Source: Terriglobia bacterium (GTDB lineage Bacteria; Acidobacteriota; Terriglobia; Terriglobales; Acidobacteriaceae). Taken from it: DNA of 64,000 nucleotides. The position numbers were made by a program, and so were the translations under genes. Where the stretch lies: the NCBI GenBank assembly GCA_020073665.1, contig JAIQEU010000002.1:186001-250000 (forward strand), in the 5' to 3' direction. Positions within the stretch are counted from its first letter, which is position 1. Every line of letters begins with the position of its first letter. Of the stretch, positions 1-64,000 are shown piece by piece. Below the pieces are notes generated by a model, which did not search any database, was not told where the DNA came from, and saw nothing but the letters and a program-made list of their open reading frames with translations.

Positions 1-1
1 G

Positions 2-166
2 GAAACCTGCGAGCGCGCCGAAGAAATCGACGTGCGGCGGGCCCAGGAAGCTAGGCAGCGCGCCGAAGACCGGCTGAAGAGCGCCAATCCCGAGATCGAC
101 TTTGTCCGTGCCGGAGTGGCGCTGCAACGCGCCGAAACGCGACTGGAAGTGGCGGAGAAGAAGTAA
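2..166 (+). CDS. atpC: F1 ATP synthase epsilon subunit, C-terminal part
   Basis: The window opens inside this gene; only the last 54 residues are visible. The segment is a charged helical hairpin with an AEEIDVRRAQEA-like stretch followed by RAEDRL, the pattern of the C-terminal helical domain of the F1Fo ATP synthase epsilon chain, which couples catalysis to rotation and inhibits ATP hydrolysis. The beta-sandwich domain and the rest of an atp operon would lie to the left. A strong intrinsic terminator follows 33 bases after the stop, so this is probably the last gene of its operon. The call rests on a short fragment. Confidence 0.8.
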   Translation, partial: ETCERAEEIDVRRAQEARQRAEDRLKSANPEIDFVRAGVALQRAETRLEVAEKK

Positions 167-198
167 AGCGGTTCTTCGCCCTTGGAAACAGGATTTTC

Positions 199-228
199 AG
201 GCTGCCGATTGAATCGGCAGCCTTTTTT
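199..228 (+). terminator. Intrinsic terminator after atpC
   Basis: A perfect 10-bp stem (AGGCTGCCGA / TCGGCAGCCT) with a 5-base loop runs straight into six T residues. It ends the atp transcript and separates it from the next gene. Confidence 0.9.
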
Positions 229-305
229 GCTTGCAGTTGGTCCGCAGAAAGCACATCCTCTTGGCCGGAAAGGCCGCCCCGACCGCTGGTCGGGAACATA
301 GAACA

Positions 306-890
306 GTGCAGATCGTTGAAATCATCGCCGTGGCCGGGCTGGGCATCCTCTTTCTGCTGATGGCTCGGGTTCTGGTCCAGACCCGCGGTTCCGCCGCGGT
401 CTCCCCGCGCGGTCCGCAGACTTCCGCGATGCAGACGTATCTGGCCCTTCGCCACCAGGCGTTGCAGGGTTCACGCAAGGCGTCCGGACTCGCCGCCCCG
501 TCTACGTTGGCCGAGCCCTGGGGCGTCGTCATGGACATGGCTCTGGGCAACGGTTCGGCCACGGTCGCCGCTCTCTCCGACGGCAGCGCCAGCATTTACC
601 TGAGCGGGGGCGGCGGCTTCATCGGAGGGCGATCCCAGCAGCCGGTTCGCGATGCCGCCAAGAAAACTGTGGAGGAGGCGAAGAAATGCCGGCCTCTCAT
701 GCGCGCCACGACGTCATTCCCCTTGCCTGAGAAGAGCGAGGTCGCTTTTTACCTGCTGACCGACGCCGGAATTTTTGCCGCCATCGCTTCCGAGGAACTG
801 GTGGGCACGCCTTCCCATCCCTTCGCCAGGCTGTACGCTGCGGCTCAGGATGTCATCACCCAATACCGGCTCAGCCAGCAACCCGAGTGA
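306..890 (+). CDS. Hypothetical membrane-anchored protein
   Basis: No family recognised. From the GTG at 306 the protein is 194 residues, with one N-terminal hydrophobic helix (about residues 3-17) followed by a soluble part containing a Gly-rich turn (SGGGGFIGG) and an Ala-rich C-terminal helix. An upstream TTG at 231 would give 219 residues but lies directly behind the terminator's T-run, so GTG 306 is preferred. It is monocistronic, convergent with the next gene. Confidence 0.6.
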   Translation: MQIVEIIAVAGLGILFLLMARVLVQTRGSAAVSPRGPQTSAMQTYLALRHQALQGSRKASGLAAPSTLAEPWGVVMDMALGNGSATVAALSDGSASIYLSGGGGFIGGRSQQPVRDAAKKTVEEAKKCRPLMRATTSFPLPEKSEVAFYLLTDAGIFAAIASEELVGTPSHPFARLYAAAQDVITQYRLSQQPE

Positions 891-898
891 GCCCCGGG

Positions 899-1810
899 CT
901 AGGGCTGCTCTTGGGCTTGGCCCAGCGGCACGATGCGGGTATCGCTGCGAAACTTCTTGTAGTCACGGAAGGTGACGTCTTGCTCGATGTCGAAATTCTT
1001 CATCAGGGCTAGCCGGACGTCTACTTTCACCTCCATGTGCCGCGGCAGCCAGACTTCGTCGTTTACTCGAGTTTCTTCGATCAGGATGCGCGAGCCCTTG
1101 TGGATTCTTGCCAGGAAGAGGCCGAGCGAAACCGTGTCAATACATTGCGCATCGAGCTTGACCCACTGGCTTTCGGCCTTGTCGATCCAGACGCGAAAAC
1201 GGAACTTGGGCAGAAACTTGGCTCCCTTGACGTGCGGCTCAAAACCGGGTCGCGGGTCGGCATCGATCATGTAGGTGTCGCGACCCTCGAGGTTTTCAAT
1301 ACCCGCCAGGTGGAAGTTGTAGGCGTCGGCAATCTCGCTCACAAACTGGCGGGTTTCCTCGCGGTCTTTTTCTTCTTCTTTCAGCCGCTTCGCCCTCTGC
1401 TCGTCGGTTTCGTTCTTGCGCTTGTCAGTCAGCTTCTGGATGCGCTCGTCTTCTTTGGCTGCGTCCTTTTCGGGCAGGGGCCTATCGTTCTTGGCGATCA
1501 GGCGCTCGACTTGGTCGCCGTAGAGCATCATGACTTCGCGGGTCCTGGTCTCGGTGGATTTTACTTGTCCCTTCCCATCCAGCCGGTGCTCTTCTACACG
1601 CTCAATGTAGGTGTAGTCGCGCTGCTTCTTTTCGTTCTCCATGTCTTTTTCAGCAACCTGGCGGATGAGGTCGCGGATCTGGTCAGCCGACAGGGTGGGG
1701 GCGCTCTCCGAGGCGGTCGCCGCTGGGGTGGAAGGCGGGGCCGTCGTTTCCTGGCCTAACGCGAGAAACGGTGCGAGGGCTAGAACGATCAAGACCGGGC
1801 TGGGCTTCAT
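899..1810 (-). CDS. Secreted protein, outer-membrane-lipoprotein-sorting-like
   Basis: A 303-residue protein with a clear signal peptide (residues 1-19, cleavage near ALGQ). A charged Lys/Glu-rich helical region follows (about 100-165), then a beta-rich C-terminal half in which phrases such as FRVWIDKAESQWVKLDAQ recall LolA/LolB-like lipid-binding folds found in acidobacterial secreted proteins. Family membership is inferred from pattern only. The substrate is unknown. Confidence 0.6.
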   Translation of the reverse strand: MKPSPVLIVLALAPFLALGQETTAPPSTPAATASESAPTLSADQIRDLIRQVAEKDMENEKKQRDYTYIERVEEHRLDGKGQVKSTETRTREVMMLYGDQVERLIAKNDRPLPEKDAAKEDERIQKLTDKRKNETDEQRAKRLKEEEKDREETRQFVSEIADAYNFHLAGIENLEGRDTYMIDADPRPGFEPHVKGAKFLPKFRFRVWIDKAESQWVKLDAQCIDTVSLGLFLARIHKGSRILIEETRVNDEVWLPRHMEVKVDVRLALMKNFDIEQDVTFRDYKKFRSDTRIVPLGQAQEQP

Positions 1811-1882
1811 ATCAGGGTTTACGTGCTTAGAACTGTGGAAGTTCCTCCAGGATGCCTGCGGACTGGAGCGACATCTTCGGTT

Positions 1883-2659
1883 TCAATGCAGTTCCAATAC
1901 TACGATCCTGACCGGCGTCGCGGCATTGTTGATCAGCTTCTTTTTGCGGCCCGCCGCAATCCAGAGAAGTTCACCTGGCGATTTGCGGATTCTCTCGTCG
2001 GCGGTCTTCAGCTCGATATCGGTTAACGGGATGAAAAGTTCGTCGGTTTCGGTCTCCGGTGCAGGGTAGGGATCATCGGGCAGAAGCTGAACATCCCTCA
2101 CCTTGGCTTCGCCCAGGGGCATGACGTCGCTGAACGCTGCTTGCGAGTCCACCGGTGGGGGAAGGGCACTGCTGCCGTACTCCCACCGCCCGGCGTCGGC
2201 CTGGTAGCCGTAGGTGGTGACCTTGGGATTGAGAAATTCGACGGTCAGGTTGTGGTACTCGTTGGGAGTGTCGTTGCGCAGGGCGCGCGCCGGCCCTCCG
2301 TAGAAAAAGCGAATGTCGTTGCGGTTGTAACGATAGGTGATCACGCCCGCCTGGCCTTCGGCCCAGGAGGCGATTTCGCTGTCGTCCGGTGTGATCACCA
2401 GGAAGTTGTGTTCGTGCCGGACCAGCGGTGTGGACTGGTGCGGCCCCACGGTGACGTCGAATACGCGGACTTTCTCGTTTTCGAGCAGGAGGTGGTAATG
2501 CGGATCGGAGGTGATGTCGACCGGAGTCGATTCCTGCGCCAGCAACAGGGCGGGGAAGACGAATAAACAAAGTAAGAACGCAGAAGTCAGAATGCAAAAG
2601 TAAAGGTCGCCTCTGCTCTTACTTCGGCATTCTGACCGCTTCCTTCTGCATTCGCTCAT
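1883..2659 (-). CDS. Secreted cupin-like protein
   Basis: A 258-residue product with a hydrophobic signal segment (about residues 20-42, ending LLLAQ). The first part contains LLLENEKVRVFDVTVGPHQSTPLVRHEHNF split over two beta strands, with His residues placed as in cupin metal sites; the C-terminal part has a second beta-rich repeat. The start at 2659 forms an ATGA overlap with the stop of the upstream gene, implying translational coupling; an alternative ATG lies at 2680. The DNA encoding the first residues is repetitive (GCAGAAGTCAGAATGC-like), so the true start may be further in. The enzymatic role is unknown. Confidence 0.6.
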   Translation of the reverse strand: MSECRRKRSECRSKSRGDLYFCILTSAFLLCLFVFPALLLAQESTPVDITSDPHYHLLLENEKVRVFDVTVGPHQSTPLVRHEHNFLVITPDDSEIASWAEGQAGVITYRYNRNDIRFFYGGPARALRNDTPNEYHNLTVEFLNPKVTTYGYQADAGRWEYGSSALPPPVDSQAAFSDVMPLGEAKVRDVQLLPDDPYPAPETETDELFIPLTDIELKTADERIRKSPGELLWIAAGRKKKLINNAATPVRIVVLELH

Positions 2660-3276
2660 TTCTCCGCCCTCCCCAAACATCCCGCCCGAAACGAGCGGTC
2701 ATCCAGGCGATGCAGCTTGCGCGCCATCCCGGGAGTGAGCAGACGGTAGTGATGTATGTCGAACAAATACTCGGCCACGAACCACAGCTGCTGGTCGGTA
2801 GTCATCCACTGCAGGCGATCGAAACGGGCCAGGTTCACGGGACGGGAAAAGGTGCGTAACGAGCGCTCCCGGCGCAGGTTGAAATACACCTCGAAGTAGC
2901 TGATCGCGAGTTCCCGCAGCGAGCGGTAGACCGGTTCGCGGTAGCGGCATCCGGTGTAGTTCGACTTGGCAATCGCGCCCCAGTGGCCGTTGGTGCGGTA
3001 GATGGCCACCACGTGGTCGGTGTCGTGCTCGGCCTCCAGGTCAAAGACCAGGGGAGGGAAGCCGTTCGCGCGTAATGCGGCGGCGGCCAGCATGGCGCCT
3101 TCGAAACAGTGCGACGTGTTCTCACTGAGTACCAGCCGCGGCGACCACGCGGTATCGGCGAGGTGGTACGGCATGTCATCGAGAAAGCGCTGGATGCCAT
3201 GCGGATTTTTCAGGCTGCGCAGCTTGCGCAGTTCTGCGGGTGTGAAGTCGCCGCTGCTGTGATTCGGATTCCCCAT
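2656..3276 (-). CDS. Transglutaminase-like cysteine protease-fold protein
   Basis: 206 residues, no signal peptide. The motif SHCFEGAMLAAAALRANG (about residues 55-72) places a Cys at the start of a helix, followed by DTDHVVAIY with a His on a beta strand and then GHWGAIAKSN. This Cys-His order is that of transglutaminase-like/papain-fold proteins, including bacterial peptidases and non-catalytic relatives. A clear third catalytic residue is not obvious. It overlaps the secreted cupin-like gene by four bases, so the two are probably co-expressed. Confidence 0.6.
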   Translation of the reverse strand: MGNPNHSSGDFTPAELRKLRSLKNPHGIQRFLDDMPYHLADTAWSPRLVLSENTSHCFEGAMLAAAALRANGFPPLVFDLEAEHDTDHVVAIYRTNGHWGAIAKSNYTGCRYREPVYRSLRELAISYFEVYFNLRRERSLRTFSRPVNLARFDRLQWMTTDQQLWFVAEYLFDIHHYRLLTPGMARKLHRLDDRSFRAGCLGRAEK

Positions 3277-3382
3277 GGTTTAATGCAGTGTAGCCGAACC
3301 GCACGTTAGCTAGTAGTTAGTAGCTGGTAGCTGGTCGTCACAGACTGCTGAAAAACTCCGGAGCATGGACAGCTTCATGGTA

Positions 3383-3441
3383 GAACGGCCCTTTAGGGCC
3401 GCGTACGGAGCCTGGAATCCGTCGGGCTTTAGCCCTCTCAG
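3383..3441. repeat. Dispersed double-hairpin repeat, degenerate copy
   Basis: Contains GGCCCTTTAGGGCC and GGGCTTTAGCCC hairpins separated by about 25 bases, the same architecture as copies at 7876, 31813, 36523, 38722 and 53101. It overlaps the 3' end of the downstream minus-strand gene by a few bases. The stretch just to its left (about 3308-3335) is a low-complexity TAGTAGCTGGTAGCTGG run. Confidence 0.6.
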
Positions 3442-4166
3442 GCCAGCAGCTTGGCCAACTCCTGCGGCTTGTCAACCACCACGTCCGGTGGGGCTTCGCA
3501 CAGTGTGTGCGGGGCGAAGCCGTAGGTCACTCCGCAAGTCCACAGGCCGGCGTTGCGGCCGGTGATCACGTCGATCGAGGAATCCCCGATCATCAGAGCC
3601 TCAGGCGCAGTGGTCCGTGTCTGTTCCAGCAGGGTGCGCGCGCCCAGCGGGTCAGGCTTCTTGGTGGCGAAGCTGTTGCCGCCGTAGACGTGGACGAAGA
3701 AATCCGCCAGTCCCAGGGCCTCGACGATGGCCCGCGACGGGTGCACCGGCTTGTTCGACAGCACCGCCATCTGGCGGCGGATGCCGTTGGCGTTGCGAAT
3801 GCTGGCGAGCGTTTCCTTGATCCCGGCGTACACATGCGTGTAATCCAATTTGTGGACGCGGTAGTAAGCCAGGAAGTAGTCCAGCGCCTCTTTCAGGAAA
3901 TCCTGGTCCTTGGGGTCCCCGAGCGCACGCCGCACCAGCATGGGAGCTCCATCGCCCACGTAGGAGGCAATGACTACGTCCGGCAGCTCGGGCCGCTGGA
4001 AGTGCCGAAGCATGGCGTTCACCGAGTGCACCAGGTCGAGACGAGAGTCGATCAGGGTGCCATCCAGGTCGAAGATCAGAAGCTTGATCTTGTGTGCGTC
4101 GAAGTGGCGATGGAATTTGAGCACCGGGCTGATTCTCATGCTGCCCAGAGAGACGATCGCATGCAT
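3438..4166 (-). CDS. HAD-superfamily phosphatase, phosphoglycolate-phosphatase-like
   Basis: The DLDGT signature (motif I, Asp33 and Asp35 from this start) follows a short leader. Further motifs: VLSNKP (motif II) in the middle, KKPDPLGA (motif III lysine) and MIGDSSIDVITGRNAG (motif IV) near the C-terminus. These are the four catalytic motifs of a subfamily I HAD hydrolase, such as Gph, which dephosphorylates 2-phosphoglycolate or similar small phosphoesters; the substrate cannot be read from sequence. The start at 4166 has GGAGGGG just upstream; ATG at 4139 is a good alternative and 4301 seems too long. Confidence 0.85.
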   Translation of the reverse strand: MHAIVSLGSMRISPVLKFHRHFDAHKIKLLIFDLDGTLIDSRLDLVHSVNAMLRHFQRPELPDVVIASYVGDGAPMLVRRALGDPKDQDFLKEALDYFLAYYRVHKLDYTHVYAGIKETLASIRNANGIRRQMAVLSNKPVHPSRAIVEALGLADFFVHVYGGNSFATKKPDPLGARTLLEQTRTTAPEALMIGDSSIDVITGRNAGLWTCGVTYGFAPHTLCEAPPDVVVDKPQELAKLLA

Positions 4167-4324
4167 GCCCCTCCGCTGCAGCCCTTTCAGTATACGATTG
4201 CGGCGCTCCGGGAAGGAGAACCTCCGGTCGACAGGGACAAAGCGGCAGACCCGTATGAGAATATACGGCGCCCTCGACGAACTGAGGTTGTTCGCCGGCA
4301 CCAGCTTATGATTGCAGCAAGAAC

Positions 4325-4489
4325 CTAGCTCTTCCTCGAGGTAACTGCGAAAAACGCAGTCGCTTCTTGCTCCACCTCCTCGCTACCACAGCGCGGACAG
4401 ATAACCGGCTCGTCATCGTGCTCGTGCAGGGTGAGCACTCGTTCAAACTCCCGGTGACATTTCTTGCAGATGTACTCGTATACCGGCAT
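4325..4489 (-). CDS. FmdB-type zinc-ribbon protein
   Basis: A 54-residue protein beginning MPVYEYICKKCHREFE, with a CxxC pair at residues 8/11 and a second pair in ICPRCGS. This is the FmdB putative-regulatory-protein zinc ribbon, in which the two knuckles bind one Zn. GGAGG lies seven bases upstream of the ATG. The family is common next to unrelated housekeeping genes and its function is unsettled. It follows two small minus-strand genes and probably shares their transcript. Confidence 0.8.
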   Translation of the reverse strand: MPVYEYICKKCHREFERVLTLHEHDDEPVICPRCGSEEVEQEATAFFAVTSRKS

Positions 4490-4533
4490 GGGCAACCTCC
4501 GGGTGGTGATTTCGCCTGGAAAGCCGGCACCGA

Positions 4534-4740
4534 TCAGCCGGCCAAAGCTTCGATGTAACTTTGTGCTCGCAATACCGAGAGCCGCTTGATGACTGCGTCA
4601 AGCACTGCTTCCCGGTGGCGAAGCGTGATCTTGAACTCATGGTGGCTGGTACGCGAGATCTCCCGCAAGAGCTCGCGATGCCGGTCGGCAAGGATGTCCC
4701 ATACCACTTCCGCTTCTTCTGGACTCAGCTGCAGTTCCAT
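4534..4740 (-). CDS. Small helical conserved protein
   Basis: A 68-residue all-helical acidic/basic protein (MELQLSPEEAEVVWDILADR then EISRTSHHEFKITLRHREAVLDAVIKRL). Short proteins of this form are frequent in acidobacterial genomes, but I know no assigned function. The start at 4740 is supported by a GGGGAGGGG ribosome-binding site. It sits 44 bases ahead of the zinc-ribbon gene on the same strand. Confidence 0.65.
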   Translation of the reverse strand: MELQLSPEEAEVVWDILADRHRELLREISRTSHHEFKITLRHREAVLDAVIKRLSVLRAQSYIEALAG

Positions 4741-4804
4741 GACCCCCTCCCCAGAAGCCCCAAGCCGTAAGCCTTCGCGCCGGGTGTGAGGCTCCTTCTC
4801 AGGA

Positions 4805-5239
4805 TCAATATTGGGTGAGCATGAGCTTGCCCTGTGGATTCCGAAACACGATGGTTTCGTTGCCACGGGTAATCTCCCGCGCGATCAGGTCGTTCTTTCC
4901 CAGGCGTTGCACCCTCGAGCCCACCACGGTGATGCTGTCATCCCTGGCAAAGGTGATTTTCCGGCCACGCATGACCCGCGCCGGCGCCAGGTGGACCTGC
5001 ACCACGCCGTTGGCGGTTTGCAGCAGCAAGTGGCTGCCGATCTCTTGCTCGCTGACCGGGCAGATAAAATCCCGAGTGTCCGTCACCACTCCGCTGATTA
5101 GCGTTTCCGTGGCTGGATCGTAGAGTTCTGCACTGCTCGCTGGCAGCGGCATCTGGAAATTCACTCCCAGAACTACCATCAGGACGGCCGCGACCACTAA
5201 CGCGAGACACGCACCCAGCAGCATGCTGCTTAGCTTCAT
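4805..5239 (-). CDS. Membrane-anchored OB-fold-like hypothetical protein
   Basis: 144 residues with one N-terminal membrane helix (about 5-28) or uncleaved signal anchor, then a periplasmic beta-rich domain: TETLISGVVTDTRDF, SHLLLQTANGVVQVHLAP and SITVVGSRVQR. The alternation resembles small OB-fold proteins, but no family is assigned. AGGAGA seven bases upstream supports the ATG at 5239. Confidence 0.6.
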   Translation of the reverse strand: MKLSSMLLGACLALVVAAVLMVVLGVNFQMPLPASSAELYDPATETLISGVVTDTRDFICPVSEQEIGSHLLLQTANGVVQVHLAPARVMRGRKITFARDDSITVVGSRVQRLGKNDLIAREITRGNETIVFRNPQGKLMLTQY

Positions 5240-5463
5240 GGCTGTGTCTCCTTTTCTGCTGTTCGCGCACAAACGCGATCGGCGATTCGGCCTGGCGGAC
5301 GAAGTCCACCTCAGCCCATTTCCGTTTCCTTCTGGTAGCAGGTTCCGGGCCCGCTTGGCCCGGTCGAGAACGGCACAGGTCAGAGCGACCCGAGGCGAGC
5401 TGCCTTATCGTCGGAAAGGAACACTAACACATTTTAATTGTCGGAGTTCCGGCGGGAGAATGC

Positions 5464-5479
5464 TGTGACTAGAATCACT
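5464..5479. promoter_or_regulatory. CRP-type dyad upstream of E1 dehydrogenase
   Basis: TGTGA-CTAGAA-TCACT, a near-perfect dyad of the type seen at the respiratory promoters further right. TGTGC lies exactly 22 bp downstream at 5486, but its partner half is degraded. It sits about 150 bp before the E1 start codon. Confidence 0.45.
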
Positions 5480-5627
5480 CGCCCTTGTGCGCGGGGAGTG
5501 CCTCCTCCACCCGTTCCAAGCCATTGATTACCCAGGCGCTGGGGGCCCGGCACTGCTTTCTGTTCGGAACCCCCGGTCAGGATTTACAATGCATGGGCGA
5601 CCTGCAACTCTGTGCCTAGGGAATGGG

Positions 5628-7832
<2,205 letters not shown>

Positions 7833-7875
7833 ACAGTACCGAGTCCTCGATCCCCCATCTCATCTAAAAAGTGGT

Positions 7876-7942
7876 TTTGGGAAGAGCACGGATTCAGCCG
7901 TGCTGTTCAGGCCAGACCATACGCGGGCTTTAGCCCTGAGGG
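7876..7942. repeat. Dispersed double-hairpin repeat
   Basis: GAGCACGGATTCAGCCGTGC hairpin followed by GGGCTTTAGCCCTGAGGG, the two-hairpin pattern shared with five other places in the window. It lies between convergent genes. Confidence 0.75.
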
Positions 7943-7963
7943 AAATGTGCCTCACTTACTACG

Positions 7964-8404
7964 CTACGACTTCTTTGATGAACTCTTCGCCCCGCCTCCG
8001 CCCCGGCGGACGCTGTCCAGCGCGATTGGCCCAGCCCCGAAGAAAACCAGTGCGAAGGCAATCGCCGCCAGCGCCAGCGGAAACTGGTACCCCCCATTTC
8101 CCAGCAGCCCGCTTCTCCAGTGCACCTTCCAGATGGCCACGCTCAGGTCAATGCAGATGGCCAGCGCAGAGATGCGGGTGAACAACCCCAAAAGCACCAG
8201 GATCCCGCCTAAGAATTCCGCGGCCGCCGAGAAGTAGGCCAACCAGCCCGGCAACCCCAGGCCGCTCACCATCTGCACGTGATGCGAAAGCCCGCCGAAA
8301 ACCTTGGGATAGCCGTGGCCGATCATGATCGCGCCCAGTACCAGCCGCAAGACAAGAAGCGCGAGAGGTTGAAGGCGGTCGAGAAAGCGCAAGCAGTCCT
8401 CCAA
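7964..8404 (-). CDS. DoxX family membrane protein
   Basis: 146 residues with four predicted membrane helices and the typical DoxX opening LVLRLVLGAIMIGHGYPKVFGG, then AAAEFLGGILVLLGLFTR. DoxX-family proteins are small four-helix membrane proteins linked to quinone-dependent or redox processes in some organisms; the role here is unknown. The C-terminus ends in a Gly/Ser/Lys-rich tail. Between it and the next gene (8405-8534) I see only simple, direct-repeat-like sequence. Confidence 0.85.
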   Translation of the reverse strand: MEDCLRFLDRLQPLALLVLRLVLGAIMIGHGYPKVFGGLSHHVQMVSGLGLPGWLAYFSAAAEFLGGILVLLGLFTRISALAICIDLSVAIWKVHWRSGLLGNGGYQFPLALAAIAFALVFFGAGPIALDSVRRGGGGAKSSSKKS

Positions 8405-8534
8405 GAATGAAGGAAAAAGACTACCGCAGGGAAGCAGATTTCAGAAGTAAGAAGTCAGACACCGACACTTTCCGATTTTCAATTGCCAATCGAAAACCAA
8501 GGCCCCAATCGGAAATCGGCAATCCCTCAATCCC

Positions 8535-9725
8535 TCACTCCAGCGCGTAATCAATCTTGATGCCGCGTTTGGCCATTTCTTCCAGGAACAGGTCGGCGGG
8601 CACGTCCCGTTCCTGCAACACCGCGCCGCGCTTGCTGATCGCTCCCGATACCATCATCTGCAGCACTATCGACGCCGGAATCGCCGTCGTCCGCATCATG
8701 GCGCTCATGTCGGTTTTGGGATCGTAGTGGTCCACCATGGTGAACGAGGCCACGCGGCCCTTGAGCCGTCCGCCCAGCAGCCCGCGTACTCCCGGCGAGC
8801 GCACCGATTCGTGCGCCTCCAGCCGCATGATGCACACGTCCGGGCCCTTGCTGGCGAACTTGCCCTCGAAGACTTTCGACATCACCGCGCGGGGCGCGAT
8901 CTCCACCTTGCCGATCTTCATCTTCTCGCTGGAAAACAGTCCCAGTTGTTTGAGTTCGCAGAGCAAGTCGTAGTGGCCGGGATAGCGCAAAGTTTTTTCA
9001 AAGCATTCGCCCACCTTGCCTTCAAAACTCTCCGGTAGGGTGGAAGTGCCTCCCGAAGTATGAAACGCGACCAGGGGAGCGAAGCCGGGCATGTGGAACG
9101 CCTCCGGCTCGGTGAGCGGCTCAATGGTGACCAGCTTGCCCTGGCGCAGGATGCGGGCGGGCTCCACGTATTCGTTAATCAGGCCTTCGACCGAGAAGAC
9201 CAGCTGGTAGTGAAATGGCGGCATGGGTCTCTCCGGCAGGCCGCCAACATAAAGCTTCAGGGCATCGGCGCCGCCATCCAGGCGGCGGACCAGTTCTCCG
9301 CCAAGGATGGAAGCCATGCCGGGCGAGAGCCCGCAGTCAGGCGCCAGGGCGATCCCATGCTTCTCGGCCTTCTTGGCCAGTTCTAACTCCTGGCGGACCA
9401 CAGTGTTATTGCCGCCCAGGTCGGCGAAGTGGCAACGCGCACTGAGCGCCGCTTTGGCCAGGCCGAGATTCAGGAAATAGGGCACGGCGGACAGTGCCGC
9501 ATCATGGCCGCGCATCAGCTTGGCCGCCGACTTTTCGTTGCCGGCATCGAGCGCAACCGCGTGAACTTTCTTCTCTCCCGTAATCTTGTTGACCCGCGCT
9601 GCGACGTCCTTGGCGCGGTGATGATCGCTGTCGGCCAGCGTCACCGACTCGACTTGGGGTTGCCGCGCCATGTCATAAGCCGCGGCCGATCCCATCATTC
9701 CCGAACCTATCACCAGCAATTTCAT
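8535..9725 (-). CDS. Saccharopine dehydrogenase-like NAD(P)-binding protein
   Basis: 396 residues. The N-terminus is a Rossmann fold (KLLVIGSGMMGSAAAYDMA, glycine-rich loop at residues 7-13). LAPDCGLSPGMASILGGELV in the middle and YPGHYDLLCELKQLGLF later are typical of the saccharopine-dehydrogenase/lysine 6-dehydrogenase-like family, which oxidises or reduces amino-acid C-N bonds. Substrate unknown. GAGGTG upstream supports the ATG at 9725. A CRP-type dyad lies 75 bp upstream. Confidence 0.82.
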   Translation of the reverse strand: MKLLVIGSGMMGSAAAYDMARQPQVESVTLADSDHHRAKDVAARVNKITGEKKVHAVALDAGNEKSAAKLMRGHDAALSAVPYFLNLGLAKAALSARCHFADLGGNNTVVRQELELAKKAEKHGIALAPDCGLSPGMASILGGELVRRLDGGADALKLYVGGLPERPMPPFHYQLVFSVEGLINEYVEPARILRQGKLVTIEPLTEPEAFHMPGFAPLVAFHTSGGTSTLPESFEGKVGECFEKTLRYPGHYDLLCELKQLGLFSSEKMKIGKVEIAPRAVMSKVFEGKFASKGPDVCIMRLEAHESVRSPGVRGLLGGRLKGRVASFTMVDHYDPKTDMSAMMRTTAIPASIVLQMMVSGAISKRGAVLQERDVPADLFLEEMAKRGIKIDYALE

Positions 9726-9799
9726 GAGAGCACCTCGTGCTAGAAAGATGAATACGGATAAAAGACCCGCTAGAGTACCGCAGCGCCGTGGGATTCCGA

Positions 9800-9815
9800 A
9801 GTGATGGGCATCACG
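9800..9815. promoter_or_regulatory. CRP-type dyad upstream of saccharopine-dehydrogenase-like gene
   Basis: AGTGA-TGGGCA-TCACG. A single copy, with no partner at 22 bp on either side. Confidence 0.4.
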
Positions 9816-10042
9816 TGTCGACCCGGAAATCCCCGCGCCGCCTAGCATCCCCGCGAACTATCGTAACCGTCACCAACATCTGAGGCAGGGAATCGCATAG
9901 CCGCTGCAGGCGGGTTTGTGATACTCTGTTACTGCGTTAGATTTGAATCGGTTTAGAGCAGCTTCTTGCAAACCAGCTTGTGCCTGCCAGTTTTATTTCC
10001 GACTCCACTCCAGCGTACAAAATCAATTTGAAAGGTAACAAA

Positions 10043-10243
10043 ATGGAACAAGGAACAGTGAAGTGGTTTAACGACGCGAAAGGCTATGGCTTTATCAGCC
10101 GGCAGAGCGGCGAAGATGTTTTCGTGCATTTCTCCGCCATCCAGGCGGGAGGCTTCCGCAGCCTGCAGGAAGGCCAGAGCGTGGAGTTCGAAGTCACCAA
10201 GGGCCCCAAGGGCTGGCAGGCTGAGAACGTTCGGCCCCTGTAA
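10043..10243 (+). CDS. Cold-shock domain protein (CspA family)
   Basis: A 66-residue single cold-shock domain. RNP1-like KGYGFI and RNP2-like VFVHFSAI are both intact; the opening [19 protein letters not shown] is canonical. It binds single-stranded RNA/DNA and acts as an RNA chaperone. AAGGTAACAAA precedes the ATG at 10043; the preceding roughly 190 bp has no gene and probably includes a long 5' leader, as is common for cspA-type genes. Confidence 0.95.
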
Positions 10244-10316
10244 GCAACGCTGATCGACGGTGTGCCCTCGGGACGACCCTGAGTCCAAAGCAGGTCGAGA
10301 GGAAGTCCGTAAGGCC

Positions 10317-10460
10317 ATGCCAGACTCCTACATCGCGTTCGTCGTATCGCTCATGTTTGTGGCCGGGCTCGGACTGATCGTGGTCCAGGCCCGCCAGAAA
10401 GCCAGGGAGCGGAAACAGTGGAAGGGCGTGCCCGCGACTAAAAAGCGGGCACGTTCATGA
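10317..10460 (+). CDS. Small membrane protein
   Basis: A 47-residue peptide with one membrane helix (IAFVVSLMFVAGLGLIVV) followed by a highly basic tail (RQKARERKQWKG...KKRARS). The stop codon overlaps an ATG of the next frame. Function unknown. Confidence 0.5.
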   Translation: MPDSYIAFVVSLMFVAGLGLIVVQARQKARERKQWKGVPATKKRARS

Positions 10461-10567
10461 TGGAACATCTGTTCAGTGCCAACGGAGACTTTCTGATGCA
10501 AGACGAATCCAAGGCCGCGTTTGCTGTCATCCGGTATAACTTCCGGACCTATGCGGCGGGAGGAGTC

Positions 10568-10762
10568 ATGGCCATCGTAAAAGGCCGTACCAACGCGGAG
10601 GCCACCAAGAGCCAGTTCGAAGTCGGCCAAAGCGCGCAAGACCGCCAGGAGGGCTGGCGCTACTTCCTGGAGAAGACCGACCTGAAACCCGGGATGGATC
10701 CGGAAGCCGCCACCCACGCCCGCGAAAACCGCCAGGACGTCCGCGAATCCGAGGGCTCCTAA
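10568..10762 (+). CDS. Small conserved hypothetical protein
   Basis: 64 residues from an ATG preceded by GGGAGGAGTC, a very strong ribosome-binding site. Polar, helical, no membrane segment: IVKGRTNAEATKSQFEVGQS then EGWRYFLEKTDLKPGMDPEAA. A longer version starts at 10457, where ATGA overlaps the previous stop, giving 101 residues. No function recognised. Confidence 0.55.
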   Translation: MAIVKGRTNAEATKSQFEVGQSAQDRQEGWRYFLEKTDLKPGMDPEAATHARENRQDVRESEGS

Positions 10763-10931
10763 CCCTCAGCCCCTGATTTCCCACACTTAGAAAAGACTTT
10801 GATTCGGACGGCTGGATTGAAGCCCGCGGGATGGCACCTTGGTGGGTCAGCTTGGCACGTCCGTGCCATTCCCTGGAAGGCAGATAAGATTTAGCTTCGT
10901 AGGTGAGCAGTTCTGGGGGAGGGCTGCCCGG

Positions 10932-10976
10932 GCGTCCGACGACTCGCAAGAGTCTCGGACGCTCGTTATTTTTAGA
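10932..10976 (+). terminator. Probable intrinsic terminator
   Basis: GCGTCCGA...GACTC-gcaa-GAGTC...TCGGACGC forms a long, nearly perfect stem followed by TTATTTTT. It lies about 170 bp beyond the last plus-strand gene of the csp cluster. Confidence 0.6.
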
Positions 10977-11038
10977 GCAAGAAATCTTCGCTCGGAACGG
11001 CCCCCCGGACGCCAGGCCGCTACCTGAGCCGATCCTGA

Positions 11039-11392
11039 TCAGGAAGCCCGCAGGTCTCTCCGCACCAGCGCCGCATCGACGAAGAAGCCGAGCCCCAATG
11101 TCAGTGGAATAATCCCGAAAGCTGCGGCGGTCCAGGCATCAGGCTCGACCCGGCCGATCAGCGCGAAAGTAATCATGTAGCCCGCGGCCGCGGCCACCAG
11201 CAGGATCCCGGAACGCCGGGAACGGGCAGCCTGGGAAAGCTCCGGCTCCATGGGAACGCTGACTCCACGGGCAATCGCGGCCAGGCGTTCCTCGGTGCGC
11301 AACTTGCGCACCCGGTAGTAGGTGTACATCCCCGCAATCGGAATCCCGAAGATCATTATGACCGCAACCAGACCTACCAGATTTCCATCCAT
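11039..11392 (-). CDS. DUF6249-like small membrane protein
   Basis: 117 residues: an N-terminal helix (VGLVAVIMIFGIPIAGMYTYY), a basic cytoplasmic stretch (RVRKLRTEERLAAIARGV), then two further helices. This order matches the DUF6249-type proteins of acidobacteria. Function unknown. Confidence 0.65.
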   Translation of the reverse strand: MDGNLVGLVAVIMIFGIPIAGMYTYYRVRKLRTEERLAAIARGVSVPMEPELSQAARSRRSGILLVAAAAGYMITFALIGRVEPDAWTAAAFGIIPLTLGLGFFVDAALVRRDLRAS

Positions 11393-11500
11393 AGTGCGCT
11401 CCTTGGGCGGCCTTTTCTGGCCGCCGGCGGTTGGCCACCGCCCTCAATTTGGAATACGCAAGCCGCTGCTAGAAGGTTCCCGGCAAATCTTCGCGAATTG

Positions 11501-12064
11501 CTAGCGCCCGAACTTGCCCATGAACTCGGCTTGCGCGAGGATGTGTCCTTGCATGGCGTGCTCTAGTTCCTTTTTGCTCGCTCTGGGTTTGAGGTGGAGC
11601 TTTTGGTCGAGGGCATAGACCTTGAAGAAGTAGCGGTGCGGTTTGCCCGGCGGCGGGCAGGGGCCTCCGTAGCCGACCTTGTGGAAGTCGTTGCGCCCTT
11701 GCCGGGCGCCATCGGGAAGCTCCTCGACCTTGCTGACACCCTCGGGCAAGCTGGTGGTCGACGGCGGCAGATCGAAGAGGACCCAGTGTGTCCACGTGCC
11801 CACGGGTGCGTCCGGGTCGTCGGCGATCAAGGCGAAACTTTGCGTGCCGGAAGGTGCATCCATCCAGGACAGCTCAGGCGAGAGATCCGCGCCGTCACAG
11901 GTGAACTTCTTGGGGATGTCTCCACCCGCGGGAAAACTTGTGCTCGAAATCTTGAATGCCATGGTTGATCCTTGAGCAAACGCGAGATTGGTCCTCGGGA
12001 CGAGAATTGAAGTTGCGAACAGAAACAGGACGGCGGTAGGAAGGAGCTGCCCTTTCATATGCAC
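11501..12064 (-). CDS. YbhB/YbcL-family PEBP protein, secreted
   Basis: 187 residues with a signal peptide (about 1-30, ending AFAQ). The PEBP core is plain: DGADLSPELSWMDAP, ALIADDPDAPVGTWTHWVLFDLP and GGPCPPPGKPHRYFFKVYALD. The family includes phosphatidylethanolamine-binding and Raf-kinase-inhibitor-like proteins; the bacterial role is unclear. Export to the periplasm is predicted. It lies 18 bp downstream of the TonB-like gene and probably shares its promoter. Confidence 0.9.
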   Translation of the reverse strand: MHMKGQLLPTAVLFLFATSILVPRTNLAFAQGSTMAFKISSTSFPAGGDIPKKFTCDGADLSPELSWMDAPSGTQSFALIADDPDAPVGTWTHWVLFDLPPSTTSLPEGVSKVEELPDGARQGRNDFHKVGYGGPCPPPGKPHRYFFKVYALDQKLHLKPRASKKELEHAMQGHILAQAEFMGKFGR

Positions 12065-12082
12065 TTCGCCGGACGCTGCGAA

Positions 12083-12865
12083 TTAATATGTTGAGATGGT
12101 GAAATTCACCGTGATGCGGGCCTCGGTTTCAACCGCCTGGCCCGCTTGGTAGTACGGCTTAAATCGCCATTGCTTCACCGCTTCCCGAGCCGCACTCGAT
12201 AAGATCGCGGGCCCACTGACCACCCGCAGATCCTGAATGTTTCCTTCCTTGCCGATCAGAGCCTGCAGAATGACCGCGCCTTGTACTTTCATCTGCTTGG
12301 CCAGTAGAGGATAACTGGGTTCTGCCGGGCGAGCCATGACCGCCGCCGTCGTGTCCGGGGACAGGCGGACGCGCTCCGCGGCTGAAGCGACGCCGCTATC
12401 GCCGCTCGCGGCGGTGGTCGGTGAGTTGGGCTGCAAATCCACCTTGACCGAATTGCTGCCCGGTTGCAGGGTGCGATGGGTGTCGCCAGCCACGACTTCC
12501 ACCTGCAGCGGTGGGAGCACAGCGCGATTGGTGGTGACCACCGGAGCCACGGTGACTGGTGGAACGGCCTTGGCGGCGGCCGGGGCGTGCGGCTTCGTTT
12601 TGGCCGTGGCAACCGCAGGAGGCATCCGGCTCGGCACTTGCCCTTCCCCCTGGGCCGCGGCTTCAGGCTGGTTCTGCTCTGCCTCGGACTCGGCCACCGG
12701 GGTGGTGGGGAACCAGAACTGCCAATCCTTGTACAAAACCAGGATGAGGGCGGCCAGCAACAAAGCCAGCGCTACCAGCATTTGCCGGCGCTGCCGGGGC
12801 TCCGGCGCGGCTTCCAGGGGAGGTGCGTTGAGCTCGGGTGGTCGGTTCTGCTCGAGCATGGACAT
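12083..12865 (-). CDS. TonB-family energy-transducer protein
   Basis: 260 residues: a short cytoplasmic end, one membrane helix (about 29-45, LVALALLLAALILVLY), a Pro/Ala-rich periplasmic linker (80-170), then a TonB C-terminal domain (YPLLAKQMKVQGAVILQALIGKEGNIQDLRVVSG and AVKQWRFKPYY). It would transmit inner-membrane energy to outer-membrane receptors, or act as a TonB-like binding module. No exbB or exbD is nearby. It is divergent from the Crp-like gene across a region with CRP-type dyads. Confidence 0.88.
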   Translation of the reverse strand: MSMLEQNRPPELNAPPLEAAPEPRQRRQMLVALALLLAALILVLYKDWQFWFPTTPVAESEAEQNQPEAAAQGEGQVPSRMPPAVATAKTKPHAPAAAKAVPPVTVAPVVTTNRAVLPPLQVEVVAGDTHRTLQPGSNSVKVDLQPNSPTTAASGDSGVASAAERVRLSPDTTAAVMARPAEPSYPLLAKQMKVQGAVILQALIGKEGNIQDLRVVSGPAILSSAAREAVKQWRFKPYYQAGQAVETEARITVNFTISTY

Positions 12866-12966
12866 AAGTGCAAACTCCCCTCTCTGGGGTGGGCCAAGCC
12901 AGCGAATACCGCACTAGTATGCCTCGAAACCGCTCCGGAAGCCAGCCGGAACCGGTCTGACCCCCG

Positions 12967-13005
12967 TTGTGAGGCATATCACAATCAGCTGTGCTTTTTA
13001 TCACA
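12967..13005. promoter_or_regulatory. Tandem CRP-type operators, 22 bp apart
   Basis: First site TTGTGAGGCATATCACAA (12967-12984), a perfect dyad. Second site TGTGC-TTTTTA-TCACA (12990-13005) on the same face of the helix, exactly 22 bp downstream. They lie between divergent TonB-like and Crp-like genes and could control both. Confidence 0.65.
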
Positions 13006-13037
13006 GCTAAGGGTTCCGTTAGGGCGGACACTGATAA

Positions 13038-13053
13038 CGTGATGCCGGTCACA
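13038..13053. promoter_or_regulatory. Third CRP-type dyad before the Crp-like gene
   Basis: CGTGA-TGCCGG-TCACA, 48 bp beyond the second site and 44 bp before the GTG start; position would suit autorepression. Confidence 0.45.
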
Positions 13054-13096
13054 CGCAGTTGGCCACACCGGAGACGGACGTCACAGGGGGTTGTTT

Positions 13097-13819
13097 GTGA
13101 TCTCACCTTACGGACTGGACATCATCGAAAGCTGTCTGACCTGCAAGATGCGGGTAGACCGCATTTTCTGCGACCTTCCCACGTCGGCGTTGCAGTCCTT
13201 TGAAACCATCAAGTACGCCACGGCTTACCCCAAGGGCGCCGTCCTGTTCGTGGAAGGCCAGTCCCCGCGCGGCATTTTCGTCCTCTGCAAGGGCCGGGTG
13301 AAGCTTTCCATTTGCGCCACCGACGGCAAGACCCTGATCCTCAAGATTGCCGAGCCCGGCGAGGTCCTGGGCCTGAGCGCCACCGTTTCCGGCAAGCCCT
13401 ACGAGTTGACCGCCGAAACCGTCGATCCCTGCCAGGTGAACTTCGTGAAGCGGGAAGACTTCCTGCGTTTCCTGAAAGAGCATTCCGATGCCTGCTTTAA
13501 AGTGGCCGAGCAGTTGAGCGAAAAATACAACAATGCCTGCCATGAAGTGCGCTCCCTGGGGCTGTCCCATTCCGCCGGCGAGAAACTGGCCAAGCTGCTG
13601 CTGGAATGGAGCTCCAAAAACGGGGAAGCGGCCAAGCAGGAACCGCGGCTGAAACTGGCGCTTACCCATGAAGAGATTGCGCAAATGATTGGGACCTCGC
13701 GGGAAACCGTGACCCGCCTGTTCGCCGACATGAAAAAGCGGCAAATCGTGCAGGCCAAGGGCTCGACCCTGGTGATTCGCAACAAGGCCGCCCTGAAACT
13801 GATGGCCACCAACAACTAG
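13097..13819 (+). CDS. Crp/Fnr-family transcription regulator
   Basis: 240 residues from the GTG at 13097, six bases behind AGGGGG. An N-terminal cysteine cluster C13-x2-C16-x8-C25 precedes a cyclic-nucleotide-binding fold (YPKGAVLFVEGQSPRGIFVLCKGRVKLSI, PGEVLGLSATVSG), a dimerisation helix and a winged HTH with LTHEEIAQMIGTSRETVTRL. The recognition-helix SRETVTR (about 200-206) keeps Arg, Glu and Arg at the positions that read TGTGA in E. coli CRP. The effector cassette lacks the usual cAMP-binding Arg-Ser, so a different signal is likely; the cysteines suggest an Fe-S cluster or thiol sensor. Flanked by TGTGA-type dyads. Confidence 0.88.
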   Translation: MISPYGLDIIESCLTCKMRVDRIFCDLPTSALQSFETIKYATAYPKGAVLFVEGQSPRGIFVLCKGRVKLSICATDGKTLILKIAEPGEVLGLSATVSGKPYELTAETVDPCQVNFVKREDFLRFLKEHSDACFKVAEQLSEKYNNACHEVRSLGLSHSAGEKLAKLLLEWSSKNGEAAKQEPRLKLALTHEEIAQMIGTSRETVTRLFADMKKRQIVQAKGSTLVIRNKAALKLMATNN

Positions 13820-13840
13820 CCATCCCATTCTGGCCCGTCC

Positions 13841-13878
13841 TGTGCCCCCGGTCACGATCAGGGGTGACTGTAGTCACT
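13841..13878. promoter_or_regulatory. Tandem CRP-type operators, 22 bp apart
   Basis: TGTGC-CCCCGG-TCACG (13841-13856) and GGTGA-CTGTAG-TCACT (13863-13878). The second is 34 bp before the start of the HTH-less paralogue. Confidence 0.6.
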
Positions 13879-13911
13879 GTGTTCTCTTCTCCGTAGCGGT
13901 ATCACAAGACT

Positions 13912-14406
13912 ATGGAGAGCGTCATACAACAGAGCTGCTTCGATTGTGTCCTGCGGCCCGACCGGCTCTTCTGCGATCTGCCTTCGGACGCCCTGCAAGC
14001 GTTTGACGGCATCAAGTCCGTGAGCCTGTATCCGCGGGGAACCACGTTGTTCCGCGAAGGCCATGCCGCACGGGGTGTCTTCGTGCTGTGCGAGGGCCGC
14101 GTCAAACTGTCGGTGTGTTCGGAGACCGGCAAGCGCTTGACTCTTCGTATCGCGGGGCCCGGAGAAGTCCTGGGGCTCAGCGCCTCTCTTTCCAGCCGTC
14201 CCTATGAAGTGACTGCCGAGACGCTGGAAAATGTTCGGGTGGCGGTGGTGAAGCGCAAGGACCTGCTGCGGTTCCTGCGCGACCACCGGGAGGCGTGCTT
14301 GCAGGTGGTCAGCCTGTTGAGCCAGGACTTGCATACTGCCTATGACCGCGTGCGTTCCATCGGATTGGGACGCAGTCGCCGGTCCCGGGCCCTGCGCGTC
14401 CACTGA
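13912..14406 (+). CDS. Crp/Fnr-type sensor domain protein lacking the DNA-binding domain
   Basis: 164 residues, clearly paralogous to the preceding regulator along its first 150 residues. The same cysteine cluster (C9, C12, C21), LYPRGTTLFREGHAARGVFVLCEGRVKLSVCSETG and PGEVLGLSASLSSRPYEVTAET are all present. The chain stops just after the dimerisation helix, at VRSIGLGRSRRSRALRVH, where the paralogue continues into its winged HTH. No remnant of an HTH is seen after the stop, so this looks like a settled domain loss rather than a fresh frameshift. It could be a sensor-only or heterodimerising modulator; that is inference. Confidence 0.8.
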   Translation: MESVIQQSCFDCVLRPDRLFCDLPSDALQAFDGIKSVSLYPRGTTLFREGHAARGVFVLCEGRVKLSVCSETGKRLTLRIAGPGEVLGLSASLSSRPYEVTAETLENVRVAVVKRKDLLRFLRDHREACLQVVSLLSQDLHTAYDRVRSIGLGRSRRSRALRVH

Positions 14407-14542
14407 CCCCGAGCGCCGGGGGGGTATCCAAGACTCTGCCCATCCGAAATCGTCGTTTCTCTGGCGAACCCCTACCCCCTTGTATTCCACCCGGTCGGCG
14501 CCCGCGCCGGCGTTTTTCTTTCCCCCTCGATGCCCAACACGT

Positions 14543-14580
14543 TGTGACCGCCATCACGGCAGGAAGTGACCACATTCACT
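14543..14580. promoter_or_regulatory. Tandem CRP-type operators, 22 bp apart
   Basis: TGTGA-CCGCCA-TCACG (14543-14558) and AGTGA-CCACAT-TCACT (14565-14580), about 70 bp upstream of the 11-haem cytochrome gene. The wider 14407-14649 interval otherwise holds no gene. Confidence 0.65.
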
Positions 14581-14649
14581 GCCGCTGCGTGCCCCCGACC
14601 GCGAGAATAGGGCTGCGATCGAGGTAACCGCTGGGAGGGTGGCGAGCCG

Positions 14650-16725
14650 ATGCCAGACGTGAGTGCGGGCGTTCCGAGACCAAGACCCAGCCACCGGACC
14701 CTGGCGTCTGTGGCCGTGCTCCTGTTGGTCTTTCTCGCCGGCGGCGCCTTCGCCGCTCAGAAACCAACCAAGCCCAGCAACGACGATTGCCTGGTGTGCC
14801 ACGGCGACCCGACCCTTACCAAGGACGTAGGCGGTAAGCCGGTCAGCCTTTACGTGAACCCGGACAGCTTCAAGAACTCCATCCATGGAGGCCTGTTTGG
14901 CTGCGTAGACTGCCACACCGACGTCAAGACCTCGCCGCACGAGAACACTCCAGCTCACATCACCTGCGCTACCTGCCATGCCGACGAGCAGGCGGCCTAT
15001 GGGCGCAGCTATCACGCCAAGGCGATCAAGGCGGGCGATGGCCAGGCCGCGACCTGTGTGGACTGTCACGGCAGCCCGCACGAACTGCTGCCCGCCAGCG
15101 ATCCCAAGTCACGGGTCAACCACGCCAATATCCCAGCCACCTGCGGCGTATGTCACAGCCAGAAGTTCGTGATGGAAGCCAGCGGGCACAGCGCCCAGCC
15201 GTTCTTTTCCTACGAGGAAAGCGTGCATGGCCGCGCGGTGGCGGCTGGATCGGATAAAGCGGCCGTCTGCACCGATTGTCACGGTACCCACGAAATCCTG
15301 GCAGCCACCGATCCCAAGGCGTCTATCTTCAAGTTCAATGTGCCCCTGACATGCGGGAAGTGCCATGCGGCCGTGCAGCAGGAGTTCACCAAGAGCATTC
15401 ACGGGCAGGCGATCGCACGCGGGAACTCGGAAGCCCCGGTGTGCACCGATTGCCATGGCATCCATTCCATCAAGTCACACATTGATCCCAATTCGTCGGT
15501 CGCGTCCCTGAACCTGGCGCGGAGCACCTGTGCGCGCTGCCACGAAGGAGTGCGACTGGGGCAGGAGTTCGGGTTTGAGGGACGCCGCGCGACCACCTAT
15601 CTGGCCAGCTATCACGGCTTGGCCTCGAAGCTGGGTTCGCAAGTAGTGGCCAATTGCGCCAGTTGCCACGGAGTCCACAACATCCTGCCGTCGAGCGATC
15701 CCAACTCCACCATCAATCGTGCCAACCTGGTCAAGACCTGCGGCCAGTGCCATCCCGGAGTCACGGAGAAATTCGTGGCCGCCAAAGTCCATGTGGATGC
15801 GCCGCTCTCGGCCGACACCGGCAGCATCGCGGTGCGTTGGATCCGCAAGTTCTATCTGGGCATGATATGGCTGGTCATTGGCGGCATGGTGCTGCACAAC
15901 CTGATCATCTGGCGCCGCAAAGCCATCCTGCGGCGAAAAACCGAGCATCGCTTGGTAACCCGCATGAGCCGCAACCAGCGGCTCCAGCACGTGCTGCTGT
16001 TCAGCAGTTTCATCGTTCTGGTGCTGACTGGATTCGCTCTGAAATTCCCCGACTCCTGGTTCGCCAGCCTGCTGGGACTGGGCGAGAAAGTGCGAAGCAT
16101 CGCCCACCGCGTGGCCGCGGTCATCCTGATCGGAGTGGGCACGTACCACCTGTTCTACCTGGTGCTGAGCCGCGACGGGCGTCGCTTGATTCAGGATTTT
16201 CTCCCCGCACCCAAAGACGCTTCCGATGTCTGGGGCACTCTGCGCTACTACCTGGGTTTGGGCTCGGAGAAGCCCGAGTTTGCTCGCTTCAACTATGCGG
16301 AGAAAGCGGAATACTGGGCTCTGGTGTGGGGCATGTTCGTCATGGCCGGCACCGGAATCATGCTCTGGGCCAAGGTGGCGGTTGGCAACCTGCTGCCGCG
16401 CTGGTGGCTCGACGTGGCCACTGCCATCCATTTTTATGAAGCCGTTCTGGCCACGCTGGCGATCGTGGTCTGGCACTTCTACCAGGTGTTCCTGGATCCT
16501 GATGTGTATCCCATGAACTGGGCATGGTGGGACGGGAAGATGCCTTTCGAACACTATGCCGAAGAACATGGCCTCGATACCAATACTCTGCTGGAGGCTG
16601 CTCGCAGCGAAGTGGCGGAGCGCGCCGAGGAAGAGCCGGTGCTCCCCGCGGTCGAAGGTCCCGTGGCGCCAGGCGAACCTGCCGCGCCCGAGGCTGACCG
16701 CGAACCGGTGAATTCTCGCAAATAG
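14650..16725 (+). CDS. Undecahaem cytochrome c fused to cytochrome b561-like membrane domain
   Basis: 691 residues. A signal sequence (about 18-36, ending FAAQ) is followed by 11 CxxCH haem-c motifs between residues about 47 and 373, with repeated DCHG(T/I)H and DP(K/N)S units characteristic of multihaem electron-transfer proteins. From about residue 400 to 620 come several membrane helices with conserved His (NRQLQ-like HVLLFSSFIVLVLTGFALKF; HRVAAVILIGVGTYHLFYL; AIHFYEAVLATLAIVVWHFYQ), as in b561-type quinol oxidoreducing subunits. It would move electrons between the quinone pool and periplasmic acceptors. The tail is acidic and Pro-rich. A pair of CRP-type dyads precedes it. Confidence 0.88.
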   Translation: MPDVSAGVPRPRPSHRTLASVAVLLLVFLAGGAFAAQKPTKPSNDDCLVCHGDPTLTKDVGGKPVSLYVNPDSFKNSIHGGLFGCVDCHTDVKTSPHENTPAHITCATCHADEQAAYGRSYHAKAIKAGDGQAATCVDCHGSPHELLPASDPKSRVNHANIPATCGVCHSQKFVMEASGHSAQPFFSYEESVHGRAVAAGSDKAAVCTDCHGTHEILAATDPKASIFKFNVPLTCGKCHAAVQQEFTKSIHGQAIARGNSEAPVCTDCHGIHSIKSHIDPNSSVASLNLARSTCARCHEGVRLGQEFGFEGRRATTYLASYHGLASKLGSQVVANCASCHGVHNILPSSDPNSTINRANLVKTCGQCHPGVTEKFVAAKVHVDAPLSADTGSIAVRWIRKFYLGMIWLVIGGMVLHNLIIWRRKAILRRKTEHRLVTRMSRNQRLQHVLLFSSFIVLVLTGFALKFPDSWFASLLGLGEKVRSIAHRVAAVILIGVGTYHLFYLVLSRDGRRLIQDFLPAPKDASDVWGTLRYYLGLGSEKPEFARFNYAEKAEYWALVWGMFVMAGTGIMLWAKVAVGNLLPRWWLDVATAIHFYEAVLATLAIVVWHFYQVFLDPDVYPMNWAWWDGKMPFEHYAEEHGLDTNTLLEAARSEVAERAEEEPVLPAVEGPVAPGEPAAPEADREPVNSRK

Positions 16726-16875
16726 GTTCAACCAGTTACTTGGTTTTCCTGGGGTTGTGAGCGAGAATCTGTGCCTCGCACCCGGGGACAGGTTTGCCCG
16801 CAGCATCGATCAGAACTTCCGCTCGGACGCCCTCCGAACGGGGCGAAGACCACAGCGTCGATTTGGAGATGAACC

Positions 16876-18417
16876 ATGAGTCCTGAGGAGTCCAGTCCCC
16901 AACCCAAGCCGGTGCGGCCACTGGGTGGAGTACGTGTCTTGTTTCGCAATCCCATCAGCCTGGTCGGCGCCGCCCTGACGCTGGTCAGCCTGGCCAATGT
17001 TCTTTTTCTGTTCCTGATTGACATCACCTCGGAGAAGCCCACTCCCTACATCGGCATCCTGGCCTACATGGTGGGGCCGTCGATATTAATCCTCGGGTTG
17101 GTCTTAATTGTTCTTGGCATCTGGTACGACCGGCGCCGTCGGCGAGCACAGCGCCCGGGTACGACCCTGCGTTACTTGCACATCGATTTCAACGATCCTA
17201 ACCAGCGCGGGACATTCGCATTCTTCTTCACCTTCGTTATCGTTTTCATCCTGATGAGTGTTGTGGGCAGCTACCGGGCTTATGAATTTACCGATTCGGT
17301 CGCCTTCTGCGGACAGTTGTGCCATTCGGTGATGGCTCCGGAGTACACCGCTTACCAGCTTTCGCCACACGCGCGGGTGGCGTGCGTGGATTGCCACGTC
17401 GGCTCGGGCGCATCCTGGTATGTCCGTTCCAAGCTCTCCGGAGCGCGCCAGGTGATCGCCGTTACCTTCAACACGTTTCCACGGCCGATTCCGACGCCCG
17501 TCCACAACTTGCGCCCCGCACAGGACACCTGCGAGGAATGCCACTGGCCGCGCAAGTTCTACGGTTCGCAATTCAAGGTGTTTACCCACTTCGCCAGCGA
17601 TGAGAAGAACACCCCGCGCCAGATCCGCTTGCTGATCAAGACGGGAGGCGGCGATCCTTCGACCGGCGCGCCTTCGGGCATTCACTGGCACATGAACATC
17701 TCCAACGAGATCAGCTACATTGCCAGCGACGACAGGCGTCAGGTGATCCCTTACGTCCGCGCCAAGGACATGCAAGGGCGGATCACCGAATACATGGCCA
17801 AGGATGCTCCCCTGAGCAAGGAGCAGATTGAGAAAGCGTCCCCTCACCGCATGGACTGCGTGGATTGCCACAACCGCCCCACCCACATTTACGTGCCGCC
17901 CGACCGCGCCGTGGATGAGTCGCTGCTCACCGGCCGGCTGGATGTTTCGCTGCCCTTCATCAAGCAGCAGGCGGTAGCGGTTTTGACCAATCCCTACGCC
18001 ACCACGGAAGCCGCCATGGAAGGGATCGCCACCGACCTGCACACGTTCTATCTCACCAAGTATCCCGAGATAGACAAGAACAAGCAGGACAATATCCGCA
18101 ACGCCATTGCCGAAGTGCAGCGCATTTATAAGAGTACGACCTTCCCGGAGATGAAGCTGGATTGGAAAACCCATCCCAACAACATCGGGCACTTTTATTT
18201 CCCCGGCTGTTTCCGCTGTCACGACGGGCAGCACGTGAGCGCGGATGGCCGCATGATTCGCAAAGACTGTGACATCTGCCACACCGTGCTGAACCAGCAA
18301 GAGGGCGCCACCAGCATGGCTTCTATGCAGGGCGTCGCTTTCCAGCATCCGGTGGACCTGGGAGACCTCACCCAAGTCAGTTGCAATGATTGCCACACCG
18401 GGGGCGTGAGCCCGTAG
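16876..18417 (+). CDS. NapC/NirT-like multihaem cytochrome c
   Basis: 513 residues. Three N-terminal membrane helices (about 24-50, 60-88, 110-135) precede a periplasmic part with one CX3CH site (FCGQLCHSVMAPEYTAY, about residue 144) of NapC/NirT type and six CxxCH sites (CVDCH, CEECH, CVDCH, CFRCH, CDICH, CNDCH). The first part matches quinol-oxidising NapC/NirT/NrfH proteins; the rest extends it to seven haems. It lies 150 bp behind the 11-haem gene and likely acts with it. I infer quinol-to-periplasm electron transfer; the terminal acceptor is unknown. Confidence 0.86.
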   Translation: MSPEESSPQPKPVRPLGGVRVLFRNPISLVGAALTLVSLANVLFLFLIDITSEKPTPYIGILAYMVGPSILILGLVLIVLGIWYDRRRRRAQRPGTTLRYLHIDFNDPNQRGTFAFFFTFVIVFILMSVVGSYRAYEFTDSVAFCGQLCHSVMAPEYTAYQLSPHARVACVDCHVGSGASWYVRSKLSGARQVIAVTFNTFPRPIPTPVHNLRPAQDTCEECHWPRKFYGSQFKVFTHFASDEKNTPRQIRLLIKTGGGDPSTGAPSGIHWHMNISNEISYIASDDRRQVIPYVRAKDMQGRITEYMAKDAPLSKEQIEKASPHRMDCVDCHNRPTHIYVPPDRAVDESLLTGRLDVSLPFIKQQAVAVLTNPYATTEAAMEGIATDLHTFYLTKYPEIDKNKQDNIRNAIAEVQRIYKSTTFPEMKLDWKTHPNNIGHFYFPGCFRCHDGQHVSADGRMIRKDCDICHTVLNQQEGATSMASMQGVAFQHPVDLGDLTQVSCNDCHTGGVSP

Positions 18418-18451
18418 GGCGTAGGGATAAATCGGAATTTCAGGCTGAAAC

Positions 18452-20614
18452 TCAGCTCAGCTTCAGACCCTCCGGAACCAGCGGCAGCGAGCGCAGCCGC
18501 ACGCCGGTAGCATGGTAGATGGCATTCGCGATCGCTGGGGCAAGCCCTACCATGGGGCACTCGCCCGCCCCCACGGAAGGAATGTCCTTGCGATCGAGCA
18601 GGACGGTCTCAAGGACAGGAACATCGCTGAACCGCGGCACGCGATACTCCGACATCCTTCCATTTAGAATCTTGCCCTGCTCAAATTCGATGGCTTCGAA
18701 AAGCGCTCCTCCCAACCCCTGGACGTTGGATCCTTGGATCTGATTGCGGAGATTATCAGGATTAACAACGGCGCCGCACTCGAAGGCGGAAACCACGCGA
18801 ACCACTTTCACCTCGCCCGACTTTCGATCCACGCTGACCTCAACAAAGGTGGCAATATTTCCGAGCTTTTCGTAGCCACCACCCATGCCAAAGCCCTGGC
18901 CGGGCGCGGGGCTCTTGCCCCAGCCGAATTTCTTGGCAGCGGCCTCGAATACCGCCCGCAATCTTTCGTCCTTCAAGTTCTTCAGGCGGAATTCGAGCGG
19001 ATCCATCTTCACGGCATGGGCCACTTCGTCCATGTGCGATTCGCGCGCGAAATGGTTGGCGGTGGCGGCCAGGGCACGGTACGATCCCTGCCTCAGGGGA
19101 GAGCGCGTCGCGTGGAACACGATGCGCTGGTTGGGAATTGCGTAGTATGTGCGAATCCCCGCCGAGCCGGAATTGTAGTTGTGAAACTCCCATGCTGTAA
19201 TCGTCCCGTCGCTGCGGGCGCCGCTCACCACATCAATAACGCCTGCGGGACGAAAGTATGCCCAGGTGAACTCCTCTTCGCGGGTCCACACCACTTTGAT
19301 CGGACGCTTGGCCGCGCGTGCCAACCGCGCCGCCTCGATCGCGGTTTCTCCGGTGTGCTTGCCGCCATATCCGGACCCGGTGTCCGGCATCAGCACCCGC
19401 ACTCGATCCTCTGGAATCCGAAACGCCTCGGCGAGTTCACCGCGCACGCCAAAGGGGCGTTGCGTCCCGGTCCACACCGTCAGGTTGTCGCCCTCCCACT
19501 TGGCCAGGGCGGCGCGCGGTTCGAGCGGAACATGCGCGATGTACGACACCGTGTAGGTTTGCTGCAAACGGTGCTCGGCCGAAGCCATGGCCTGATCCAC
19601 GTTGCCGGTTTCATAGCGATCGCCATCTCCCGTTGGGTCCCTGCCCTCAACCGGATTTTTCCGCAGATAGTCGAACAGTTCTTTGCTCGAGGGTTGCGGC
19701 TCGGACTTCCACTCCGCGCGAATGGCAGCAACTGCGGCTGTAGCCAGCCCGGCATCGGGTGCTGCCACACCGACAAAGTTGCCGTCATGGACCACCGTCG
19801 CGCCCATCTGCTCCGCCTTTTGCGAGTCCACGGATAGCAGCGTCGCTCCGAACGATGGCGGGCGGAGCACCTTGCCCTGCCAGCAATCGGGCAATTTGTG
19901 GTCCGATGGATAACGGTGCTTACCCGTGACAAAGTCGCGTCCATCCACCTTGGGCACGGACTGGCCGGCCACGGTCCAACTGGTGGCGGGAATCAATGGA
20001 CCGTCGGCAGGAATGCTCTGGGTAAGTTGCTGGCCCTTCGCCAGCGCCGCATATTCCACTGAACGCCTGGTTTTAGGATCCGTGACTTTGCCGTCGGCCG
20101 CGATCAGGCGCTGCCGATCAGTCTGCCATTGCGCGGCCGCCAGGCCGATGAGCAGTTCGCGGGCTGCCGCGGCAACTTTACGAAGTTGCAGGTTCATCGT
20201 CGGCGTGGTCCGGCTTCCGAATGTGCCCATATCAAACGGTGTGAGTTGCGTGTCGCCCATCACCATCTCAATCGCGCTGATGGGGACGTGGAGTTCCTCG
20301 GCAACGCCCTGGCTCAGCGAGGTGCGGATGTTCTGTCCCATCTCCACCTTCCCGGTGTACACCGTGACCTTGCCGTTCTCCCCGAGGTGCAGCCAGGCAT
20401 CAATTTCCTTGGGCAGGGAATCGTCCCGCCCCGCCCGCGCCCCGCCGGACTCCTGCGTGAGAGCGGCCTGCTTCAGAACGGAAACCACCAGGATGCCTGC
20501 GCCCAGGAACCTGAAAAACTCCCGGCGATCCAGGTCGAAGTGATACGGAGGCGCGGCCGTCAGCTCATAGCGCTCGGGCTCCATCGGAATCTGGACGTGC
20601 GGCTTCTCGCTCAT
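18452..20614 (-). CDS. Xanthine-dehydrogenase-family molybdopterin-binding subunit
   Basis: 720 residues. A Tat signal is visible (DRREFFRFLGAGILVVSVL, about 28-46), so the enzyme is exported folded. Molybdenum-cofactor regions include SGYGGKHTGETAIEAARLA, then YNSGSAGIRTYY and QGSYRALAATANHF, and C-terminal VGAGECPMVGLAPAIANA with the catalytic-Glu region GECP. Architecture matches isoquinoline-1-oxidoreductase/aldehyde-oxidase-type periplasmic subunits. Its start overlaps the stop of the [2Fe-2S] subunit gene (ATGA), so they form one enzyme. Substrate, probably an aldehyde or N-heterocycle, is not determined. Confidence 0.9.
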   Translation of the reverse strand: MSEKPHVQIPMEPERYELTAAPPYHFDLDRREFFRFLGAGILVVSVLKQAALTQESGGARAGRDDSLPKEIDAWLHLGENGKVTVYTGKVEMGQNIRTSLSQGVAEELHVPISAIEMVMGDTQLTPFDMGTFGSRTTPTMNLQLRKVAAAARELLIGLAAAQWQTDRQRLIAADGKVTDPKTRRSVEYAALAKGQQLTQSIPADGPLIPATSWTVAGQSVPKVDGRDFVTGKHRYPSDHKLPDCWQGKVLRPPSFGATLLSVDSQKAEQMGATVVHDGNFVGVAAPDAGLATAAVAAIRAEWKSEPQPSSKELFDYLRKNPVEGRDPTGDGDRYETGNVDQAMASAEHRLQQTYTVSYIAHVPLEPRAALAKWEGDNLTVWTGTQRPFGVRGELAEAFRIPEDRVRVLMPDTGSGYGGKHTGETAIEAARLARAAKRPIKVVWTREEEFTWAYFRPAGVIDVVSGARSDGTITAWEFHNYNSGSAGIRTYYAIPNQRIVFHATRSPLRQGSYRALAATANHFARESHMDEVAHAVKMDPLEFRLKNLKDERLRAVFEAAAKKFGWGKSPAPGQGFGMGGGYEKLGNIATFVEVSVDRKSGEVKVVRVVSAFECGAVVNPDNLRNQIQGSNVQGLGGALFEAIEFEQGKILNGRMSEYRVPRFSDVPVLETVLLDRKDIPSVGAGECPMVGLAPAIANAIYHATGVRLRSLPLVPEGLKLS

Positions 20615-21105
20615 CGGCCAGCTCCCGTCGCCGCTCCTGCCTTCGCCATCGCGCGCGCCGCTCGCTGGATGGCGCTGACGATGCGCGGGTAGGTCCCACA
20701 GCGGCAGATGTTGCCGTCCATGAATTCGACGATCTCGCTTTCCTTGGGTTGATGATTCCGGTTGAGCAAAGCGACCGCCGACATAATCATCCCTGAAGTG
20801 CAGTATGCGCACTGCATCGCACCCTCTTCGAGGAACGCTTCCTGCACGGGATGGAGTTGGTCACCACTGCCCAGGCCTTCAATTGTGGTGATAGGCCGTT
20901 GCGCAACCGCCCCGACCTTGGTGATGCACGACCGCTGCGCCCTTCCATCGATCAACACGGTACAAGCCCCGCACTGACCTTCGCCGCAACCGTACTTGCT
21001 TCCGGTCAGATCGAGATGCTCGCGCAGGACCGTGAGCAGGCTGGTCTGGGGATCGGCGTCAACCGTGTAAGGGCGTCCGTTTACCGCGAGATGAATCGTA
21101 GCCAT
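20611..21105 (-). CDS. (2Fe-2S)-binding subunit of xanthine-dehydrogenase-family enzyme
   Basis: 164 residues with both cluster motifs. The plant-ferredoxin-type site is YGCGEGQCGACTVLIDG ... SC, and the C-terminal helical-domain site is CAYCTSGMIMSAVALL ... GNICRCGTYPRI. It relays electrons from the molybdenum centre of the partner encoded downstream, to which it is translationally coupled. No FAD subunit is present nearby, so a membrane or periplasmic cytochrome acceptor is likely. Confidence 0.92.
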   Translation of the reverse strand: MATIHLAVNGRPYTVDADPQTSLLTVLREHLDLTGSKYGCGEGQCGACTVLIDGRAQRSCITKVGAVAQRPITTIEGLGSGDQLHPVQEAFLEEGAMQCAYCTSGMIMSAVALLNRNHQPKESEIVEFMDGNICRCGTYPRIVSAIQRAARAMAKAGAATGAGR

Positions 21106-21468
21106 TCCGCAACTCCAGATCGAGGACTGCTCCGAAGGATCTTGGGAATCTCCTTCTGAAATAATAAACCCGTTGCGGGTACTCGCGGGGGTACCAGATC
21201 TCTACAGGCTGCGAGCAAACGGCCTTCACCTGCCGTTTGAAAGGGCCCGCCTTGACAAGCTGCGCAAGAAGCTCGTGCACACGGAAAAGACCGTGGAAGA
21301 GCGGCGCTTTAGGGGCCGCGTAGGCGGCATCAGGTTCAATGAGTGATATGGGGATTTTACGCCAACCAATATCCAGGATTGTCACGGGTTGACCGGAAAC
21401 CCCAGGAGAAATGCCCTTGGGTTCCGGTCTGCCCACCTAGACGGTCAGTCGAGCGACTGCTGTTGTCG
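21106..21468. other. Intergenic region with repeat half-element
   Basis: 363 bp with no supported gene. It contains a degenerate half of the double-hairpin repeat (about 21290-21330) and, at 21331-21366, a half copy of the ATTACACTCA palindromic repeat (TCAATGAGTGATATGGGGA). Confidence 0.5.
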
Positions 21469-21903
21469 TCAGCGACGGGCCACAACCCGTAGTGCGATCC
21501 GCTGTCCGGGCGAGTACCTTGTTGCCATTTCGCTCTCGGCATGCGACTTGCTGAGTTCCTGACCGGTGCTGTCCCCCTCCTTCCAGATCTGGCTCAGGAA
21601 GTAATGGCCGTCATATCCGTTGAACACTAACTTCACGGTCTTCTGGACTTCAGTGGATTCGATGGAGTTAGTGTTTATGTTGGTCAATACCTGACCTGCC
21701 TGGTTCCGAAGCGACATGGTGTGCGGAAGCAGCGGTTTCAGGCTGTATTCCCCAGCGGGAAATGTCTGCGTCCCGACACTGAAGTTGAAAGGGACCTTCA
21801 CCTTGAGAACGTCGCCACCAATTTGGGCATGCGCTATGCCGACCGAGAGCGCAACCAACAGGCCTACGATCATCGTGTCCAGAGTGCAGCTTTGTCTTTT
21901 CAT
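21469..21903 (-). CDS. Small secreted acidobacterial-type protein
   Basis: 144 residues with a signal peptide ending AHAQ. The mature part VKVPFNFSVGTQTFPAGEYSLKPL shares its layout with the product at 62614-63051 (VNIPFDFFVGSAPLKAGNYTVEE), so these are distant paralogues. The family is abundant in acidobacteria and has no known function. GGGGAGG before the ATG at 21903 fixes the start. Confidence 0.7.
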   Translation of the reverse strand: MKRQSCTLDTMIVGLLVALSVGIAHAQIGGDVLKVKVPFNFSVGTQTFPAGEYSLKPLLPHTMSLRNQAGQVLTNINTNSIESTEVQKTVKLVFNGYDGHYFLSQIWKEGDSTGQELSKSHAESEMATRYSPGQRIALRVVARR

Positions 21904-22102
21904 ACATCCTCCCCTGTTAGGCGAGCGGCAGAATGCCAGTCGCATGTTTGAAATTAAAAGTCGTGCACTCTGTAAAGCGGGAATAACGGGAAAAAACTGT
22001 AACGAAACATTTCTGTCGGCGAGAATTAACCGCGTGTGAATCACGATGCGGTGTGATACCCTGCGCGCCTAAGGGCTAATCTGAGGAATCTAACGGGTTT
22101 AT

Positions 22103-22687
22103 ATGGAGACGCCTCGATCCCATGAAGTTACCGGATTACTCCAGGCTTGGAGTGCGGGAGACGAAGAGGCGCTACAAAAACTGACTCCGCTGGTGTACCG
22201 GGACTTGCACCGCGCGGCGCGACACTACATGGCCGGGGAACGGACCGGTCACACTCTCCAGGCGACTGCTCTCATCAACGAAGTTTATCTGCGGCTGATC
22301 GATGCCCGGCGCATGGATTGGCAAAACCGCGCTCATTTCTTTGCCGTGTGCGCGCAGTTGATGCGAAGAATTCTGACTGACTTCGCCCGGTCTCGCCGCT
22401 ATCACAAGCGGGGCGGAGGAGCAGCCCACATCCCTTTAAACGAAGCCCTTGTAGTTGGCTCACAACCAGACAGTGATCTAGTCGTACTCGACGACGCCTT
22501 GAGGCGTCTGTCTCTGGTGGATGAAAGAAAGAGTCGCGTGGTGGAGTTGCGTTTTTTTGGAGGTCTCGATGTCAAGGAGACTGCGGCTGTGCTCAAGGTG
22601 TCCAACGAGACCGTGATGCGTGACTGGAGACTGGCCAAGGTGTGGCTCCTGCGTGATCTCAGCGGGACCAAACAACATGGATCCTGA
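22103..22687 (+). CDS. RNA polymerase sigma factor, ECF type (TIGR02999-like)
   Basis: 194 residues. Region 2 contains LVYRDLHRAARHYMAGERTGHTLQATALINEVYLRL and FFAVCAQLMRRILTDFARSRR; region 4 ends with LRFFGGLDVKETAAVLKVSNETVMRDWRLAKVWL, the helix-turn-helix for the -35 element. This pattern belongs to the ECF subgroup usually encoded next to Ser/Thr kinases in acidobacteria and planctomycetes. The kinase gene starts inside its 3' end, which suggests the kinase controls or is coupled with it. Confidence 0.88.
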   Translation: METPRSHEVTGLLQAWSAGDEEALQKLTPLVYRDLHRAARHYMAGERTGHTLQATALINEVYLRLIDARRMDWQNRAHFFAVCAQLMRRILTDFARSRRYHKRGGGAAHIPLNEALVVGSQPDSDLVVLDDALRRLSLVDERKSRVVELRFFGGLDVKETAAVLKVSNETVMRDWRLAKVWLLRDLSGTKQHGS

Positions 22688-25577
22688 GAGCTGGCGTCGA
22701 ATTGAGGAACTGTATCACGCGGCGACAAAGATGACCGCCGACGAGCGGGCTGCGTTCCTGCAAGATGCCTGTAGGGACGATGAGGAACTGCTTCGTGAAG
22801 TGTTATCTCTACTGGCGCACGAAGCATCCGCGGATGGTTTCATTGAAACGCCGGCATTCGATATGGCGGCACGTATGATGGCCCACGACGATTCGCATCG
22901 CCCCAAAGCCGATCCGGTCTCAGTCGGCACTGTGATGTCCCATTTTCGGATCCGGGAAAAGCTGGGCCAGGGCGGCATGGGAGTTGTTTACCGGGCCGAG
23001 GATACTGCCCTCGGACGCTTCGTCGCCCTCAAGTTCCTCCCCGCCGACGCTGCCCAGGACCCGCAATCGTTGGAGCGCCTTCGCCGCGAAGCCCGGACAG
23101 CATCTTCACTAAATCATCCCAACATCTGTTCAATCCATGAAATCGTGAAGTATGACGGCGGGCATTTCATTGCCATGGAATTGCTCGAAGGCCAGACCCT
23201 ACAGAGTCGAATCGGCGGAAAGCCTTTGCCCACGGACCTTCTGCTCGAACTGGCGATTCAGATTGCCGACGCGATGGATGCGGCTCACGCCAAAGGCATT
23301 GTTCATCGCGACATCAAGCCGGGAAACATTTTCGTTACGTCGCGCGGACAAGCCAAGATTCTCGACTTCGGACTAGCGAAACAATCGTCGCGGAAAATAA
23401 TTGCGGGCGACAGCCCGTCCATGCCCACGGCAAGCCTGACGGAGGAACAACTGACCAGTCCGGGCGCGGCCATCGGCACCGTCGCCTATATGTCCCCGGA
23501 ACAGGCGCGAGGTGAAGAACTGGATGCACGCTCGGACCTGTTCTCCTTTGGCGCCGTGCTCTATCAGATGGCTACGGGGGCGCCACCCTTTACGGGCGAG
23601 ACCTCGGCACTGATTTTCGACGGCATTCTGCATGAGACGCCACAGAGCCCGCTAACTTTCAATCCGAAACTGCCCAGCGAACTGGAGCAGATCATCAGCA
23701 AGGCCCTGGAGAAAGACCGGGAGCTACGCTATCAGCATGCATCCGAGATCAGGACCGACCTGAAGCGGTTGCGGCGGCGAACCGCGTCGCACCCGTCTAT
23801 TGCCTTGCAAAGAGCTGGGCCGGGCGCGCTTCGACAAAAGCGTCCGCGCGGGCGATCCCTTGCTGTGCTGATCGCTCTTACAATTGTCGCAATTGTCGCG
23901 CTCGCGATATGGGTACGCGCACCTTTGCCAGCACCAAAAGTGTTGAGCTATACCCCGCTAACCAACGACCGTGAGCGGAAATTCCCTCCCTTGCTCACCG
24001 ATGGTACGCGGCTTTACTTCATGATGCTGCAGAAAGACAAGTGGACCATTGCCGAAGTCTCCACATCGGGCGGAGAAACGGCGCCCGTTTCGTCTCACTT
24101 AGAGGACATTTGGCTGGACGATATTTCTCCCGATGGTGCAAAGCTGTTGATTAGTCAATCTCATGAGCAAGACACCGATGGGCCCCTTTACACCTTGCCC
24201 CTGCCGGCCGGCTTGCCCCGTCGCGTCGGAGATATTCTCGCGCATGATGCGGGCTGGTCGCCTACTGGAGAGCACATCGCGTATGCTCGCGGGAATGAAC
24301 TGCATGTAGCCAAAGCTGACGGAAGCGAGTCTCGCAGGCTTGTGGTCCTACCGGGAGTAGCTCACTCTCCCCGCTGGTCTCCAGACGGAAAAACATTACG
24401 GTTCAACATCGAACAGCAGACCGGAGTACAGGCGCTGTGGGAAGTGGCCTCTGACGGAACTGGCCTACACCCTCTGCTTCCCGGCTGGAATTCGCCTTCG
24501 GAGTACAACGGAAACTGGACACGGGACGGAAACTATTTCGTTTTTCAAGGGGAGAGAGAAGTAAACACTCTTAACCTTTGGGCTATTCGAGACAAGAGAG
24601 GTCTTCTGGCCATGAGCCAGTCGGATCCCGTCCAGTTGACCACCGGCCCGACGCCGATGCGTGCCCCAGTGCCAAGCCCTGACGGAAAAAGGCTTTTTGC
24701 GATCGGTGGCGGCCCCCTCGGCGAGTTGGTGCGCTACGATGCCAGTTCCCGACAGTTCTTGCCCTTTCTTTCCGGCGTATCGGCCATCCAACTATCATTT
24801 TCGAGGGATGGGCAATGGGTCGCTTATATCAGCTATCCCGACTTAGCTTTGTGGCGCAGCAAGGTAGACGGGACGGAGCGCCTGCAGCTCACTTTTCCCT
24901 CAATGCTAGCGCTTCAGCCCCAGTGGTCACCAGACGGGAAGCAGATTGCATTTGCTGCCATTGTGCCGAGCAAACCAAAGCACATTTACACCGTGTCGGC
25001 GGACGGAGGAACTCCCAAAGAATTGACGAAGGGGAATCGCGATGAAGTTTTTCCCAACTGGCTGCCGGATGGCAATTCATTGATTTTCGCGAACGCGTCG
25101 TCTGACTTAGAGGGAACAGCTCCGGGGGCCATCTATCTGCTGGATCTGAAGACCAACCAAGTTACCACCATCGAAGGCTCGGCTGGCAACTGGTTTCCCA
25201 AGCTCTCACCAGACGGCGCTTTCATTGTCGCTTTCTCAAAAGGCAGTCATCTCGCACTGTTTGAGTGGAAGACCCGGAAATGGACCACACTGAACATTCC
25301 ACCAACCATTGCCTGCGCGAACTGCATCACTTACCCAACCTGGTCGCACGATAGCAAATATGTATACTTCAACTCCACCGCTGGAGATGAACCTGCGTGT
25401 TATCGTCTGGAAATCAAGAATCACCAGGTAGAACGCGTGGTTAGCCTGGCCAACACCAAGCGTCCGAGTACGGGAAGTTTCGGTGCCTGGACGGGCCTGG
25501 CTCCCGATGACTCTCCGTTGGCTCTCCGTGACATTAGCAGTTATGAGATTTACGCGTTGAACTGGCAGTTGCCCTAG
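22677..25577 (+). CDS. Membrane Ser/Thr protein kinase with PD40/TolB-like propeller
   Basis: 966 residues. An N-terminal helical region (1-80) leads to a Hanks-type kinase: GQGGMGVVY P-loop near 95, ALKFL lysine, HRDIKPGN catalytic loop near 210, DFGLAK, and SPEQARGEELDARSDLFSFG. One membrane helix follows (about 393-415), then a large extracytoplasmic beta-propeller of WD40-like PD40 repeats with recurrent SPDG(K/A) turns. It likely senses an external ligand and phosphorylates cytoplasmic targets. Overlaps the sigma factor gene by 11 bases. Confidence 0.9.
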   Translation: MDPESWRRIEELYHAATKMTADERAAFLQDACRDDEELLREVLSLLAHEASADGFIETPAFDMAARMMAHDDSHRPKADPVSVGTVMSHFRIREKLGQGGMGVVYRAEDTALGRFVALKFLPADAAQDPQSLERLRREARTASSLNHPNICSIHEIVKYDGGHFIAMELLEGQTLQSRIGGKPLPTDLLLELAIQIADAMDAAHAKGIVHRDIKPGNIFVTSRGQAKILDFGLAKQSSRKIIAGDSPSMPTASLTEEQLTSPGAAIGTVAYMSPEQARGEELDARSDLFSFGAVLYQMATGAPPFTGETSALIFDGILHETPQSPLTFNPKLPSELEQIISKALEKDRELRYQHASEIRTDLKRLRRRTASHPSIALQRAGPGALRQKRPRGRSLAVLIALTIVAIVALAIWVRAPLPAPKVLSYTPLTNDRERKFPPLLTDGTRLYFMMLQKDKWTIAEVSTSGGETAPVSSHLEDIWLDDISPDGAKLLISQSHEQDTDGPLYTLPLPAGLPRRVGDILAHDAGWSPTGEHIAYARGNELHVAKADGSESRRLVVLPGVAHSPRWSPDGKTLRFNIEQQTGVQALWEVASDGTGLHPLLPGWNSPSEYNGNWTRDGNYFVFQGEREVNTLNLWAIRDKRGLLAMSQSDPVQLTTGPTPMRAPVPSPDGKRLFAIGGGPLGELVRYDASSRQFLPFLSGVSAIQLSFSRDGQWVAYISYPDLALWRSKVDGTERLQLTFPSMLALQPQWSPDGKQIAFAAIVPSKPKHIYTVSADGGTPKELTKGNRDEVFPNWLPDGNSLIFANASSDLEGTAPGAIYLLDLKTNQVTTIEGSAGNWFPKLSPDGAFIVAFSKGSHLALFEWKTRKWTTLNIPPTIACANCITYPTWSHDSKYVYFNSTAGDEPACYRLEIKNHQVERVVSLANTKRPSTGSFGAWTGLAPDDSPLALRDISSYEIYALNWQLP

Positions 25578-25809
25578 CTGTTGTGGGACGCCTGCGAACG
25601 CTACCTACGAAGTCCCTACGAGTTAACTATTGTTAACAGGCGTTTACACTCACGACCCTGGGCCCGAATGGTCTCAGGTTGGAGTGTAGGTTAACGGAAC
25701 GGCTGCCAGAGTTTTACTCCCCCCATTGGTCCCAAATCAGGTTTGCCTTGACCCCTATGGTTTTCCGCAATCTCCCGGCACAGTCAATCCAGAATCGACA
25801 GGCTCGGTT

Positions 25810-27084
25810 CTAACCTTCGACCTGCCTGATATACAACCGCAGTCCCACCAGAACCAAACCAATGGCGATCAGCGAAATCGCCAGGCCAATACGCCGGTAG
25901 TTGCGGTCGGCAAGGGCCTTCTGTCCGGCCTGGTAGTCCTTGCCCGCGGTGTCGAGGCCGGGCTTGATATCGGCCTCCAGGTGCTGAACATTGAAACTGT
26001 GAATGCTGACGCGTGCCTTGGTCAGCGTATCTCTGGCTTGCGTCAGGTCCAGCTTCGCCTGGCTCACTTCCATGCCGGAGCGCTCGGCTTTGCCGAGAAT
26101 CTGATCGGCATTGGCAATGGATGTCGCCAGCTGTTCCAGCCGCTCCTTCATCTTGGCGGCGGTGGCATAACCGGCATCTCCGCTGGTGTGGCATTGAGTG
26201 CAGACCGACTTGTCTCCGGTACCGATGAATTCGTCGCTGGGGCGCACGATGCCGTGATTGCTGTGGCAAGTCACGCAGCCCGGCAGCCCCGCCAGCTCGA
26301 ACGCCTTCTTGTGAGGACTGGAATCGAACAGCTGCGCCTGGAATACGTGGCAGGTGGAGCAAACGTTGGCTACGCTCGCGATCCCCGGCGGCGTCGCGCC
26401 GTGGTTGCCGTGACACGTGGTGCAGGTGGGGGCGCTCAAGTCTCCGCGCACCATCAGCGCATCGCGGTGGACGCTCTTGCTGTACTCCGCGAACTGGTTC
26501 GTCGGGATCTTGTAGGCGGCCATCAGGCCGGCATCGGCGTGGCAGCGTGAGCAAGTGGTCGCGACGTTCACCGGGTTCACCGTGGATCGTGGATCGCTGG
26601 GCGCGCGCAAGTCGTGCACGCTGTGGCAATCGGTGCAGACCGCAACCTTGGTATCACCGGCGGCTAGGCGCTTGCCATGCACGCTGGTGAGGTATTGGCT
26701 GTACTGGTCGGTGCGCAGGCTGGGATTGTGCTGCCGCATGTACGCAGGATCCGAGTGGCAGCTGCCGCACAATTGCGGGATCTGCTTGCGATCGACCTTC
26801 CCCTTCCATCCCGCCTTGCGGCTCATGGCCTGGTCCGCATCGTCGCTGCTGGCGTCGCCTCCGTGGCAACTGGTGCAGGTCAAGCCTTTCTGGGAATGAA
26901 TGTCCTGGCTGAACTGCTCCTCGGTCACCCCGTTCTTGTCCGGCAACGTGGAGTGGCACGCCAGGCACGAGTTCTTGGTTTGCCCGTGCGCAAGGCCGGC
27001 AAAGAGCACCATCAATACCGCCAGCATCAGCCAGAGAGACGCCTCGGTTGGTCGGACGCTATTTCGCAAGATAGCCATAGACAC
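25810..27084 (-). CDS. Nonahaem cytochrome c with C-terminal membrane anchor
   Basis: 424 residues. A signal sequence (about 15-35, ending AHGQ) precedes nine CxxCH sites (CLACH, CTSCH, CGSCH, CTDCH, CSRCH, CTTCH, CSTCH, CVTCH, CTQCH) ending near residue 297. A long helical, probably coiled-coil segment (about 308-395) leads to a single C-terminal membrane helix ([21 protein letters not shown]). It overlaps the cytochrome b stop by 26 bases, so it is the third subunit of the Rieske/cytochrome b operon, in the place usually held by cytochrome c1 or f. Confidence 0.88.
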
Positions 27085-28144
27085 TCATACCTGCCACGTA
27101 AGCCAGCGCAAAAATCGAGACCCCGGTAATCCACTGCTTGGTACGCGAGGGGTGTTCGCTCTCAAAGAATGGGAGCAGCAGCCACAGCAAGCCCACTAAG
27201 CCGAAAGCCAGGATGCCCAGCACTTCTCCATCAACGAACCACACCTTGGACGGGATCCGCTTGAGGGTCTGGAACATGAACAGGAAATACCACTCCGGCT
27301 TGATGCCCGCCGGTGCCGAGATAAAAGGATCGGCCTTGACCCCCAGGTTCCAGGGGAAGATCGCCGCCAGCGCTCCCAGCACCCCCAGGGCCACGTACCA
27401 TGCCATCAGTTCCCGCAGCAGGAAGTTGGGAAAAAACTTCATCTCGCGTTTCGCCGACGGATTGGCGCTCCACTCCATTTCCAGCTTGGGAGGAACGCTG
27501 ATACCGAGGCGCTGCACCAGCAGCAGGTGCAGCAGGAGCAGCAGGGTGGCCAGGCCCGGAAGCACCGCCACATGAAATCCGAAAAAGCGGGTCAGCGTTG
27601 CGCCCGTCACTTCTTCGCCGCCACGAAGAAAAATCATCATCGGCCTGCCCACCACCGGCACCTGTCCGGTGATCTCGGTGCCAACCTTGGTCGCGAAGAA
27701 GGCCAGCGTGTTCCAGGGCAGCAAGTAGCCGCTAAAACCGAAACCCATGACCAGGAACAGCAGGATGACTCCGCTGACCCACGTCAGTTCACGCGGCTTG
27801 CGGTAGGCCTTCAGGAACAGCACGCTGAACATGTGCGCGAACGCGGTAAAGATCATCAAGTTGGCTGACCAGGAGTGCACCGACCGGATCAGCCAGCCAA
27901 ATTGCACCTGGGTCATGATGTACTGCACGCTCTCAAAGGCTTCATTCGCCCCCGGCCGGTAATAAAGCAGCAGCAGAATGCCGGTCAGCACCTGGATGAC
28001 GAACAGGAAAAGCGTGATGCCCCCCAGGAAGTACCAGTAGGAGAGCCGGTGCTGCGGGACCGATTTTTCGCGCAGCGGGGCGATCAGTTCGTCCCACTCC
28101 AACCGCTCGTCCAGCCAGTCGCGAAGTTTGAGCAAGAAAGCCAT
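27059..28144 (-). CDS. Cytochrome b subunit of Rieske/cytochrome b complex
   Basis: 361 residues, about eight membrane helices, combining the petB- and petD-like halves in one chain. [27 protein letters not shown] opens the four-helix haem-binding half; [16 protein letters not shown] is the Qo-site region; [16 protein letters not shown] is the PEWY motif of the quinol-oxidation site. It oxidises quinol and donates electrons to the Rieske protein. It begins 1 base after the Rieske stop. ATG 28144 ([10 protein letters not shown]) is chosen over an upstream start inside the Rieske gene. Confidence 0.92.
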
Positions 28145-28145
28145 C

Positions 28146-28631
28146 TCAGGCCTCCCGGCGACGGCGTACGAAGATTTCGTCGCCGCGGACTTGTACCTCG
28201 AAGCCTTCCAGCGGACGTGGCGGCGGACCAGAGGTGTTGCGGCCATTCAAGTCGTACATGCCGTTATGGCAGGCGCACCAGACCTCGTGCAGATCGTCAC
28301 GATACTGCACCGTGCATGAAAGATGCGTGCATGTGGCTGACATCGCGCGGTACTGCCCATCGGCGGTGCGGATCAGCAATCCGGGGCGCTCTCCGAAGCG
28401 GAAGATTTTTCCGCTGTTCGGCTTCAGCTCTCCCACCCGTCCTGCCACCACCGAGTCGCCGCCCAGGTCGGATGCCTTGGGCGGGATCAGGTACTGCCAC
28501 ACTGGATAAAGGAAGGCGACGACTGTCGCCAGAAATCCGCTGCCCAGCAGCACTTCCACAAAGCGTCGGCGGGGTACCGGCGCCGTCAGCCGATCCTTGG
28601 GATCTGTCATCCCATCGTTCCTTGTCGCCAT
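28146..28631 (-). CDS. Rieske [2Fe-2S] protein
   Basis: 161 residues. An N-terminal twin-Arg/anchor helix ([22 protein letters not shown], about 21-42) precedes a Rieske domain with C101-T-H103-L-S-C106 and C119-A-C121-H122, which supply the two Cys and two His cluster ligands plus the disulfide pair. First gene of the Rieske-cytochrome b-nonahaem operon. An alternative ATG lies at 28610. The divergent promoter region carries tandem CRP-type dyads. Confidence 0.92.
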
Positions 28632-28779
28632 GGTTCCTCTTCCATTAACTTCCTGCTGCCTTCTCTAGTTCGCGGATGGGGACGACCGGCCGCGAGCGCT
28701 CCAGGCATCCTAGTCCAAAGCAACCCGATTGCAATCGGAAATCTGCGCGTAAGGATCACATTTTCAGGAGCTTGAGCCC

Positions 28780-28817
28780 AGTGACGGCCGTCACAATTCC
28801 TAGTGACATGAATCACG
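28780..28817. promoter_or_regulatory. Tandem CRP-type operators, 22 bp apart
   Basis: AGTGA-CGGCCG-TCACA (28780-28795) and AGTGA-CATGAA-TCACG (28802-28817). They sit 150 bp from the Rieske start and about 80 bp from the radical SAM start, so either or both transcripts may be controlled. Confidence 0.65.
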
Positions 28818-28895
28818 GCCCCTCCGGTCATCCTCTTCTATGGTTGCAAGCGAGGGGTGGTAGGCAACTCCCGAGGCTACTGGAGGAGGCGTCAC

Positions 28896-30170
28896 ATGGG
28901 TTCGGCAAATGGCAACGGACACGCGCTGCAGGGAACTGAGAACAAGGCTCGCCTGGTCTTCTGGGAAGTCACCAAGGGCTGTAACCTCCGTTGTATCCAT
29001 TGCCGCGCCAGCGCCACCGAACTGAGCTCTCCCAGCGATCTGCCCACCCGCACCGCGCTGGGCATCATTGACCAGATTGCCGAAGCCGCCAATCCCATCC
29101 TGGTCCTGAGCGGCGGTGAGCCCCTCTACCGCTCCGACATTTTTCAGCTGGCGCGCTACGCCACCGACAAGGGCCTGCGGGTCGCGCTGGCCACCAACGG
29201 AACCCTGGTGACCAAAGAAGTTGCCCGCATGATCGTGGATTCCGGCGTGAAGCGGGTCTCCATCAGCCTTGACGGCGCCGACGCCCTTACGCACGACAGC
29301 TTCCGTGGGATCCCGGGCGCATTCGATGCCGCCGTCTACGGCTTGCGCAACCTGAAATCGCTGGGCATGTCGGTACAGATCAACATGACCATTGCCCGCC
29401 ACAATGCGCGCCAGCTGCCGCAAGTGCTGGAACTGGCCAAGTCGCTGGGCGCCGACGCCCTCCACACCTTCCTGCTGGTGCCGGTAGGATGCGGCGTCGA
29501 TATCGCCGCCGAGCAGATGGTCGCTCCCGAAGAGTACGAAGAGATGTTGAACTGGTTCTACGACCAGTCCCTCGAGGGTGGCATCGAGTTGAAGGCCACC
29601 TGCGCCCCGCACTACTTCCGCGTGGCCCGGCAGCGCCGGGTCGCAGACCGGAAAGCGGCGCAAGCCGAAGCCATCAAGCATGTGATCGCGCCGGTCGAGA
29701 CAGATGCCGCGGGCATCGGTCCCACCGAGATGATCATGCCGGGCGGAACCGGCATCTCGCTGCGGCCGGCCCAGTCTGGGAATCCCGGCGGGCATCCGGG
29801 TGGACATCCCTCCGACATGAATGCCGCCACCAAGGGTTGCCTGGCTGGAACTGGCGTGTGCTTCATCTCGCATGAGGGCGAGGTGTTTCCCTGTGGATAC
29901 CTGCCGGTAGTCGCCGGCGACCTGCGCCAGCAGAGGTTCAGCGAGATCTGGCAGAACTCGGCCGTGTTCAACCAGCTGCGCGATACTGGAAACCTGAAAG
30001 GGAAGTGCGGCTGCTGCGAGTTCCGCAACATTTGCATGGGTTGCCGCGCCCGCGCCTTCGCCGCTTCGGGCGATTACATGAGCGAAGAGCCGTTCTGCAT
30101 TTATCAACCGAAAACCGCCAGCACCGGCGTCAAAGAAAAAAGACCAGAAGCTCCGGCGGTTGTTCGCTAA
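28896..30170 (+). CDS. Radical SAM/SPASM protein of the NirJ/AhbC/AhbD type
   Basis: 424 residues from an ATG behind TGGAGGAGG. The radical SAM cluster C29-x3-C33-x2-C36 (KGCNLRCIHC) is followed by LSGGEPL and SISLDGAD. The C-terminal SPASM region includes CLAGTGVCFISHEGEVFPCGYLP and CGCCEFRNICMGCRARAFA. These segments are hallmarks of the tetrapyrrole-modifying NirJ/Ahb group, which acts in haem d1 or alternative haem b synthesis. Which of these is made cannot be read from sequence; no nirS or other nir/ahb genes are in the window. A His/Gly-rich stretch (GNPGGHPGGHPSD) is unusual. Confidence 0.82.
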   Translation: MGSANGNGHALQGTENKARLVFWEVTKGCNLRCIHCRASATELSSPSDLPTRTALGIIDQIAEAANPILVLSGGEPLYRSDIFQLARYATDKGLRVALATNGTLVTKEVARMIVDSGVKRVSISLDGADALTHDSFRGIPGAFDAAVYGLRNLKSLGMSVQINMTIARHNARQLPQVLELAKSLGADALHTFLLVPVGCGVDIAAEQMVAPEEYEEMLNWFYDQSLEGGIELKATCAPHYFRVARQRRVADRKAAQAEAIKHVIAPVETDAAGIGPTEMIMPGGTGISLRPAQSGNPGGHPGGHPSDMNAATKGCLAGTGVCFISHEGEVFPCGYLPVVAGDLRQQRFSEIWQNSAVFNQLRDTGNLKGKCGCCEFRNICMGCRARAFAASGDYMSEEPFCIYQPKTASTGVKEKRPEAPAVVR

Positions 30171-30199
30171 TGCTGTAAGTGGGGAACGAGAAAAAAACC

Positions 30200-31057
30200 A
30201 TGGCTGACCAAGTGAGCCAACTCGGCACGCTTCCGGGGCAACGCCTGCACGGCATGATCGTCCCTCGCGAGCACGGCGCCTGGGGCATGCTGCTCATGCC
30301 GCTGGCGACGGGCGCCGCCGTAGGTCTGATGAGCAGTGTGCAGGTGCTGCCGCTAGTGTTGTTTACCGTCGCCGCCCTCGGCCTTTTCTGGATGCGAACT
30401 CCAGTGGAGAGTTGGCTCGGGATGAGTCCCCTGCGGGCGCAGTCGGATCAAGAGCGTGGAGCGGTGCGGCGCGCGATCCTTGCTTTGGCCTCTGCCGTGG
30501 CGCTGGCATTGGCCGGCTTGTTCTGGGGTGGACAGAACGCTTACCTGCTTCTGCTGGGAGCGATTTGTGGAGTGGCGTTTGCCGCCCAGGCAGTGCTGAA
30601 AAAGTTGGGCCGCAAGACCCGCATGGCCGCGCAGGTCGTAGGTTCGCTGGGATTAACCTCCACTGCCCCCGCGGCCTACTACGTGGTCACCGGACATCTT
30701 GATCTCACCGCGTGGGCGCTGTGGTTTGCCAACTGGCTGTTTGCCGGCGATCAGATTCATTTCGTGCAGCTTCGCATTCACGCAGCGCGGATGACCAATG
30801 TGCGCGAAAAGCTGGTCCGCGGTCGCGGTTTCCTCGTCGGGCAAGCGGCGCTGGCCGCGGCGCTGCTGGTGGCTTGCCGTTTCGGCCTGCTTCCTGCCCT
30901 GGCGCTGCTGGCCTTTGTGCCTGTGCTGGTTCGTGGACTCCTGTGGTTCTTCAGCGGCCCTCAGCCCTTGCTCGTGCGCCGCTTGGGCTGGACCGAACTG
31001 GCCCATGCCGTGGCGTTCGGGATGTTGCTCATCTTCTCTTTCGGATTCTCCCGTTAG
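30200..31057 (+). CDS. YwiC-like membrane protein
   Basis: 285 residues with about seven to eight membrane helices. The opening VPREHGAWGMLLMPLATGA is the YwiC family signature. In Bacillus subtilis ywiC lies beside fnr and narK, genes of anaerobic respiration; here it lies between a radical SAM haem-type enzyme and a Crp-like regulator, a comparable setting. Biochemical role unknown. The likely start is ATG 30200; GTG 30179 is possible. Confidence 0.8.
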   Translation: MADQVSQLGTLPGQRLHGMIVPREHGAWGMLLMPLATGAAVGLMSSVQVLPLVLFTVAALGLFWMRTPVESWLGMSPLRAQSDQERGAVRRAILALASAVALALAGLFWGGQNAYLLLLGAICGVAFAAQAVLKKLGRKTRMAAQVVGSLGLTSTAPAAYYVVTGHLDLTAWALWFANWLFAGDQIHFVQLRIHAARMTNVREKLVRGRGFLVGQAALAAALLVACRFGLLPALALLAFVPVLVRGLLWFFSGPQPLLVRRLGWTELAHAVAFGMLLIFSFGFSR

Positions 31058-31071
31058 GTACAATACCCTGC

Positions 31072-31776
31072 GTGCCCGACACGAAAGACAACCTCGCCGA
31101 AACCCTGTCGAAGGTGCCGTTGTTTTCCGGCCTCACCGAAAGCGAGCTGAGTTTTCTGGCGCAGCGTGCGGTGCCGCGCCACTACACCGCCGGCCAGATT
31201 GTCTTCAGCGAAGGCGAACCCTGCACCGGGATGTACGTGGTCGAGTCCGGCCACATCCGCATTTTCAAGAGTTCGGCAAGTGGACGTGAGCAAGTCTTGA
31301 GTGTGGACGGGCCGGGCAGCTCGGTAGCCGAGTTGCCGGTGTTCGACGGTGGCAATTACCCGGCCTCGGTCGCGGCCGCCGAGGACGCCACCCTGCTGTT
31401 CGTCAGCAAGCAGGACTTCCAGGCGCTCTGCCTGACCCACCCCCAGGTGGCCCTGAAAGTACTGCGGATCGTGGGAGCACGCCTGCGTCGCCTGGTAGGA
31501 ATCATTGAGGAACTGTCGTTCACCACGGTGCGCCACCGGCTGGTGTCATTGCTGGTACGGCTGGCGCAAAAAGAGGGCAGCGGCGTGGCCGGCAGTACCG
31601 AGGTCGCACTGCCCGTCAGCAACCAGGAACTGGCCGCACAGATTGGAACCGTGCGTGAACTGGTATCCCGCAATCTCAGCCGGCTGCAGGCCGAGGGCCT
31701 GATCCAGATGGACGGCCGCAGCGTGGTCATCCCCAACCTCAAAGCCCTGGAAGCCGAACTGGAAAGCGCCGGCTAG
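31072..31776 (+). CDS. Crp/Fnr-family transcription regulator
   Basis: 234 residues from a GTG 12 bases after the YwiC-like stop. A cyclic-nucleotide-binding fold (AGQIVFSEGEPCTGMYVVESGHIRIFK, GPGSSVAELPVFDGG) precedes a helix and a winged HTH (LPVSNQELAAQIGTVRELVSRNLSRLQAEGLI). The recognition helix VRELVSR also has the Arg-Glu...Arg pattern. It lacks the N-terminal cysteine cluster of the regulator at 13097 and so probably senses something else. Likely co-transcribed with the radical SAM and YwiC-like genes. Confidence 0.9.
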   Translation: MPDTKDNLAETLSKVPLFSGLTESELSFLAQRAVPRHYTAGQIVFSEGEPCTGMYVVESGHIRIFKSSASGREQVLSVDGPGSSVAELPVFDGGNYPASVAAAEDATLLFVSKQDFQALCLTHPQVALKVLRIVGARLRRLVGIIEELSFTTVRHRLVSLLVRLAQKEGSGVAGSTEVALPVSNQELAAQIGTVRELVSRNLSRLQAEGLIQMDGRSVVIPNLKALEAELESAG

Positions 31777-31812
31777 CCACGCCAGATTCCGGTCTCCGCT
31801 CCCTGGCCCGGA

Positions 31813-31882
31813 ATTTGGGAAGGGCACGGCTTCAGCCGTGCCGCCCCGAGCCAGTAACGACGCTGGCTTTAGCTTCTGACGG
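31813..31882. repeat. Dispersed double-hairpin repeat
   Basis: GGGCACGGCTTCAGCCGTGCC hairpin core, then GGCTTTAGCTTCTGACGG. Near-identical left hairpin to the copy at 36523. Confidence 0.8.
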
Positions 31883-31932
31883 TCTGGGTGGCTTACTCCT
31901 CCTGCTGTGAGATGCGTTCTATTTAGACCCAC

Positions 31933-31948
31933 CGTGACAAAAGTCATC
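31933..31948. promoter_or_regulatory. Imperfect CRP-type dyad upstream of RIC gene
   Basis: CGTGA-CAAAAG-TCATC, about 65 bp before the start codon; one mismatch from the core GTGA-N6-TCAC. No 22-bp partner. Confidence 0.3.
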
Positions 31949-32013
31949 GGCATGCCTGGCTCTCTTGTTTAACCTCGACAAGTAGGGCGGAAACCAATGC
32001 CGCCGAGGAGAAC

Positions 32014-32736
32014 ATGATGAGCCTGACTGCTACCAAGACGGTGCGCGAACTGGCCGTGGAAATTCCCAATGCCACCCGGGTTTTCGAAAAACTGGGCATC
32101 GACTATTGCTGCGGCGGCGCCCGTTCGCTGGAAGAGGCCTGCCAAGCGGCCAACTTGTCGATTGACCAGGTGCTGGATCAGTTGAACGGCGCCGCGCAAC
32201 CGGCAGTGTCAGCCGAGCGTGACTGGCAGGCTGCGCCGCTGGCCGACCTGGTCGAACACATTGTCAGCACCCACCATAAGTACGTCCGCGAAGAGACCGC
32301 CCGGCTGCATCCGCTGTTGGCGAAGGTCTGCAAGGTTCATGGGCAAAACCACCCCGAACTGCACGCCATAAACGACACGTTCGATGGCTTGGCACAGGAA
32401 CTCACCATGCACATGATGAAGGAAGAAGTCGTGCTCTTCCCCCACATTGTCCGGATGGAGGAAGCGGCCCTGCAGAAAGAGCCGGTGCTCCCGTCCGCCT
32501 TCGGCACCGTGCAGCACCCGGTGCACATGATGATGCAGGAGCACGACTCCGCCGGCGACGCGCTGCGGAAGTTGCGCGAAGTGAGCAACGGCTACCAGGC
32601 TCCGCCGGACGGCTGCTTCAGCTATCGCACCCTCTACCAGGCCTTGGAAGCCTTTGAAGCCGATTTGCACCAGCACATTCACCTCGAGAACAACATCCTT
32701 TTCCCCCGCGCCGTGGATATGGAAAGCGCGGGATAA
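32014..32736 (+). CDS. Iron-sulfur cluster repair di-iron protein RIC (YtfE/ScdA)
   Basis: 240 residues. The ScdA N-terminal domain (residues about 8-60, with EKLGIDYCCGGARSLEEAC) is joined to a hemerythrin-like four-helix bundle with metal-ligand His and Glu residues: VEHIVSTHHKYVREE, HMMKEEVVLFPHI, MMQEHDSAGDALRKLR, and LHQHIHLENNILFPRA. RIC proteins repair Fe-S clusters damaged by NO or oxidants. Placement directly before a nitric oxide reductase fits an NO-defence role. GAGGAGAAC precedes ATGATG, so 32014 or 32017 is the start. Confidence 0.93.
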   Translation: MMSLTATKTVRELAVEIPNATRVFEKLGIDYCCGGARSLEEACQAANLSIDQVLDQLNGAAQPAVSAERDWQAAPLADLVEHIVSTHHKYVREETARLHPLLAKVCKVHGQNHPELHAINDTFDGLAQELTMHMMKEEVVLFPHIVRMEEAALQKEPVLPSAFGTVQHPVHMMMQEHDSAGDALRKLREVSNGYQAPPDGCFSYRTLYQALEAFEADLHQHIHLENNILFPRAVDMESAG

Positions 32737-32798
32737 GACGGTTCCCTGTAGCAGTCCAGTTTCAGTGTGTTTGCAAGAGCGGTTAACCACCAGGGGCA

Positions 32799-32864
32799 CG
32801 AAGTTTCACCAAGGAGCCACCCTCCCCCGGTTCTCCTTGGTGTAGCTTCGGGCTCTTTTTGTTT
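32799..32864 (+). terminator. Intrinsic terminator after the RIC gene
   Basis: CACCAAGGAG...CTCCTTGGTG, extended by CGAAG/CTTCG on the outer side, forms a long stem followed by CTTTTTGTTT. Confidence 0.75.
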
Positions 32865-32992
32865 GCGGAAGACTCGAGGGCACGCGCATCACTGCCGCTC
32901 ACGCGACACCAGGGAAATTGTGAGTTAACATATCGTGATACGACAATAATAGAGTCAACCTCACCGCGGCCAAAGAAAGGTCTTTCTCCCTC

Positions 32993-35293
32993 ATGTCCTA
33001 CAAAAAACTCTGGATTGCGTTGATCGTAGTGCTGGTGGTTTCGTTTGCCGTACTGGGAGGCGTCGGCGTCCGGATCCTGAGCATGGCGCCCCCCATCCCC
33101 GCGCAAGTGGTCACTTCCGACGGCAAGGTTTTGTTTGACGGCGCCACCATCCAGGATGGCCAGGGAGCATGGCAGTCCATCGGTGGACAGGAAGTCGGCA
33201 CCATCTGGGGACACGGCTCCTACATTGCACCCGACTGGACCGCGGACTGGCTCCATCGCGAATGTGTCTTCATCCTCGATGACTGGGCGAAGCAGGCAGG
33301 CGCATCGGGGTACGAGTCACTGCCACCAGAACAGCAGGCTGCTCTCCGGGAACGCCTGCAACTCATGATGCGGCGCAATACCTACGACCCGGCAACCCGG
33401 ACCATCGCACTGGACCCGGTCCGTGCCCAGGCCTTCGAAGCCTTGAACGCCTACTATGCCGACATTTTCGCCAACGGGCGCGACGCCTACGCCATCCAGA
33501 AAAATGCGTTGAGCGATCCCACTCAGTTGCGCGACATGAGCGCATTCTTCTGGTGGACGGTGTGGGCTGCATCCACCAACCGCCCCGACGGCAACGCCAG
33601 CTACACCCAGAACTGGCCGCATGAATCGCTGGTGGCAAATGAACCGACCAGCGGAACCATCCTGTGGAGCGTGATCAGCTTTGTGCTCCTGCTGGCTGCC
33701 GTGGGCGGTATGGTCTGGTACTTTGCCTCGCAACAACGGACGGTGGCGCAGGAGTTGTTGCCCGAAAAGGATCCACTGCTGGGGCACAAGCCCACACCCT
33801 CCCAACAAGCGACTGTGAAGTTCTTCTTCGTAGTGGCCGCCCTTTGGGTGGTGCAGGTCGCCTTGGGTGCCATCACCGCTCATTACGGTGTCGAGGGCTC
33901 GGGATTCTATGGCATCCCGCTTGACCGCTGGCTGCCCTACGCTATCACCCGGACCTGGCACTTGCAGATCGGCATTTTCTGGATTGCAACCTCGTGGCTG
34001 GCCACCGGGCTCTACGTAGCTCCCGCGGTCAGTGGAGTGGAGCCGAAAGGACAGAGCACCGGGGTGAATGTGCTGTTTGCTGCGCTGCTCCTGGTGGTGG
34101 TCGGCTCGCTCGCCGGGGAGTGGATGAGCATCCAGCACAAACTCGGCAACCTGTGGTTCTGGTTTGGCACGCAGGGCTACGAGTATGTGGATCTGGGCCG
34201 CTTCTGGCAGATCTTGCTCTTCCTGGGCTTGACCTTTTGGCTATGGCTGATGTGGCGCGGCCTGAAGGCGGCGCTGGCGAAGAACGACGCCAGCCACTCC
34301 TTGCTGATGATGTTCTTGATTTCGAGCATCGCGATCCCCCTGTTCTACGCAGCCGGCCTGATGTATGGCCAGCGCAGCAACCTGGTCACCGCGGAATACT
34401 GGCGCTGGTGGGTGGTTCACCTGTGGGTGGAAGGTTTCTTCGAGGTCTTTGCCACGGTGGTCATCGCCTTCCTGCTGACTCGACTCAAGCTGCTCTCCAT
34501 CGAAACCGCAACCCGAGCCGTCATGTTTTCCACCGTAGTATTCTTGTCTGGCGGCATTATTGGCACCTTCCATCATCTTTATTTTGCGGGAACGCCGAAC
34601 ATCGTCTTGGGGCTGGGCGCGGTATTCAGCGCACTCGAGGTTGTGCCGCTGGTGCTGATCGGGTTTGAGGCCTGGGAGAACATTCGCTTGGCCCGGGCGC
34701 GCGAGCAGCATATCTGGCTGACCGCCTACAAGTGGCCGATCTACTTCTTCGTGGCCGTGGCCTTCTGGAATTTTGTGGGCGCCGGGCTGTTCGGATTTCT
34801 GATCAACCCGCCAATCGCTCTCTACTACATGCAGGGGTTGAACACCACGCCCGTCCATGGCCACACCGCGCTGTTCGGCGTTTACGGAATGTTGGGTCTG
34901 GGGCTCATGCTGTTTTGCCTGCGCGCCCTGCGCCCCGGTCTGGCTTGGAAGGAGGGACCTTTGTGGCTGGCATTTTGGGCCATCAATATCGGGCTGGCCG
35001 CCATGGTCGTGATCAGCATGCTTCCTATCGGCCTGATGCAGGCGTGGGCTTCGGTCGAGTACGGCACCTGGTATGCGCGCTCGGCGGAATTCATGCAGAC
35101 TCCTGTCATGAACACTCTGCGCTGGATGCGCATGATCGGCGATTCGATCTTTGCCATCGGCGCGGTTGCCCTGGGTTGGTTTGTTCTCGGACTGGTCACC
35201 GGACATTCCTACGATGCCCGAGGTTACGTGGCGGAAGGCGAGTGGGCGGTGCGTCCCCAGGTCGCTACTCCCCGGACTCAAATCGGGGACTGA
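32993..35293 (+). CDS. norZ: Quinol-dependent nitric oxide reductase (qNOR)
   Basis: 766 residues. The N-terminal extension characteristic of single-subunit qNOR is present (SIGGQEVGTIWGHGSYIAPDW, HRECVF), followed by about 12 membrane helices. Ligand regions: WHLQIGIFWIATSW; HLWVEGFFEVF near residue 474, with the non-haem iron His and Glu; FHHLYFAG near 525, with the His pair; and HGHTALFGVYGMLG. It reduces two NO to N2O with quinol. No NorC is needed. No nitrite reductase lies in the window, so NO detoxification is as likely as full denitrification. Confidence 0.95.
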   Translation: MSYKKLWIALIVVLVVSFAVLGGVGVRILSMAPPIPAQVVTSDGKVLFDGATIQDGQGAWQSIGGQEVGTIWGHGSYIAPDWTADWLHRECVFILDDWAKQAGASGYESLPPEQQAALRERLQLMMRRNTYDPATRTIALDPVRAQAFEALNAYYADIFANGRDAYAIQKNALSDPTQLRDMSAFFWWTVWAASTNRPDGNASYTQNWPHESLVANEPTSGTILWSVISFVLLLAAVGGMVWYFASQQRTVAQELLPEKDPLLGHKPTPSQQATVKFFFVVAALWVVQVALGAITAHYGVEGSGFYGIPLDRWLPYAITRTWHLQIGIFWIATSWLATGLYVAPAVSGVEPKGQSTGVNVLFAALLLVVVGSLAGEWMSIQHKLGNLWFWFGTQGYEYVDLGRFWQILLFLGLTFWLWLMWRGLKAALAKNDASHSLLMMFLISSIAIPLFYAAGLMYGQRSNLVTAEYWRWWVVHLWVEGFFEVFATVVIAFLLTRLKLLSIETATRAVMFSTVVFLSGGIIGTFHHLYFAGTPNIVLGLGAVFSALEVVPLVLIGFEAWENIRLARAREQHIWLTAYKWPIYFFVAVAFWNFVGAGLFGFLINPPIALYYMQGLNTTPVHGHTALFGVYGMLGLGLMLFCLRALRPGLAWKEGPLWLAFWAINIGLAAMVVISMLPIGLMQAWASVEYGTWYARSAEFMQTPVMNTLRWMRMIGDSIFAIGAVALGWFVLGLVTGHSYDARGYVAEGEWAVRPQVATPRTQIGD

Positions 35294-35300
35294 AAAGAAG

Positions 35301-35338
35301 AAAGGCGCCGGGCTCACCAACCCAGCGCCTTTGTCTTT
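35301..35338 (+). terminator. Intrinsic terminator after norZ
   Basis: AAAGGCGC / GCGCCTTT stem with an inner GGG/CCC pairing, followed by TTGTCTTTT. It begins eight bases after the stop codon. Confidence 0.8.
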
Positions 35339-35357
35339 TCCCGATGCCGCCGGTTTC

Positions 35358-35477
35358 CTAGGCTGACTTTCTGATCGCGGCCGGGAACTCGATGACCTTG
35401 CCTCGCCGCTCCGGCGGAACCCACTTTACTTTCGCCTTGAAACGGTCCGGAATGTAGAACTCAATCACCTTTGCCAT
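35358..35477 (-). CDS. Small conserved hypothetical protein
   Basis: A 39-residue basic protein, MAKVIEFYIPDRFKAKVKW followed by VPPERRGKVIEFPAAIRKSA. GGAGG lies six bases upstream of the ATG at 35477; an ATG at 35483 is too close to it. Short proteins of this kind seem conserved in acidobacteria; function unknown. Confidence 0.55.
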   Translation of the reverse strand: MAKVIEFYIPDRFKAKVKWVPPERRGKVIEFPAAIRKSA

Positions 35478-35775
35478 AACCATCCTCCGATCCAAACGCG
35501 TCCAGGGCTTATCTTTCGTCACCTCCCTGGACATCTCATTTGTCTGATTAGATGCAGCACCCGCCCCGAGTATTCACCGGAATGGGACGCGGGGATCGGC
35601 GGCGAAGGGCCGGCCGCCGCGGAAACCGGGCCGAAACCGGCCTGATCTCCCATAAGCTGTTGGTTTTCATTGGGGTTACGAGTCTTGCCTATTTCATCTC
35701 TCTACCCGCAATCTGGTAACTTTTCGTGTTCCGGCGCATCCCATCTCAAGGATACACAGGCATACTGTCTAGCAT
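35478..35775. other. Intergenic region, nothing recognised
   Basis: 298 bp between divergent small gene and molybdoenzyme gene. No dyad, repeat or terminator is apparent; promoters for both directions must lie here. Confidence 0.4.
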
Positions 35776-36495
35776 ATGGATTCTCCGACCAGCGAGAAGA
35801 AGTTCAAAAGCATGAACCGGCGCGAACTGCTGAAGCTGACGCCGATCCTCGCGCTGGGTGCCTTTGCCATTCCCAAGCTGCAGGAACCCCTGCTGAAAGC
35901 CGGCCTGGGATTCAGTGACTGGGCGTCGGACAAGCTTTTCCGGACCGGCCATCTGGCTCAGACTTTCGCAGATTCTGAGCTGACGCCGTTCGAAAAATTT
36001 CCTATCAACGACTACGACGTAGATGACCCGGGCGTCGACTTCGACAAGTGGACCCTGACCGTGGCTGGATCGGTTCAGAAGCCGGGAGACTACACCCTGG
36101 CCCAAATCAGGGCGTTGCCGAAATTCACCCAGAACACCCGCCATGTTTGCGTCGAGGGCTGGGATGTAGTGGGGCGCTTCAGCGGCGCCCGGCTGTCGGA
36201 TTTCCTGCAGGCCATCGGCGCCGATACCACCGCGCGGTTTGTCTACGTGGAGTGCGCCGACGATTACTACGAATCGCTCGACATGGCCACCGCCCTGCAT
36301 CCCCAGACCCTGCTTTGTTACGACATGTACGACCAGCCGCTGACCCGCGAGCACGGTGCCCCGCTGCGGCTCACGGTGCCTACCAAGATTGGCTACAAGC
36401 AGGCGAAATATTTGACCGACTTGAAAGTTACCAACGTGCTGCAAAAAGTGGGTTACTGGGAAGACCAGGGTTACTCGGGGTTCTATGGCTTGTAG
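35776..36495 (+). CDS. Sulfite-oxidase-family molybdopterin oxidoreductase (MsrP-like)
   Basis: 239 residues with a Tat signal (NRRELLKLTPILALGAFAIP, about 14-33). WTLTVAGSVQKPGDYTLAQIRALP and RHVCVEGWDVVGRFSGARLSDFL give the molybdopterin fold and the Mo-ligand Cys; GAPLRLTVPTKIGYKQAKYL is also typical. Related periplasmic enzymes such as MsrP repair methionine sulfoxide, but others have unknown substrates. The next gene encodes a membrane cytochrome b that could feed it electrons. Confidence 0.88.
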   Translation: MDSPTSEKKFKSMNRRELLKLTPILALGAFAIPKLQEPLLKAGLGFSDWASDKLFRTGHLAQTFADSELTPFEKFPINDYDVDDPGVDFDKWTLTVAGSVQKPGDYTLAQIRALPKFTQNTRHVCVEGWDVVGRFSGARLSDFLQAIGADTTARFVYVECADDYYESLDMATALHPQTLLCYDMYDQPLTREHGAPLRLTVPTKIGYKQAKYLTDLKVTNVLQKVGYWEDQGYSGFYGL

Positions 36496-36522
36496 CCTAG
36501 GTTGGGTTCTAGGTAGGCGCCG

Positions 36523-36593
36523 TTTTGGGAAGGGCACGGCTTCAGCCGTGCCGCTAGGACCACAAATGAGGCGGGGGCTTTAGCCCCTGAGGG
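36523..36593. repeat. Dispersed double-hairpin repeat
   Basis: GGGCACGGCTTCAGCCGTGCC then GGGGCTTTAGCCCCTGAGGG, the best-preserved copy. It sits between the molybdoenzyme and cytochrome b genes without interrupting either. Confidence 0.85.
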
Positions 36594-36606
36594 CTTCGTA
36601 CCCTAA

Positions 36607-37314
36607 ATGGAGAACTTAGTGGCGACAGCGGTGCTTGAAATCGAATCGGCCAAGACGGGCGAGACTACGCCGGCAGTCTGCGAGCATCCCTTTGTGGTGC
36701 GGTTCTGTCACTGGCTCAATGCGGTGGCGCTGTTCGTGATGGTGGGAAGCGGCTTGCAGATTTTCCGCGCCTTCCCCAGCTTCGGCGCCAAGATTCCCCA
36801 GAAAGACCTGCTGAACTGGCCTAAGTCGTTCGCCATCGGTGGCTGGCTGGGCGGTGCATTGCAGTGGCACCTCACCTTCATGTGGATCTACATCGCCACC
36901 GGCGTGGTTTACCTGGGATACCAGGTGTTCAGCGGTAATTACCGCCAAGTCTTGTTTGTGCCCGGAGATGTGCGCGGGGTGTGGCCGATGGCGCGGCATT
37001 ACTTCTTTTTCGGACCGAAGCCGCCGGCCCGGGAAGCCTACAACCCCCTGCAAAAACTGGCCTACACCTCCGCGGTGGTACTGGGCATCTTGTCAGCGCT
37101 GACCGGTCTGGCGATCTGGAAGCCGGTGCAGTTCTCCTGGCTGGCCTGGTTGCTGGGCGGGTTTCACTTGGCGCGGCTGTGGCATTTCGTGGTCATGTGG
37201 GCCATCCTGGGATTCCTGTTCGGCCATCTGGTCATGGTGGTTCTGCATGGGTGGAATAATTTCGTTTCGATGTTAACCGGATGGAAAAAGGACCCGGATT
37301 ACGCTCCACGCTAG
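36607..37314 (+). CDS. Cytochrome b561-type membrane subunit
   Basis: 235 residues, about five membrane helices. HPFVVRFCHWLNAVALFVMVGSGLQIF opens the fold, with His residues in FCHW, LQWHLTFMW, FHLARLWHFVVMW and FLFGHLVMVV suited to binding two haems b. Proteins of this class deliver quinol electrons to periplasmic molybdoenzymes or hydrogenases; the upstream MsrP-like enzyme is the likely partner. A GTG at 36619 with a GGAG six bases ahead is an alternative start. Confidence 0.85.
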   Translation: MENLVATAVLEIESAKTGETTPAVCEHPFVVRFCHWLNAVALFVMVGSGLQIFRAFPSFGAKIPQKDLLNWPKSFAIGGWLGGALQWHLTFMWIYIATGVVYLGYQVFSGNYRQVLFVPGDVRGVWPMARHYFFFGPKPPAREAYNPLQKLAYTSAVVLGILSALTGLAIWKPVQFSWLAWLLGGFHLARLWHFVVMWAILGFLFGHLVMVVLHGWNNFVSMLTGWKKDPDYAPR

Positions 37315-37366
37315 CGATTGTTGCAGCGGCCCTTGGACATCTGTAGTGGCACTGGAAGGAGCGGTG

Positions 37367-38005
37367 GTGAAAGGATCCCCCGGGCTGGACACGCAGGAAC
37401 AGGCGTTGATCCAGCAGATTCAGAACGGCGAGCCGGACAAGTTTTACGAACTGGTCAAGCCCTACGAGCGCAGGGTGTACACCGCGGCCTTCGCAGTTCT
37501 GCGGAATGCGGCGGATGCCGAGGAGGTGGCCCAGGAAGCCATCCTCAAGGCCTTCGCCAATCTGCGCCAGTTCCGGGCAGAGGCGCGATTCAGTACCTGG
37601 TTGATTCAGATTGCGGTGAACGAAGCTCGCATGCGGCGCAGGAAGGACCACGCGGAGATCATGGAGCCCATCGGAGAACACCAGGACGAAGAAGGCACCT
37701 ACACTCCGCGGGATTTTGCGGACTGGCGGGAGATTCCTTCCGAAGCCCTGCAGCGCGCCGAAGTCCGCGAACTGTTGCTCGAGGCCCTGGCTTCACTGGG
37801 TACCAAGTATCGGGAAGTATTTGTGTTGCGGGATATACAGCATTTGAGCATTGAAGAAGTGGCGGACTCACTCGGCATTTCGCGGGCTTCCGTCAAAACG
37901 CGGTTGTTGCGGGCCCGGCTGATGTTGCGCGATCTGCTGGCCCCGCGCATCGCCGAAGGTCGCTTCAGTCGGGAGCCTTTTGAGAAGGGAAACAAGCCAT
38001 GGTAG
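37367..38005 (+). CDS. ECF RNA polymerase sigma factor
   Basis: 212 residues. Region 2: AAFAVLRNAADAEEVAQEAILKAFANLRQFRAEARFSTWLIQIAVNEA; region 4: SLGTKYREVFVLRDIQHLSIEEVADSLGISRASVKTRLLRARLML. This is a sigma-E/RpoE-like factor for cell-envelope or oxidative stress. GAAGGAG lies five bases before the GTG at 37367; GTG 37346 would add seven residues. Its stop overlaps the anti-sigma gene by seven bases. Confidence 0.9.
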   Translation: MKGSPGLDTQEQALIQQIQNGEPDKFYELVKPYERRVYTAAFAVLRNAADAEEVAQEAILKAFANLRQFRAEARFSTWLIQIAVNEARMRRRKDHAEIMEPIGEHQDEEGTYTPRDFADWREIPSEALQRAEVRELLLEALASLGTKYREVFVLRDIQHLSIEEVADSLGISRASVKTRLLRARLMLRDLLAPRIAEGRFSREPFEKGNKPW

Positions 38006-38583
38006 CAGTGAACTGTGAGCAGGTTTGGCAGGAGATCTCCAATTACATTGATGGGGAGATTGATCCCAATCTGCGCGCGGCGTTGGAAGATCATGTCGGC
38101 GGGTGCCAGCGCTGCACCGCCGTCCTGCAGGGTACTCGTAACCTGGTCCGGTTGTATTCGGATGAACGGTTGTTCCAGGTCCCGCTCGGTTACAGTTGGC
38201 GTTTGCAGCGGCGGATTTCAGCCACTCTGCCCGGCCGGCGTGGAAACTCCCTGGGATGGCTGGTGGCAGTGGCCGCCACCGCCCTGATCGTGGGCGGCAT
38301 TACTCTCGCCAACTCCCGCGCAGCTGCGCCGAAAGTGCGGTCCGTGCACGCACAAATTGGCCGCGGTGTGCCGGCCACATTGGCGGTCATCGTCAACAAC
38401 CATGGAAAACTGTTTCACGTGGCCGGCTGCCCGTTTCTCAACGAGAAAGACGGCACGCGCACGCTGACTGCGGAAGAAGCCGAGCACGAAGGCTACGTGC
38501 CCTGCGTGCGTTGCATGGCTAAGTACCTGGGCCAGGTGGCGATGAATTGGACTAAGAAAGCCTGGGGAATAGTATCCGCGTAG
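37999..38583 (+). CDS. Anti-sigma factor with zinc finger and periplasmic Ada-like metal site
   Basis: 194 residues. The cytoplasmic ZAS motif H32-x3-C36-x2-C39 binds the sigma factor partner. One membrane helix (about 84-104) follows. The periplasmic C-terminal part has H140-x3-C144 ... P-C169-x2-C172 in the order LFHVAGCPFL then GYVPCVRC, which resembles the zinc-binding module of Ada and related short domains. It is overlapped by the sigma factor gene, so both are co-expressed. The outer metal/thiol site could be the sensor; that is inference. Confidence 0.82.
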   Translation: MVAVNCEQVWQEISNYIDGEIDPNLRAALEDHVGGCQRCTAVLQGTRNLVRLYSDERLFQVPLGYSWRLQRRISATLPGRRGNSLGWLVAVAATALIVGGITLANSRAAAPKVRSVHAQIGRGVPATLAVIVNNHGKLFHVAGCPFLNEKDGTRTLTAEEAEHEGYVPCVRCMAKYLGQVAMNWTKKAWGIVSA

Positions 38584-38986
38584 TGCTTTTTTGTCAGCGC
38601 CGGCGTCCGCGTCGCCCACCACTGCATAAGAAGTAAGCAATCCCGCCAGGGCCAACCAAAATCTGAGGAGACCGTGCGCAGAGCTGTTGCGCCGGCAGCC
38701 TGCCCTGAGCGAAGCCGAAGGGGGCCCCGCAGGCCACGGCTTCACCCCCGCCATTAGAACGCAAAAAGCGAGTGCGGCTTTACCCGTCGACAAGTCTATA
38801 CACCACCCCAACCGCTGTTCATCAACTTGGAATCGCTTGGGCCGGAAAGCGTTTCGCTGCGTTCACGGCGCCATATGCTGGCTGTTTCTGCGTAGATTCC
38901 TCAACGGAGGGATCCCGAAAACTTGCTGATCGCTGGCAGAGCATTCCGGTATAATTCTGCCGTCCAGAGTACGAGAGGGACCTTCC
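38584..38986. other. Intergenic region with degenerate repeat
   Basis: 403 bp with no supported gene. 38722-38790 looks like a decayed double-hairpin repeat (GGCCACGGCTTCACC, then GCGGCTTTACCCG). The rest is unremarkable. Confidence 0.5.
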
Positions 38987-39457
38987 ATGGTGTACTTGAA
39001 TCGACTCTCTTGGGTGGTCGCGTTGCTGCTTGTCGCCTGCTCCAGCCAACTGGCAAGGGCAGCCGAACCCCCGTCTGACTTGTGCTCGCTCCTGCCTTCT
39101 GCGATGGTAAGCAAGACATTGGGACAGACTTACGGTTCTCCGAAAAAGACTGTTGCCCCCCGGCCGTTCCCAAACACCAATGAAGGAACCGATTGCACCT
39201 ATGAATCTGGGGGACACAGCCTGTTGTTCCGTGTATACGTCGATCCGTCGCCATCGGCATCGGCTGACCTCTTCGCGAAGCTGAGGAATTACTTTGGAAC
39301 CGGATCAACTACGGTGAGCGGCGTAGGAGACGAAGCTTATTTGGACAAGCTGCATGGACTGCATGTCCGCAAGGGCAAAGTCCGTTATTTTCTCGATGGT
39401 GCGGGAACACCCAAGCAGAAAAGCGACCTCGCCGTTGGGATCGCAGGGCAACTCTGA
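38987..39457 (+). CDS. Secreted or lipoprotein-like hypothetical protein
   Basis: 156 residues. The N-terminal hydrophobic stretch VVALLLVACSSQLA contains a possible lipobox (LVAC), so it may be a lipoprotein. DLCSLLPSAMVSKTLGQTYG, CTYESGGHSLLFRVYVDP and VSGVGDEAYLDKL are reminiscent of DUF3558-like domains. Function unknown. Confidence 0.6.
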   Translation: MVYLNRLSWVVALLLVACSSQLARAAEPPSDLCSLLPSAMVSKTLGQTYGSPKKTVAPRPFPNTNEGTDCTYESGGHSLLFRVYVDPSPSASADLFAKLRNYFGTGSTTVSGVGDEAYLDKLHGLHVRKGKVRYFLDGAGTPKQKSDLAVGIAGQL

Positions 39458-39472
39458 GGCGCATTCCTTTAC

Positions 39473-39625
39473 TCAGGGCTGAATCTCAAGGAAGTCGTGG
39501 CGCTCCCAGTGGTCGTGTCGGTCCACCAAAACTGTGGCTTGCCCTTTCCGATGGTCAATCGACAGCCGCCGTGTATATTTTTGCAGGCGATAGCACAAGT
39601 ACGCCTGTTTGTTCGCCTTTGGCAG
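39473..39625 (-). pseudogene. Possible gene remnant
   Basis: An open frame of 50 codons reading AYLCYRLQKYTRRLSIDHRK then GQATVLVDRHDHWERHDFLEI looks protein-like and ends in a normal stop, but has no ATG/GTG start; an in-frame TAG lies 12 bases further upstream. It could be the 3' end of a lost gene. Confidence 0.25.
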
Positions 39626-39684
39626 GGATAATGAGTGCTATCGCGATTTTTCAACAACAATCGGCAGTTAAGACCCCTTCGCAA

Positions 39685-40563
39685 TCATTGGTTTCGCCAG
39701 GCGAGTGTGTGACGCAAACCCTCTGCGTACGATACGTGCTCGGCGTAACCCAATTCTGATCGAATGCGGCTTGTGTCGTAAGCGATGTCCTGTGCCAAGT
39801 TGAACTGTCTGCTTTCGTCAGTAGGTATGCTCGAAGGTGGCAGCCCAGCAAGGCGTTCGCCCACCGTCGGGGTTGGAGATTCACCCACGTTGTAGATTCT
39901 TCCCGATGCGGCAGGATGTGTCGCGGCCAGTACGATGGCAGCCGCCACGTTTTCGACGTAGCCGTGCGTCCAGCGCCACTGGGGTCGGTGACGGAAGGCA
40001 TAGACAGTCGCCAGATCCGCGTTGTTGCCCGGTCCGTACACCTTGGGCAATCGCAGAACCACACCGGGCAGATCGCGATCACCTAGAATCTCACGCTCCA
40101 CAAGAATCTTCTCGTAATCATAGGTCCAGTCCGCGGCCGATTTTGCTTGTCTTCGATAGGGATACAAGACGCTCCTTAGCGGTGAATCCTCGTGGAGCAG
40201 TCCCTCTTCGATAGAACCGAGTTCGGTGCCAGTCAGACGGCCGTAGGCGCGATAGACGTCACCGCTGCTCAGCGCTACAACTCGTGCAGCACGACCGCGA
40301 AAGGCTTTCATCGCTGCTCGCGAATCGGCTTCGCCCATGGGGATCATATGCACCACGGCGTCGAACAATTCTGCTAGCAGTTCATGCGGAAAACCCAGCA
40401 CTGGCATCGCAGCCAGCGAGTTATGAATGTGCCGGACGTTCTTGAGCAGGTCGGCTTCAGTCTTCCCGCGATGGTAGAGAAGTACATCATGCCCCTGGTC
40501 TAGAAACTGCCGCACAACGTGGGGGCCGATGAACTTGGTCCCGCCAATAATCAGAACGCGCAT
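39685..40563 (-). CDS. NAD-dependent epimerase/dehydratase family protein
   Basis: 292 residues. Rossmann signature IIGGTKFIGPHVVRQFLDQGH at the N-terminus (GxxxxG), then VALSSGDVYRAYG, YDYEKILVE and VVLRLPKVYGPGN, consistent with extended short-chain dehydrogenases acting on nucleotide sugars. The catalytic Tyr-x3-Lys is not certain. The stop lies close to an AT-rich 227-bp gap. Confidence 0.82.
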   Translation of the reverse strand: MRVLIIGGTKFIGPHVVRQFLDQGHDVLLYHRGKTEADLLKNVRHIHNSLAAMPVLGFPHELLAELFDAVVHMIPMGEADSRAAMKAFRGRAARVVALSSGDVYRAYGRLTGTELGSIEEGLLHEDSPLRSVLYPYRRQAKSAADWTYDYEKILVEREILGDRDLPGVVLRLPKVYGPGNNADLATVYAFRHRPQWRWTHGYVENVAAAIVLAATHPAASGRIYNVGESPTPTVGERLAGLPPSSIPTDESRQFNLAQDIAYDTSRIRSELGYAEHVSYAEGLRHTLAWRNQ

Positions 40564-40704
40564 GCAATCAAGAGTCCCGCGTTGAAGATCCCACCGAGTC
40601 CATCAAGCTGTTCGGTCTTCCGACTTGTTGAATGCCAAGATGTCCTCCTGGCAGGCCCTGCCGCGATACCCAAGCGGACTTCGATTCCTGAGAATAAACC
40701 ATAG

Positions 40705-40777
40705 TTGACGAAATCAGGCGATTACACTCAAAACCCCTTCACCGGGGTCAATGAGTGTAATGGGGATGTTACGTCAA
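40705..40777. repeat. Palindromic ATTACACTCA repeat, copy 1
   Basis: ATTACACTCA...TGAGTGTAAT inverted pair, with inner AAACCCC/GGGGTCA, and an outer TTGACG/CGTCAA pair. It shares sequence with copies at 42819, 62466 and 63611 and a half copy at 21331. Confidence 0.8.
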
Positions 40778-41028
40778 CAGTCCCTTGGGCGGAGTTCGTG
40801 CTGTTCGGACCCATCCCATAACGGTCAATGCTGCAAACGTTCTGTTTCGGGCGGGATCGATCTCCTCTGCAGATTTTTCCGCAACGACAGTCGCCAACGG
40901 TGAGAGAATGTAAGCGAGAAATACAAACGAACGCAACTGTTTCGCCTCCCCGAAGAGCAGTTCCCGCCCGTTGAGACGCAGCACCCCCTGAGGCGAAGGT
41001 CTCCGAATTCCAGCGAGGCGCATCCTTT
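40778..41028. other. Intergenic region
   Basis: 251 bp; with the repeat just left, 465 bp lacks a convincing gene. A minus-strand open frame (40769-41023) exists but its end lies in the repeat. Confidence 0.4.
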
Positions 41029-41340
41029 ATGAGAAGGCCTTGCTTAGGCCTCATTTTTTTCGTGCTTCTGGGCTTTGGTGTGTCTCTGGCCGTTCCGGCA
41101 GAAGACGTGACGGAGACCGCGTTCGACGATTCGGAGGAGCTGCCTTACGAGGGCACTCCTCTGTTCTCAGTCGTGGTGCCGTTGGCGGCTGCCCGGACAA
41201 CTCAGGCGGTGCCAAGTTCCTTACACCCTAGACTTGCTGCTCCATCCCCGTTTGCCCCTGCGCGTGTCCGCGACACTGATGCTAATCGTGCCACCGACAC
41301 ACGAATCTCATTGGCCCTACTCTGCACCCTGCTCTGCTAG
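41029..41340 (+). CDS. Small secreted hypothetical protein
   Basis: 103 residues with a signal peptide (LGLIFFVLLGFGVSLAVPA) and an acidic early mature part (DVTETAFDDSEELPYEGTPL). No function. The downstream half is Ala/Arg/Pro-rich and less convincing. Confidence 0.45.
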   Translation: MRRPCLGLIFFVLLGFGVSLAVPAEDVTETAFDDSEELPYEGTPLFSVVVPLAAARTTQAVPSSLHPRLAAPSPFAPARVRDTDANRATDTRISLALLCTLLC

Positions 41341-41423
41341 GCAACTTCGGTTGTCTCGCCTCGCTGAAGAACCGTTCCACCACATCTCACGGTCTAAGGA
41401 CCCCGCCTTAAAGGAGAGATTTT

Positions 41424-42683
41424 ATGAAACGACTCGGCGCACTGACGTGCGTTGCTGTGACTCTAATGGCTGCGCTGGCACTCACGGTTCCACTGGCGGC
41501 GCAAGAACAACCACAGACTCATTACACCGTCCAGGACCTCGGCACGCTGGGCGGGACATTCAGCTGGGCTTATGGCATCAACAACAAAGGCTCAATCAGC
41601 GGTATGTCCCTCTTGTCCGGTGATACAGCAATGCGTGCCTTCCTGTGGCGGAAAGGCCAGATGACAGATCTCGGTACCCTTGGAGGCTTCAACAGCAGTC
41701 CTATTTACAAACCCAACGAGAGGGATGAGGTCGTGGGTCAGGCCGAAACCTCTATCCCAGACCCGTTTCACGATATTCTTTGTACCAGCCTTTTCTTCGA
41801 TCTGGACACTGGGCTTTCTTGTGCTGCCTTTCTTTGGAAAGACGGAACAATCATGCCCCTCCGGTCCCTTGTTGAAGGGCGCAACAGTCGCGCCGACGCA
41901 ATCAACAACCGCGGCCAAGTGGTAGGGAATGCGGAGAATTCCACGCCACAGTCTTGCGAACAATCCCCATTTAAATTGAGGCCGGTGATGTGGGAACGCG
42001 GCGAGATCCAAGAATTACCCACTTTGTACGGCGACCCGGAGGGGCGCGCTTTAGGGATCAACGACCGGGGGCAGGTTGTTGGTTGGACGCTTTCTGAGGA
42101 CTGTGTTTTTCACAGCGTGCTCTGGGAAAAAGGCACCGTGACCGACTTGGGCAACCTTGGGGGAACCTACAATACTGCTTTTTCCATCAATAATCGAGGT
42201 CAAGCCTTCGGTCAAGCCAGCTTGCCCGGCGAATCAACTCGTCATGCTTTCCTGTGGCAGAAGGACACTGGGATGATGGATCTTGGCACGTTGTTCGGAG
42301 ATTTCTCTAGTAGCGCATGGAGCATTGACAACAAAGGCCGGGTTGTAGGCACGTCGTGTGACGTCAACTTCAATTGCCGTGCGTTCCTCTGGCAAGACGG
42401 TATCATGACGGACCTCAATACCCTGATTCCTGCTGACTCCGGCTGGTTCCTGGTGGAATCAGACGGGATCAACGCTCGAGGGGAGATTGTCGGGTTGGGC
42501 TGCACGGATCTTGAATGCCACGCTTTCTTGGCGGCCCCGATGGACGGTGTTTTACCTGACTCTCTCACGATGCAACGCGACACCCGGCCAAGGACAACGG
42601 TCGTGCTGCCGGAAAATGTTCGCAAACTGCTTCAGCAGCGACAAGGCAACCGCCTTGGAGTTGGACTGACGAGACCACAGTAA
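41424..42683 (+). CDS. HAF-repeat extracellular protein
   Basis: 419 residues with a signal peptide (about 1-26). At least five repeat units of the form (H/R)AFLW..G.M.DLGTLGG ... A.(S/G)INN.G.(V/I).G follow: GTLGGTFSWAYGINNKGSISG, DLGTLGGF, DLGNLGGTYNTAFSINNRGQ and MMDLGTLFGDFSSSAWSIDNKG. These HAF repeats build an extracellular beta-propeller-like structure; ligand unknown. Cys residues in pairs suggest disulfides. Confidence 0.87.
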   Translation: MKRLGALTCVAVTLMAALALTVPLAAQEQPQTHYTVQDLGTLGGTFSWAYGINNKGSISGMSLLSGDTAMRAFLWRKGQMTDLGTLGGFNSSPIYKPNERDEVVGQAETSIPDPFHDILCTSLFFDLDTGLSCAAFLWKDGTIMPLRSLVEGRNSRADAINNRGQVVGNAENSTPQSCEQSPFKLRPVMWERGEIQELPTLYGDPEGRALGINDRGQVVGWTLSEDCVFHSVLWEKGTVTDLGNLGGTYNTAFSINNRGQAFGQASLPGESTRHAFLWQKDTGMMDLGTLFGDFSSSAWSIDNKGRVVGTSCDVNFNCRAFLWQDGIMTDLNTLIPADSGWFLVESDGINARGEIVGLGCTDLECHAFLAAPMDGVLPDSLTMQRDTRPRTTVVLPENVRKLLQQRQGNRLGVGLTRPQ

Positions 42684-42818
42684 GCGTTTGAGAAAATTGG
42701 TCGGCCTGACGCTATGAACTCCAGTCGAACATAATCTGAAAGACTGTCAACGATCCAAGCCGTCCGATGTCTGGGCGGCTTTTCTTTTGCATCACGCGGA
42801 AGGTGGAAGGGGTAACTG

Positions 42819-42890
42819 TTGAAATCAGGCGATTACACTCATTGACTCCGGTCCGGGAGGGGTTTTGAGTGTAATGGCGATGTTTCGCCA
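42819..42890. repeat. Palindromic ATTACACTCA repeat, copy 2
   Basis: ATTACACTCATTGAC...GGTTTTGAGTGTAAT, with the inner sequence inverted relative to copy 1. The left flank GAAATCAGGCG is identical to copy 1. Confidence 0.8.
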
Positions 42891-42920
42891 AGCGACACAA
42901 CCGGCTCCTGTCCGCAATAA

Positions 42921-43235
42921 TCATTTCATTAACAACAGGTGCACTATCCACGGCAAGACACTCAGCGAGAGCAAGACGGAGCAGCGACTGGACACATCTC
43001 TTCGCGTGGGTCGGCGAGTCCTTGAGGCCACTAAGAAATGGAGCGCAAGTACCAAAACGGCGGTGTAGCAAACCAAGCCCAGATGGCCCGTAGTCCCCTG
43101 TTTCCAAAAGCTGATGAGGGCACCCGACGCCCCAATTACGCACCAAGAGCCGTAGACTGCGGTGGGAAACCAATCTTTCAGTGGTTCAGGGTGCGGTGGC
43201 GGTAGACTCTCGATCATCGCTCCCAATTCTCCCAT
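42921..43235 (-). CDS. Hypothetical membrane protein
   Basis: 104 residues from the ATG at 43235 (43217 is an alternative). Three hydrophobic helices (VYGSWCVIGASGALISF, LGLVCYTAVLVLALHFLVA, CSVLLSLSVLPWIVHLLLM). An upstream extension runs into a GGGTGGCCCACC repeat and is not favoured. No family. Confidence 0.45.
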   Translation of the reverse strand: MGELGAMIESLPPPHPEPLKDWFPTAVYGSWCVIGASGALISFWKQGTTGHLGLVCYTAVLVLALHFLVASRTRRPTRRDVSSRCSVLLSLSVLPWIVHLLLMK

Positions 43236-43240
43236 ACGAA

Positions 43241-43286
43241 TCGACGGGTGGCCCACCTTCGCGTCTTTTGCAAAGGTGGGGCGCGG
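43241..43286. repeat. GGGTGGCCCACC-type dispersed repeat
   Basis: GGGTGGCCCACCTTCGCGTC followed by TTTTGCAAAGGTGGGGCGCG: an imperfect palindrome with CCACCTT/AAGGTGG arms, as at 49841, 51219 and 52133. Confidence 0.65.
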
Positions 43287-43318
43287 AACCTCGGCGCTCA
43301 CACCCCCATCGGATTTCC

Positions 43319-45988
43319 TTACTCCTGCCTTACCGCGGTGAACGGATCAATATTGGTCACATTCAGCGCCGGCACAAAACACGAAACCGTCGCCACCGAC
43401 AAAAACAATAACGACACGGCGGCGAAGGTCATGATGTCCGTCGGACTGGTAGCAAACAGCAGGGTAGAGAGCAGCCGCGCCAGGGCTGCGGCGGCCACAA
43501 TTCCCAGTACTGTGCCGGTCACGGCCAGCGAGAGCCCCTGCCCAACCACCATGCGCAGGATGGATTCCTTGGTCTGGCCCAGGGCCATGCGAATTCCCAA
43601 CTCGTGAGTGCGCTGGCTGATGGACAGCGCCATCACGCCTGCAATCCCGCTGGCGCTGATCAGCACCGCTAACGCCGCGAACAACCCGAGCAACATGGTG
43701 GTGACTCGCGGTGAGGCCACCGAGTCTGCCTGCAGGCGCTCGATAGTCTCGACCTGGTCCACGGCGAGTTGGGGATCGATCTCATGAAGAGCGGCGCGTA
43801 TCACCGTTGCGAAACTGGTGGGATCGGCGGCACTGCGCACGATCAGGTGGCCGACGCCACCTCCGGATTGAAACACTGGAATATAGACTTCATCCCCGGG
43901 GGGATGGTCGAAACCATACTCGCGCGCGTCTCCGACTACGCCCACGATGGTGATCCAGGTTTTGCCTTCGTCAAAACTGATGCGCTTGCCGAGAGCATCT
44001 TCGTTGGCCCAGCGGTGTCCGGCCAGGGACTGATTGATCACTGCCACTTTCAGCGTGTCGCCATCGTCATGGTCGGTGAAAGTGCGGCCGCGCAACAGCG
44101 GCTGGCGGATAGTCTCGAAGTAGCTGGAACTAACGCTGGTGGTATCGACGATCGGCTCCAGATCGCCTTTGGCTACCAGTCGCCCCTCAATCTGGAAGGT
44201 GTTGCTGCCCGGACCTCCCACGATGCCGCCCGGGTTGAACGGGAAGTTGCCGGCGAGGGCGGCGGACTCGAGTCCGCTCACCGTGCTCATGCGGCTCAGA
44301 ACGTTCTTGGAAAGCGCCAGCGATTGGGCGGGCGTCGCGTAACGGGTGAAGCTCGGGCTGATGCGCAGGGTGAGCAAGTGATCGGGCTTGAAGCCGGGGT
44401 CGACTCGTTCGAGCCGCAGGAAGCTGCGGATCATGAGGCCTGCTCCGATCAGCAAAGTAAAAGAAATTGCGATTTGACCGATGACCAGCGCGGCCCGCAG
44501 CCGGTGGCGTCCGCGGCTGGTGGTGGTTTGACCGCTGGATTGCTTGAGCGCGTCGCTGACCTGCCGGCCCGAGGAAAATACCGGAGCCAGACCGAACAGA
44601 ATTCCGGACAGTACAGAAACGACTACGGTGAACAGCAATACCGGCCCATCAATGCGCACTTCGGCGGCGCGGGTGGTGAATCGTCCGGCAAACTTGACCA
44701 GCAGTTGCAGCGCAGGCGGCGCCAGCATTAAACCAACTGCTCCTCCGGCTAGCGCCAGCAGGATGGTTTCCGTAAGCAACTGCCGCGCCAGCCGCGCCCG
44801 CGTCGCCCCCAAAGCGCTGCGAACGGCGAGCTCGCGCTCGCGTTTGAGCAACCGGGCCAACAAAAGATTGGCCACGTTAGCACATGCGATCAGCAACACG
44901 AACCCCGCCGCCCCTAATAATATGAGCAGCGTCGGCCGCGCTTGATGCGTCAGTTCCTCCTGCAGCGACTGCACTCCAATCCCGAACCCGTAGGCCTTGG
45001 GATAGGACTCAGGGTAGGTAGCTTCGAGTTGATGAGCAACCGCCGACAGGTCGGCCTGCGCCGTCTGCAACGGCACTCCCGGCTTCAGCCGCCCGAAGGC
45101 CGCCATCATGCGATGGTCCCGCATGTCCCGCATGTCCGGCGACGCCCGGAACGGGCACTGCGACGTGGGCATGTATACGTCGTTGGTGGCGGGGTATTGG
45201 GGGATTTGGGGGAGCACGCCGATGACGGTGTGGGGGCGGTTGTTCATCTGGAAAACTTTGCCGACGATGTTGGGGTCGCCGCCGAGATGGCTTTGCCAGT
45301 ATTCGTAGGCGAGCACCAGAACGGCATCAGCGTTGGGCGACTCGTCGCTGGCGATGAAGGTGCGGCCGAGCAGCGGCTTGACGCCGAGGACATCGAAGAA
45401 ATTGGCGGAGACAACTGCGGTCTGGACGCGCTCGGCCCAATCTTCTCCAAGCAGCAGGAAAACCATGCTGTGATATTCGACCACGTCCTGCAGAGTGTGG
45501 TTGTAAGAGCGATAGTCGAGGATTTCCTTCACGGAAAACGGGATGTTGGAGACGTGGGCGGCAGCGGCCTCCTGCTTCATGACCACCAGTTGCTGGCCAT
45601 CGCGATAGGGCAGGGGCCGCAGCAGCACGCCATAGACGACGCTGAAGATGGCGGTATTCGCGCCGATTCCCAGAGCCAGCGTCAACACCACCATGGCCGT
45701 GAACCCAGGGTTACGGCGCAGCATGCGGAAACCGTAGCGCATGTCCTGCAGCAACGTCTCCAGGAAGGCTCCGGCGCGCACCTGGCGCACCTGTTCCTTC
45801 ACCTGGTCCACGCCGCCCAATTCGATGCGGGCGCGGCGGCGCGCTTCCTCGGGATCCAAACCCTGCGCAATCTTTTCCTGGGTGAGCAAGTCCAGGTAGG
45901 AGGAAACTTCCTGGTCGAGCTCCTGCTCGTTTTCCTTGCGCTGCGAGAGGCTGCGAAAAATACTGGCGATCCGCGAGAAGATGGGCAT
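43319..45988 (-). CDS. ADOP-family ABC transporter permease (MacB/FtsX-like)
   Basis: 889 residues, the length of acidobacterial-duplicated-orphan-permease proteins. A charged N-terminal region ([31 protein letters not shown]) precedes [37 protein letters not shown]. Two FtsX permease cores (about 380-500 and 770-885, each with [12 protein letters not shown] or [13 protein letters not shown]) and two MacB-type periplasmic domains follow. No ATPase gene is adjacent, as expected for this family. A PadR regulator lies 15 bp upstream in the same direction. Confidence 0.92.
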
Positions 45989-46003
45989 AGTGGCCGCTCC
46001 TGA

Positions 46004-46342
46004 TCAGGATGCTTCGAGGGCGCGCGCGATGGCCAGCGCGATGCGTCCCCAACGCTCGGTTTCGGTTTCCAGCTGGCGATGGCCCGCCTTGGTCAGGCGG
46101 TAGTACTTGGCGCGACGGTTGTTCTCCGACTCGCCCCAAGTGGAGGTGAGCCAGCCCTCTTCTTCCATCCGGTAGAGGGCGGGGAACAGCGAGCCGGGCT
46201 TCACCTGGAACGTGCCCTGGGTAATCTGCTCGATACGGCGGGCGATGCCCAGCCCGTGCAGTTCCGCCGCGGACAGCGACTTCAGGATCAACATGTCGAG
46301 CGTTCCCTGCAGCAGCGAGGTTTGTTCTGAGGCCAAGGCCAT
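46004..46342 (-). CDS. PadR-family transcription regulator
   Basis: 112 residues. GTLDMLILKSLSAAELHGLGIARRIEQ, then PGSLFPALYRMEEEGWLTSTWG and RRAKYYRLTKAGHRQLETE form the PadR winged HTH. Likely represses the downstream ADOP permease, the standard arrangement in acidobacteria. Confidence 0.93.
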   Translation of the reverse strand: MALASEQTSLLQGTLDMLILKSLSAAELHGLGIARRIEQITQGTFQVKPGSLFPALYRMEEEGWLTSTWGESENNRRAKYYRLTKAGHRQLETETERWGRIALAIARALEAS

Positions 46343-46494
46343 GCTCCTATAGACGGACTAGAGAAGAGTAGGGTGGCGACCTATAGGATGTCAATAGGAG
46401 AATGGGGAGGGTCTTTCTTCTCTTCGCCCGGGAAAATCATTGTTCGCGGAGCAGGGTATCCGCAAATGAACAGGGACCGCGACCCGCCAATTCC

Positions 46495-47055
46495 TTAAGA
46501 ATCGCAGCCGGGGCCGCCAGCCGCCCCACACTCTTTCCACAGCTTTTCCCAATTCCACATCCCGGACGCCACCTTAATCGGCAACGGGAATCCCATCTGA
46601 TGCGCCAGCATGCACACCTGCCCGCGATGGTGGGCTTCGTGAGAAAGCATGTAGCACAGCATTTCCAGGCCAGCCGGCCAGGGCCGGGCCCAGCCGTCTC
46701 GGAGAAACTTCTCCACCCGGCCCCCACCCCCGCCGAGCGCTTCCGCGAGCATCTCCGCGCAGCGAGTGGCGCTCTCCGCCAATCCCGCACGCGCCTGCTG
46801 CGGCGTGCAGCGCGCGCGCTTGAGCTGTGCTGGAACCTTCAGGTGCGGAGCCGTAAGCCTGACCCACTTGCAGCGGACATTGTGCATGTGGGTGAAGATG
46901 GCCGCAATGCTGCGGGCCTTGCCCGGCGGCTGGGCTCTCCAGGCGGCAGGGTCCAGATGTTCGATCAGCATCTGGTTCATGCGCTCATTGGCGGCAAAGG
47001 TCCGGACTGCCGCTCGGCCGAGTTGGGTGTGAACCTTGGGTGGACGCGTGCTCAC
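46495..47055 (-). CDS. DinB-family protein
   Basis: 186 residues, helical. RTFAANERMNQMLIEHL, IAAIFTHMHNVRCKWV and MLSHEAHHRGQVCMLAHQMG carry the three His metal ligands of the DinB/YfiT fold, used in thiol- or metal-dependent transferases. No partner gene is evident. The Gly-run (EALGGGGGRVEKF) is unusual. Confidence 0.85.
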   Translation of the reverse strand: MSTRPPKVHTQLGRAAVRTFAANERMNQMLIEHLDPAAWRAQPPGKARSIAAIFTHMHNVRCKWVRLTAPHLKVPAQLKRARCTPQQARAGLAESATRCAEMLAEALGGGGGRVEKFLRDGWARPWPAGLEMLCYMLSHEAHHRGQVCMLAHQMGFPLPIKVASGMWNWEKLWKECGAAGGPGCDS

Positions 47056-47215
47056 GGCTCCCTACTCCTTCCACCTATCATACTTCCGCGCCGGGCGCCC
47101 CATCGTTTGCGCCCCCCGGCCCCCATTTTTTCTTTGCACTGGACGCAACTGGGCTTAATATCTCCCGGACGCCAATATCCATGCGGTCCGGGAAAATGTG
47201 GGGGAGGAGTCAACC

Positions 47216-48148
47216 ATGAAGAGCTCAAGCGTTGTGTGGCTGTTTGTATTGCTAATTTCGTTCGGCATCGCGTCGCCTGCGAGTTTCGCGCAAGGATTGG
47301 GCGCGACACAGCTCGGCCCCGGCCTGCAGAATTTCGCCGACTGCCAGACTCGAGTCGTCGGCCACCACGAACACCTCATCGCCGACCGTCTGCAAGCCAA
47401 GCTCGACAAGAACACCGCGCTCACGCCCGAGGAGCACGACATCTGGGCCGCTGAAATCCGCGCCCTGCGCCAGGTCACGCCCTCGCAGCCCTTCAAGGCG
47501 CCCGACCCGAAGAACCCGCAGCGCTACTTTCTGGGGCTGACCAACGCGGAACAGGTCGCGATCAACTCCATGCACAACCGTGCGGTGCAGGAAAACAATC
47601 TGGCCTGCGAGAAGAAATACGGAGGCATGACGCGCTACTCGCCCGGCTCCGACCAGTCCGGCCAGGCCGCCTACGAAAAGGGATTGAAAGACAATATCCA
47701 GGCCGCCACCGACATCGCGACCATTCCCGTGGAACCGATTCCCAGCCCCTATCCCAAGACCCGCGAGCAGATGCAGGAAGAGAGACGGGCGAAGCAGGAG
47801 GCCAACCGGCAAGCCGCGGGCCAGACAATCAGCGCGTGCACCGAGGGCGCCAAAGGGCTGCGCTTGCGCATCATGGCCGACAAGATGCAGCAAAGGCTCA
47901 ACAGTAGTAAAGGACTCTCGGCCAAAGAACGCGCCGATTTCGAGGCCGACATAAAAGCCACGCGCGATGCCGCCGACAAGAAACTTGACTACGCCCCGCC
48001 GGTAGATCCGAAGAATCCCAATCGGGCCATGATGCGCCTCACCGCGCAGGAGCAAATGGAAGTGACGACAGAATTCTCCAATCAGTACCTGGCGCAAATG
48101 CAGAACTGCGTGCACGCGGGGACCCCATCGCGGCCCCCGGCCCATTGA
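47216..48148 (+). CDS. Secreted protein with internal duplication
   Basis: 310 residues with a signal peptide (residues 1-26, ending SFAQ). Two homologous units of about 95 residues are visible, from CQTRVVGHHEHLIADRLQAK to NNLACEKKY, and from CTEGAKGLRLRIMADKMQQR to LAQMQNCVH. Both carry an LT..E....W/F.A.I(R/K)A.R pattern, then DPKNP(Q/N)R and a final Cys. Each unit begins and ends with Cys, suggesting one disulfide per repeat. Function unknown. Confidence 0.6.
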   Translation: MKSSSVVWLFVLLISFGIASPASFAQGLGATQLGPGLQNFADCQTRVVGHHEHLIADRLQAKLDKNTALTPEEHDIWAAEIRALRQVTPSQPFKAPDPKNPQRYFLGLTNAEQVAINSMHNRAVQENNLACEKKYGGMTRYSPGSDQSGQAAYEKGLKDNIQAATDIATIPVEPIPSPYPKTREQMQEERRAKQEANRQAAGQTISACTEGAKGLRLRIMADKMQQRLNSSKGLSAKERADFEADIKATRDAADKKLDYAPPVDPKNPNRAMMRLTAQEQMEVTTEFSNQYLAQMQNCVHAGTPSRPPAH

Positions 48149-48322
48149 GGATTTAATCAGCGGGAAATCGAGACAGGCGGGACGTTTTCTAAGGTGAAGA
48201 ACAGAAAACGTCCCGTCTGTCCCCACATTCCCCCCACCCACATTCCCAAGAAACGAAGGCTGGGCCACCCACCTCAATCATATTCGCAAGGAATCGCAAC
48301 GGGGTGCGGCACCCGGCAAGTG

Positions 48323-49786
48323 CTACTTCGGTGTTGAAGTCTCATTGTCCTCATTTTTGCAGCCAGGATCTCCCAGCACAGGAGAGAACAAGGTTTCGTT
48401 ATTCTTAAGAAAGTCCCGTAACCCCGACGGCATGTCCGCATTCCATAAATCCCGAGCAGCGTGTAGTTGCCTGAATGCAAGAACTACATCCCAGAATGCC
48501 TTAGTATCGATCGGTCCCGTGAACTTGAAGTCTTGGTTTGTCGCAACTGACCAAACTAGATATTTCTTACCACCCACAGCTGTTATCGTCTGACTAGGTC
48601 CCCCTGATTGAGCCATCGTCGTTGGAAAGACCGAAGAAATGTCGAAGAATTTGGATGTCTTGGAGGTGGGAACGAACTCCTCAGGTATACCTAGCAAGAA
48701 CTGAAACCCCGTGAGCTTGGTTTTGGTGAGCATTGCCTTACTGAAATTGTCATGCTGCGCAGTGTTGAAGACCGGGTTGTGATAGATGAACGTAAAGATC
48801 GGGCGACCGGTGAAATCGGCTTGAGTGAGGTCGGCGCAACTGAAGTTCGCCCCGGACATCAACAACAGGTTGTCGCCCTCTATCCCTGCCATCTCTTGCC
48901 ATGGGAGGATGGTCACATCACTAGTCAGCTTCGCTCCTCTCAGATTTGCACCGGTAAACCACGTTTGAACCAGATCGGCATTGTGAAAGGATGAACCCGA
49001 GAGATTTGCCCCATCAAAATGGGCGCGACTAAGGAAGGCTCCGTCAAAGTTGCTGTGGGCCAAATCCAAAGGCTTGCCCTCAACCCCAAAATTGCAATCG
49101 ACGCAGTAAACCTGCGAGAGATCGGGCACCCTCGCGCCAGCCCTAATAAGTGCTGCCATCATGCTTGCGGTCGCCTCAAGCGGTGCGCTCTCCTCGTCCG
49201 ACAGTTTTCCTATTGGGACCTCGGTGAATCCTGGGCCACTAGGCATCCGGTTATTGACCATAGGGGTTGCGAAAAAGCGGTTAGTATACAGTTTTAGAAT
49301 GCTTCGGTTGCGATCCCTCGCATAGACCAAGGCTGTCTTGAGCGCATCTGACGGAATTCGTAGGTTCTGCAAACCCTCAAAGATGTCCAGAATTGCGCTG
49401 CGAACCGTTGGATCTTTCTCAATCACCGCGGCATTAACCAGATACTGAAGTGCTTGGGCTTGGCGCTCCGGCTCATTTGACCGCAAGGACTGTTCGAGCC
49501 CCGCTATCCCTGTAAGTCGCTCGGGAACTTGCGTGGAACCAATTCGGGTTATAGCGTGTTCAAAGCGCTCGTCTTCTCTGGCAACCCGCACGTCGGCGCG
49601 TTGCGAAATAGCGATATACATTGTCCAGAAGAAAGCGGCCACGGCTACCGGTCCGGCCAAAGCCTTGCACAATTCGAGGAGGAAGAACCGGCGGGCGAGT
49701 TGGCGTTTGAGTACATCCGTCTCCAGTCGGAGCTTTTCATCGCGGACGCGCGATTCCTCGTCAGGAATTGGAGCGGGGTCGCCCAT
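48323..49786 (-). CDS. Membrane-anchored pentapeptide-repeat protein
   Basis: 487 residues. One membrane helix (about 38-62), then a region with LTGIAGLEQSLRS and an all-helical segment, then pentapeptide repeats from about 235 to 335: LDLAHSNFDGAFLSRAHFDGANLSGSSFHNADL, GANLRGAKL and GANFSCADLTQADFTG. The C-terminal 120 residues are distinct, with a beta-rich NQDFKFTG part. Pentapeptide coils bind proteins; the target is unknown. Codon usage appears less GC-biased than in neighbouring operons, consistent with an accessory segment. Confidence 0.72.
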   Translation of the reverse strand: MGDPAPIPDEESRVRDEKLRLETDVLKRQLARRFFLLELCKALAGPVAVAAFFWTMYIAISQRADVRVAREDERFEHAITRIGSTQVPERLTGIAGLEQSLRSNEPERQAQALQYLVNAAVIEKDPTVRSAILDIFEGLQNLRIPSDALKTALVYARDRNRSILKLYTNRFFATPMVNNRMPSGPGFTEVPIGKLSDEESAPLEATASMMAALIRAGARVPDLSQVYCVDCNFGVEGKPLDLAHSNFDGAFLSRAHFDGANLSGSSFHNADLVQTWFTGANLRGAKLTSDVTILPWQEMAGIEGDNLLLMSGANFSCADLTQADFTGRPIFTFIYHNPVFNTAQHDNFSKAMLTKTKLTGFQFLLGIPEEFVPTSKTSKFFDISSVFPTTMAQSGGPSQTITAVGGKKYLVWSVATNQDFKFTGPIDTKAFWDVVLAFRQLHAARDLWNADMPSGLRDFLKNNETLFSPVLGDPGCKNEDNETSTPK

Positions 49787-49840
49787 AAAGAATTGCTAGA
49801 CTCTATCATGTCCCTTGGCGAAAAACTCGGGGACAGACGG

Positions 49841-49980
49841 CGGGTGGCCCACCTTTCGCGATTTTCGAAAGGTGGGGGATTCCCGGAATACAGCGATCTT
49901 TCACGACGGGCGGGTGGCCCAGACAACCTCGGGGGTGGGAATCCCCACCCTTCAAAAAACGAAGGGTGGGCCACCCGGCG
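49841..49980. repeat. GGGTGGCCCACC-type repeat, composite copy
   Basis: Two GGCGGGTGGCCCA units around an inverted pair (CCACCTTTCG ... CGAAAGGTGGG) and a second inverted pair (GGGTGGGAATCCCCACCC), ending GGGTGGGCCACCCGG. Also present in shorter form at 43241, 51219 and 52133. Confidence 0.7.
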
Positions 49981-49989
49981 CGTGTGGAA

Positions 49990-51117
49990 TCAATTCGCCA
50001 AGTTCGCTGCCTTCATCTTGTCCGCCAATCCGGAAATGTCAAAGGTCACCGTTCTCGCGGCTTTCTCGTAGTAGCTGAACTCCAGGATTAGTTTGTTGTG
50101 TTGGACAAGCAGAGCTAGAAACTGCTTCTCGCGTCCGTAAGGAAACAACGCGTCGTGGCTGTCCGCAATGCCCCATGTTTGGCTGACGGGTTTCTCATCA
50201 TCAAACTTTAGACGTACAGCTGTGCTGTATTGCTGCCCCGTCTCATAGCCCAGCGGCTCAACCATGCCATGAACGTTGACCGCCACCCCGACGTGCCGTC
50301 CACCACATAGCTTGCCGTTGTCGAAGCAAATTCGCAGTTCGGCATAGTGCAGCTTGCCGAAATCCATTCCGTCCGCGTCGCTAGACTCCATGGAGAAGAA
50401 TTCCGTCTTTCTCCCATCAATCGCATTCGTGGAGACACCGGAATCTTCCCAATGCGGATTCCAGCCACAGTGCGGATTGGCGTCGCGCAATCCTTCACAG
50501 GGATCAAAAGGTGTTTCCGATTGTCGAGCCGTGGGCACGGCACTGGTCTGGAAATCCTTAACGTACCACTGGTCACTGAATTCGGTGAACTGTTCCATCT
50601 CCTTTTGCAGAACTCCAAGGATTCCTCCTGTGTATTCCGCAAAAGGTTTGGTCCCGTCCATGGTGAACAAGTGAGTCGGGAACGTGCGAATTGTGTACAT
50701 AGGGTTCTGATTGCTGTACTCCTGGCCGAGTTGCTGGAAATAGTCACCGTCCACCTTGAACTTGCCATTCCCGCGAGCAGCCAGAATCACCCTCGTGACG
50801 TGATGATCTTTCATAGCCTCTGCGTATTCGAGAAAGCACCGAAAGACATCCATTCGGGTTGCGGTACCGGACACTTCACTCACATCGAAAACCAATGTAT
50901 TAAGGTCGATCCATCTGTCGAAGTGGGCTCGTGCCTTAACGACCCCGTTCCTGGGGTCTGCCCTGAGCACGCGCTGCAATGGCCTCTCAGCTACAACATA
51001 GTTAAGCAACCAAGTACCTAGAATGATCAAAATGCCAACGGTGATGAGAACGAACAAAACATTTCGAGACTTGTTATCAGGAGGAACTTGAGGGCTTTCT
51101 GGTCCACTTTCTGTCAT
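49990..51117 (-). CDS. Hypothetical membrane-anchored protein
   Basis: 375 residues with one N-terminal helix (NVLFVLITVGILIILGTWLL, about 19-38) and a large extracytoplasmic part. FDRWIDLNTLVFDVSEVSGTATRMDVFRCFLEYAEAMK and MYTIRTFPTHLFT are recognisable only as ordered domain sequence. Four Cys suggest disulfides. No family recognised. Confidence 0.55.
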   Translation of the reverse strand: MTESGPESPQVPPDNKSRNVLFVLITVGILIILGTWLLNYVVAERPLQRVLRADPRNGVVKARAHFDRWIDLNTLVFDVSEVSGTATRMDVFRCFLEYAEAMKDHHVTRVILAARGNGKFKVDGDYFQQLGQEYSNQNPMYTIRTFPTHLFTMDGTKPFAEYTGGILGVLQKEMEQFTEFSDQWYVKDFQTSAVPTARQSETPFDPCEGLRDANPHCGWNPHWEDSGVSTNAIDGRKTEFFSMESSDADGMDFGKLHYAELRICFDNGKLCGGRHVGVAVNVHGMVEPLGYETGQQYSTAVRLKFDDEKPVSQTWGIADSHDALFPYGREKQFLALLVQHNKLILEFSYYEKAARTVTFDISGLADKMKAANLAN

Positions 51118-51218
51118 GACGCGATGCTCCGATGAGTTCCCAGAGGTGGGGGATCGAAGATAGCAAGTGCCTGCTTTATCGGGGAAGGTAGAACGGGCCG
51201 GATTTTACCACAAGGAAG

Positions 51219-51308
51219 GTGGCCGGGTGGCCCACCGTCGGCCGGGTGCCCCATCCTTTTCGCGCACTTTGGCGGGTGGCCCACCTTTGCGTTGTTTGCC
51301 AAGGTGGG
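51219..51308. repeat. GGGTGGCCCACC-type repeat
   Basis: Two GGGTGGCCCACC units (51226 and 51273) separated by GGGTGCCCCATCC, ending TTTGCCAAGGTGGG. Confidence 0.6.
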
Positions 51309-51328
51309 TAGCATCGATTCCTTGAGCA

Positions 51329-51556
51329 TCAATGGCCCCGTATCATGATCCAAGCCTGCAGTGCGCCGATGAGAACGAGGATGACACCAATACCTATGTT
51401 GACCCGTGCCAAAAGCGCACTTGAAGTATCGAGCTTCAACACTGATAAGCCCAACGCCGCCACAGTCCTTCGCAATGGATAATCATGAGTGCCTGATCCC
51501 TCTGTCGTATCGGCCAACACCTCTTCAAATCGCCGTTGCAATTCTGCCTTTTCCAT
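51329..51556 (-). CDS. Small membrane protein
   Basis: 75 residues. Soluble N-terminal helix (MEKAELQRRFEEVLADTTEG) and one C-terminal membrane helix (IGIGVILVLIGALQAWIMI). AAGGTGG precedes the ATG at 51556. It faces a divergent gene 81 bp away. Function unknown. Confidence 0.5.
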   Translation of the reverse strand: MEKAELQRRFEEVLADTTEGSGTHDYPLRRTVAALGLSVLKLDTSSALLARVNIGIGVILVLIGALQAWIMIRGH

Positions 51557-51637
51557 AAACCACCTTTGCATAAACGAACCTGCCGAACATTGTACGATTA
51601 GGAAAACCCCCGGCGGGGACAAACAAGATAATAGAAA

Positions 51638-52096
51638 ATGCTTTCGCTGGAGAACATCATGTTGCCACAAATTCACCCAATGCTGGCCTTGCACCGATAC
51701 TTAGCCTGGGCGGATGCAATGCGAGCACACAGCGAAAAAGTGATGCCCGCTGCCCAAGGTAAGGGTTTAGATGATGTTAATGTTGGCCTGGCGCTGATGT
51801 ACTTTGCCTATTGGTTCTCGACTCTATACGTGGTAATAGAGGGATACCGGAGCCTCAAACTCAACGATGATGCCATCGAGAAGCTGTTAGAGGATAAGGA
51901 TAAAGTCGATATTCTCCGTCGATACCGCAACACCATTTTTCATTTCCAGCCCGAGTATTTCGACGATCGAAACGTTGCCTTCATGAACTCTGCAAACACC
52001 ATTCTTCCGTGGTTGAAGGAGCTTCGGATCGCCTTCGCTAAATTCATCGAGCGATGGTTCGAGACCCATGACTTCGAAGGCCTTCCAAAGCACTGA
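51638..52096 (+). CDS. HEPN-like hypothetical protein
   Basis: 152 residues, all-helical, cytoplasmic. LRRYRNTIFHFQPEYF contains R-N-x3-H, the RX4-6H signature of HEPN-domain proteins, many of which are RNases or nucleotidyltransferase partners in toxin-antitoxin or defence systems. The remaining sequence cannot be assigned. ATG 51638 or ATG 51659 (with TGGAG ahead) may be the start. Confidence 0.5.
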   Translation: MLSLENIMLPQIHPMLALHRYLAWADAMRAHSEKVMPAAQGKGLDDVNVGLALMYFAYWFSTLYVVIEGYRSLKLNDDAIEKLLEDKDKVDILRRYRNTIFHFQPEYFDDRNVAFMNSANTILPWLKELRIAFAKFIERWFETHDFEGLPKH

Positions 52097-52132
52097 CTGG
52101 ATGACGGGAAACTCGGGGAAACTCGGGGGAAA

Positions 52133-52200
52133 TGGCGGGTGGCCCAGGCAATCTCGGGGGTGCCCCATCTCATTCGCGCCTTTTGCGAATGAGTGGGCGC
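52133..52200. repeat. GGGTGGCCCA-type repeat
   Basis: GGCGGGTGGCCCAGGCAATC then GGGGGTGCCCCATCTCATTC and TTTGCGAATGAGTGGG; inner CTCATTCGC/GCGAATGAG palindrome. Confidence 0.55.
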
Positions 52201-52306
52201 GTCCACCACGAATATTTCGTAGTCATCTCAAAGCAGACCTCAGACGTCAGACCTCCGACCTTGGCTCAAAACCCTAAGTCTTAACGTCCGACGCCCGAGG
52301 TCCGCC

Positions 52307-52906
52307 TTATTTCCGGTTTACTCGCCCAAAGCATCCCGCCAACCGCCGCCGCAGCAGGTCGGGATCGAAGCCCGGGGCGGGGACGGGGTCGACCGCGCCT
52401 CGCATTTCCGGAATGTTTTCCGGCACCGCGTCCGGACAGTTGCCCGTCGTCAGCGGCGGGTGGTCGGCAGGTGCAGGTTCTGGCTGGCCCAGGCCCTCTC
52501 GCAACAGGTGCCAGGCTTCCTCGTAGGCCGCGTACTTCTGTCCCTTCCGTCCCGGCATAAAGAAGATCTGTCCCTTCACCCGCATCCCAATCTCGATCGG
52601 CAGAATGTACCAGACGTCTTCCGGGATCACGTAGATCGCAAAGAAATCTATCTGCTCCGCCGTGTAATTTTGCGTTCGGGCGCCGTTCAGCCGGCACAGG
52701 TATCCGCCATAGTTGCGCGCCATCGTGGACTTCACCTGGATCCGCAGAAAGCGCCCCTCCAGTTCGACCGTCACATCGTAACGGGCCGACTCCCCAAACG
52801 GCTTGGATACCTCAAACCCCAGTTCCCGCGCCCGGGCCATGAAACGCAGTTCCGCCCACTCCCCTCGTTGCTTGTCGTTTTGTATCGTCGCTCCCGGAGA
52901 ATCCAT
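52307..52906 (-). CDS. PD-(D/E)XK endonuclease-like protein
   Basis: 199 residues. GEWAELRFMARARELGFEVS, ESARYDVTVELEGRFLRIQVKSTM and IDFFAIYVIPEDVWYILPI form the PD-(D/E)XK core, with catalytic Glu, Asp and Q-x-K residues in the usual order; it resembles the group-I-intron-associated endonuclease family (I-Ssp6803I type). The C-terminal 60 residues are Pro-rich and variable. No intron is visible here, so it may be a free-standing nuclease. An intrinsic-terminator hairpin lies in its 5' leader. Confidence 0.75.
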   Translation of the reverse strand: MDSPGATIQNDKQRGEWAELRFMARARELGFEVSKPFGESARYDVTVELEGRFLRIQVKSTMARNYGGYLCRLNGARTQNYTAEQIDFFAIYVIPEDVWYILPIEIGMRVKGQIFFMPGRKGQKYAAYEEAWHLLREGLGQPEPAPADHPPLTTGNCPDAVPENIPEMRGAVDPVPAPGFDPDLLRRRLAGCFGRVNRK

Positions 52907-52920
52907 GGTTATTTGCCCAA

Positions 52921-52948
52921 TAAAAAACGCGGCCCCGGAAGGCCGCGT
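52921..52948 (-). terminator. Terminator-like hairpin in the leader of the PD-(D/E)XK gene
   Basis: On the minus strand an 8-bp ACGCGGCC/GGCCGCGT stem with a 6-base loop runs into six U residues, ending 15 bases before the start codon at 52906. It either ends a transcript from the right or attenuates this gene. Confidence 0.7.
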
Positions 52949-52972
52949 CCCCTTTCTTGATCTTATATACCT

Positions 52973-52978
52973 ATTATA
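52973..52978 (-). promoter_or_regulatory. Possible -10 element (TATAAT)
   Basis: A perfect TATAAT in an AT-rich stretch, about 70 bases upstream of the PD-(D/E)XK start on the same strand. The -35 region is weak. Transcription from here would pass through the terminator-like hairpin. Confidence 0.3.
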
Positions 52979-53613
52979 TCACCCAGCAATAGCAAACTCC
53001 GCCACCTTAGCTCGACCTATATTTCCATTCGCTGCAGACAGATAGCTTCGATCGTGTAAGTTCTGCCTATTGACAAGGTTTTTCTCCCGAAACGGGAGCC
53101 TTGAAAGGGCATCGCTTTAAGCGATGCGGAAACCCAATCGACTTCGCTCGGATTTAGCCGCTGAGGTTGGCTGTCTGGCCCACCTTGGCAGAAAACGCAA
53201 AGGGAGAACCCGGGTTGTGGACCGGGCCACCGCTCTGGCCAGGTTTCACTCGCCGGCTGCGGATACGCTGCCGGCAAACCGCCGAGATCCCTCCCCGCGC
53301 GTCGGGATGACCGGGTTTTTGGGGGAATGGCGCCGCGAAGTTTGTGGTTTTGCCTCTCTTTCTTATTAGGGGATTGACCGCTTGCCCCGAGGGTTCCGGG
53401 TTTGGAACCGATTTCCACACGTCCCACGACCTTAGTACCGTCTCTAGTACTTTGGTTACGGTTCTGGGGGAAAAGTCGAACCCTCTGTATAAACACCGCG
53501 TCCTGTAGTATGGCCTCAAGACAAAACCACAACATATAGCATCTACCTGCAAGTGGCTTGGGGTTACTTTCCAGAAAACACCCATAAAACCCTAAGAAAC
53601 GCGGAAATACGCC
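52979..53613. other. Gene-poor region upstream of the pil operon
   Basis: About 630 bp, no supported gene on either strand. It contains a CTCCCGAAACGGGAG hairpin (53083-53097), a double-hairpin repeat (53101-53167) and a TCTGGCCCACCTTGG fragment. Long open frames across it are antisense continuations or low-quality. Confidence 0.5.
53101..53167. repeat. Dispersed double-hairpin repeat, diverged copy
   Basis: GGGCATCGCTTTAAGCGATGC, then CGGATTTAGCCGCTGAGG; same spacing as the other copies but with compensating changes in the stems. Confidence 0.65.
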
Positions 53614-53642
53614 TTGACCCGGGCACTTTCCCGGTTGATATA
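53614..53642 (+). promoter_or_regulatory. Sigma-70-type promoter for the pil operon
   Basis: TTGACC, 17 bases, then GATATA. It lies 113 bp upstream of the HTH gene that opens the operon. Confidence 0.5.
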
Positions 53643-53754
53643 TGCTCAGCACACCAAAATTCACTCGAACACAGTTTTTGAGCGAGGAATTTTCTCCCAA
53701 GTTTGCCCTGCGGGCCGCACCGACAGGGTTGGTTTTGTGGAAAGGGTTGGAACT

Positions 53755-53988
53755 ATGGCCGACTCGCGAGAAGTGATGAACATTCGCCAGGCTTCGCAGT
53801 ACCTGGGAGTGAGTCCGGACACGCTTTACAAGTACGTTGGGGAACAAAAAATCCCCGCTTTCAAGCTGGGCAACCGCTGGCGCTTCAAGAAATCGAGGCT
53901 GGACCAGTGGATGGAAGAAAAATCGAGCCAGATGGAAGTCAAGGGCAAGAAGAAACCGAAGGCGGCTGCCAAAGCCGCTGGAGAGTAA
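53755..53988 (+). CDS. Excisionase-like HTH DNA-binding protein
   Basis: 77 residues. MNIRQASQYLGVSPDTLYKYVGEQKIPAFKLGNRWRFKKSRLDQWM is the excisionase/MerR-type winged HTH; the C-terminus is a Lys/Ala-rich tail (KGKKKPKAAAKAAGE) that may bind DNA non-specifically. It starts the pilMNOPQ cluster, 10 bases before pilM, so it may regulate pilus genes. GTTGGAACT precedes the ATG. Confidence 0.85.
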   Translation: MADSREVMNIRQASQYLGVSPDTLYKYVGEQKIPAFKLGNRWRFKKSRLDQWMEEKSSQMEVKGKKKPKAAAKAAGE

Positions 53989-53998
53989 AGGCGGGCAC

Positions 53999-55054
53999 AT
54001 GTTTGGATTCGGATCGAAGACGATTGTAGGTCTGGATGTGGGCTCCTCGAGCATCAAGGCAGTGGAGCTGAAACGCAAGGGTGGGGTGATTGAAGTGGCC
54101 CATCTCGGCCTGGAACCGCTGGCCCCGGATATCGTGGTCGACTCCATGATCGTGGACTCGGGCACGGTTTCGAGCGCGATTTCCAAGCTGTTCACCGATA
54201 ACCAGATCAAGACCAAGAACGTGGCCACCGCGGTGAGCGGGCACTCGGTGATCGTCAAGAAGATCTCGCTGCCCTCGATGAGCGACCAGGAACTGGCCGA
54301 AACCATCCAGAAGGAAGCGGCGCAGCACATTCCCTTCGACCTCGCCGACGTCAACCTTGACTACCAGATTCTTTCCGAAGATGCGGGCAGTCCGCAGATG
54401 GACGTTTTGCTGGTCGCTGTCAAGAAGGACAAGATTCTGAACTACACCAACGTACTCTCGATGGCGGGCAAGACTCCGGCTATCGTGGACATTGATGCGC
54501 TCGCGCTGCAGAACTGCTACGAGTTCAATTACGAACCGGCCCCCGGCCAGGTGGTGGCGCTCTTGAACCTGGGCGCCAGCGTGATGAACATCAACATCGT
54601 GAAAGGCACCACGCCCCTGTTCCCGCGCGACGTCAGCGTGGGCGGGCACCAGTACACCGATTCGCTGCAGAAAGAACTGGACCTGAGCTTCGATGACGCC
54701 GAGTCGCTGAAGCTGGGCAACAAGGTGGGCACGGTCTCCGAAGATGCCAAGACCCCCATCCTGCAGCAGGTGACCGAAATCATCGTGCTGGAAATTCAGA
54801 AGACGTTCGACTTCTTCCGCGCCAGCGCGGCGGGAGAGCACATCGAGAAAATTTATCTGGCGGGCGGGTCCTCGAAGGTCCCCGGACTGGTCGAGGCGTT
54901 GCGCCAGGAGTTCTCGCTGCCGGTGGAGATTTTCAATCCCTTCCAGAAGATTGCGCCTCCGGCGGAGGGAATAGGGATGGAGCTGATCGAGCAGAATGCC
55001 GGCCAGATGGCAGTTGCGGTGGGTTTGGCCTTAAGGAGTTTTGAAGACTTATGA
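53999..55054 (+). CDS. pilM: Type IV pilus assembly ATPase-like protein PilM
   Basis: 351 residues with an actin/FtsA-like fold. FGFGSKTIVGLDVGSSSIKAVEL at the N-terminus, KEAAQHIPFDLADVNLDYQIL, LLNLGASVMNINIV and the phosphate-2-type KIYLAGGSSKVPGL motif are all present. Cytoplasmic partner that binds the N-terminus of PilN and anchors the alignment subcomplex. Its stop overlaps the pilN start by four bases (ATGA). Confidence 0.95.
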   Translation: MFGFGSKTIVGLDVGSSSIKAVELKRKGGVIEVAHLGLEPLAPDIVVDSMIVDSGTVSSAISKLFTDNQIKTKNVATAVSGHSVIVKKISLPSMSDQELAETIQKEAAQHIPFDLADVNLDYQILSEDAGSPQMDVLLVAVKKDKILNYTNVLSMAGKTPAIVDIDALALQNCYEFNYEPAPGQVVALLNLGASVMNINIVKGTTPLFPRDVSVGGHQYTDSLQKELDLSFDDAESLKLGNKVGTVSEDAKTPILQQVTEIIVLEIQKTFDFFRASAAGEHIEKIYLAGGSSKVPGLVEALRQEFSLPVEIFNPFQKIAPPAEGIGMELIEQNAGQMAVAVGLALRSFEDL

Positions 55055-55644
55055 TCCGAATCAACCTGCTGGGAGCACCCAAACCGAAGAACAAGCGTGG
55101 CAGCGCCGCGGCCTCGGCAGCGGCAGTCATGGAAGTGGGCGATGCCGGTTCACCGCAGCTGAAAGTGGTGATCATCGTGGCCCTGGCGGCGTTACTGAAC
55201 TTTGGCTACTGGTATCAGCTCAACAACGCCAAGAAGAGCATCGCGGCCAAGATGGCGGTGGCCGAGCAGAAAAACCGCGAGCTGGCGGATGTCAAAAACC
55301 GCTACCTGGAACGGCAGCGCCAGGCCGACAGCTACAAGCGCCGGGTAGACGTGATTGACCAGCTGCGGGCGGCACAGTCCGGGCCGGTCAACCTGCTCAA
55401 CACCATCGGCGACACCGTCAACAACACCGAGGCGGTCTGGCTGAACTCCATGAAAGACCAGGGAGCCAACGTCGACATCGAAGGCATGGCCCTGAGCACC
55501 GATGCCGTAGCGACGCTGATCAGCAATCTGCAAAAAACCGGCTATTTCAAGAACATAGAAATCAAAGAAACCTTCCAGGACGATACCTACAAGGACATGC
55601 AGGCGTTTCAGTTCACGTTGACGTGTGAAAAGGCGAAGTCCTAG
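55051..55644 (+). CDS. pilN: Type IV pilus alignment protein PilN
   Basis: 197 residues. The conserved N-terminal IRINLLGAPKPKNKRG binds PilM; one membrane helix (about 50-67) is followed by a coiled coil (KKSIAAKMAVAEQKNRELADVKNRYLE) and a ferredoxin-like periplasmic domain (TLISNLQKTGYFKNIEIKE). Forms a heterodimer with PilO. Confidence 0.93.
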   Translation: MIRINLLGAPKPKNKRGSAAASAAAVMEVGDAGSPQLKVVIIVALAALLNFGYWYQLNNAKKSIAAKMAVAEQKNRELADVKNRYLERQRQADSYKRRVDVIDQLRAAQSGPVNLLNTIGDTVNNTEAVWLNSMKDQGANVDIEGMALSTDAVATLISNLQKTGYFKNIEIKETFQDDTYKDMQAFQFTLTCEKAKS

Positions 55645-55656
55645 AGGCGGGGAGAT

Positions 55657-56298
55657 ATGGCGAATTTCAGTGACTTGTCGGGGATGAAGCAGTGGGGAGC
55701 CCTGGTGTTGGGGGCGGCGCTGCTCAGTGGCGCACTGTACTTCACGATCTTCAAAACCCAGCGGGAAGCCAACGCGAAAGCGGAGCAGGAACTGGCGGCC
55801 AAGCTGAACGAGAACCGCGAGCTGGAGGCCTACCGGCCGAAGCTGGCGGAGATCGAACGGCAGCTGGCCAGCCTGAAGCAGCAACTGGACATCGAGCGGC
55901 GCATTGTGCCGGACGAGAAAGAAATCGATGGCTTCATGAAGATGGTAAGCGCGGAAGCGTTGAAGGCGGGCATTGAGATGCGGCGGTACACCGCCAAGCC
56001 GGTAACCGCGCGCGATTTCTACACCGAAGTGCCCTTCGAGGTGGAATTGGACGGGCCTTACTTCTCGATGCTGAACTTCTTCGATCGGGTGGGCAAGCTG
56101 GAGCGCATCGTCAACGTGTCGGGGCTGCTGGTATCGACCACCAAGAAGCCGACCGACGCCAAGACCAAGCACACCTACCAGTACGCGCCCAGCGAGAGCG
56201 TAGTGGCCACGTGCACGGCGACCACGTTCTTCAGTCATGACATGGATGTGGCGGCGGCACCGGCCAAGGGTGGCAAAACCGTGCCGGTGAAAAAGTAA
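55657..56298 (+). CDS. pilO: Type IV pilus alignment protein PilO
   Basis: 213 residues. One membrane helix (about 12-29, WGALVLGAALLSGALYF), coiled coil (QEREANAKAEQELAAKLNENREL-like, to about 80), then the PilO periplasmic domain (DKEIDGFMKMVSAEALKAGIEM-like, with VPFEVELDGPYFSMLNFFDRVGKLERIVNV). Partner of PilN. Confidence 0.93.
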   Translation: MANFSDLSGMKQWGALVLGAALLSGALYFTIFKTQREANAKAEQELAAKLNENRELEAYRPKLAEIERQLASLKQQLDIERRIVPDEKEIDGFMKMVSAEALKAGIEMRRYTAKPVTARDFYTEVPFEVELDGPYFSMLNFFDRVGKLERIVNVSGLLVSTTKKPTDAKTKHTYQYAPSESVVATCTATTFFSHDMDVAAAPAKGGKTVPVKK

Positions 56299-56307
56299 GG
56301 GAGTCCT

Positions 56308-57063
56308 ATGAAGCTGACGACTGGAATTCTGATCGTGGGGATGGCGTTGGGAACGGCCTGGGGGCAGAACCCGGACGTCATCGAGAACACCAGAAACACG
56401 CTGAAGGCGGTCGAGCGCAAGAAGGAGATTGACTCGAACGCGGCGCTGGCGGCCTCGCAGGGCAAGATGGCAAGCCCGGCGCCGGCCACGTCATCGGCGG
56501 CGAGCCAGCCCAAGGTGAGCAGTGCGGCACCGGCGCACGTAGCCAGCAAGGCCAAGGCATCGGCTCCGGCGACGGCGAAGAAGAGCCCGGTGGCGCACAT
56601 TACCGCAGCCAAGGCCCCGGCCAAGCCGGCGAAGACGAAGACCAAGACTGCAGCCGCGAAGCCGGCGGCGACGCGGCAGGTGGCGGTCGAAGACAAGAAG
56701 ATGCCGGCGGACCCCAAGAAGGACGAGCCCAAGCCGATCAACCTGACGGGGCGGCGGGATCCGTTTGTCAGCCCGGTGGTGAACCGCAGCATGCTGGGTT
56801 CGGGCTGCAGCACGGGCAAGAAGTGCCTGGCCATCGACCAGATCGCCCTCAAGGGTGTGGTGAAGATGGACACGGGGATGATCGCGGTAGTGGTCAACGC
56901 GATGAACAAGGCTTATTTCCTGAAAGAAAACGATCCGGTCTTTAACGGATACGTGGTGAAGATCACCGGCGACTCGATCATCTTCAAGGAGACGCTGCAG
57001 GACAAGCTGGGCAAGAGCTTTACGCGGGAAGTAACGAAGAAGATCACGACCCCGGCAGTGTAG
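56308..57063 (+). CDS. pilP: Type IV pilus lipoprotein-like protein PilP
   Basis: 251 residues. A signal sequence (about 1-18), a long Ala/Lys/Pro-rich linker (60-140) and a compact C-terminal beta domain from about 148 (GRRDPFVSPVVNRSM, then LAIDQIALKGVVKMDTGMIAVVVN and KAYFLKENDPVFNGYVVKI), as in PilP. No lipobox Cys is visible at the signal end. It connects PilNO to the secretin PilQ. The linker is longer than usual. Confidence 0.88.
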   Translation: MKLTTGILIVGMALGTAWGQNPDVIENTRNTLKAVERKKEIDSNAALAASQGKMASPAPATSSAASQPKVSSAAPAHVASKAKASAPATAKKSPVAHITAAKAPAKPAKTKTKTAAAKPAATRQVAVEDKKMPADPKKDEPKPINLTGRRDPFVSPVVNRSMLGSGCSTGKKCLAIDQIALKGVVKMDTGMIAVVVNAMNKAYFLKENDPVFNGYVVKITGDSIIFKETLQDKLGKSFTREVTKKITTPAV

Positions 57064-57163
57064 GGGGCAGGAAATACGGCCGGGTTGGCAAGGCCGGAAG
57101 CAACGAATTTTTGGGAGATAGTTTACGGGGCGAGCCGAGTGCGAGCCCTTGGGGAGAAGCGAA

Positions 57164-59269
57164 ATGCGAAAGCAATGGCTGGGGGTTTTTCTACCGCTGC
57201 TGGTAGTGGTTCTGTTAGCGGCGGCTGAGACGCAGAGCACGGGCAGCGAAGCAACCAAGCACGCGGCGCTGCAGAAGGTCAACGTGCTGCGCGGCGAAGA
57301 AGGCATCAGCGTGGAGATCACGGCCCGCGGGCAGGTGACCCCCACACTGACCACTCTGGACTCGCCGTCGCGAGTCGTGGTGGACCTGCCGAACACCGTG
57401 ACGGCCACCGCGCAGAGCCACATCAGCGTGGACAGCGACGGGGTGAAGGGAGTGCGGATTGGCATGGATGGCCAGACGCCGCCCACCACCCGCGTAGTGG
57501 TTGACCTGGTGAAGGCCTGCCGCTACGAGCTGGTGCCGTCGGGGGACAACAAGCTAGTCCTCAAGCTGCACACTTCGGCCACCACGGCGCAGGTGCGCAA
57601 GCCCGCGGCGCCCAAGGCCACGAGTGCCAGCCCGACGCCGGCTCCGGTCACGCCCAAGAAGGAAGTCGCAGTGAGCACGCCAGCGCCGGCAAAGACGGCT
57701 CCGGCCGAGACTGCGAAGCCGGTGGCGTCGGCGACTTCGGCCAATGATTTCGTGTTTGTGGAGCCTTCCTACCAGGCGAAGGACGCAGCCGCGACCAAGC
57801 CGGTGACCAGCCAGCCCGACCGGGCGGTGGATGCGGCGGCGAAGTTCGTGGGCAAGCCGGATGTAAACCTGCTGCCCGCGCCCAGCGCCGCGATGCAGCC
57901 GCAAGCCGCGGCCGCTGCTGCGGAAACCCCCAGCGCGCCTCAGCCCGCGGTCAACATGGCGGCTGAACAGAAGATGCAGGCCGCGCAAGCGCCCGCCGCC
58001 TCTGGCCCCAAGTACACGGGCGAGCCGATCTCGGTCAACCTGAAAGACGTGGACCTGAAGGATTTCTTCCGGCTGATCCACGAGATCAGCGGACTGAACG
58101 TGGTGCTCGATCCCAACGTCAAGGGGCAGCTGACCATCGTGCTCGATGACGTGCCGTGGGACCAGGCGCTGGACATCGTGCTGAAGAACAACGAACTGGC
58201 ACGGCAGCTGGAAGGCAACGTACTGCGCATCGCCACGGTTGACACCCTGCGCAAGGAAGCGGAATCGCGCCGGGCACAGGTGGAAGCAGAAGCGCTCGCA
58301 GTTGACAAAGTTTCCGTCACCCGTTTCCTGAGCTACGCCCACTCCAAGGACGTAGTTCCAACCGTAAAGAAGTTCCTTACCCAGCGCGGCGACGTAATCT
58401 CGGACGACCGGACCAATGCCCTGATCATCCAGGACATTCCTTCGGTGATGCCGGGGATTGACCGCTTGCTGACCCAGCTGGACCGCAAGACCCAGGAAGT
58501 GGAAATCGAAGCCCGGGTGGTGGCGGCGACGCGCAGCTTCGCACGCGACATCGGTACCCAGCTTGGTTTTGGCTGGGGCAACGGACACAGCGCAATCGGC
58601 GGCGCCTCGAGCGTGGGTACTTCTCCTACGACCGTGGGCGGCCTGACGCCGGGCTACATCACGGTGGGCAGCGGCACGACGGGTACCCAGATCCCGCTGT
58701 TCTCTAACTTCCCGGTAACTTCACCGACCAGCGGCCTGACCTTCATCAACGCCAGCAACAACGTGCGAATCGATGCCATCCTGACGTTGGCTGAGTCGCG
58801 CGGGTTGTTGAAGATCCTGTCGCGTCCGCGGGTGGTTACTCAGAACAACATTCAAGCCCTGGTGAAACAGGGCGTACGCGTACCGATCGTGACCCAGGCC
58901 CAGTTGGGCGGTCCTCCGACGGTGACTTACGTAGACGCTTTCCTGCGCTTGACGGTAGTGCCGCAGATCACGTCGGAAGGCACCATCTTCCTGAACGTGG
59001 ACGTGGAAAACACCACGCCTGACTTCGGCCACACCGTCCAAGGCAACCCGACCCTGATCACGCAGCAGGCGACCACGCAGGTGCTGGTCACCGATGGCGG
59101 GACGGTGGTGGTGGGCGGCGTCATCCAGACCAACAACGCGGTGAACATCAGCCAGACCCCGGTTCTGGGCAACATCCCCGGACTGGGCAACCTGTTCAAA
59201 CGGCGCAGCGTCAGCACCTCGAACCAGGAGCTGATCTTCTTTATTACGCCGCGGATCATTCAGACATAG
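57164..59269 (+). CDS. pilQ: Type IV pilus secretin PilQ
   Basis: 701 residues with a signal peptide (about 1-22). An AMIN domain (about 40-135: ITARGQVTPTLTTLDSPSRVVVDLPNTV), a long Ala/Pro-rich linker (140-290), a secretin/TonB short N-terminal (STN) domain (ISVNLKDVDLKDFFRLIHEISGLNVVLD), an N1 domain (VSVTRFLSYAHSKDVVPTVKKFL) and the secretin barrel from about 450, ending VGGVIQTNNAVNISQTPVLGNIPGLGNLFKRR. Forms the outer-membrane pore for pili. A second copy of its last 100 codons lies at 61240. Confidence 0.95.
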   Translation: MRKQWLGVFLPLLVVVLLAAAETQSTGSEATKHAALQKVNVLRGEEGISVEITARGQVTPTLTTLDSPSRVVVDLPNTVTATAQSHISVDSDGVKGVRIGMDGQTPPTTRVVVDLVKACRYELVPSGDNKLVLKLHTSATTAQVRKPAAPKATSASPTPAPVTPKKEVAVSTPAPAKTAPAETAKPVASATSANDFVFVEPSYQAKDAAATKPVTSQPDRAVDAAAKFVGKPDVNLLPAPSAAMQPQAAAAAAETPSAPQPAVNMAAEQKMQAAQAPAASGPKYTGEPISVNLKDVDLKDFFRLIHEISGLNVVLDPNVKGQLTIVLDDVPWDQALDIVLKNNELARQLEGNVLRIATVDTLRKEAESRRAQVEAEALAVDKVSVTRFLSYAHSKDVVPTVKKFLTQRGDVISDDRTNALIIQDIPSVMPGIDRLLTQLDRKTQEVEIEARVVAATRSFARDIGTQLGFGWGNGHSAIGGASSVGTSPTTVGGLTPGYITVGSGTTGTQIPLFSNFPVTSPTSGLTFINASNNVRIDAILTLAESRGLLKILSRPRVVTQNNIQALVKQGVRVPIVTQAQLGGPPTVTYVDAFLRLTVVPQITSEGTIFLNVDVENTTPDFGHTVQGNPTLITQQATTQVLVTDGGTVVVGGVIQTNNAVNISQTPVLGNIPGLGNLFKRRSVSTSNQELIFFITPRIIQT

Positions 59270-59614
59270 TTAGTCTGAACCTCGGCTTTAACGAGTTGCA
59301 ACAATACCGCCGCCGGCTTTCCTGAAGAACCTGTCAGGAGTCCGGCGGTTCGGTTTTTGGGGGGGAACAAGCACCTAGCCGCACCGGTCCCATTTCGCCG
59401 AGCTCGTGCCAGCGGAAACTGCTCCAGACCCACTGCTCCGAGTTTTGTGACGCCGCACACACCCGCCCCATGCAGAAGGCGCAAGGAGCGGGGCACCCGG
59501 TTTAGTATGGATGGTTAGAGTGGCGGCGGCAGGCGGGCCACCCGCCAACCGCCAGAACTTGCCGCGTCCCTTGTACGTTCCCTTTTTTGCGGATTGCCGA
59601 GACAGGAGCATCGC
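59270..59614. other. Post-pilQ intergenic region, repeated downstream
   Basis: 345 bp carrying the pil terminator and a GTGACGCCGCACACACCCGC ... GGAGCGGGGCACCC block. The same order of sequence recurs after the duplicated pilQ end (61546-61765). Confidence 0.6.
59306..59358 (+). terminator. Intrinsic terminator of the pil operon
   Basis: CCGCCGG/CCGGCGG outer stem with an inner CCTGA/TCAGG stem, followed by TTTTT; 40 bases past the pilQ stop. A closely similar structure follows the duplicated pilQ end at about 61570-61625. Confidence 0.75.
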
Positions 59615-60376
59615 ATGGCAGTGTTCGTCGCAGCTTCAGACGAAAGTTCCGGGAGAACTCCCAAAGACCCATTCTATTTTGCAGGCTGGGTTGGGCTAGA
59701 AGAAGATTGGTCACGGTTCTTTATCCCAGCATGGCAAGAGCGCGTACTTGATGGGCCGCCAAGCATTCCCTATCTGCACATGACGGAAATCCGAAGTCCT
59801 GAGTGGCGCTCCAAATATGGATTGACGCGACTACAGGCAGAAGACCGAGTTGATGCGGCGTTCACTCTGCTGGACACAATGGCAACTCTCTATCCGGTTG
59901 GCATCCATGTCAATGCAGGGTTGTTCAGAGATAAATTTGCCGATAGTAAGGTCGTAGCACCAAAGCGAAAGGGCAGGCCATTCGATCCCGATTACCTATG
60001 CTTTCTGGGATATGCGTTTCACATTCTCGAATATATCGCGCATGAATACCCAGACGCCGAAAAAGTCGATTTCATCGTGGAACGAAATGGTGTGATTACT
60101 AGATACATCCAAGAGTTCCATTCACAAATTCCAAATTGTTTGCGAGCGCTGGGCGACCCATCTCTTGCCGAGTTAGTTGGCGAATTGATTCCAGGCGACA
60201 AAACTCGCGTCCCCCTACAAGCCGCCGACGTGCTCTGCTGGCATACCGCTAGACCCGCGGAAAGCATGGGAATTGAGGACAGGCGCCGATATGCCAAGTT
60301 CGCCCACAGAAGGGGGCTGTTGGCCGAACTCACGAAAGAAGAAATGGACGTCTTACACGCTGCTATATTTCCGTGA
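59615..60376 (+). CDS. DUF3800 domain-containing protein
   Basis: 253 residues. VAASDESSG at the N-terminus (Asp-Glu) and LQAADVLCWH near the C-terminus (Gln-x2-Asp) are the two acidic motifs of DUF3800, an RNase H-like fold of unknown activity often found in genomic islands and next to defence genes. Lower GC and different codon use from pilQ suggest acquisition. The start at 59615 (MAVFVAASDE) is preferred over 59594. Confidence 0.82.
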   Translation: MAVFVAASDESSGRTPKDPFYFAGWVGLEEDWSRFFIPAWQERVLDGPPSIPYLHMTEIRSPEWRSKYGLTRLQAEDRVDAAFTLLDTMATLYPVGIHVNAGLFRDKFADSKVVAPKRKGRPFDPDYLCFLGYAFHILEYIAHEYPDAEKVDFIVERNGVITRYIQEFHSQIPNCLRALGDPSLAELVGELIPGDKTRVPLQAADVLCWHTARPAESMGIEDRRRYAKFAHRRGLLAELTKEEMDVLHAAIFP

Positions 60377-60413
60377 TTTGACGCCAAAAGTATGACGTAT
60401 AATTCGCGGCGCT

Positions 60414-60692
60414 ATGGCTTCAGATAAGCAAATCATTGATCAACTGTTGAACGCACTGGAAGAGTCATACATAGAATGCACGATGCTTACCACCATGATT
60501 ATGACGTACCGTCAGCACTTCCCTCAGATTGGAGACTGGGAGAAAGACCTTAAGACACTTCGGGCGCAGAAGCACGAAGACGTGCGGAAACAATTCGCTC
60601 AGCTTCGGGTAGCAGTAACGAAATCACGCGACGTGGAATCGGCCCTGCAACAATTCTTAAAAGACAATCCGCCCAAAGGGTCTGTTCACTGA
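60414..60692 (+). CDS. Small helical hypothetical protein
   Basis: 92 residues, all-helical (IIDQLLNALEESYIECTMLTTMIM, then DVRKQFAQLRVAVTKSRDVESALQQFLKD). It lies 37 bp after the DUF3800 gene on the same strand and may be co-transcribed. No function. Confidence 0.55.
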   Translation: MASDKQIIDQLLNALEESYIECTMLTTMIMTYRQHFPQIGDWEKDLKTLRAQKHEDVRKQFAQLRVAVTKSRDVESALQQFLKDNPPKGSVH

Positions 60693-60793
60693 ACTCTTCT
60701 TGCTGCCCTGTCACGGTGCACTCATGCTGTGGGTTTGACACTGGGCGTGCCTCCGCACTAATGTGCGCATTGAGACATCGCAGCACACCTTAA

Positions 60794-60817
60794 GGCCCGG
60801 ACTGGCATCGGGCTTTT
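60794..60817 (+). terminator. Intrinsic terminator
   Basis: GCCCG-GACTGGCAT-like loop-CGGGC then TTTTCTG; closes the DUF3800 gene pair and faces the convergent small gene. Confidence 0.6.
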
Positions 60818-60831
60818 CTGTTGTTGATCTC

Positions 60832-61071
60832 TTACTTCTTTGGCTTAATACGAAACAATAGCTCCCCGGTCGCAATATTCTTGAATGTGTTGTCGTCCAC
60901 GCGCTTCAGCGAAGTGCCATTACCTAATCTACAGTGTTTGTTCCCCGGAATGGAACTGGGGCCTGTATCGTGATCAGGCGCGTCGTCGTAGTCTTGATAT
61001 ATATATACTCGTGTTGTAGTGCCATTCGCTCGATAAAAGAACGTACTCTCCAAAAGTTCGGTTCGTGTCAT
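60832..61071 (-). CDS. Small hypothetical protein
   Basis: 79 residues (MTRTELLESTFFYRANG, then TTRVYIYQDYDDAPDHDTG and DDNTFKNIATGELLFRIKPK). Beta-rich, no membrane part. Convergent with the plus-strand pair. A start at 61095 is possible. Function unknown. Confidence 0.45.
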   Translation of the reverse strand: MTRTELLESTFFYRANGTTTRVYIYQDYDDAPDHDTGPSSIPGNKHCRLGNGTSLKRVDDNTFKNIATGELLFRIKPKK

Positions 61072-61239
61072 CGTATTGCCCTCCACACCTTCCATGCTTA
61101 CCGGAAGTTCGAGGAAGCAGTCAAATCGGCCCTGTCACGGCGTCCACACCCTAACTAGACTTGGTTAGCCAAGTCAATTAACACGCTTTTTAGCTCGGCA
61201 GCGCGTTACATTTCTCGAAGCGGTCGGGACCCCCGACGA

Positions 61240-61545
61240 CAGATCACGTCGGAAGGCACGATCTTCCTGAACGTGGACGTGGAAAACACCACGCCTGACT
61301 TTGGCCACACCGTACAAGGCAACCCGACCCTGATCACGCAGCAGGCGACCACGCAGGTGCTGGTCACCGATGGCGGGACGGTGGTGGTGGGCGGCGTCAT
61401 CCAGACCAACAACGCGGTGAACATCAGCCAGACCCCGGTTCTGGGCAACATCCCCGGGCTGGGCAACCTGTTCAAGCGGCGGAGCGTCAGCACCTCGAAC
61501 CAGGAGCTGATCTTCTTCATTACGCCGCGGATCATTCAGACATAG
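61240..61545 (+). pseudogene. Duplicated 3' end of pilQ
   Basis: Starting at CAGATCACGTCGGAAGGCA, 306 bases repeat pilQ positions 58964-59269 with only a few changes; the translation of the last 100 residues is the same apart from silent differences. It lacks everything upstream, including a start codon and signal peptide, so it cannot make a secretin. Similarity continues past the stop into the terminator and beyond, to about 61765. Confidence 0.92.
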
Positions 61546-61765
61546 TTCGCAGTTAGACGAGTTGCAACAATACCGCCGCCGGCTTCCCTGAAGAACCTGT
61601 CAGGAGAAGCAGGCGGTTCGGTTTTGGAGGGATGCTCCAGACCGGCCCCTCCGAAAGCTCTGTGACGCCGCACACACCCGCCCCTTGCAAAAAGTGCAAG
61701 GAGCGGGGCACCCCCGTCCAGTACAGATGAATTACAAACCGCGCAGGGGCGGGCCACCCGCCGGA

Positions 61766-62407
61766 CTATTCCCGATGTGCGAATCTCGAATCTTCCCAAG
61801 TTCTTATAGCCTCGTTTAACTTGCGGTGCAGTTGAGTGCGGACACAAATCCAAGCGGCTAAGCTGTAGCCAAGACCTGCATAAAATGGTGCCGTGAAGGT
61901 ATGCTGAGCCAATCCTCGCGTCATGTCGGGATTCGAGGCCACAATTTCCCAAAATTCGTGCCAATCGTGATACTCAGGAATCAAGAAATCGCCTCCAAAG
62001 TACTGGTGAAATGCCGACGAAGATTGACCCTGGAACAGCACCGACGTTGGCGGGGAAGAAAAAGTGATGAGCTTATACGCGAGAATCACGGTCGGTACGA
62101 TCCACACAAACTGAGCAACCTTTGTCCTGAACCTCGCTATACCTAGCGCTACGAGGAAGGCCGGGACGAAGCTGAACGCAAACAAATGAGAAAACACAAA
62201 TTCGAAGTCGCTTGAAGAAGTGGTGGGCATCTGTAGAAAGGGGAGCACCCGATCCCGCGTCCAGCCGGCCAACCAAGCTGACCAGAAGTGAACTGTCAAG
62301 TACACCGCCGCGAGATGCAGAAGAAACCACAGAGCTTGCCAGCCTGCGTCAACCTTTTTGGTCGTTTTCGCTCCAGACAGAACCGCCGCTTCTGTAGTGT
62401 CGTCCAT
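61766..62407 (-). CDS. Hypothetical membrane protein
   Basis: 213 residues with four or five membrane helices (ALWFLLHLAAVYLTVHFW, FVFSHLFAFSFVPAFLVALGIA, FVWIVPTVILAYKLITF, FYAGLGYSLAAWICV). Upstream in-frame starts to 62488 read into the palindromic repeat at 62466-62524, so 62407 is preferred. Family unknown. Confidence 0.5.
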   Translation of the reverse strand: MDDTTEAAVLSGAKTTKKVDAGWQALWFLLHLAAVYLTVHFWSAWLAGWTRDRVLPFLQMPTTSSSDFEFVFSHLFAFSFVPAFLVALGIARFRTKVAQFVWIVPTVILAYKLITFSSPPTSVLFQGQSSSAFHQYFGGDFLIPEYHDWHEFWEIVASNPDMTRGLAQHTFTAPFYAGLGYSLAAWICVRTQLHRKLNEAIRTWEDSRFAHRE

Positions 62408-62465
62408 GAATGAAAGACGTTTATATTCCAAGTCCCCGCACAGCACAAGATCGCCGTCTTGTTGG

Positions 62466-62524
62466 CGCAACATCCCCATTAAACTCAAAACCCTCTCCCG
62501 GCCCAGGGGTCAATGAGTGTAATC
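62466..62524. repeat. Palindromic ATTACACTCA repeat, copy 3
   Basis: ATTAAACTCAAAACCC then GGGGTCAATGAGTGTAAT; left flank GCGCAACATCCCC is the complement of the copy 1 right flank. One base differs in the left arm. Confidence 0.75.
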
Positions 62525-62613
62525 GCAAAAGTCTGGCCGCATCACGTGACTTGCCAGTTCGCGTCCTCGTGATGCGGCTTGACTGATAGCCAGCAACCCC
62601 AGCGTCCGCAAAT

Positions 62614-63051
62614 TCAGCGTGCTGGCTGGACCAGTAGAGAAAGCTCGTCTCCGGATGCTTGACTTTGAATGAGCTTCTTTTCCCTGCTGCTCAGTGGAAC
62701 CGCCTGGCAATCATTGTCAGCGGACAAGAAGACCCTGTTGAGGAAGACTTCTGTTCCGTATCGCGTAAATACAAAGTGTGGCTCATGGCCCTGGTTGGCG
62801 AAATCGGTGCCGACGGTCAACGCAAACAGGTGCTCTTGCCCGTGGGTGCCACTAAAGGCAAGGACCCCGGGTTGCGTTTCCTCTACCGTGTAGTTGCCAG
62901 CTTTCAGCGGAGCACTGCCAACGAAAAAATCGAACGGAATGTTTACCAAGATGCGACTGCCAGTCTGGGCATGCGCCGGTGCGATGGCAACTGCTGCACC
63001 GAACGCAATCATCAGAACTGCGCATAACGTAGACTTCATCAAACCTTTCAT
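62614..63051 (-). CDS. Small secreted acidobacterial-type protein
   Basis: 145 residues with a signal peptide ending AHAQ. RILVNIPFDFFVGSAPLKAGNYTVEE, then TRYGTEVFLNRVFLSADNDCQ. Distant paralogue of the product at 21469-21903. ATG 63051 with AAGGGGAAAA upstream is preferred; ATG 63066 is possible. Function unknown. Confidence 0.7.
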   Translation of the reverse strand: MKGLMKSTLCAVLMIAFGAAVAIAPAHAQTGSRILVNIPFDFFVGSAPLKAGNYTVEETQPGVLAFSGTHGQEHLFALTVGTDFANQGHEPHFVFTRYGTEVFLNRVFLSADNDCQAVPLSSREKKLIQSQASGDELSLLVQPAR

Positions 63052-63403
63052 AGTTTTCCCCTTCATTAAGAGTGATTCACGACGATCGTGATCCACACGC
63101 TCATTCTTCCGGTCGATCACCGAAACAACTGTGGTTCCATTGCGGAATCTAGGAACTTCATTCCGGATCAAAGCTTGAGCGTGTACAAGGTTTGATTCGT
63201 TGAAGACGATATTGATCGGTCAAAGTTGTCAAAAGCGTGTCAAAGATTATGTTGCCGTTCAGCGCCTGCACATTTTGACATTCAAATGACAACTGCTCCG
63301 CAGTCCAAGACCCCGCGGATGAATCAAATCTGCAGATGGATCAAGGGTCGTGTCAGCGCGTATTCGGCAACATGAACCACAATGCAACATGGCGGAGGCT
63401 GAT
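63052..63403. other. Intergenic region, nothing recognised
   Basis: 352 bp, lower in GC than most of the window (CGTTGAAGACGATATTGATC region). It should hold the promoter of the secreted-protein gene to its left. No repeat or hairpin stands out. Confidence 0.4.
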
Positions 63404-63496
63404 ATGTGGATGAGACTATGTGCTGTTTGCAAGACGATCCTGCGAAAGCCCAGGCTGCAAGATTCCGTGCTCTGTTCTTGCGGGTGGAAATGGTAA
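63404..63496 (+). CDS. Very small zinc-ribbon-like peptide
   Basis: 30 residues, MWMRLCAVCKTILRKPRLQD then SVLCSCGWKW. CxxC near the start and CxC near the end could bind one Zn. GGAGG lies five bases before the ATG, which is strong support for translation. No family recognised. Confidence 0.4.
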   Translation: MWMRLCAVCKTILRKPRLQDSVLCSCGWKW

Positions 63497-63826
63497 GAGT
63501 CAACTCGTGACGCGCTCTGCACAGGTTTCGCTAACAATGGACTATCGCAATATCGCTTGGCTGTTGGACCACGGTCCAATCCGTTCACAGCGGAGGCATT
63601 CGGGATAGTTGGCGTAATATCGCCATTACACTCATTGACTTTCGGTCATCCGCCGATCTGATCCGGCCAGGGTCAATGAGTGTAATCGCCTGGTAACAAC
63701 AGTTGTCCGTGAAACGCTCGCCTGACCTGGTGTATACTCCGCACGTTTTCAGAACTTTGCCTCCAATCTTGCCCTACGTAGAACAGCCGAGTGCCTGTGC
63801 CTGGATCTCGTAGTCCGGAGTCGCCT
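63497..63826. other. Intergenic region with palindromic repeat
   Basis: 330 bp with no supported gene. Its centre is occupied by copy 4 of the ATTACACTCA repeat. Confidence 0.5.
63611..63698. repeat. Palindromic ATTACACTCA repeat, copy 4
   Basis: GGCGTAATATCGCCATTACACTCATTGAC ends split by a 30-base centre from GGGTCAATGAGTGTAATCGCC; the longest copy, with 15-base perfect arms. Confidence 0.8.
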
Positions 63827-63940
63827 ATGCCACCGAAGAACAAGTCGTTGCTAAGGTCATATGTTTTAGTCATTGCCTTTTTTGTGTTCATGGGCGCTCT
63901 GCCAAAGATACAGGAGCGGGGAAATTTAGCTCGGATGTGA
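63827..63940 (+). CDS. Small membrane protein
   Basis: 37 residues: MPPKNKSLLRSYVLVIAFFV followed by FMGALPKIQERG; one membrane helix. Its stop overlaps the next start in TGATG. Function unknown; short, so only moderate support. Confidence 0.35.
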   Translation: MPPKNKSLLRSYVLVIAFFVFMGALPKIQERGNLARM

Positions 63941-64000
63941 TGCCGATCAGGCTTCGTGCGGGAACGCCGCTCGTCTATTCGGTATTTTCGAACGGCTGCT
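63940..64000 (+). CDS. Hypothetical protein, 5' end only
   Basis: Open from an ATG that overlaps the previous stop (TGATG) to the window edge: MPIRLRAGTPLVYSVFSNGC. Too short to classify. Confidence 0.3.
   Translation, partial: MPIRLRAGTPLVYSVFSNGC

Follow-up and report, generated by a model that had tools for sequence, protein, structure and literature searches.

A conserved Crp/Fnr paralogue without a DNA-binding domain, and a candidate damper of its full-length neighbour, in soil Acidobacteria

A short Crp/Fnr paralogue lies behind a full-length regulator

The window analysed here (64,000 nucleotides of a Terriglobia bacterium of the Acidobacteriaceae) carries, on its plus strand, a full-length Crp/Fnr-type regulator at 13097..13819, a short paralogue of 164 amino acids at 13912..14406 and a multihaem cytochrome c / cytochrome b gene at 14650..16725. 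The regulator likely starts at the GTG at 13097 rather than the TTG at 13091, judging from the V[IL]SPYG-type starts of its relatives. Its product has a PF00027 domain together with HTH_Crp_2 (PF13545) and Crp domains in Pfam, a Crp-type helix-turn-helix (HTH) with an R-E-x3-R recognition helix and an FNR-type set of cysteines, three near the N-terminus and a fourth within the beta-roll, so that it resembles Escherichia coli CRP in its recognition residues and FNR in its cysteines. Among 42 full-length partners from related genomes, the CRP R180, E181 and R185 residues are found in 42, 41 and 41 proteins respectively, while the CRP R82 position is Tyr in all 42; binding of cAMP by the full-length protein is therefore unlikely.

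The short protein is 55% identical to this neighbour over 151 gap-free residues, and both have a C-x2-C-x8-C cluster near the N-terminus (C9, C12 and C21 in the short protein; C13, C16 and C25 in the full-length one), in line with the parallel first drawn between them by a reading of the sequence alone. Its sole Pfam domain is PF00027 (E 3.4e-19), the cNMP-binding-type beta-roll of the Crp/Fnr family, and no NCBIfam family scored above cut-off. The Crp-type HTH (PF13545) is missing from the Pfam result, and no HTH remnant appeared when the three forward frames were translated to 14640. When the stretches downstream of 47 short genes (median 400 nt) were searched by tblastn with an HTH query, the only match was at chance level (L144, E 0.13, opposite strand), while the same query recovered 43 of 43 full-length 3' ends. 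Pfam, the downstream frames and the structure model described below thus agree with the sequence-only reading that the product stops just past its dimerisation helix. A frameshift concealing an HTH is ruled out, as no HTH was found in these forward frames or behind the relatives.

The short gene is conserved and evolves under constraint

To assess conservation, 47 short proteins were read, one from each of 47 genomes belonging to this family of soil Acidobacteria. A truncated full-length copy (L156) and a case cut by a contig end (G210) were left out, a locus containing N (L157) was used in the tree only, and loci from repeat genomes (L115, L116, L137 and others), as well as L040-L044, apparently the same genomes again, were not recounted. 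Counted by eye among the matches listed, the short frame has a match in at least 46 of 398 genomes of the family. At E <= 1e-58, matches occurred in 14 of 399 genomes of the class and in 5 of 396 genomes of the phylum, all of them from this same family. A phage origin was also considered, and one scan of viral contigs returned no relative of the short protein.

The lengths of the short proteins are similar, with 44 of the 47 between 160 and 172 amino acids, one of 145 and two of 181. The observation made on a single sequence is therefore confirmed and its extent is greater than first described: the point at which orthologues stop is about the same across dozens of genomes, no HTH was found behind them in any frame, and both results speak against a sequencing error at about 14390-14410 that would restore one. 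In 43 of the 47 genomes a full-length regulator precedes the short gene in the same orientation; these include one case in which the full-length frame overlaps the short one (L141) and one in which it is cut (L135). An adjoining full-length regulator is absent at L143 and L146, whose genomes are 67-74% complete, and at L152 and L153; two of these four genomes (G014 and G011) have only homologues of 58-63% identity, elsewhere in the genome. At a further locus (L158, genome G028), a homologue of the cytochrome gene comes next after the full-length regulator, with no short gene detected between the two. The regulator thus occurs in at least one genome without the short gene, which was either dispensable there or lost.

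For selection we relied on the 14 closest pairs (dN < 0.12, among 31 pairs listed; not independent of each other), in which the short gene had dN/dS values of 0.016-0.192 and its full-length partner 0.005-0.098. These values indicate that the short gene is under constraint, yet evolves faster than its full-length partner. The 17 deeper pairs gave 0.46-0.87 and 0.12-0.40 respectively, values that come from divergent sequences and a simple NG86 estimate without base-composition correction and that could also reflect looser constraint on the short gene. Medians over all 460 usable pairs were 0.27 (short) and 0.08 (full-length). In a quick tree of 122 rows, all 52 HTH-less rows fall on one side of a branch with SH-aLRT support of 93. 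Because the position of the root is not known and several HTH-less rows are long branches, a single loss of the HTH is consistent with this tree, which falls short of proof.

The short gene has a class II-like promoter with tandem operators

An operator, GTGACTGTAGTCAC, lies at 13864..13877 on the plus strand, its centre 41.5 bp 5' of the ATG of the short gene, and is preceded by a degenerate copy, GTGCCCCCGGTCAC, at 13842..13855. From the footprint of 46 operator-aligned promoters, the -10 hexamer is predicted to be TATCAC (13900..13905) and transcription to start at 13912, the A of the ATG. Further plus-strand sites include tandem operators spaced 22 bp apart at 12968..13005, in the gap that separates the full-length regulator from a divergent gene, a third operator 5' of the regulator at 13039..13052, and tandem operators 5' of the multihaem cytochrome gene at 14544..14579. 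The divergent gene beyond the 12968..13005 operators is TonB-like by eye.

Exact GTGA-N6-TCAC sites number nine in the window against 0.81 expected, a count reached in none of 100 shuffles. A relaxed 16-mer with up to two mismatches showed no window-wide excess (22 versus 21.1 by chance), so the evidence for operators rests on the exact sites and on their 22-bp pairing, which recurs at about 13841/13863, 12968/12990, 14543/14565 and 28780/28802. Across the organism's own 5.42-Mb genome, the tandem pattern with one mismatch allowed was found 17 and 16 times on the two strands, versus once on each in a reversed control, and the exact single operator 194 times versus 43. The earlier suggestion that the short gene shares the tandem operators of its neighbour is well borne out by these counts.

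This arrangement is retained among the relatives. Of the 47 short genes, 46 have an exact site in the 110 nt upstream (L153 is the exception). With the centre of this operator set at -41.5, position -12 is T in 32 of 46 promoters and position -11 is A in 34, and the TA dinucleotide falls exactly at -12/-11 in 29. The second copy, 22 bp further upstream, deviates by no more than one base in 28 of 46 and by three or more in 14; its TCAC half is retained in 45, while the left half is degenerate. The distance from the first base of the operator to the ATG is 48 nt in 19 of 46 genes and 44-52 nt in 39, and in these 39 the ATG is therefore at, or at most four bases from, the predicted +1. In the remaining seven the distance is 60-63 nt, and for one of these (L118) an earlier ATG would give the 48-nt spacing. 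An operator at -41.5 with the ATG near +1 is what we take to be the class II geometry of a Crp/Fnr-activated, near-leaderless gene. Where feedback on the regulon had been proposed, the sequences support its wiring only: a predicted connection from regulator to short gene is strongly supported because the exact operator is present in all but one case and stands at a class II-like distance in 39.

The recognition helices of six regulators in this genome, including the neighbour, read SRET[VI]TR, so several regulators may act at the same operators. As to the genes under tandem sites, the product of 14650..16725, a putative regulon member, has NrfB-like and formate dehydrogenase gamma NCBIfam matches below cut-off. 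Such sites also precede a radical SAM gene at 28857 that resembles haem b synthase (again below the NCBIfam cut-off) and, by eye only, 2-oxoacid:ferredoxin oxidoreductase-like and HypD-like genes. This gene set suggests an anaerobic or redox regulon. The tandem operators at 28781-28816 lie between divergent genes, with the radical SAM gene on the plus-strand side and, on the minus strand, a gene leading to cytochrome b / multihaem genes. A second Crp-type regulator (31057-31776) precedes a gene for iron-sulfur cluster repair (RIC) at 32014-32736, which scored above the NCBIfam cut-off.

The cysteine triad is mostly kept and the fourth FNR-type cysteine is missing

The sequence-only reading held that the short protein keeps the sensor and its cysteines, which is only partly right. 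The triad (codons within 13936..13974, plus strand) is indeed present as a whole in 40 of the 47 short proteins, with C9, C12 and C21 found in 40, 42 and 41 respectively; it is entirely lost in L020, L152, L154 and L159, and partly in L150, L151 and L153. In the full-length proteins C13, C16 and C25 are invariant (42 of 42) and a fourth cysteine, C112, occurs in 40 of 42. C112 was equated with FNR C122 by eye, through the common spacing ET-x3-C-x3-F, while a MAFFT alignment did not place FNR C29 and C122 on C25 and C112. In the C112 column only two of the 47 short proteins have Cys, the others having Ser (21), Ala (12), Val (7), Gly (3) or Leu (2). Given this missing fourth cysteine and the losses of the triad, an FNR-type four-cysteine Fe-S cluster is most likely impossible in the short protein. 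The complete loss of the triad in some retained short genes also indicates that it is dispensable for gene retention. The short protein thus differs from E. coli FNR in lacking the fourth cysteine and from both FNR and CRP in lacking the HTH, and the triad spacing here is x2-x8 rather than the x2-x5 of E. coli FNR.

The C-terminal helix could support pairing

An AlphaFold2 model of the short protein (15 alignment rows; mean pLDDT 80.4, pTM 0.70) consists of a beta-roll and one long helix, the predicted C-terminal dimerisation helix, at residues 126-155 (14287..14376, plus strand), with pLDDT below 50 for residues 1-11 and 158-164. The helix is followed by a basic tail of low model confidence (residues 156-164; 14377..14403, plus strand). 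Tails could be parsed in 44 of the 47 relatives and are net basic in all 44, extending 12-24 residues past a VR motif in 42. Among the best 50 structural matches listed, proteins of the CRP/FNR family scored Z 16.6-19.6; ion-channel cNMP domains fell within the same range (one channel ranked tenth, Z 17.9), and the fold alone therefore names no ligand.

Two helix positions bear on dimerisation. The equivalent of FNR I151 is Tyr in 42 of 42 full-length proteins and Leu (43) or Val (4) in the 47 short ones, with Tyr, Cys, Phe or His in 30 of 31 other HTH-bearing paralogues. The equivalent of FNR D154 is Ala in 42 of 42 full-length and 46 of 47 short proteins. In E. coli FNR, the D154A variant is reported to dimerise without the cluster and I151A to fail to dimerise (PMC5934665). 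With Ala at the D154-equivalent, the short and full-length proteins may therefore each be able to dimerise independently of a cluster. The difference at the I151-equivalent fits heterodimers and separate homodimers equally; Tyr opposite Leu or Val could also favour separate homodimers, and we count it against heterodimers. C129 of this helix (codon 14296-14298) is Cys in 47 of 47 short proteins, and its full-length counterpart, C133, in 39 of 42.

Possible functions of the short protein

Few bacterial regulators have been studied as thoroughly as the Crp/Fnr proteins. The loss of the HTH, the conservation, the position directly behind the regulator and the spacing of operator and -10 element are all seen in the sequences themselves; that the gene is activated in vivo and that heterodimers form and inhibit is what we infer. 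In this model the adjoining regulator, or a paralogue sharing its recognition helix, would activate the short gene directly from its class II promoter; the short product would pair with regulator subunits through the C-helix; and the resulting dimers, having a single DNA-reading head, would leave the regulator damped. As the regulator appears to switch the short copy on, this copy may be a built-in brake. We give an even chance to this view of the short protein as a regulator-induced paralogue, consisting of sensor and dimerisation parts only, that damps the adjoining regulator through heterodimers.

Precedent makes such damping the likeliest function. TrlR of Agrobacterium is a truncated TraR paralogue without the DNA-binding domain that forms inactive heterodimers, and CerN of Cereibacter sphaeroides is an HTH-less paralogue that opposes DNA binding by full-length CerM and is encoded at a neighbouring locus tag (PMC11655674). 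The short protein is of the same kind, a paralogue that has the sensor and dimerisation parts but lacks a DNA-binding domain, although heterodimers are known for TrlR/TraR and would be predicted here. Both precedents belong to the LuxR family, with an acyl-homoserine-lactone signal for CerN/CerM and 88% identity between TrlR and TraR, whereas the pair described here is 55% identical and occurs in many genomes of one family. Closer in family are Fnr1 and Fnr3 of Herbaspirillum seropedicae, Fnr paralogues that are reported to heterodimerise via the dimerisation helix, as we suppose here, but which both bind DNA and co-activate (PMC5934665). No natural Crp/Fnr antagonist lacking a DNA-binding domain was among the matches listed in the open-licence PMC literature; a laboratory-made HcpR without its DNA-binding domain served as a negative control in one study (PMC12750200). 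A conserved partner of this type under the regulator's control would be a Crp/Fnr counterpart of the antagonists TrlR and CerN and an extra feedback layer in anaerobic gene control.

It is possible, but clearly less probable, that the short protein forms its own homodimer and is a plain member of the regulon, serving as a sensor or adaptor that would bind another protein or a small ligand. Consistent with such a role, its helix has a distinct conserved signature, with Leu or Val at the I151-equivalent, and of the divergent HTH-less cNMP-fold proteins in these genomes 16 of 22 share the operator (see below). A free-standing effector, however, need not be encoded behind the regulator, as the short gene is in 43 of 47 genomes.

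More doubtful is a positive role, in which heterodimers with one HTH and a basic tail would read half-sites or tune promoter choice. The near-universal TCAC half of the upstream operator, whose other half is often degenerate, and the basic tail of every parsed protein could be read in this way, but a weak cooperative site yields the same operator pattern, no more than one mismatch is present in 28 of the 46 upstream copies, and full-length homodimers would be enough for activation at the intact site. Finally, a decaying duplicate, frameshift or assembly error is very improbable: such cases do occur (L185, outside the set, looks frame-shifted by eye) and the short gene does evolve faster than the full-length one, but the similar ends in dozens of genomes, purifying selection between close pairs, the kept promoter and the failure to find any HTH remnant rule out a pseudogene or a sequencing or assembly error.

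Most dispersed HTH-less relatives share the operator

The same genomes encode other, dispersed HTH-less cNMP-fold proteins (27-48% identity to the query protein, frames of at most 210 amino acids). Pfam found no HTH in ten of them (eight of the 22 analysed, plus L010 and L215). Of the 22, 16 have an exact operator no more than 350 nt upstream of the core, versus 10 of 35 HTH-bearing paralogues (Fisher p 0.0023), a comparison in which matching is imperfect, with controls that include genomes from other families of the class. Six HTH-less frames in control loci (three with an operator, three without) were not counted; the apparently frame-shifted L185 is one of the 22, and L153 and L154 belong to this set as well as to the 47 short proteins. 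Relative to the anchor, the operator lies between -106 and -151, a narrow band, in 13 of the 16 HTH-less cases and in two of the 10 HTH-bearing ones. In the genome studied here, all four HTH-less genes checked have the operator (the short gene, L202, L203 and L010). A -10 signal at a fixed offset is weaker in the dispersed genes than in the short genes, and the C-helices of the dispersed proteins under this operator have diverged, which fits a role other than pairing with this particular regulator.

A broader reading, which we put forward tentatively and regard as unlikely, is that several HTH-less 'satellite' subunits pair with HTH-bearing regulators into one-headed dimers, most of the satellites being switched on via the regulators' own GTGA-N6-TCAC operator. 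If true, this layer would retune the whole anaerobic-respiration network of these Acidobacteria. Separately, L185 (568-1197, genome G004) is a Crp/Fnr paralogue whose C-terminal end appears frame-shifted by eye and which has no exact operator upstream.
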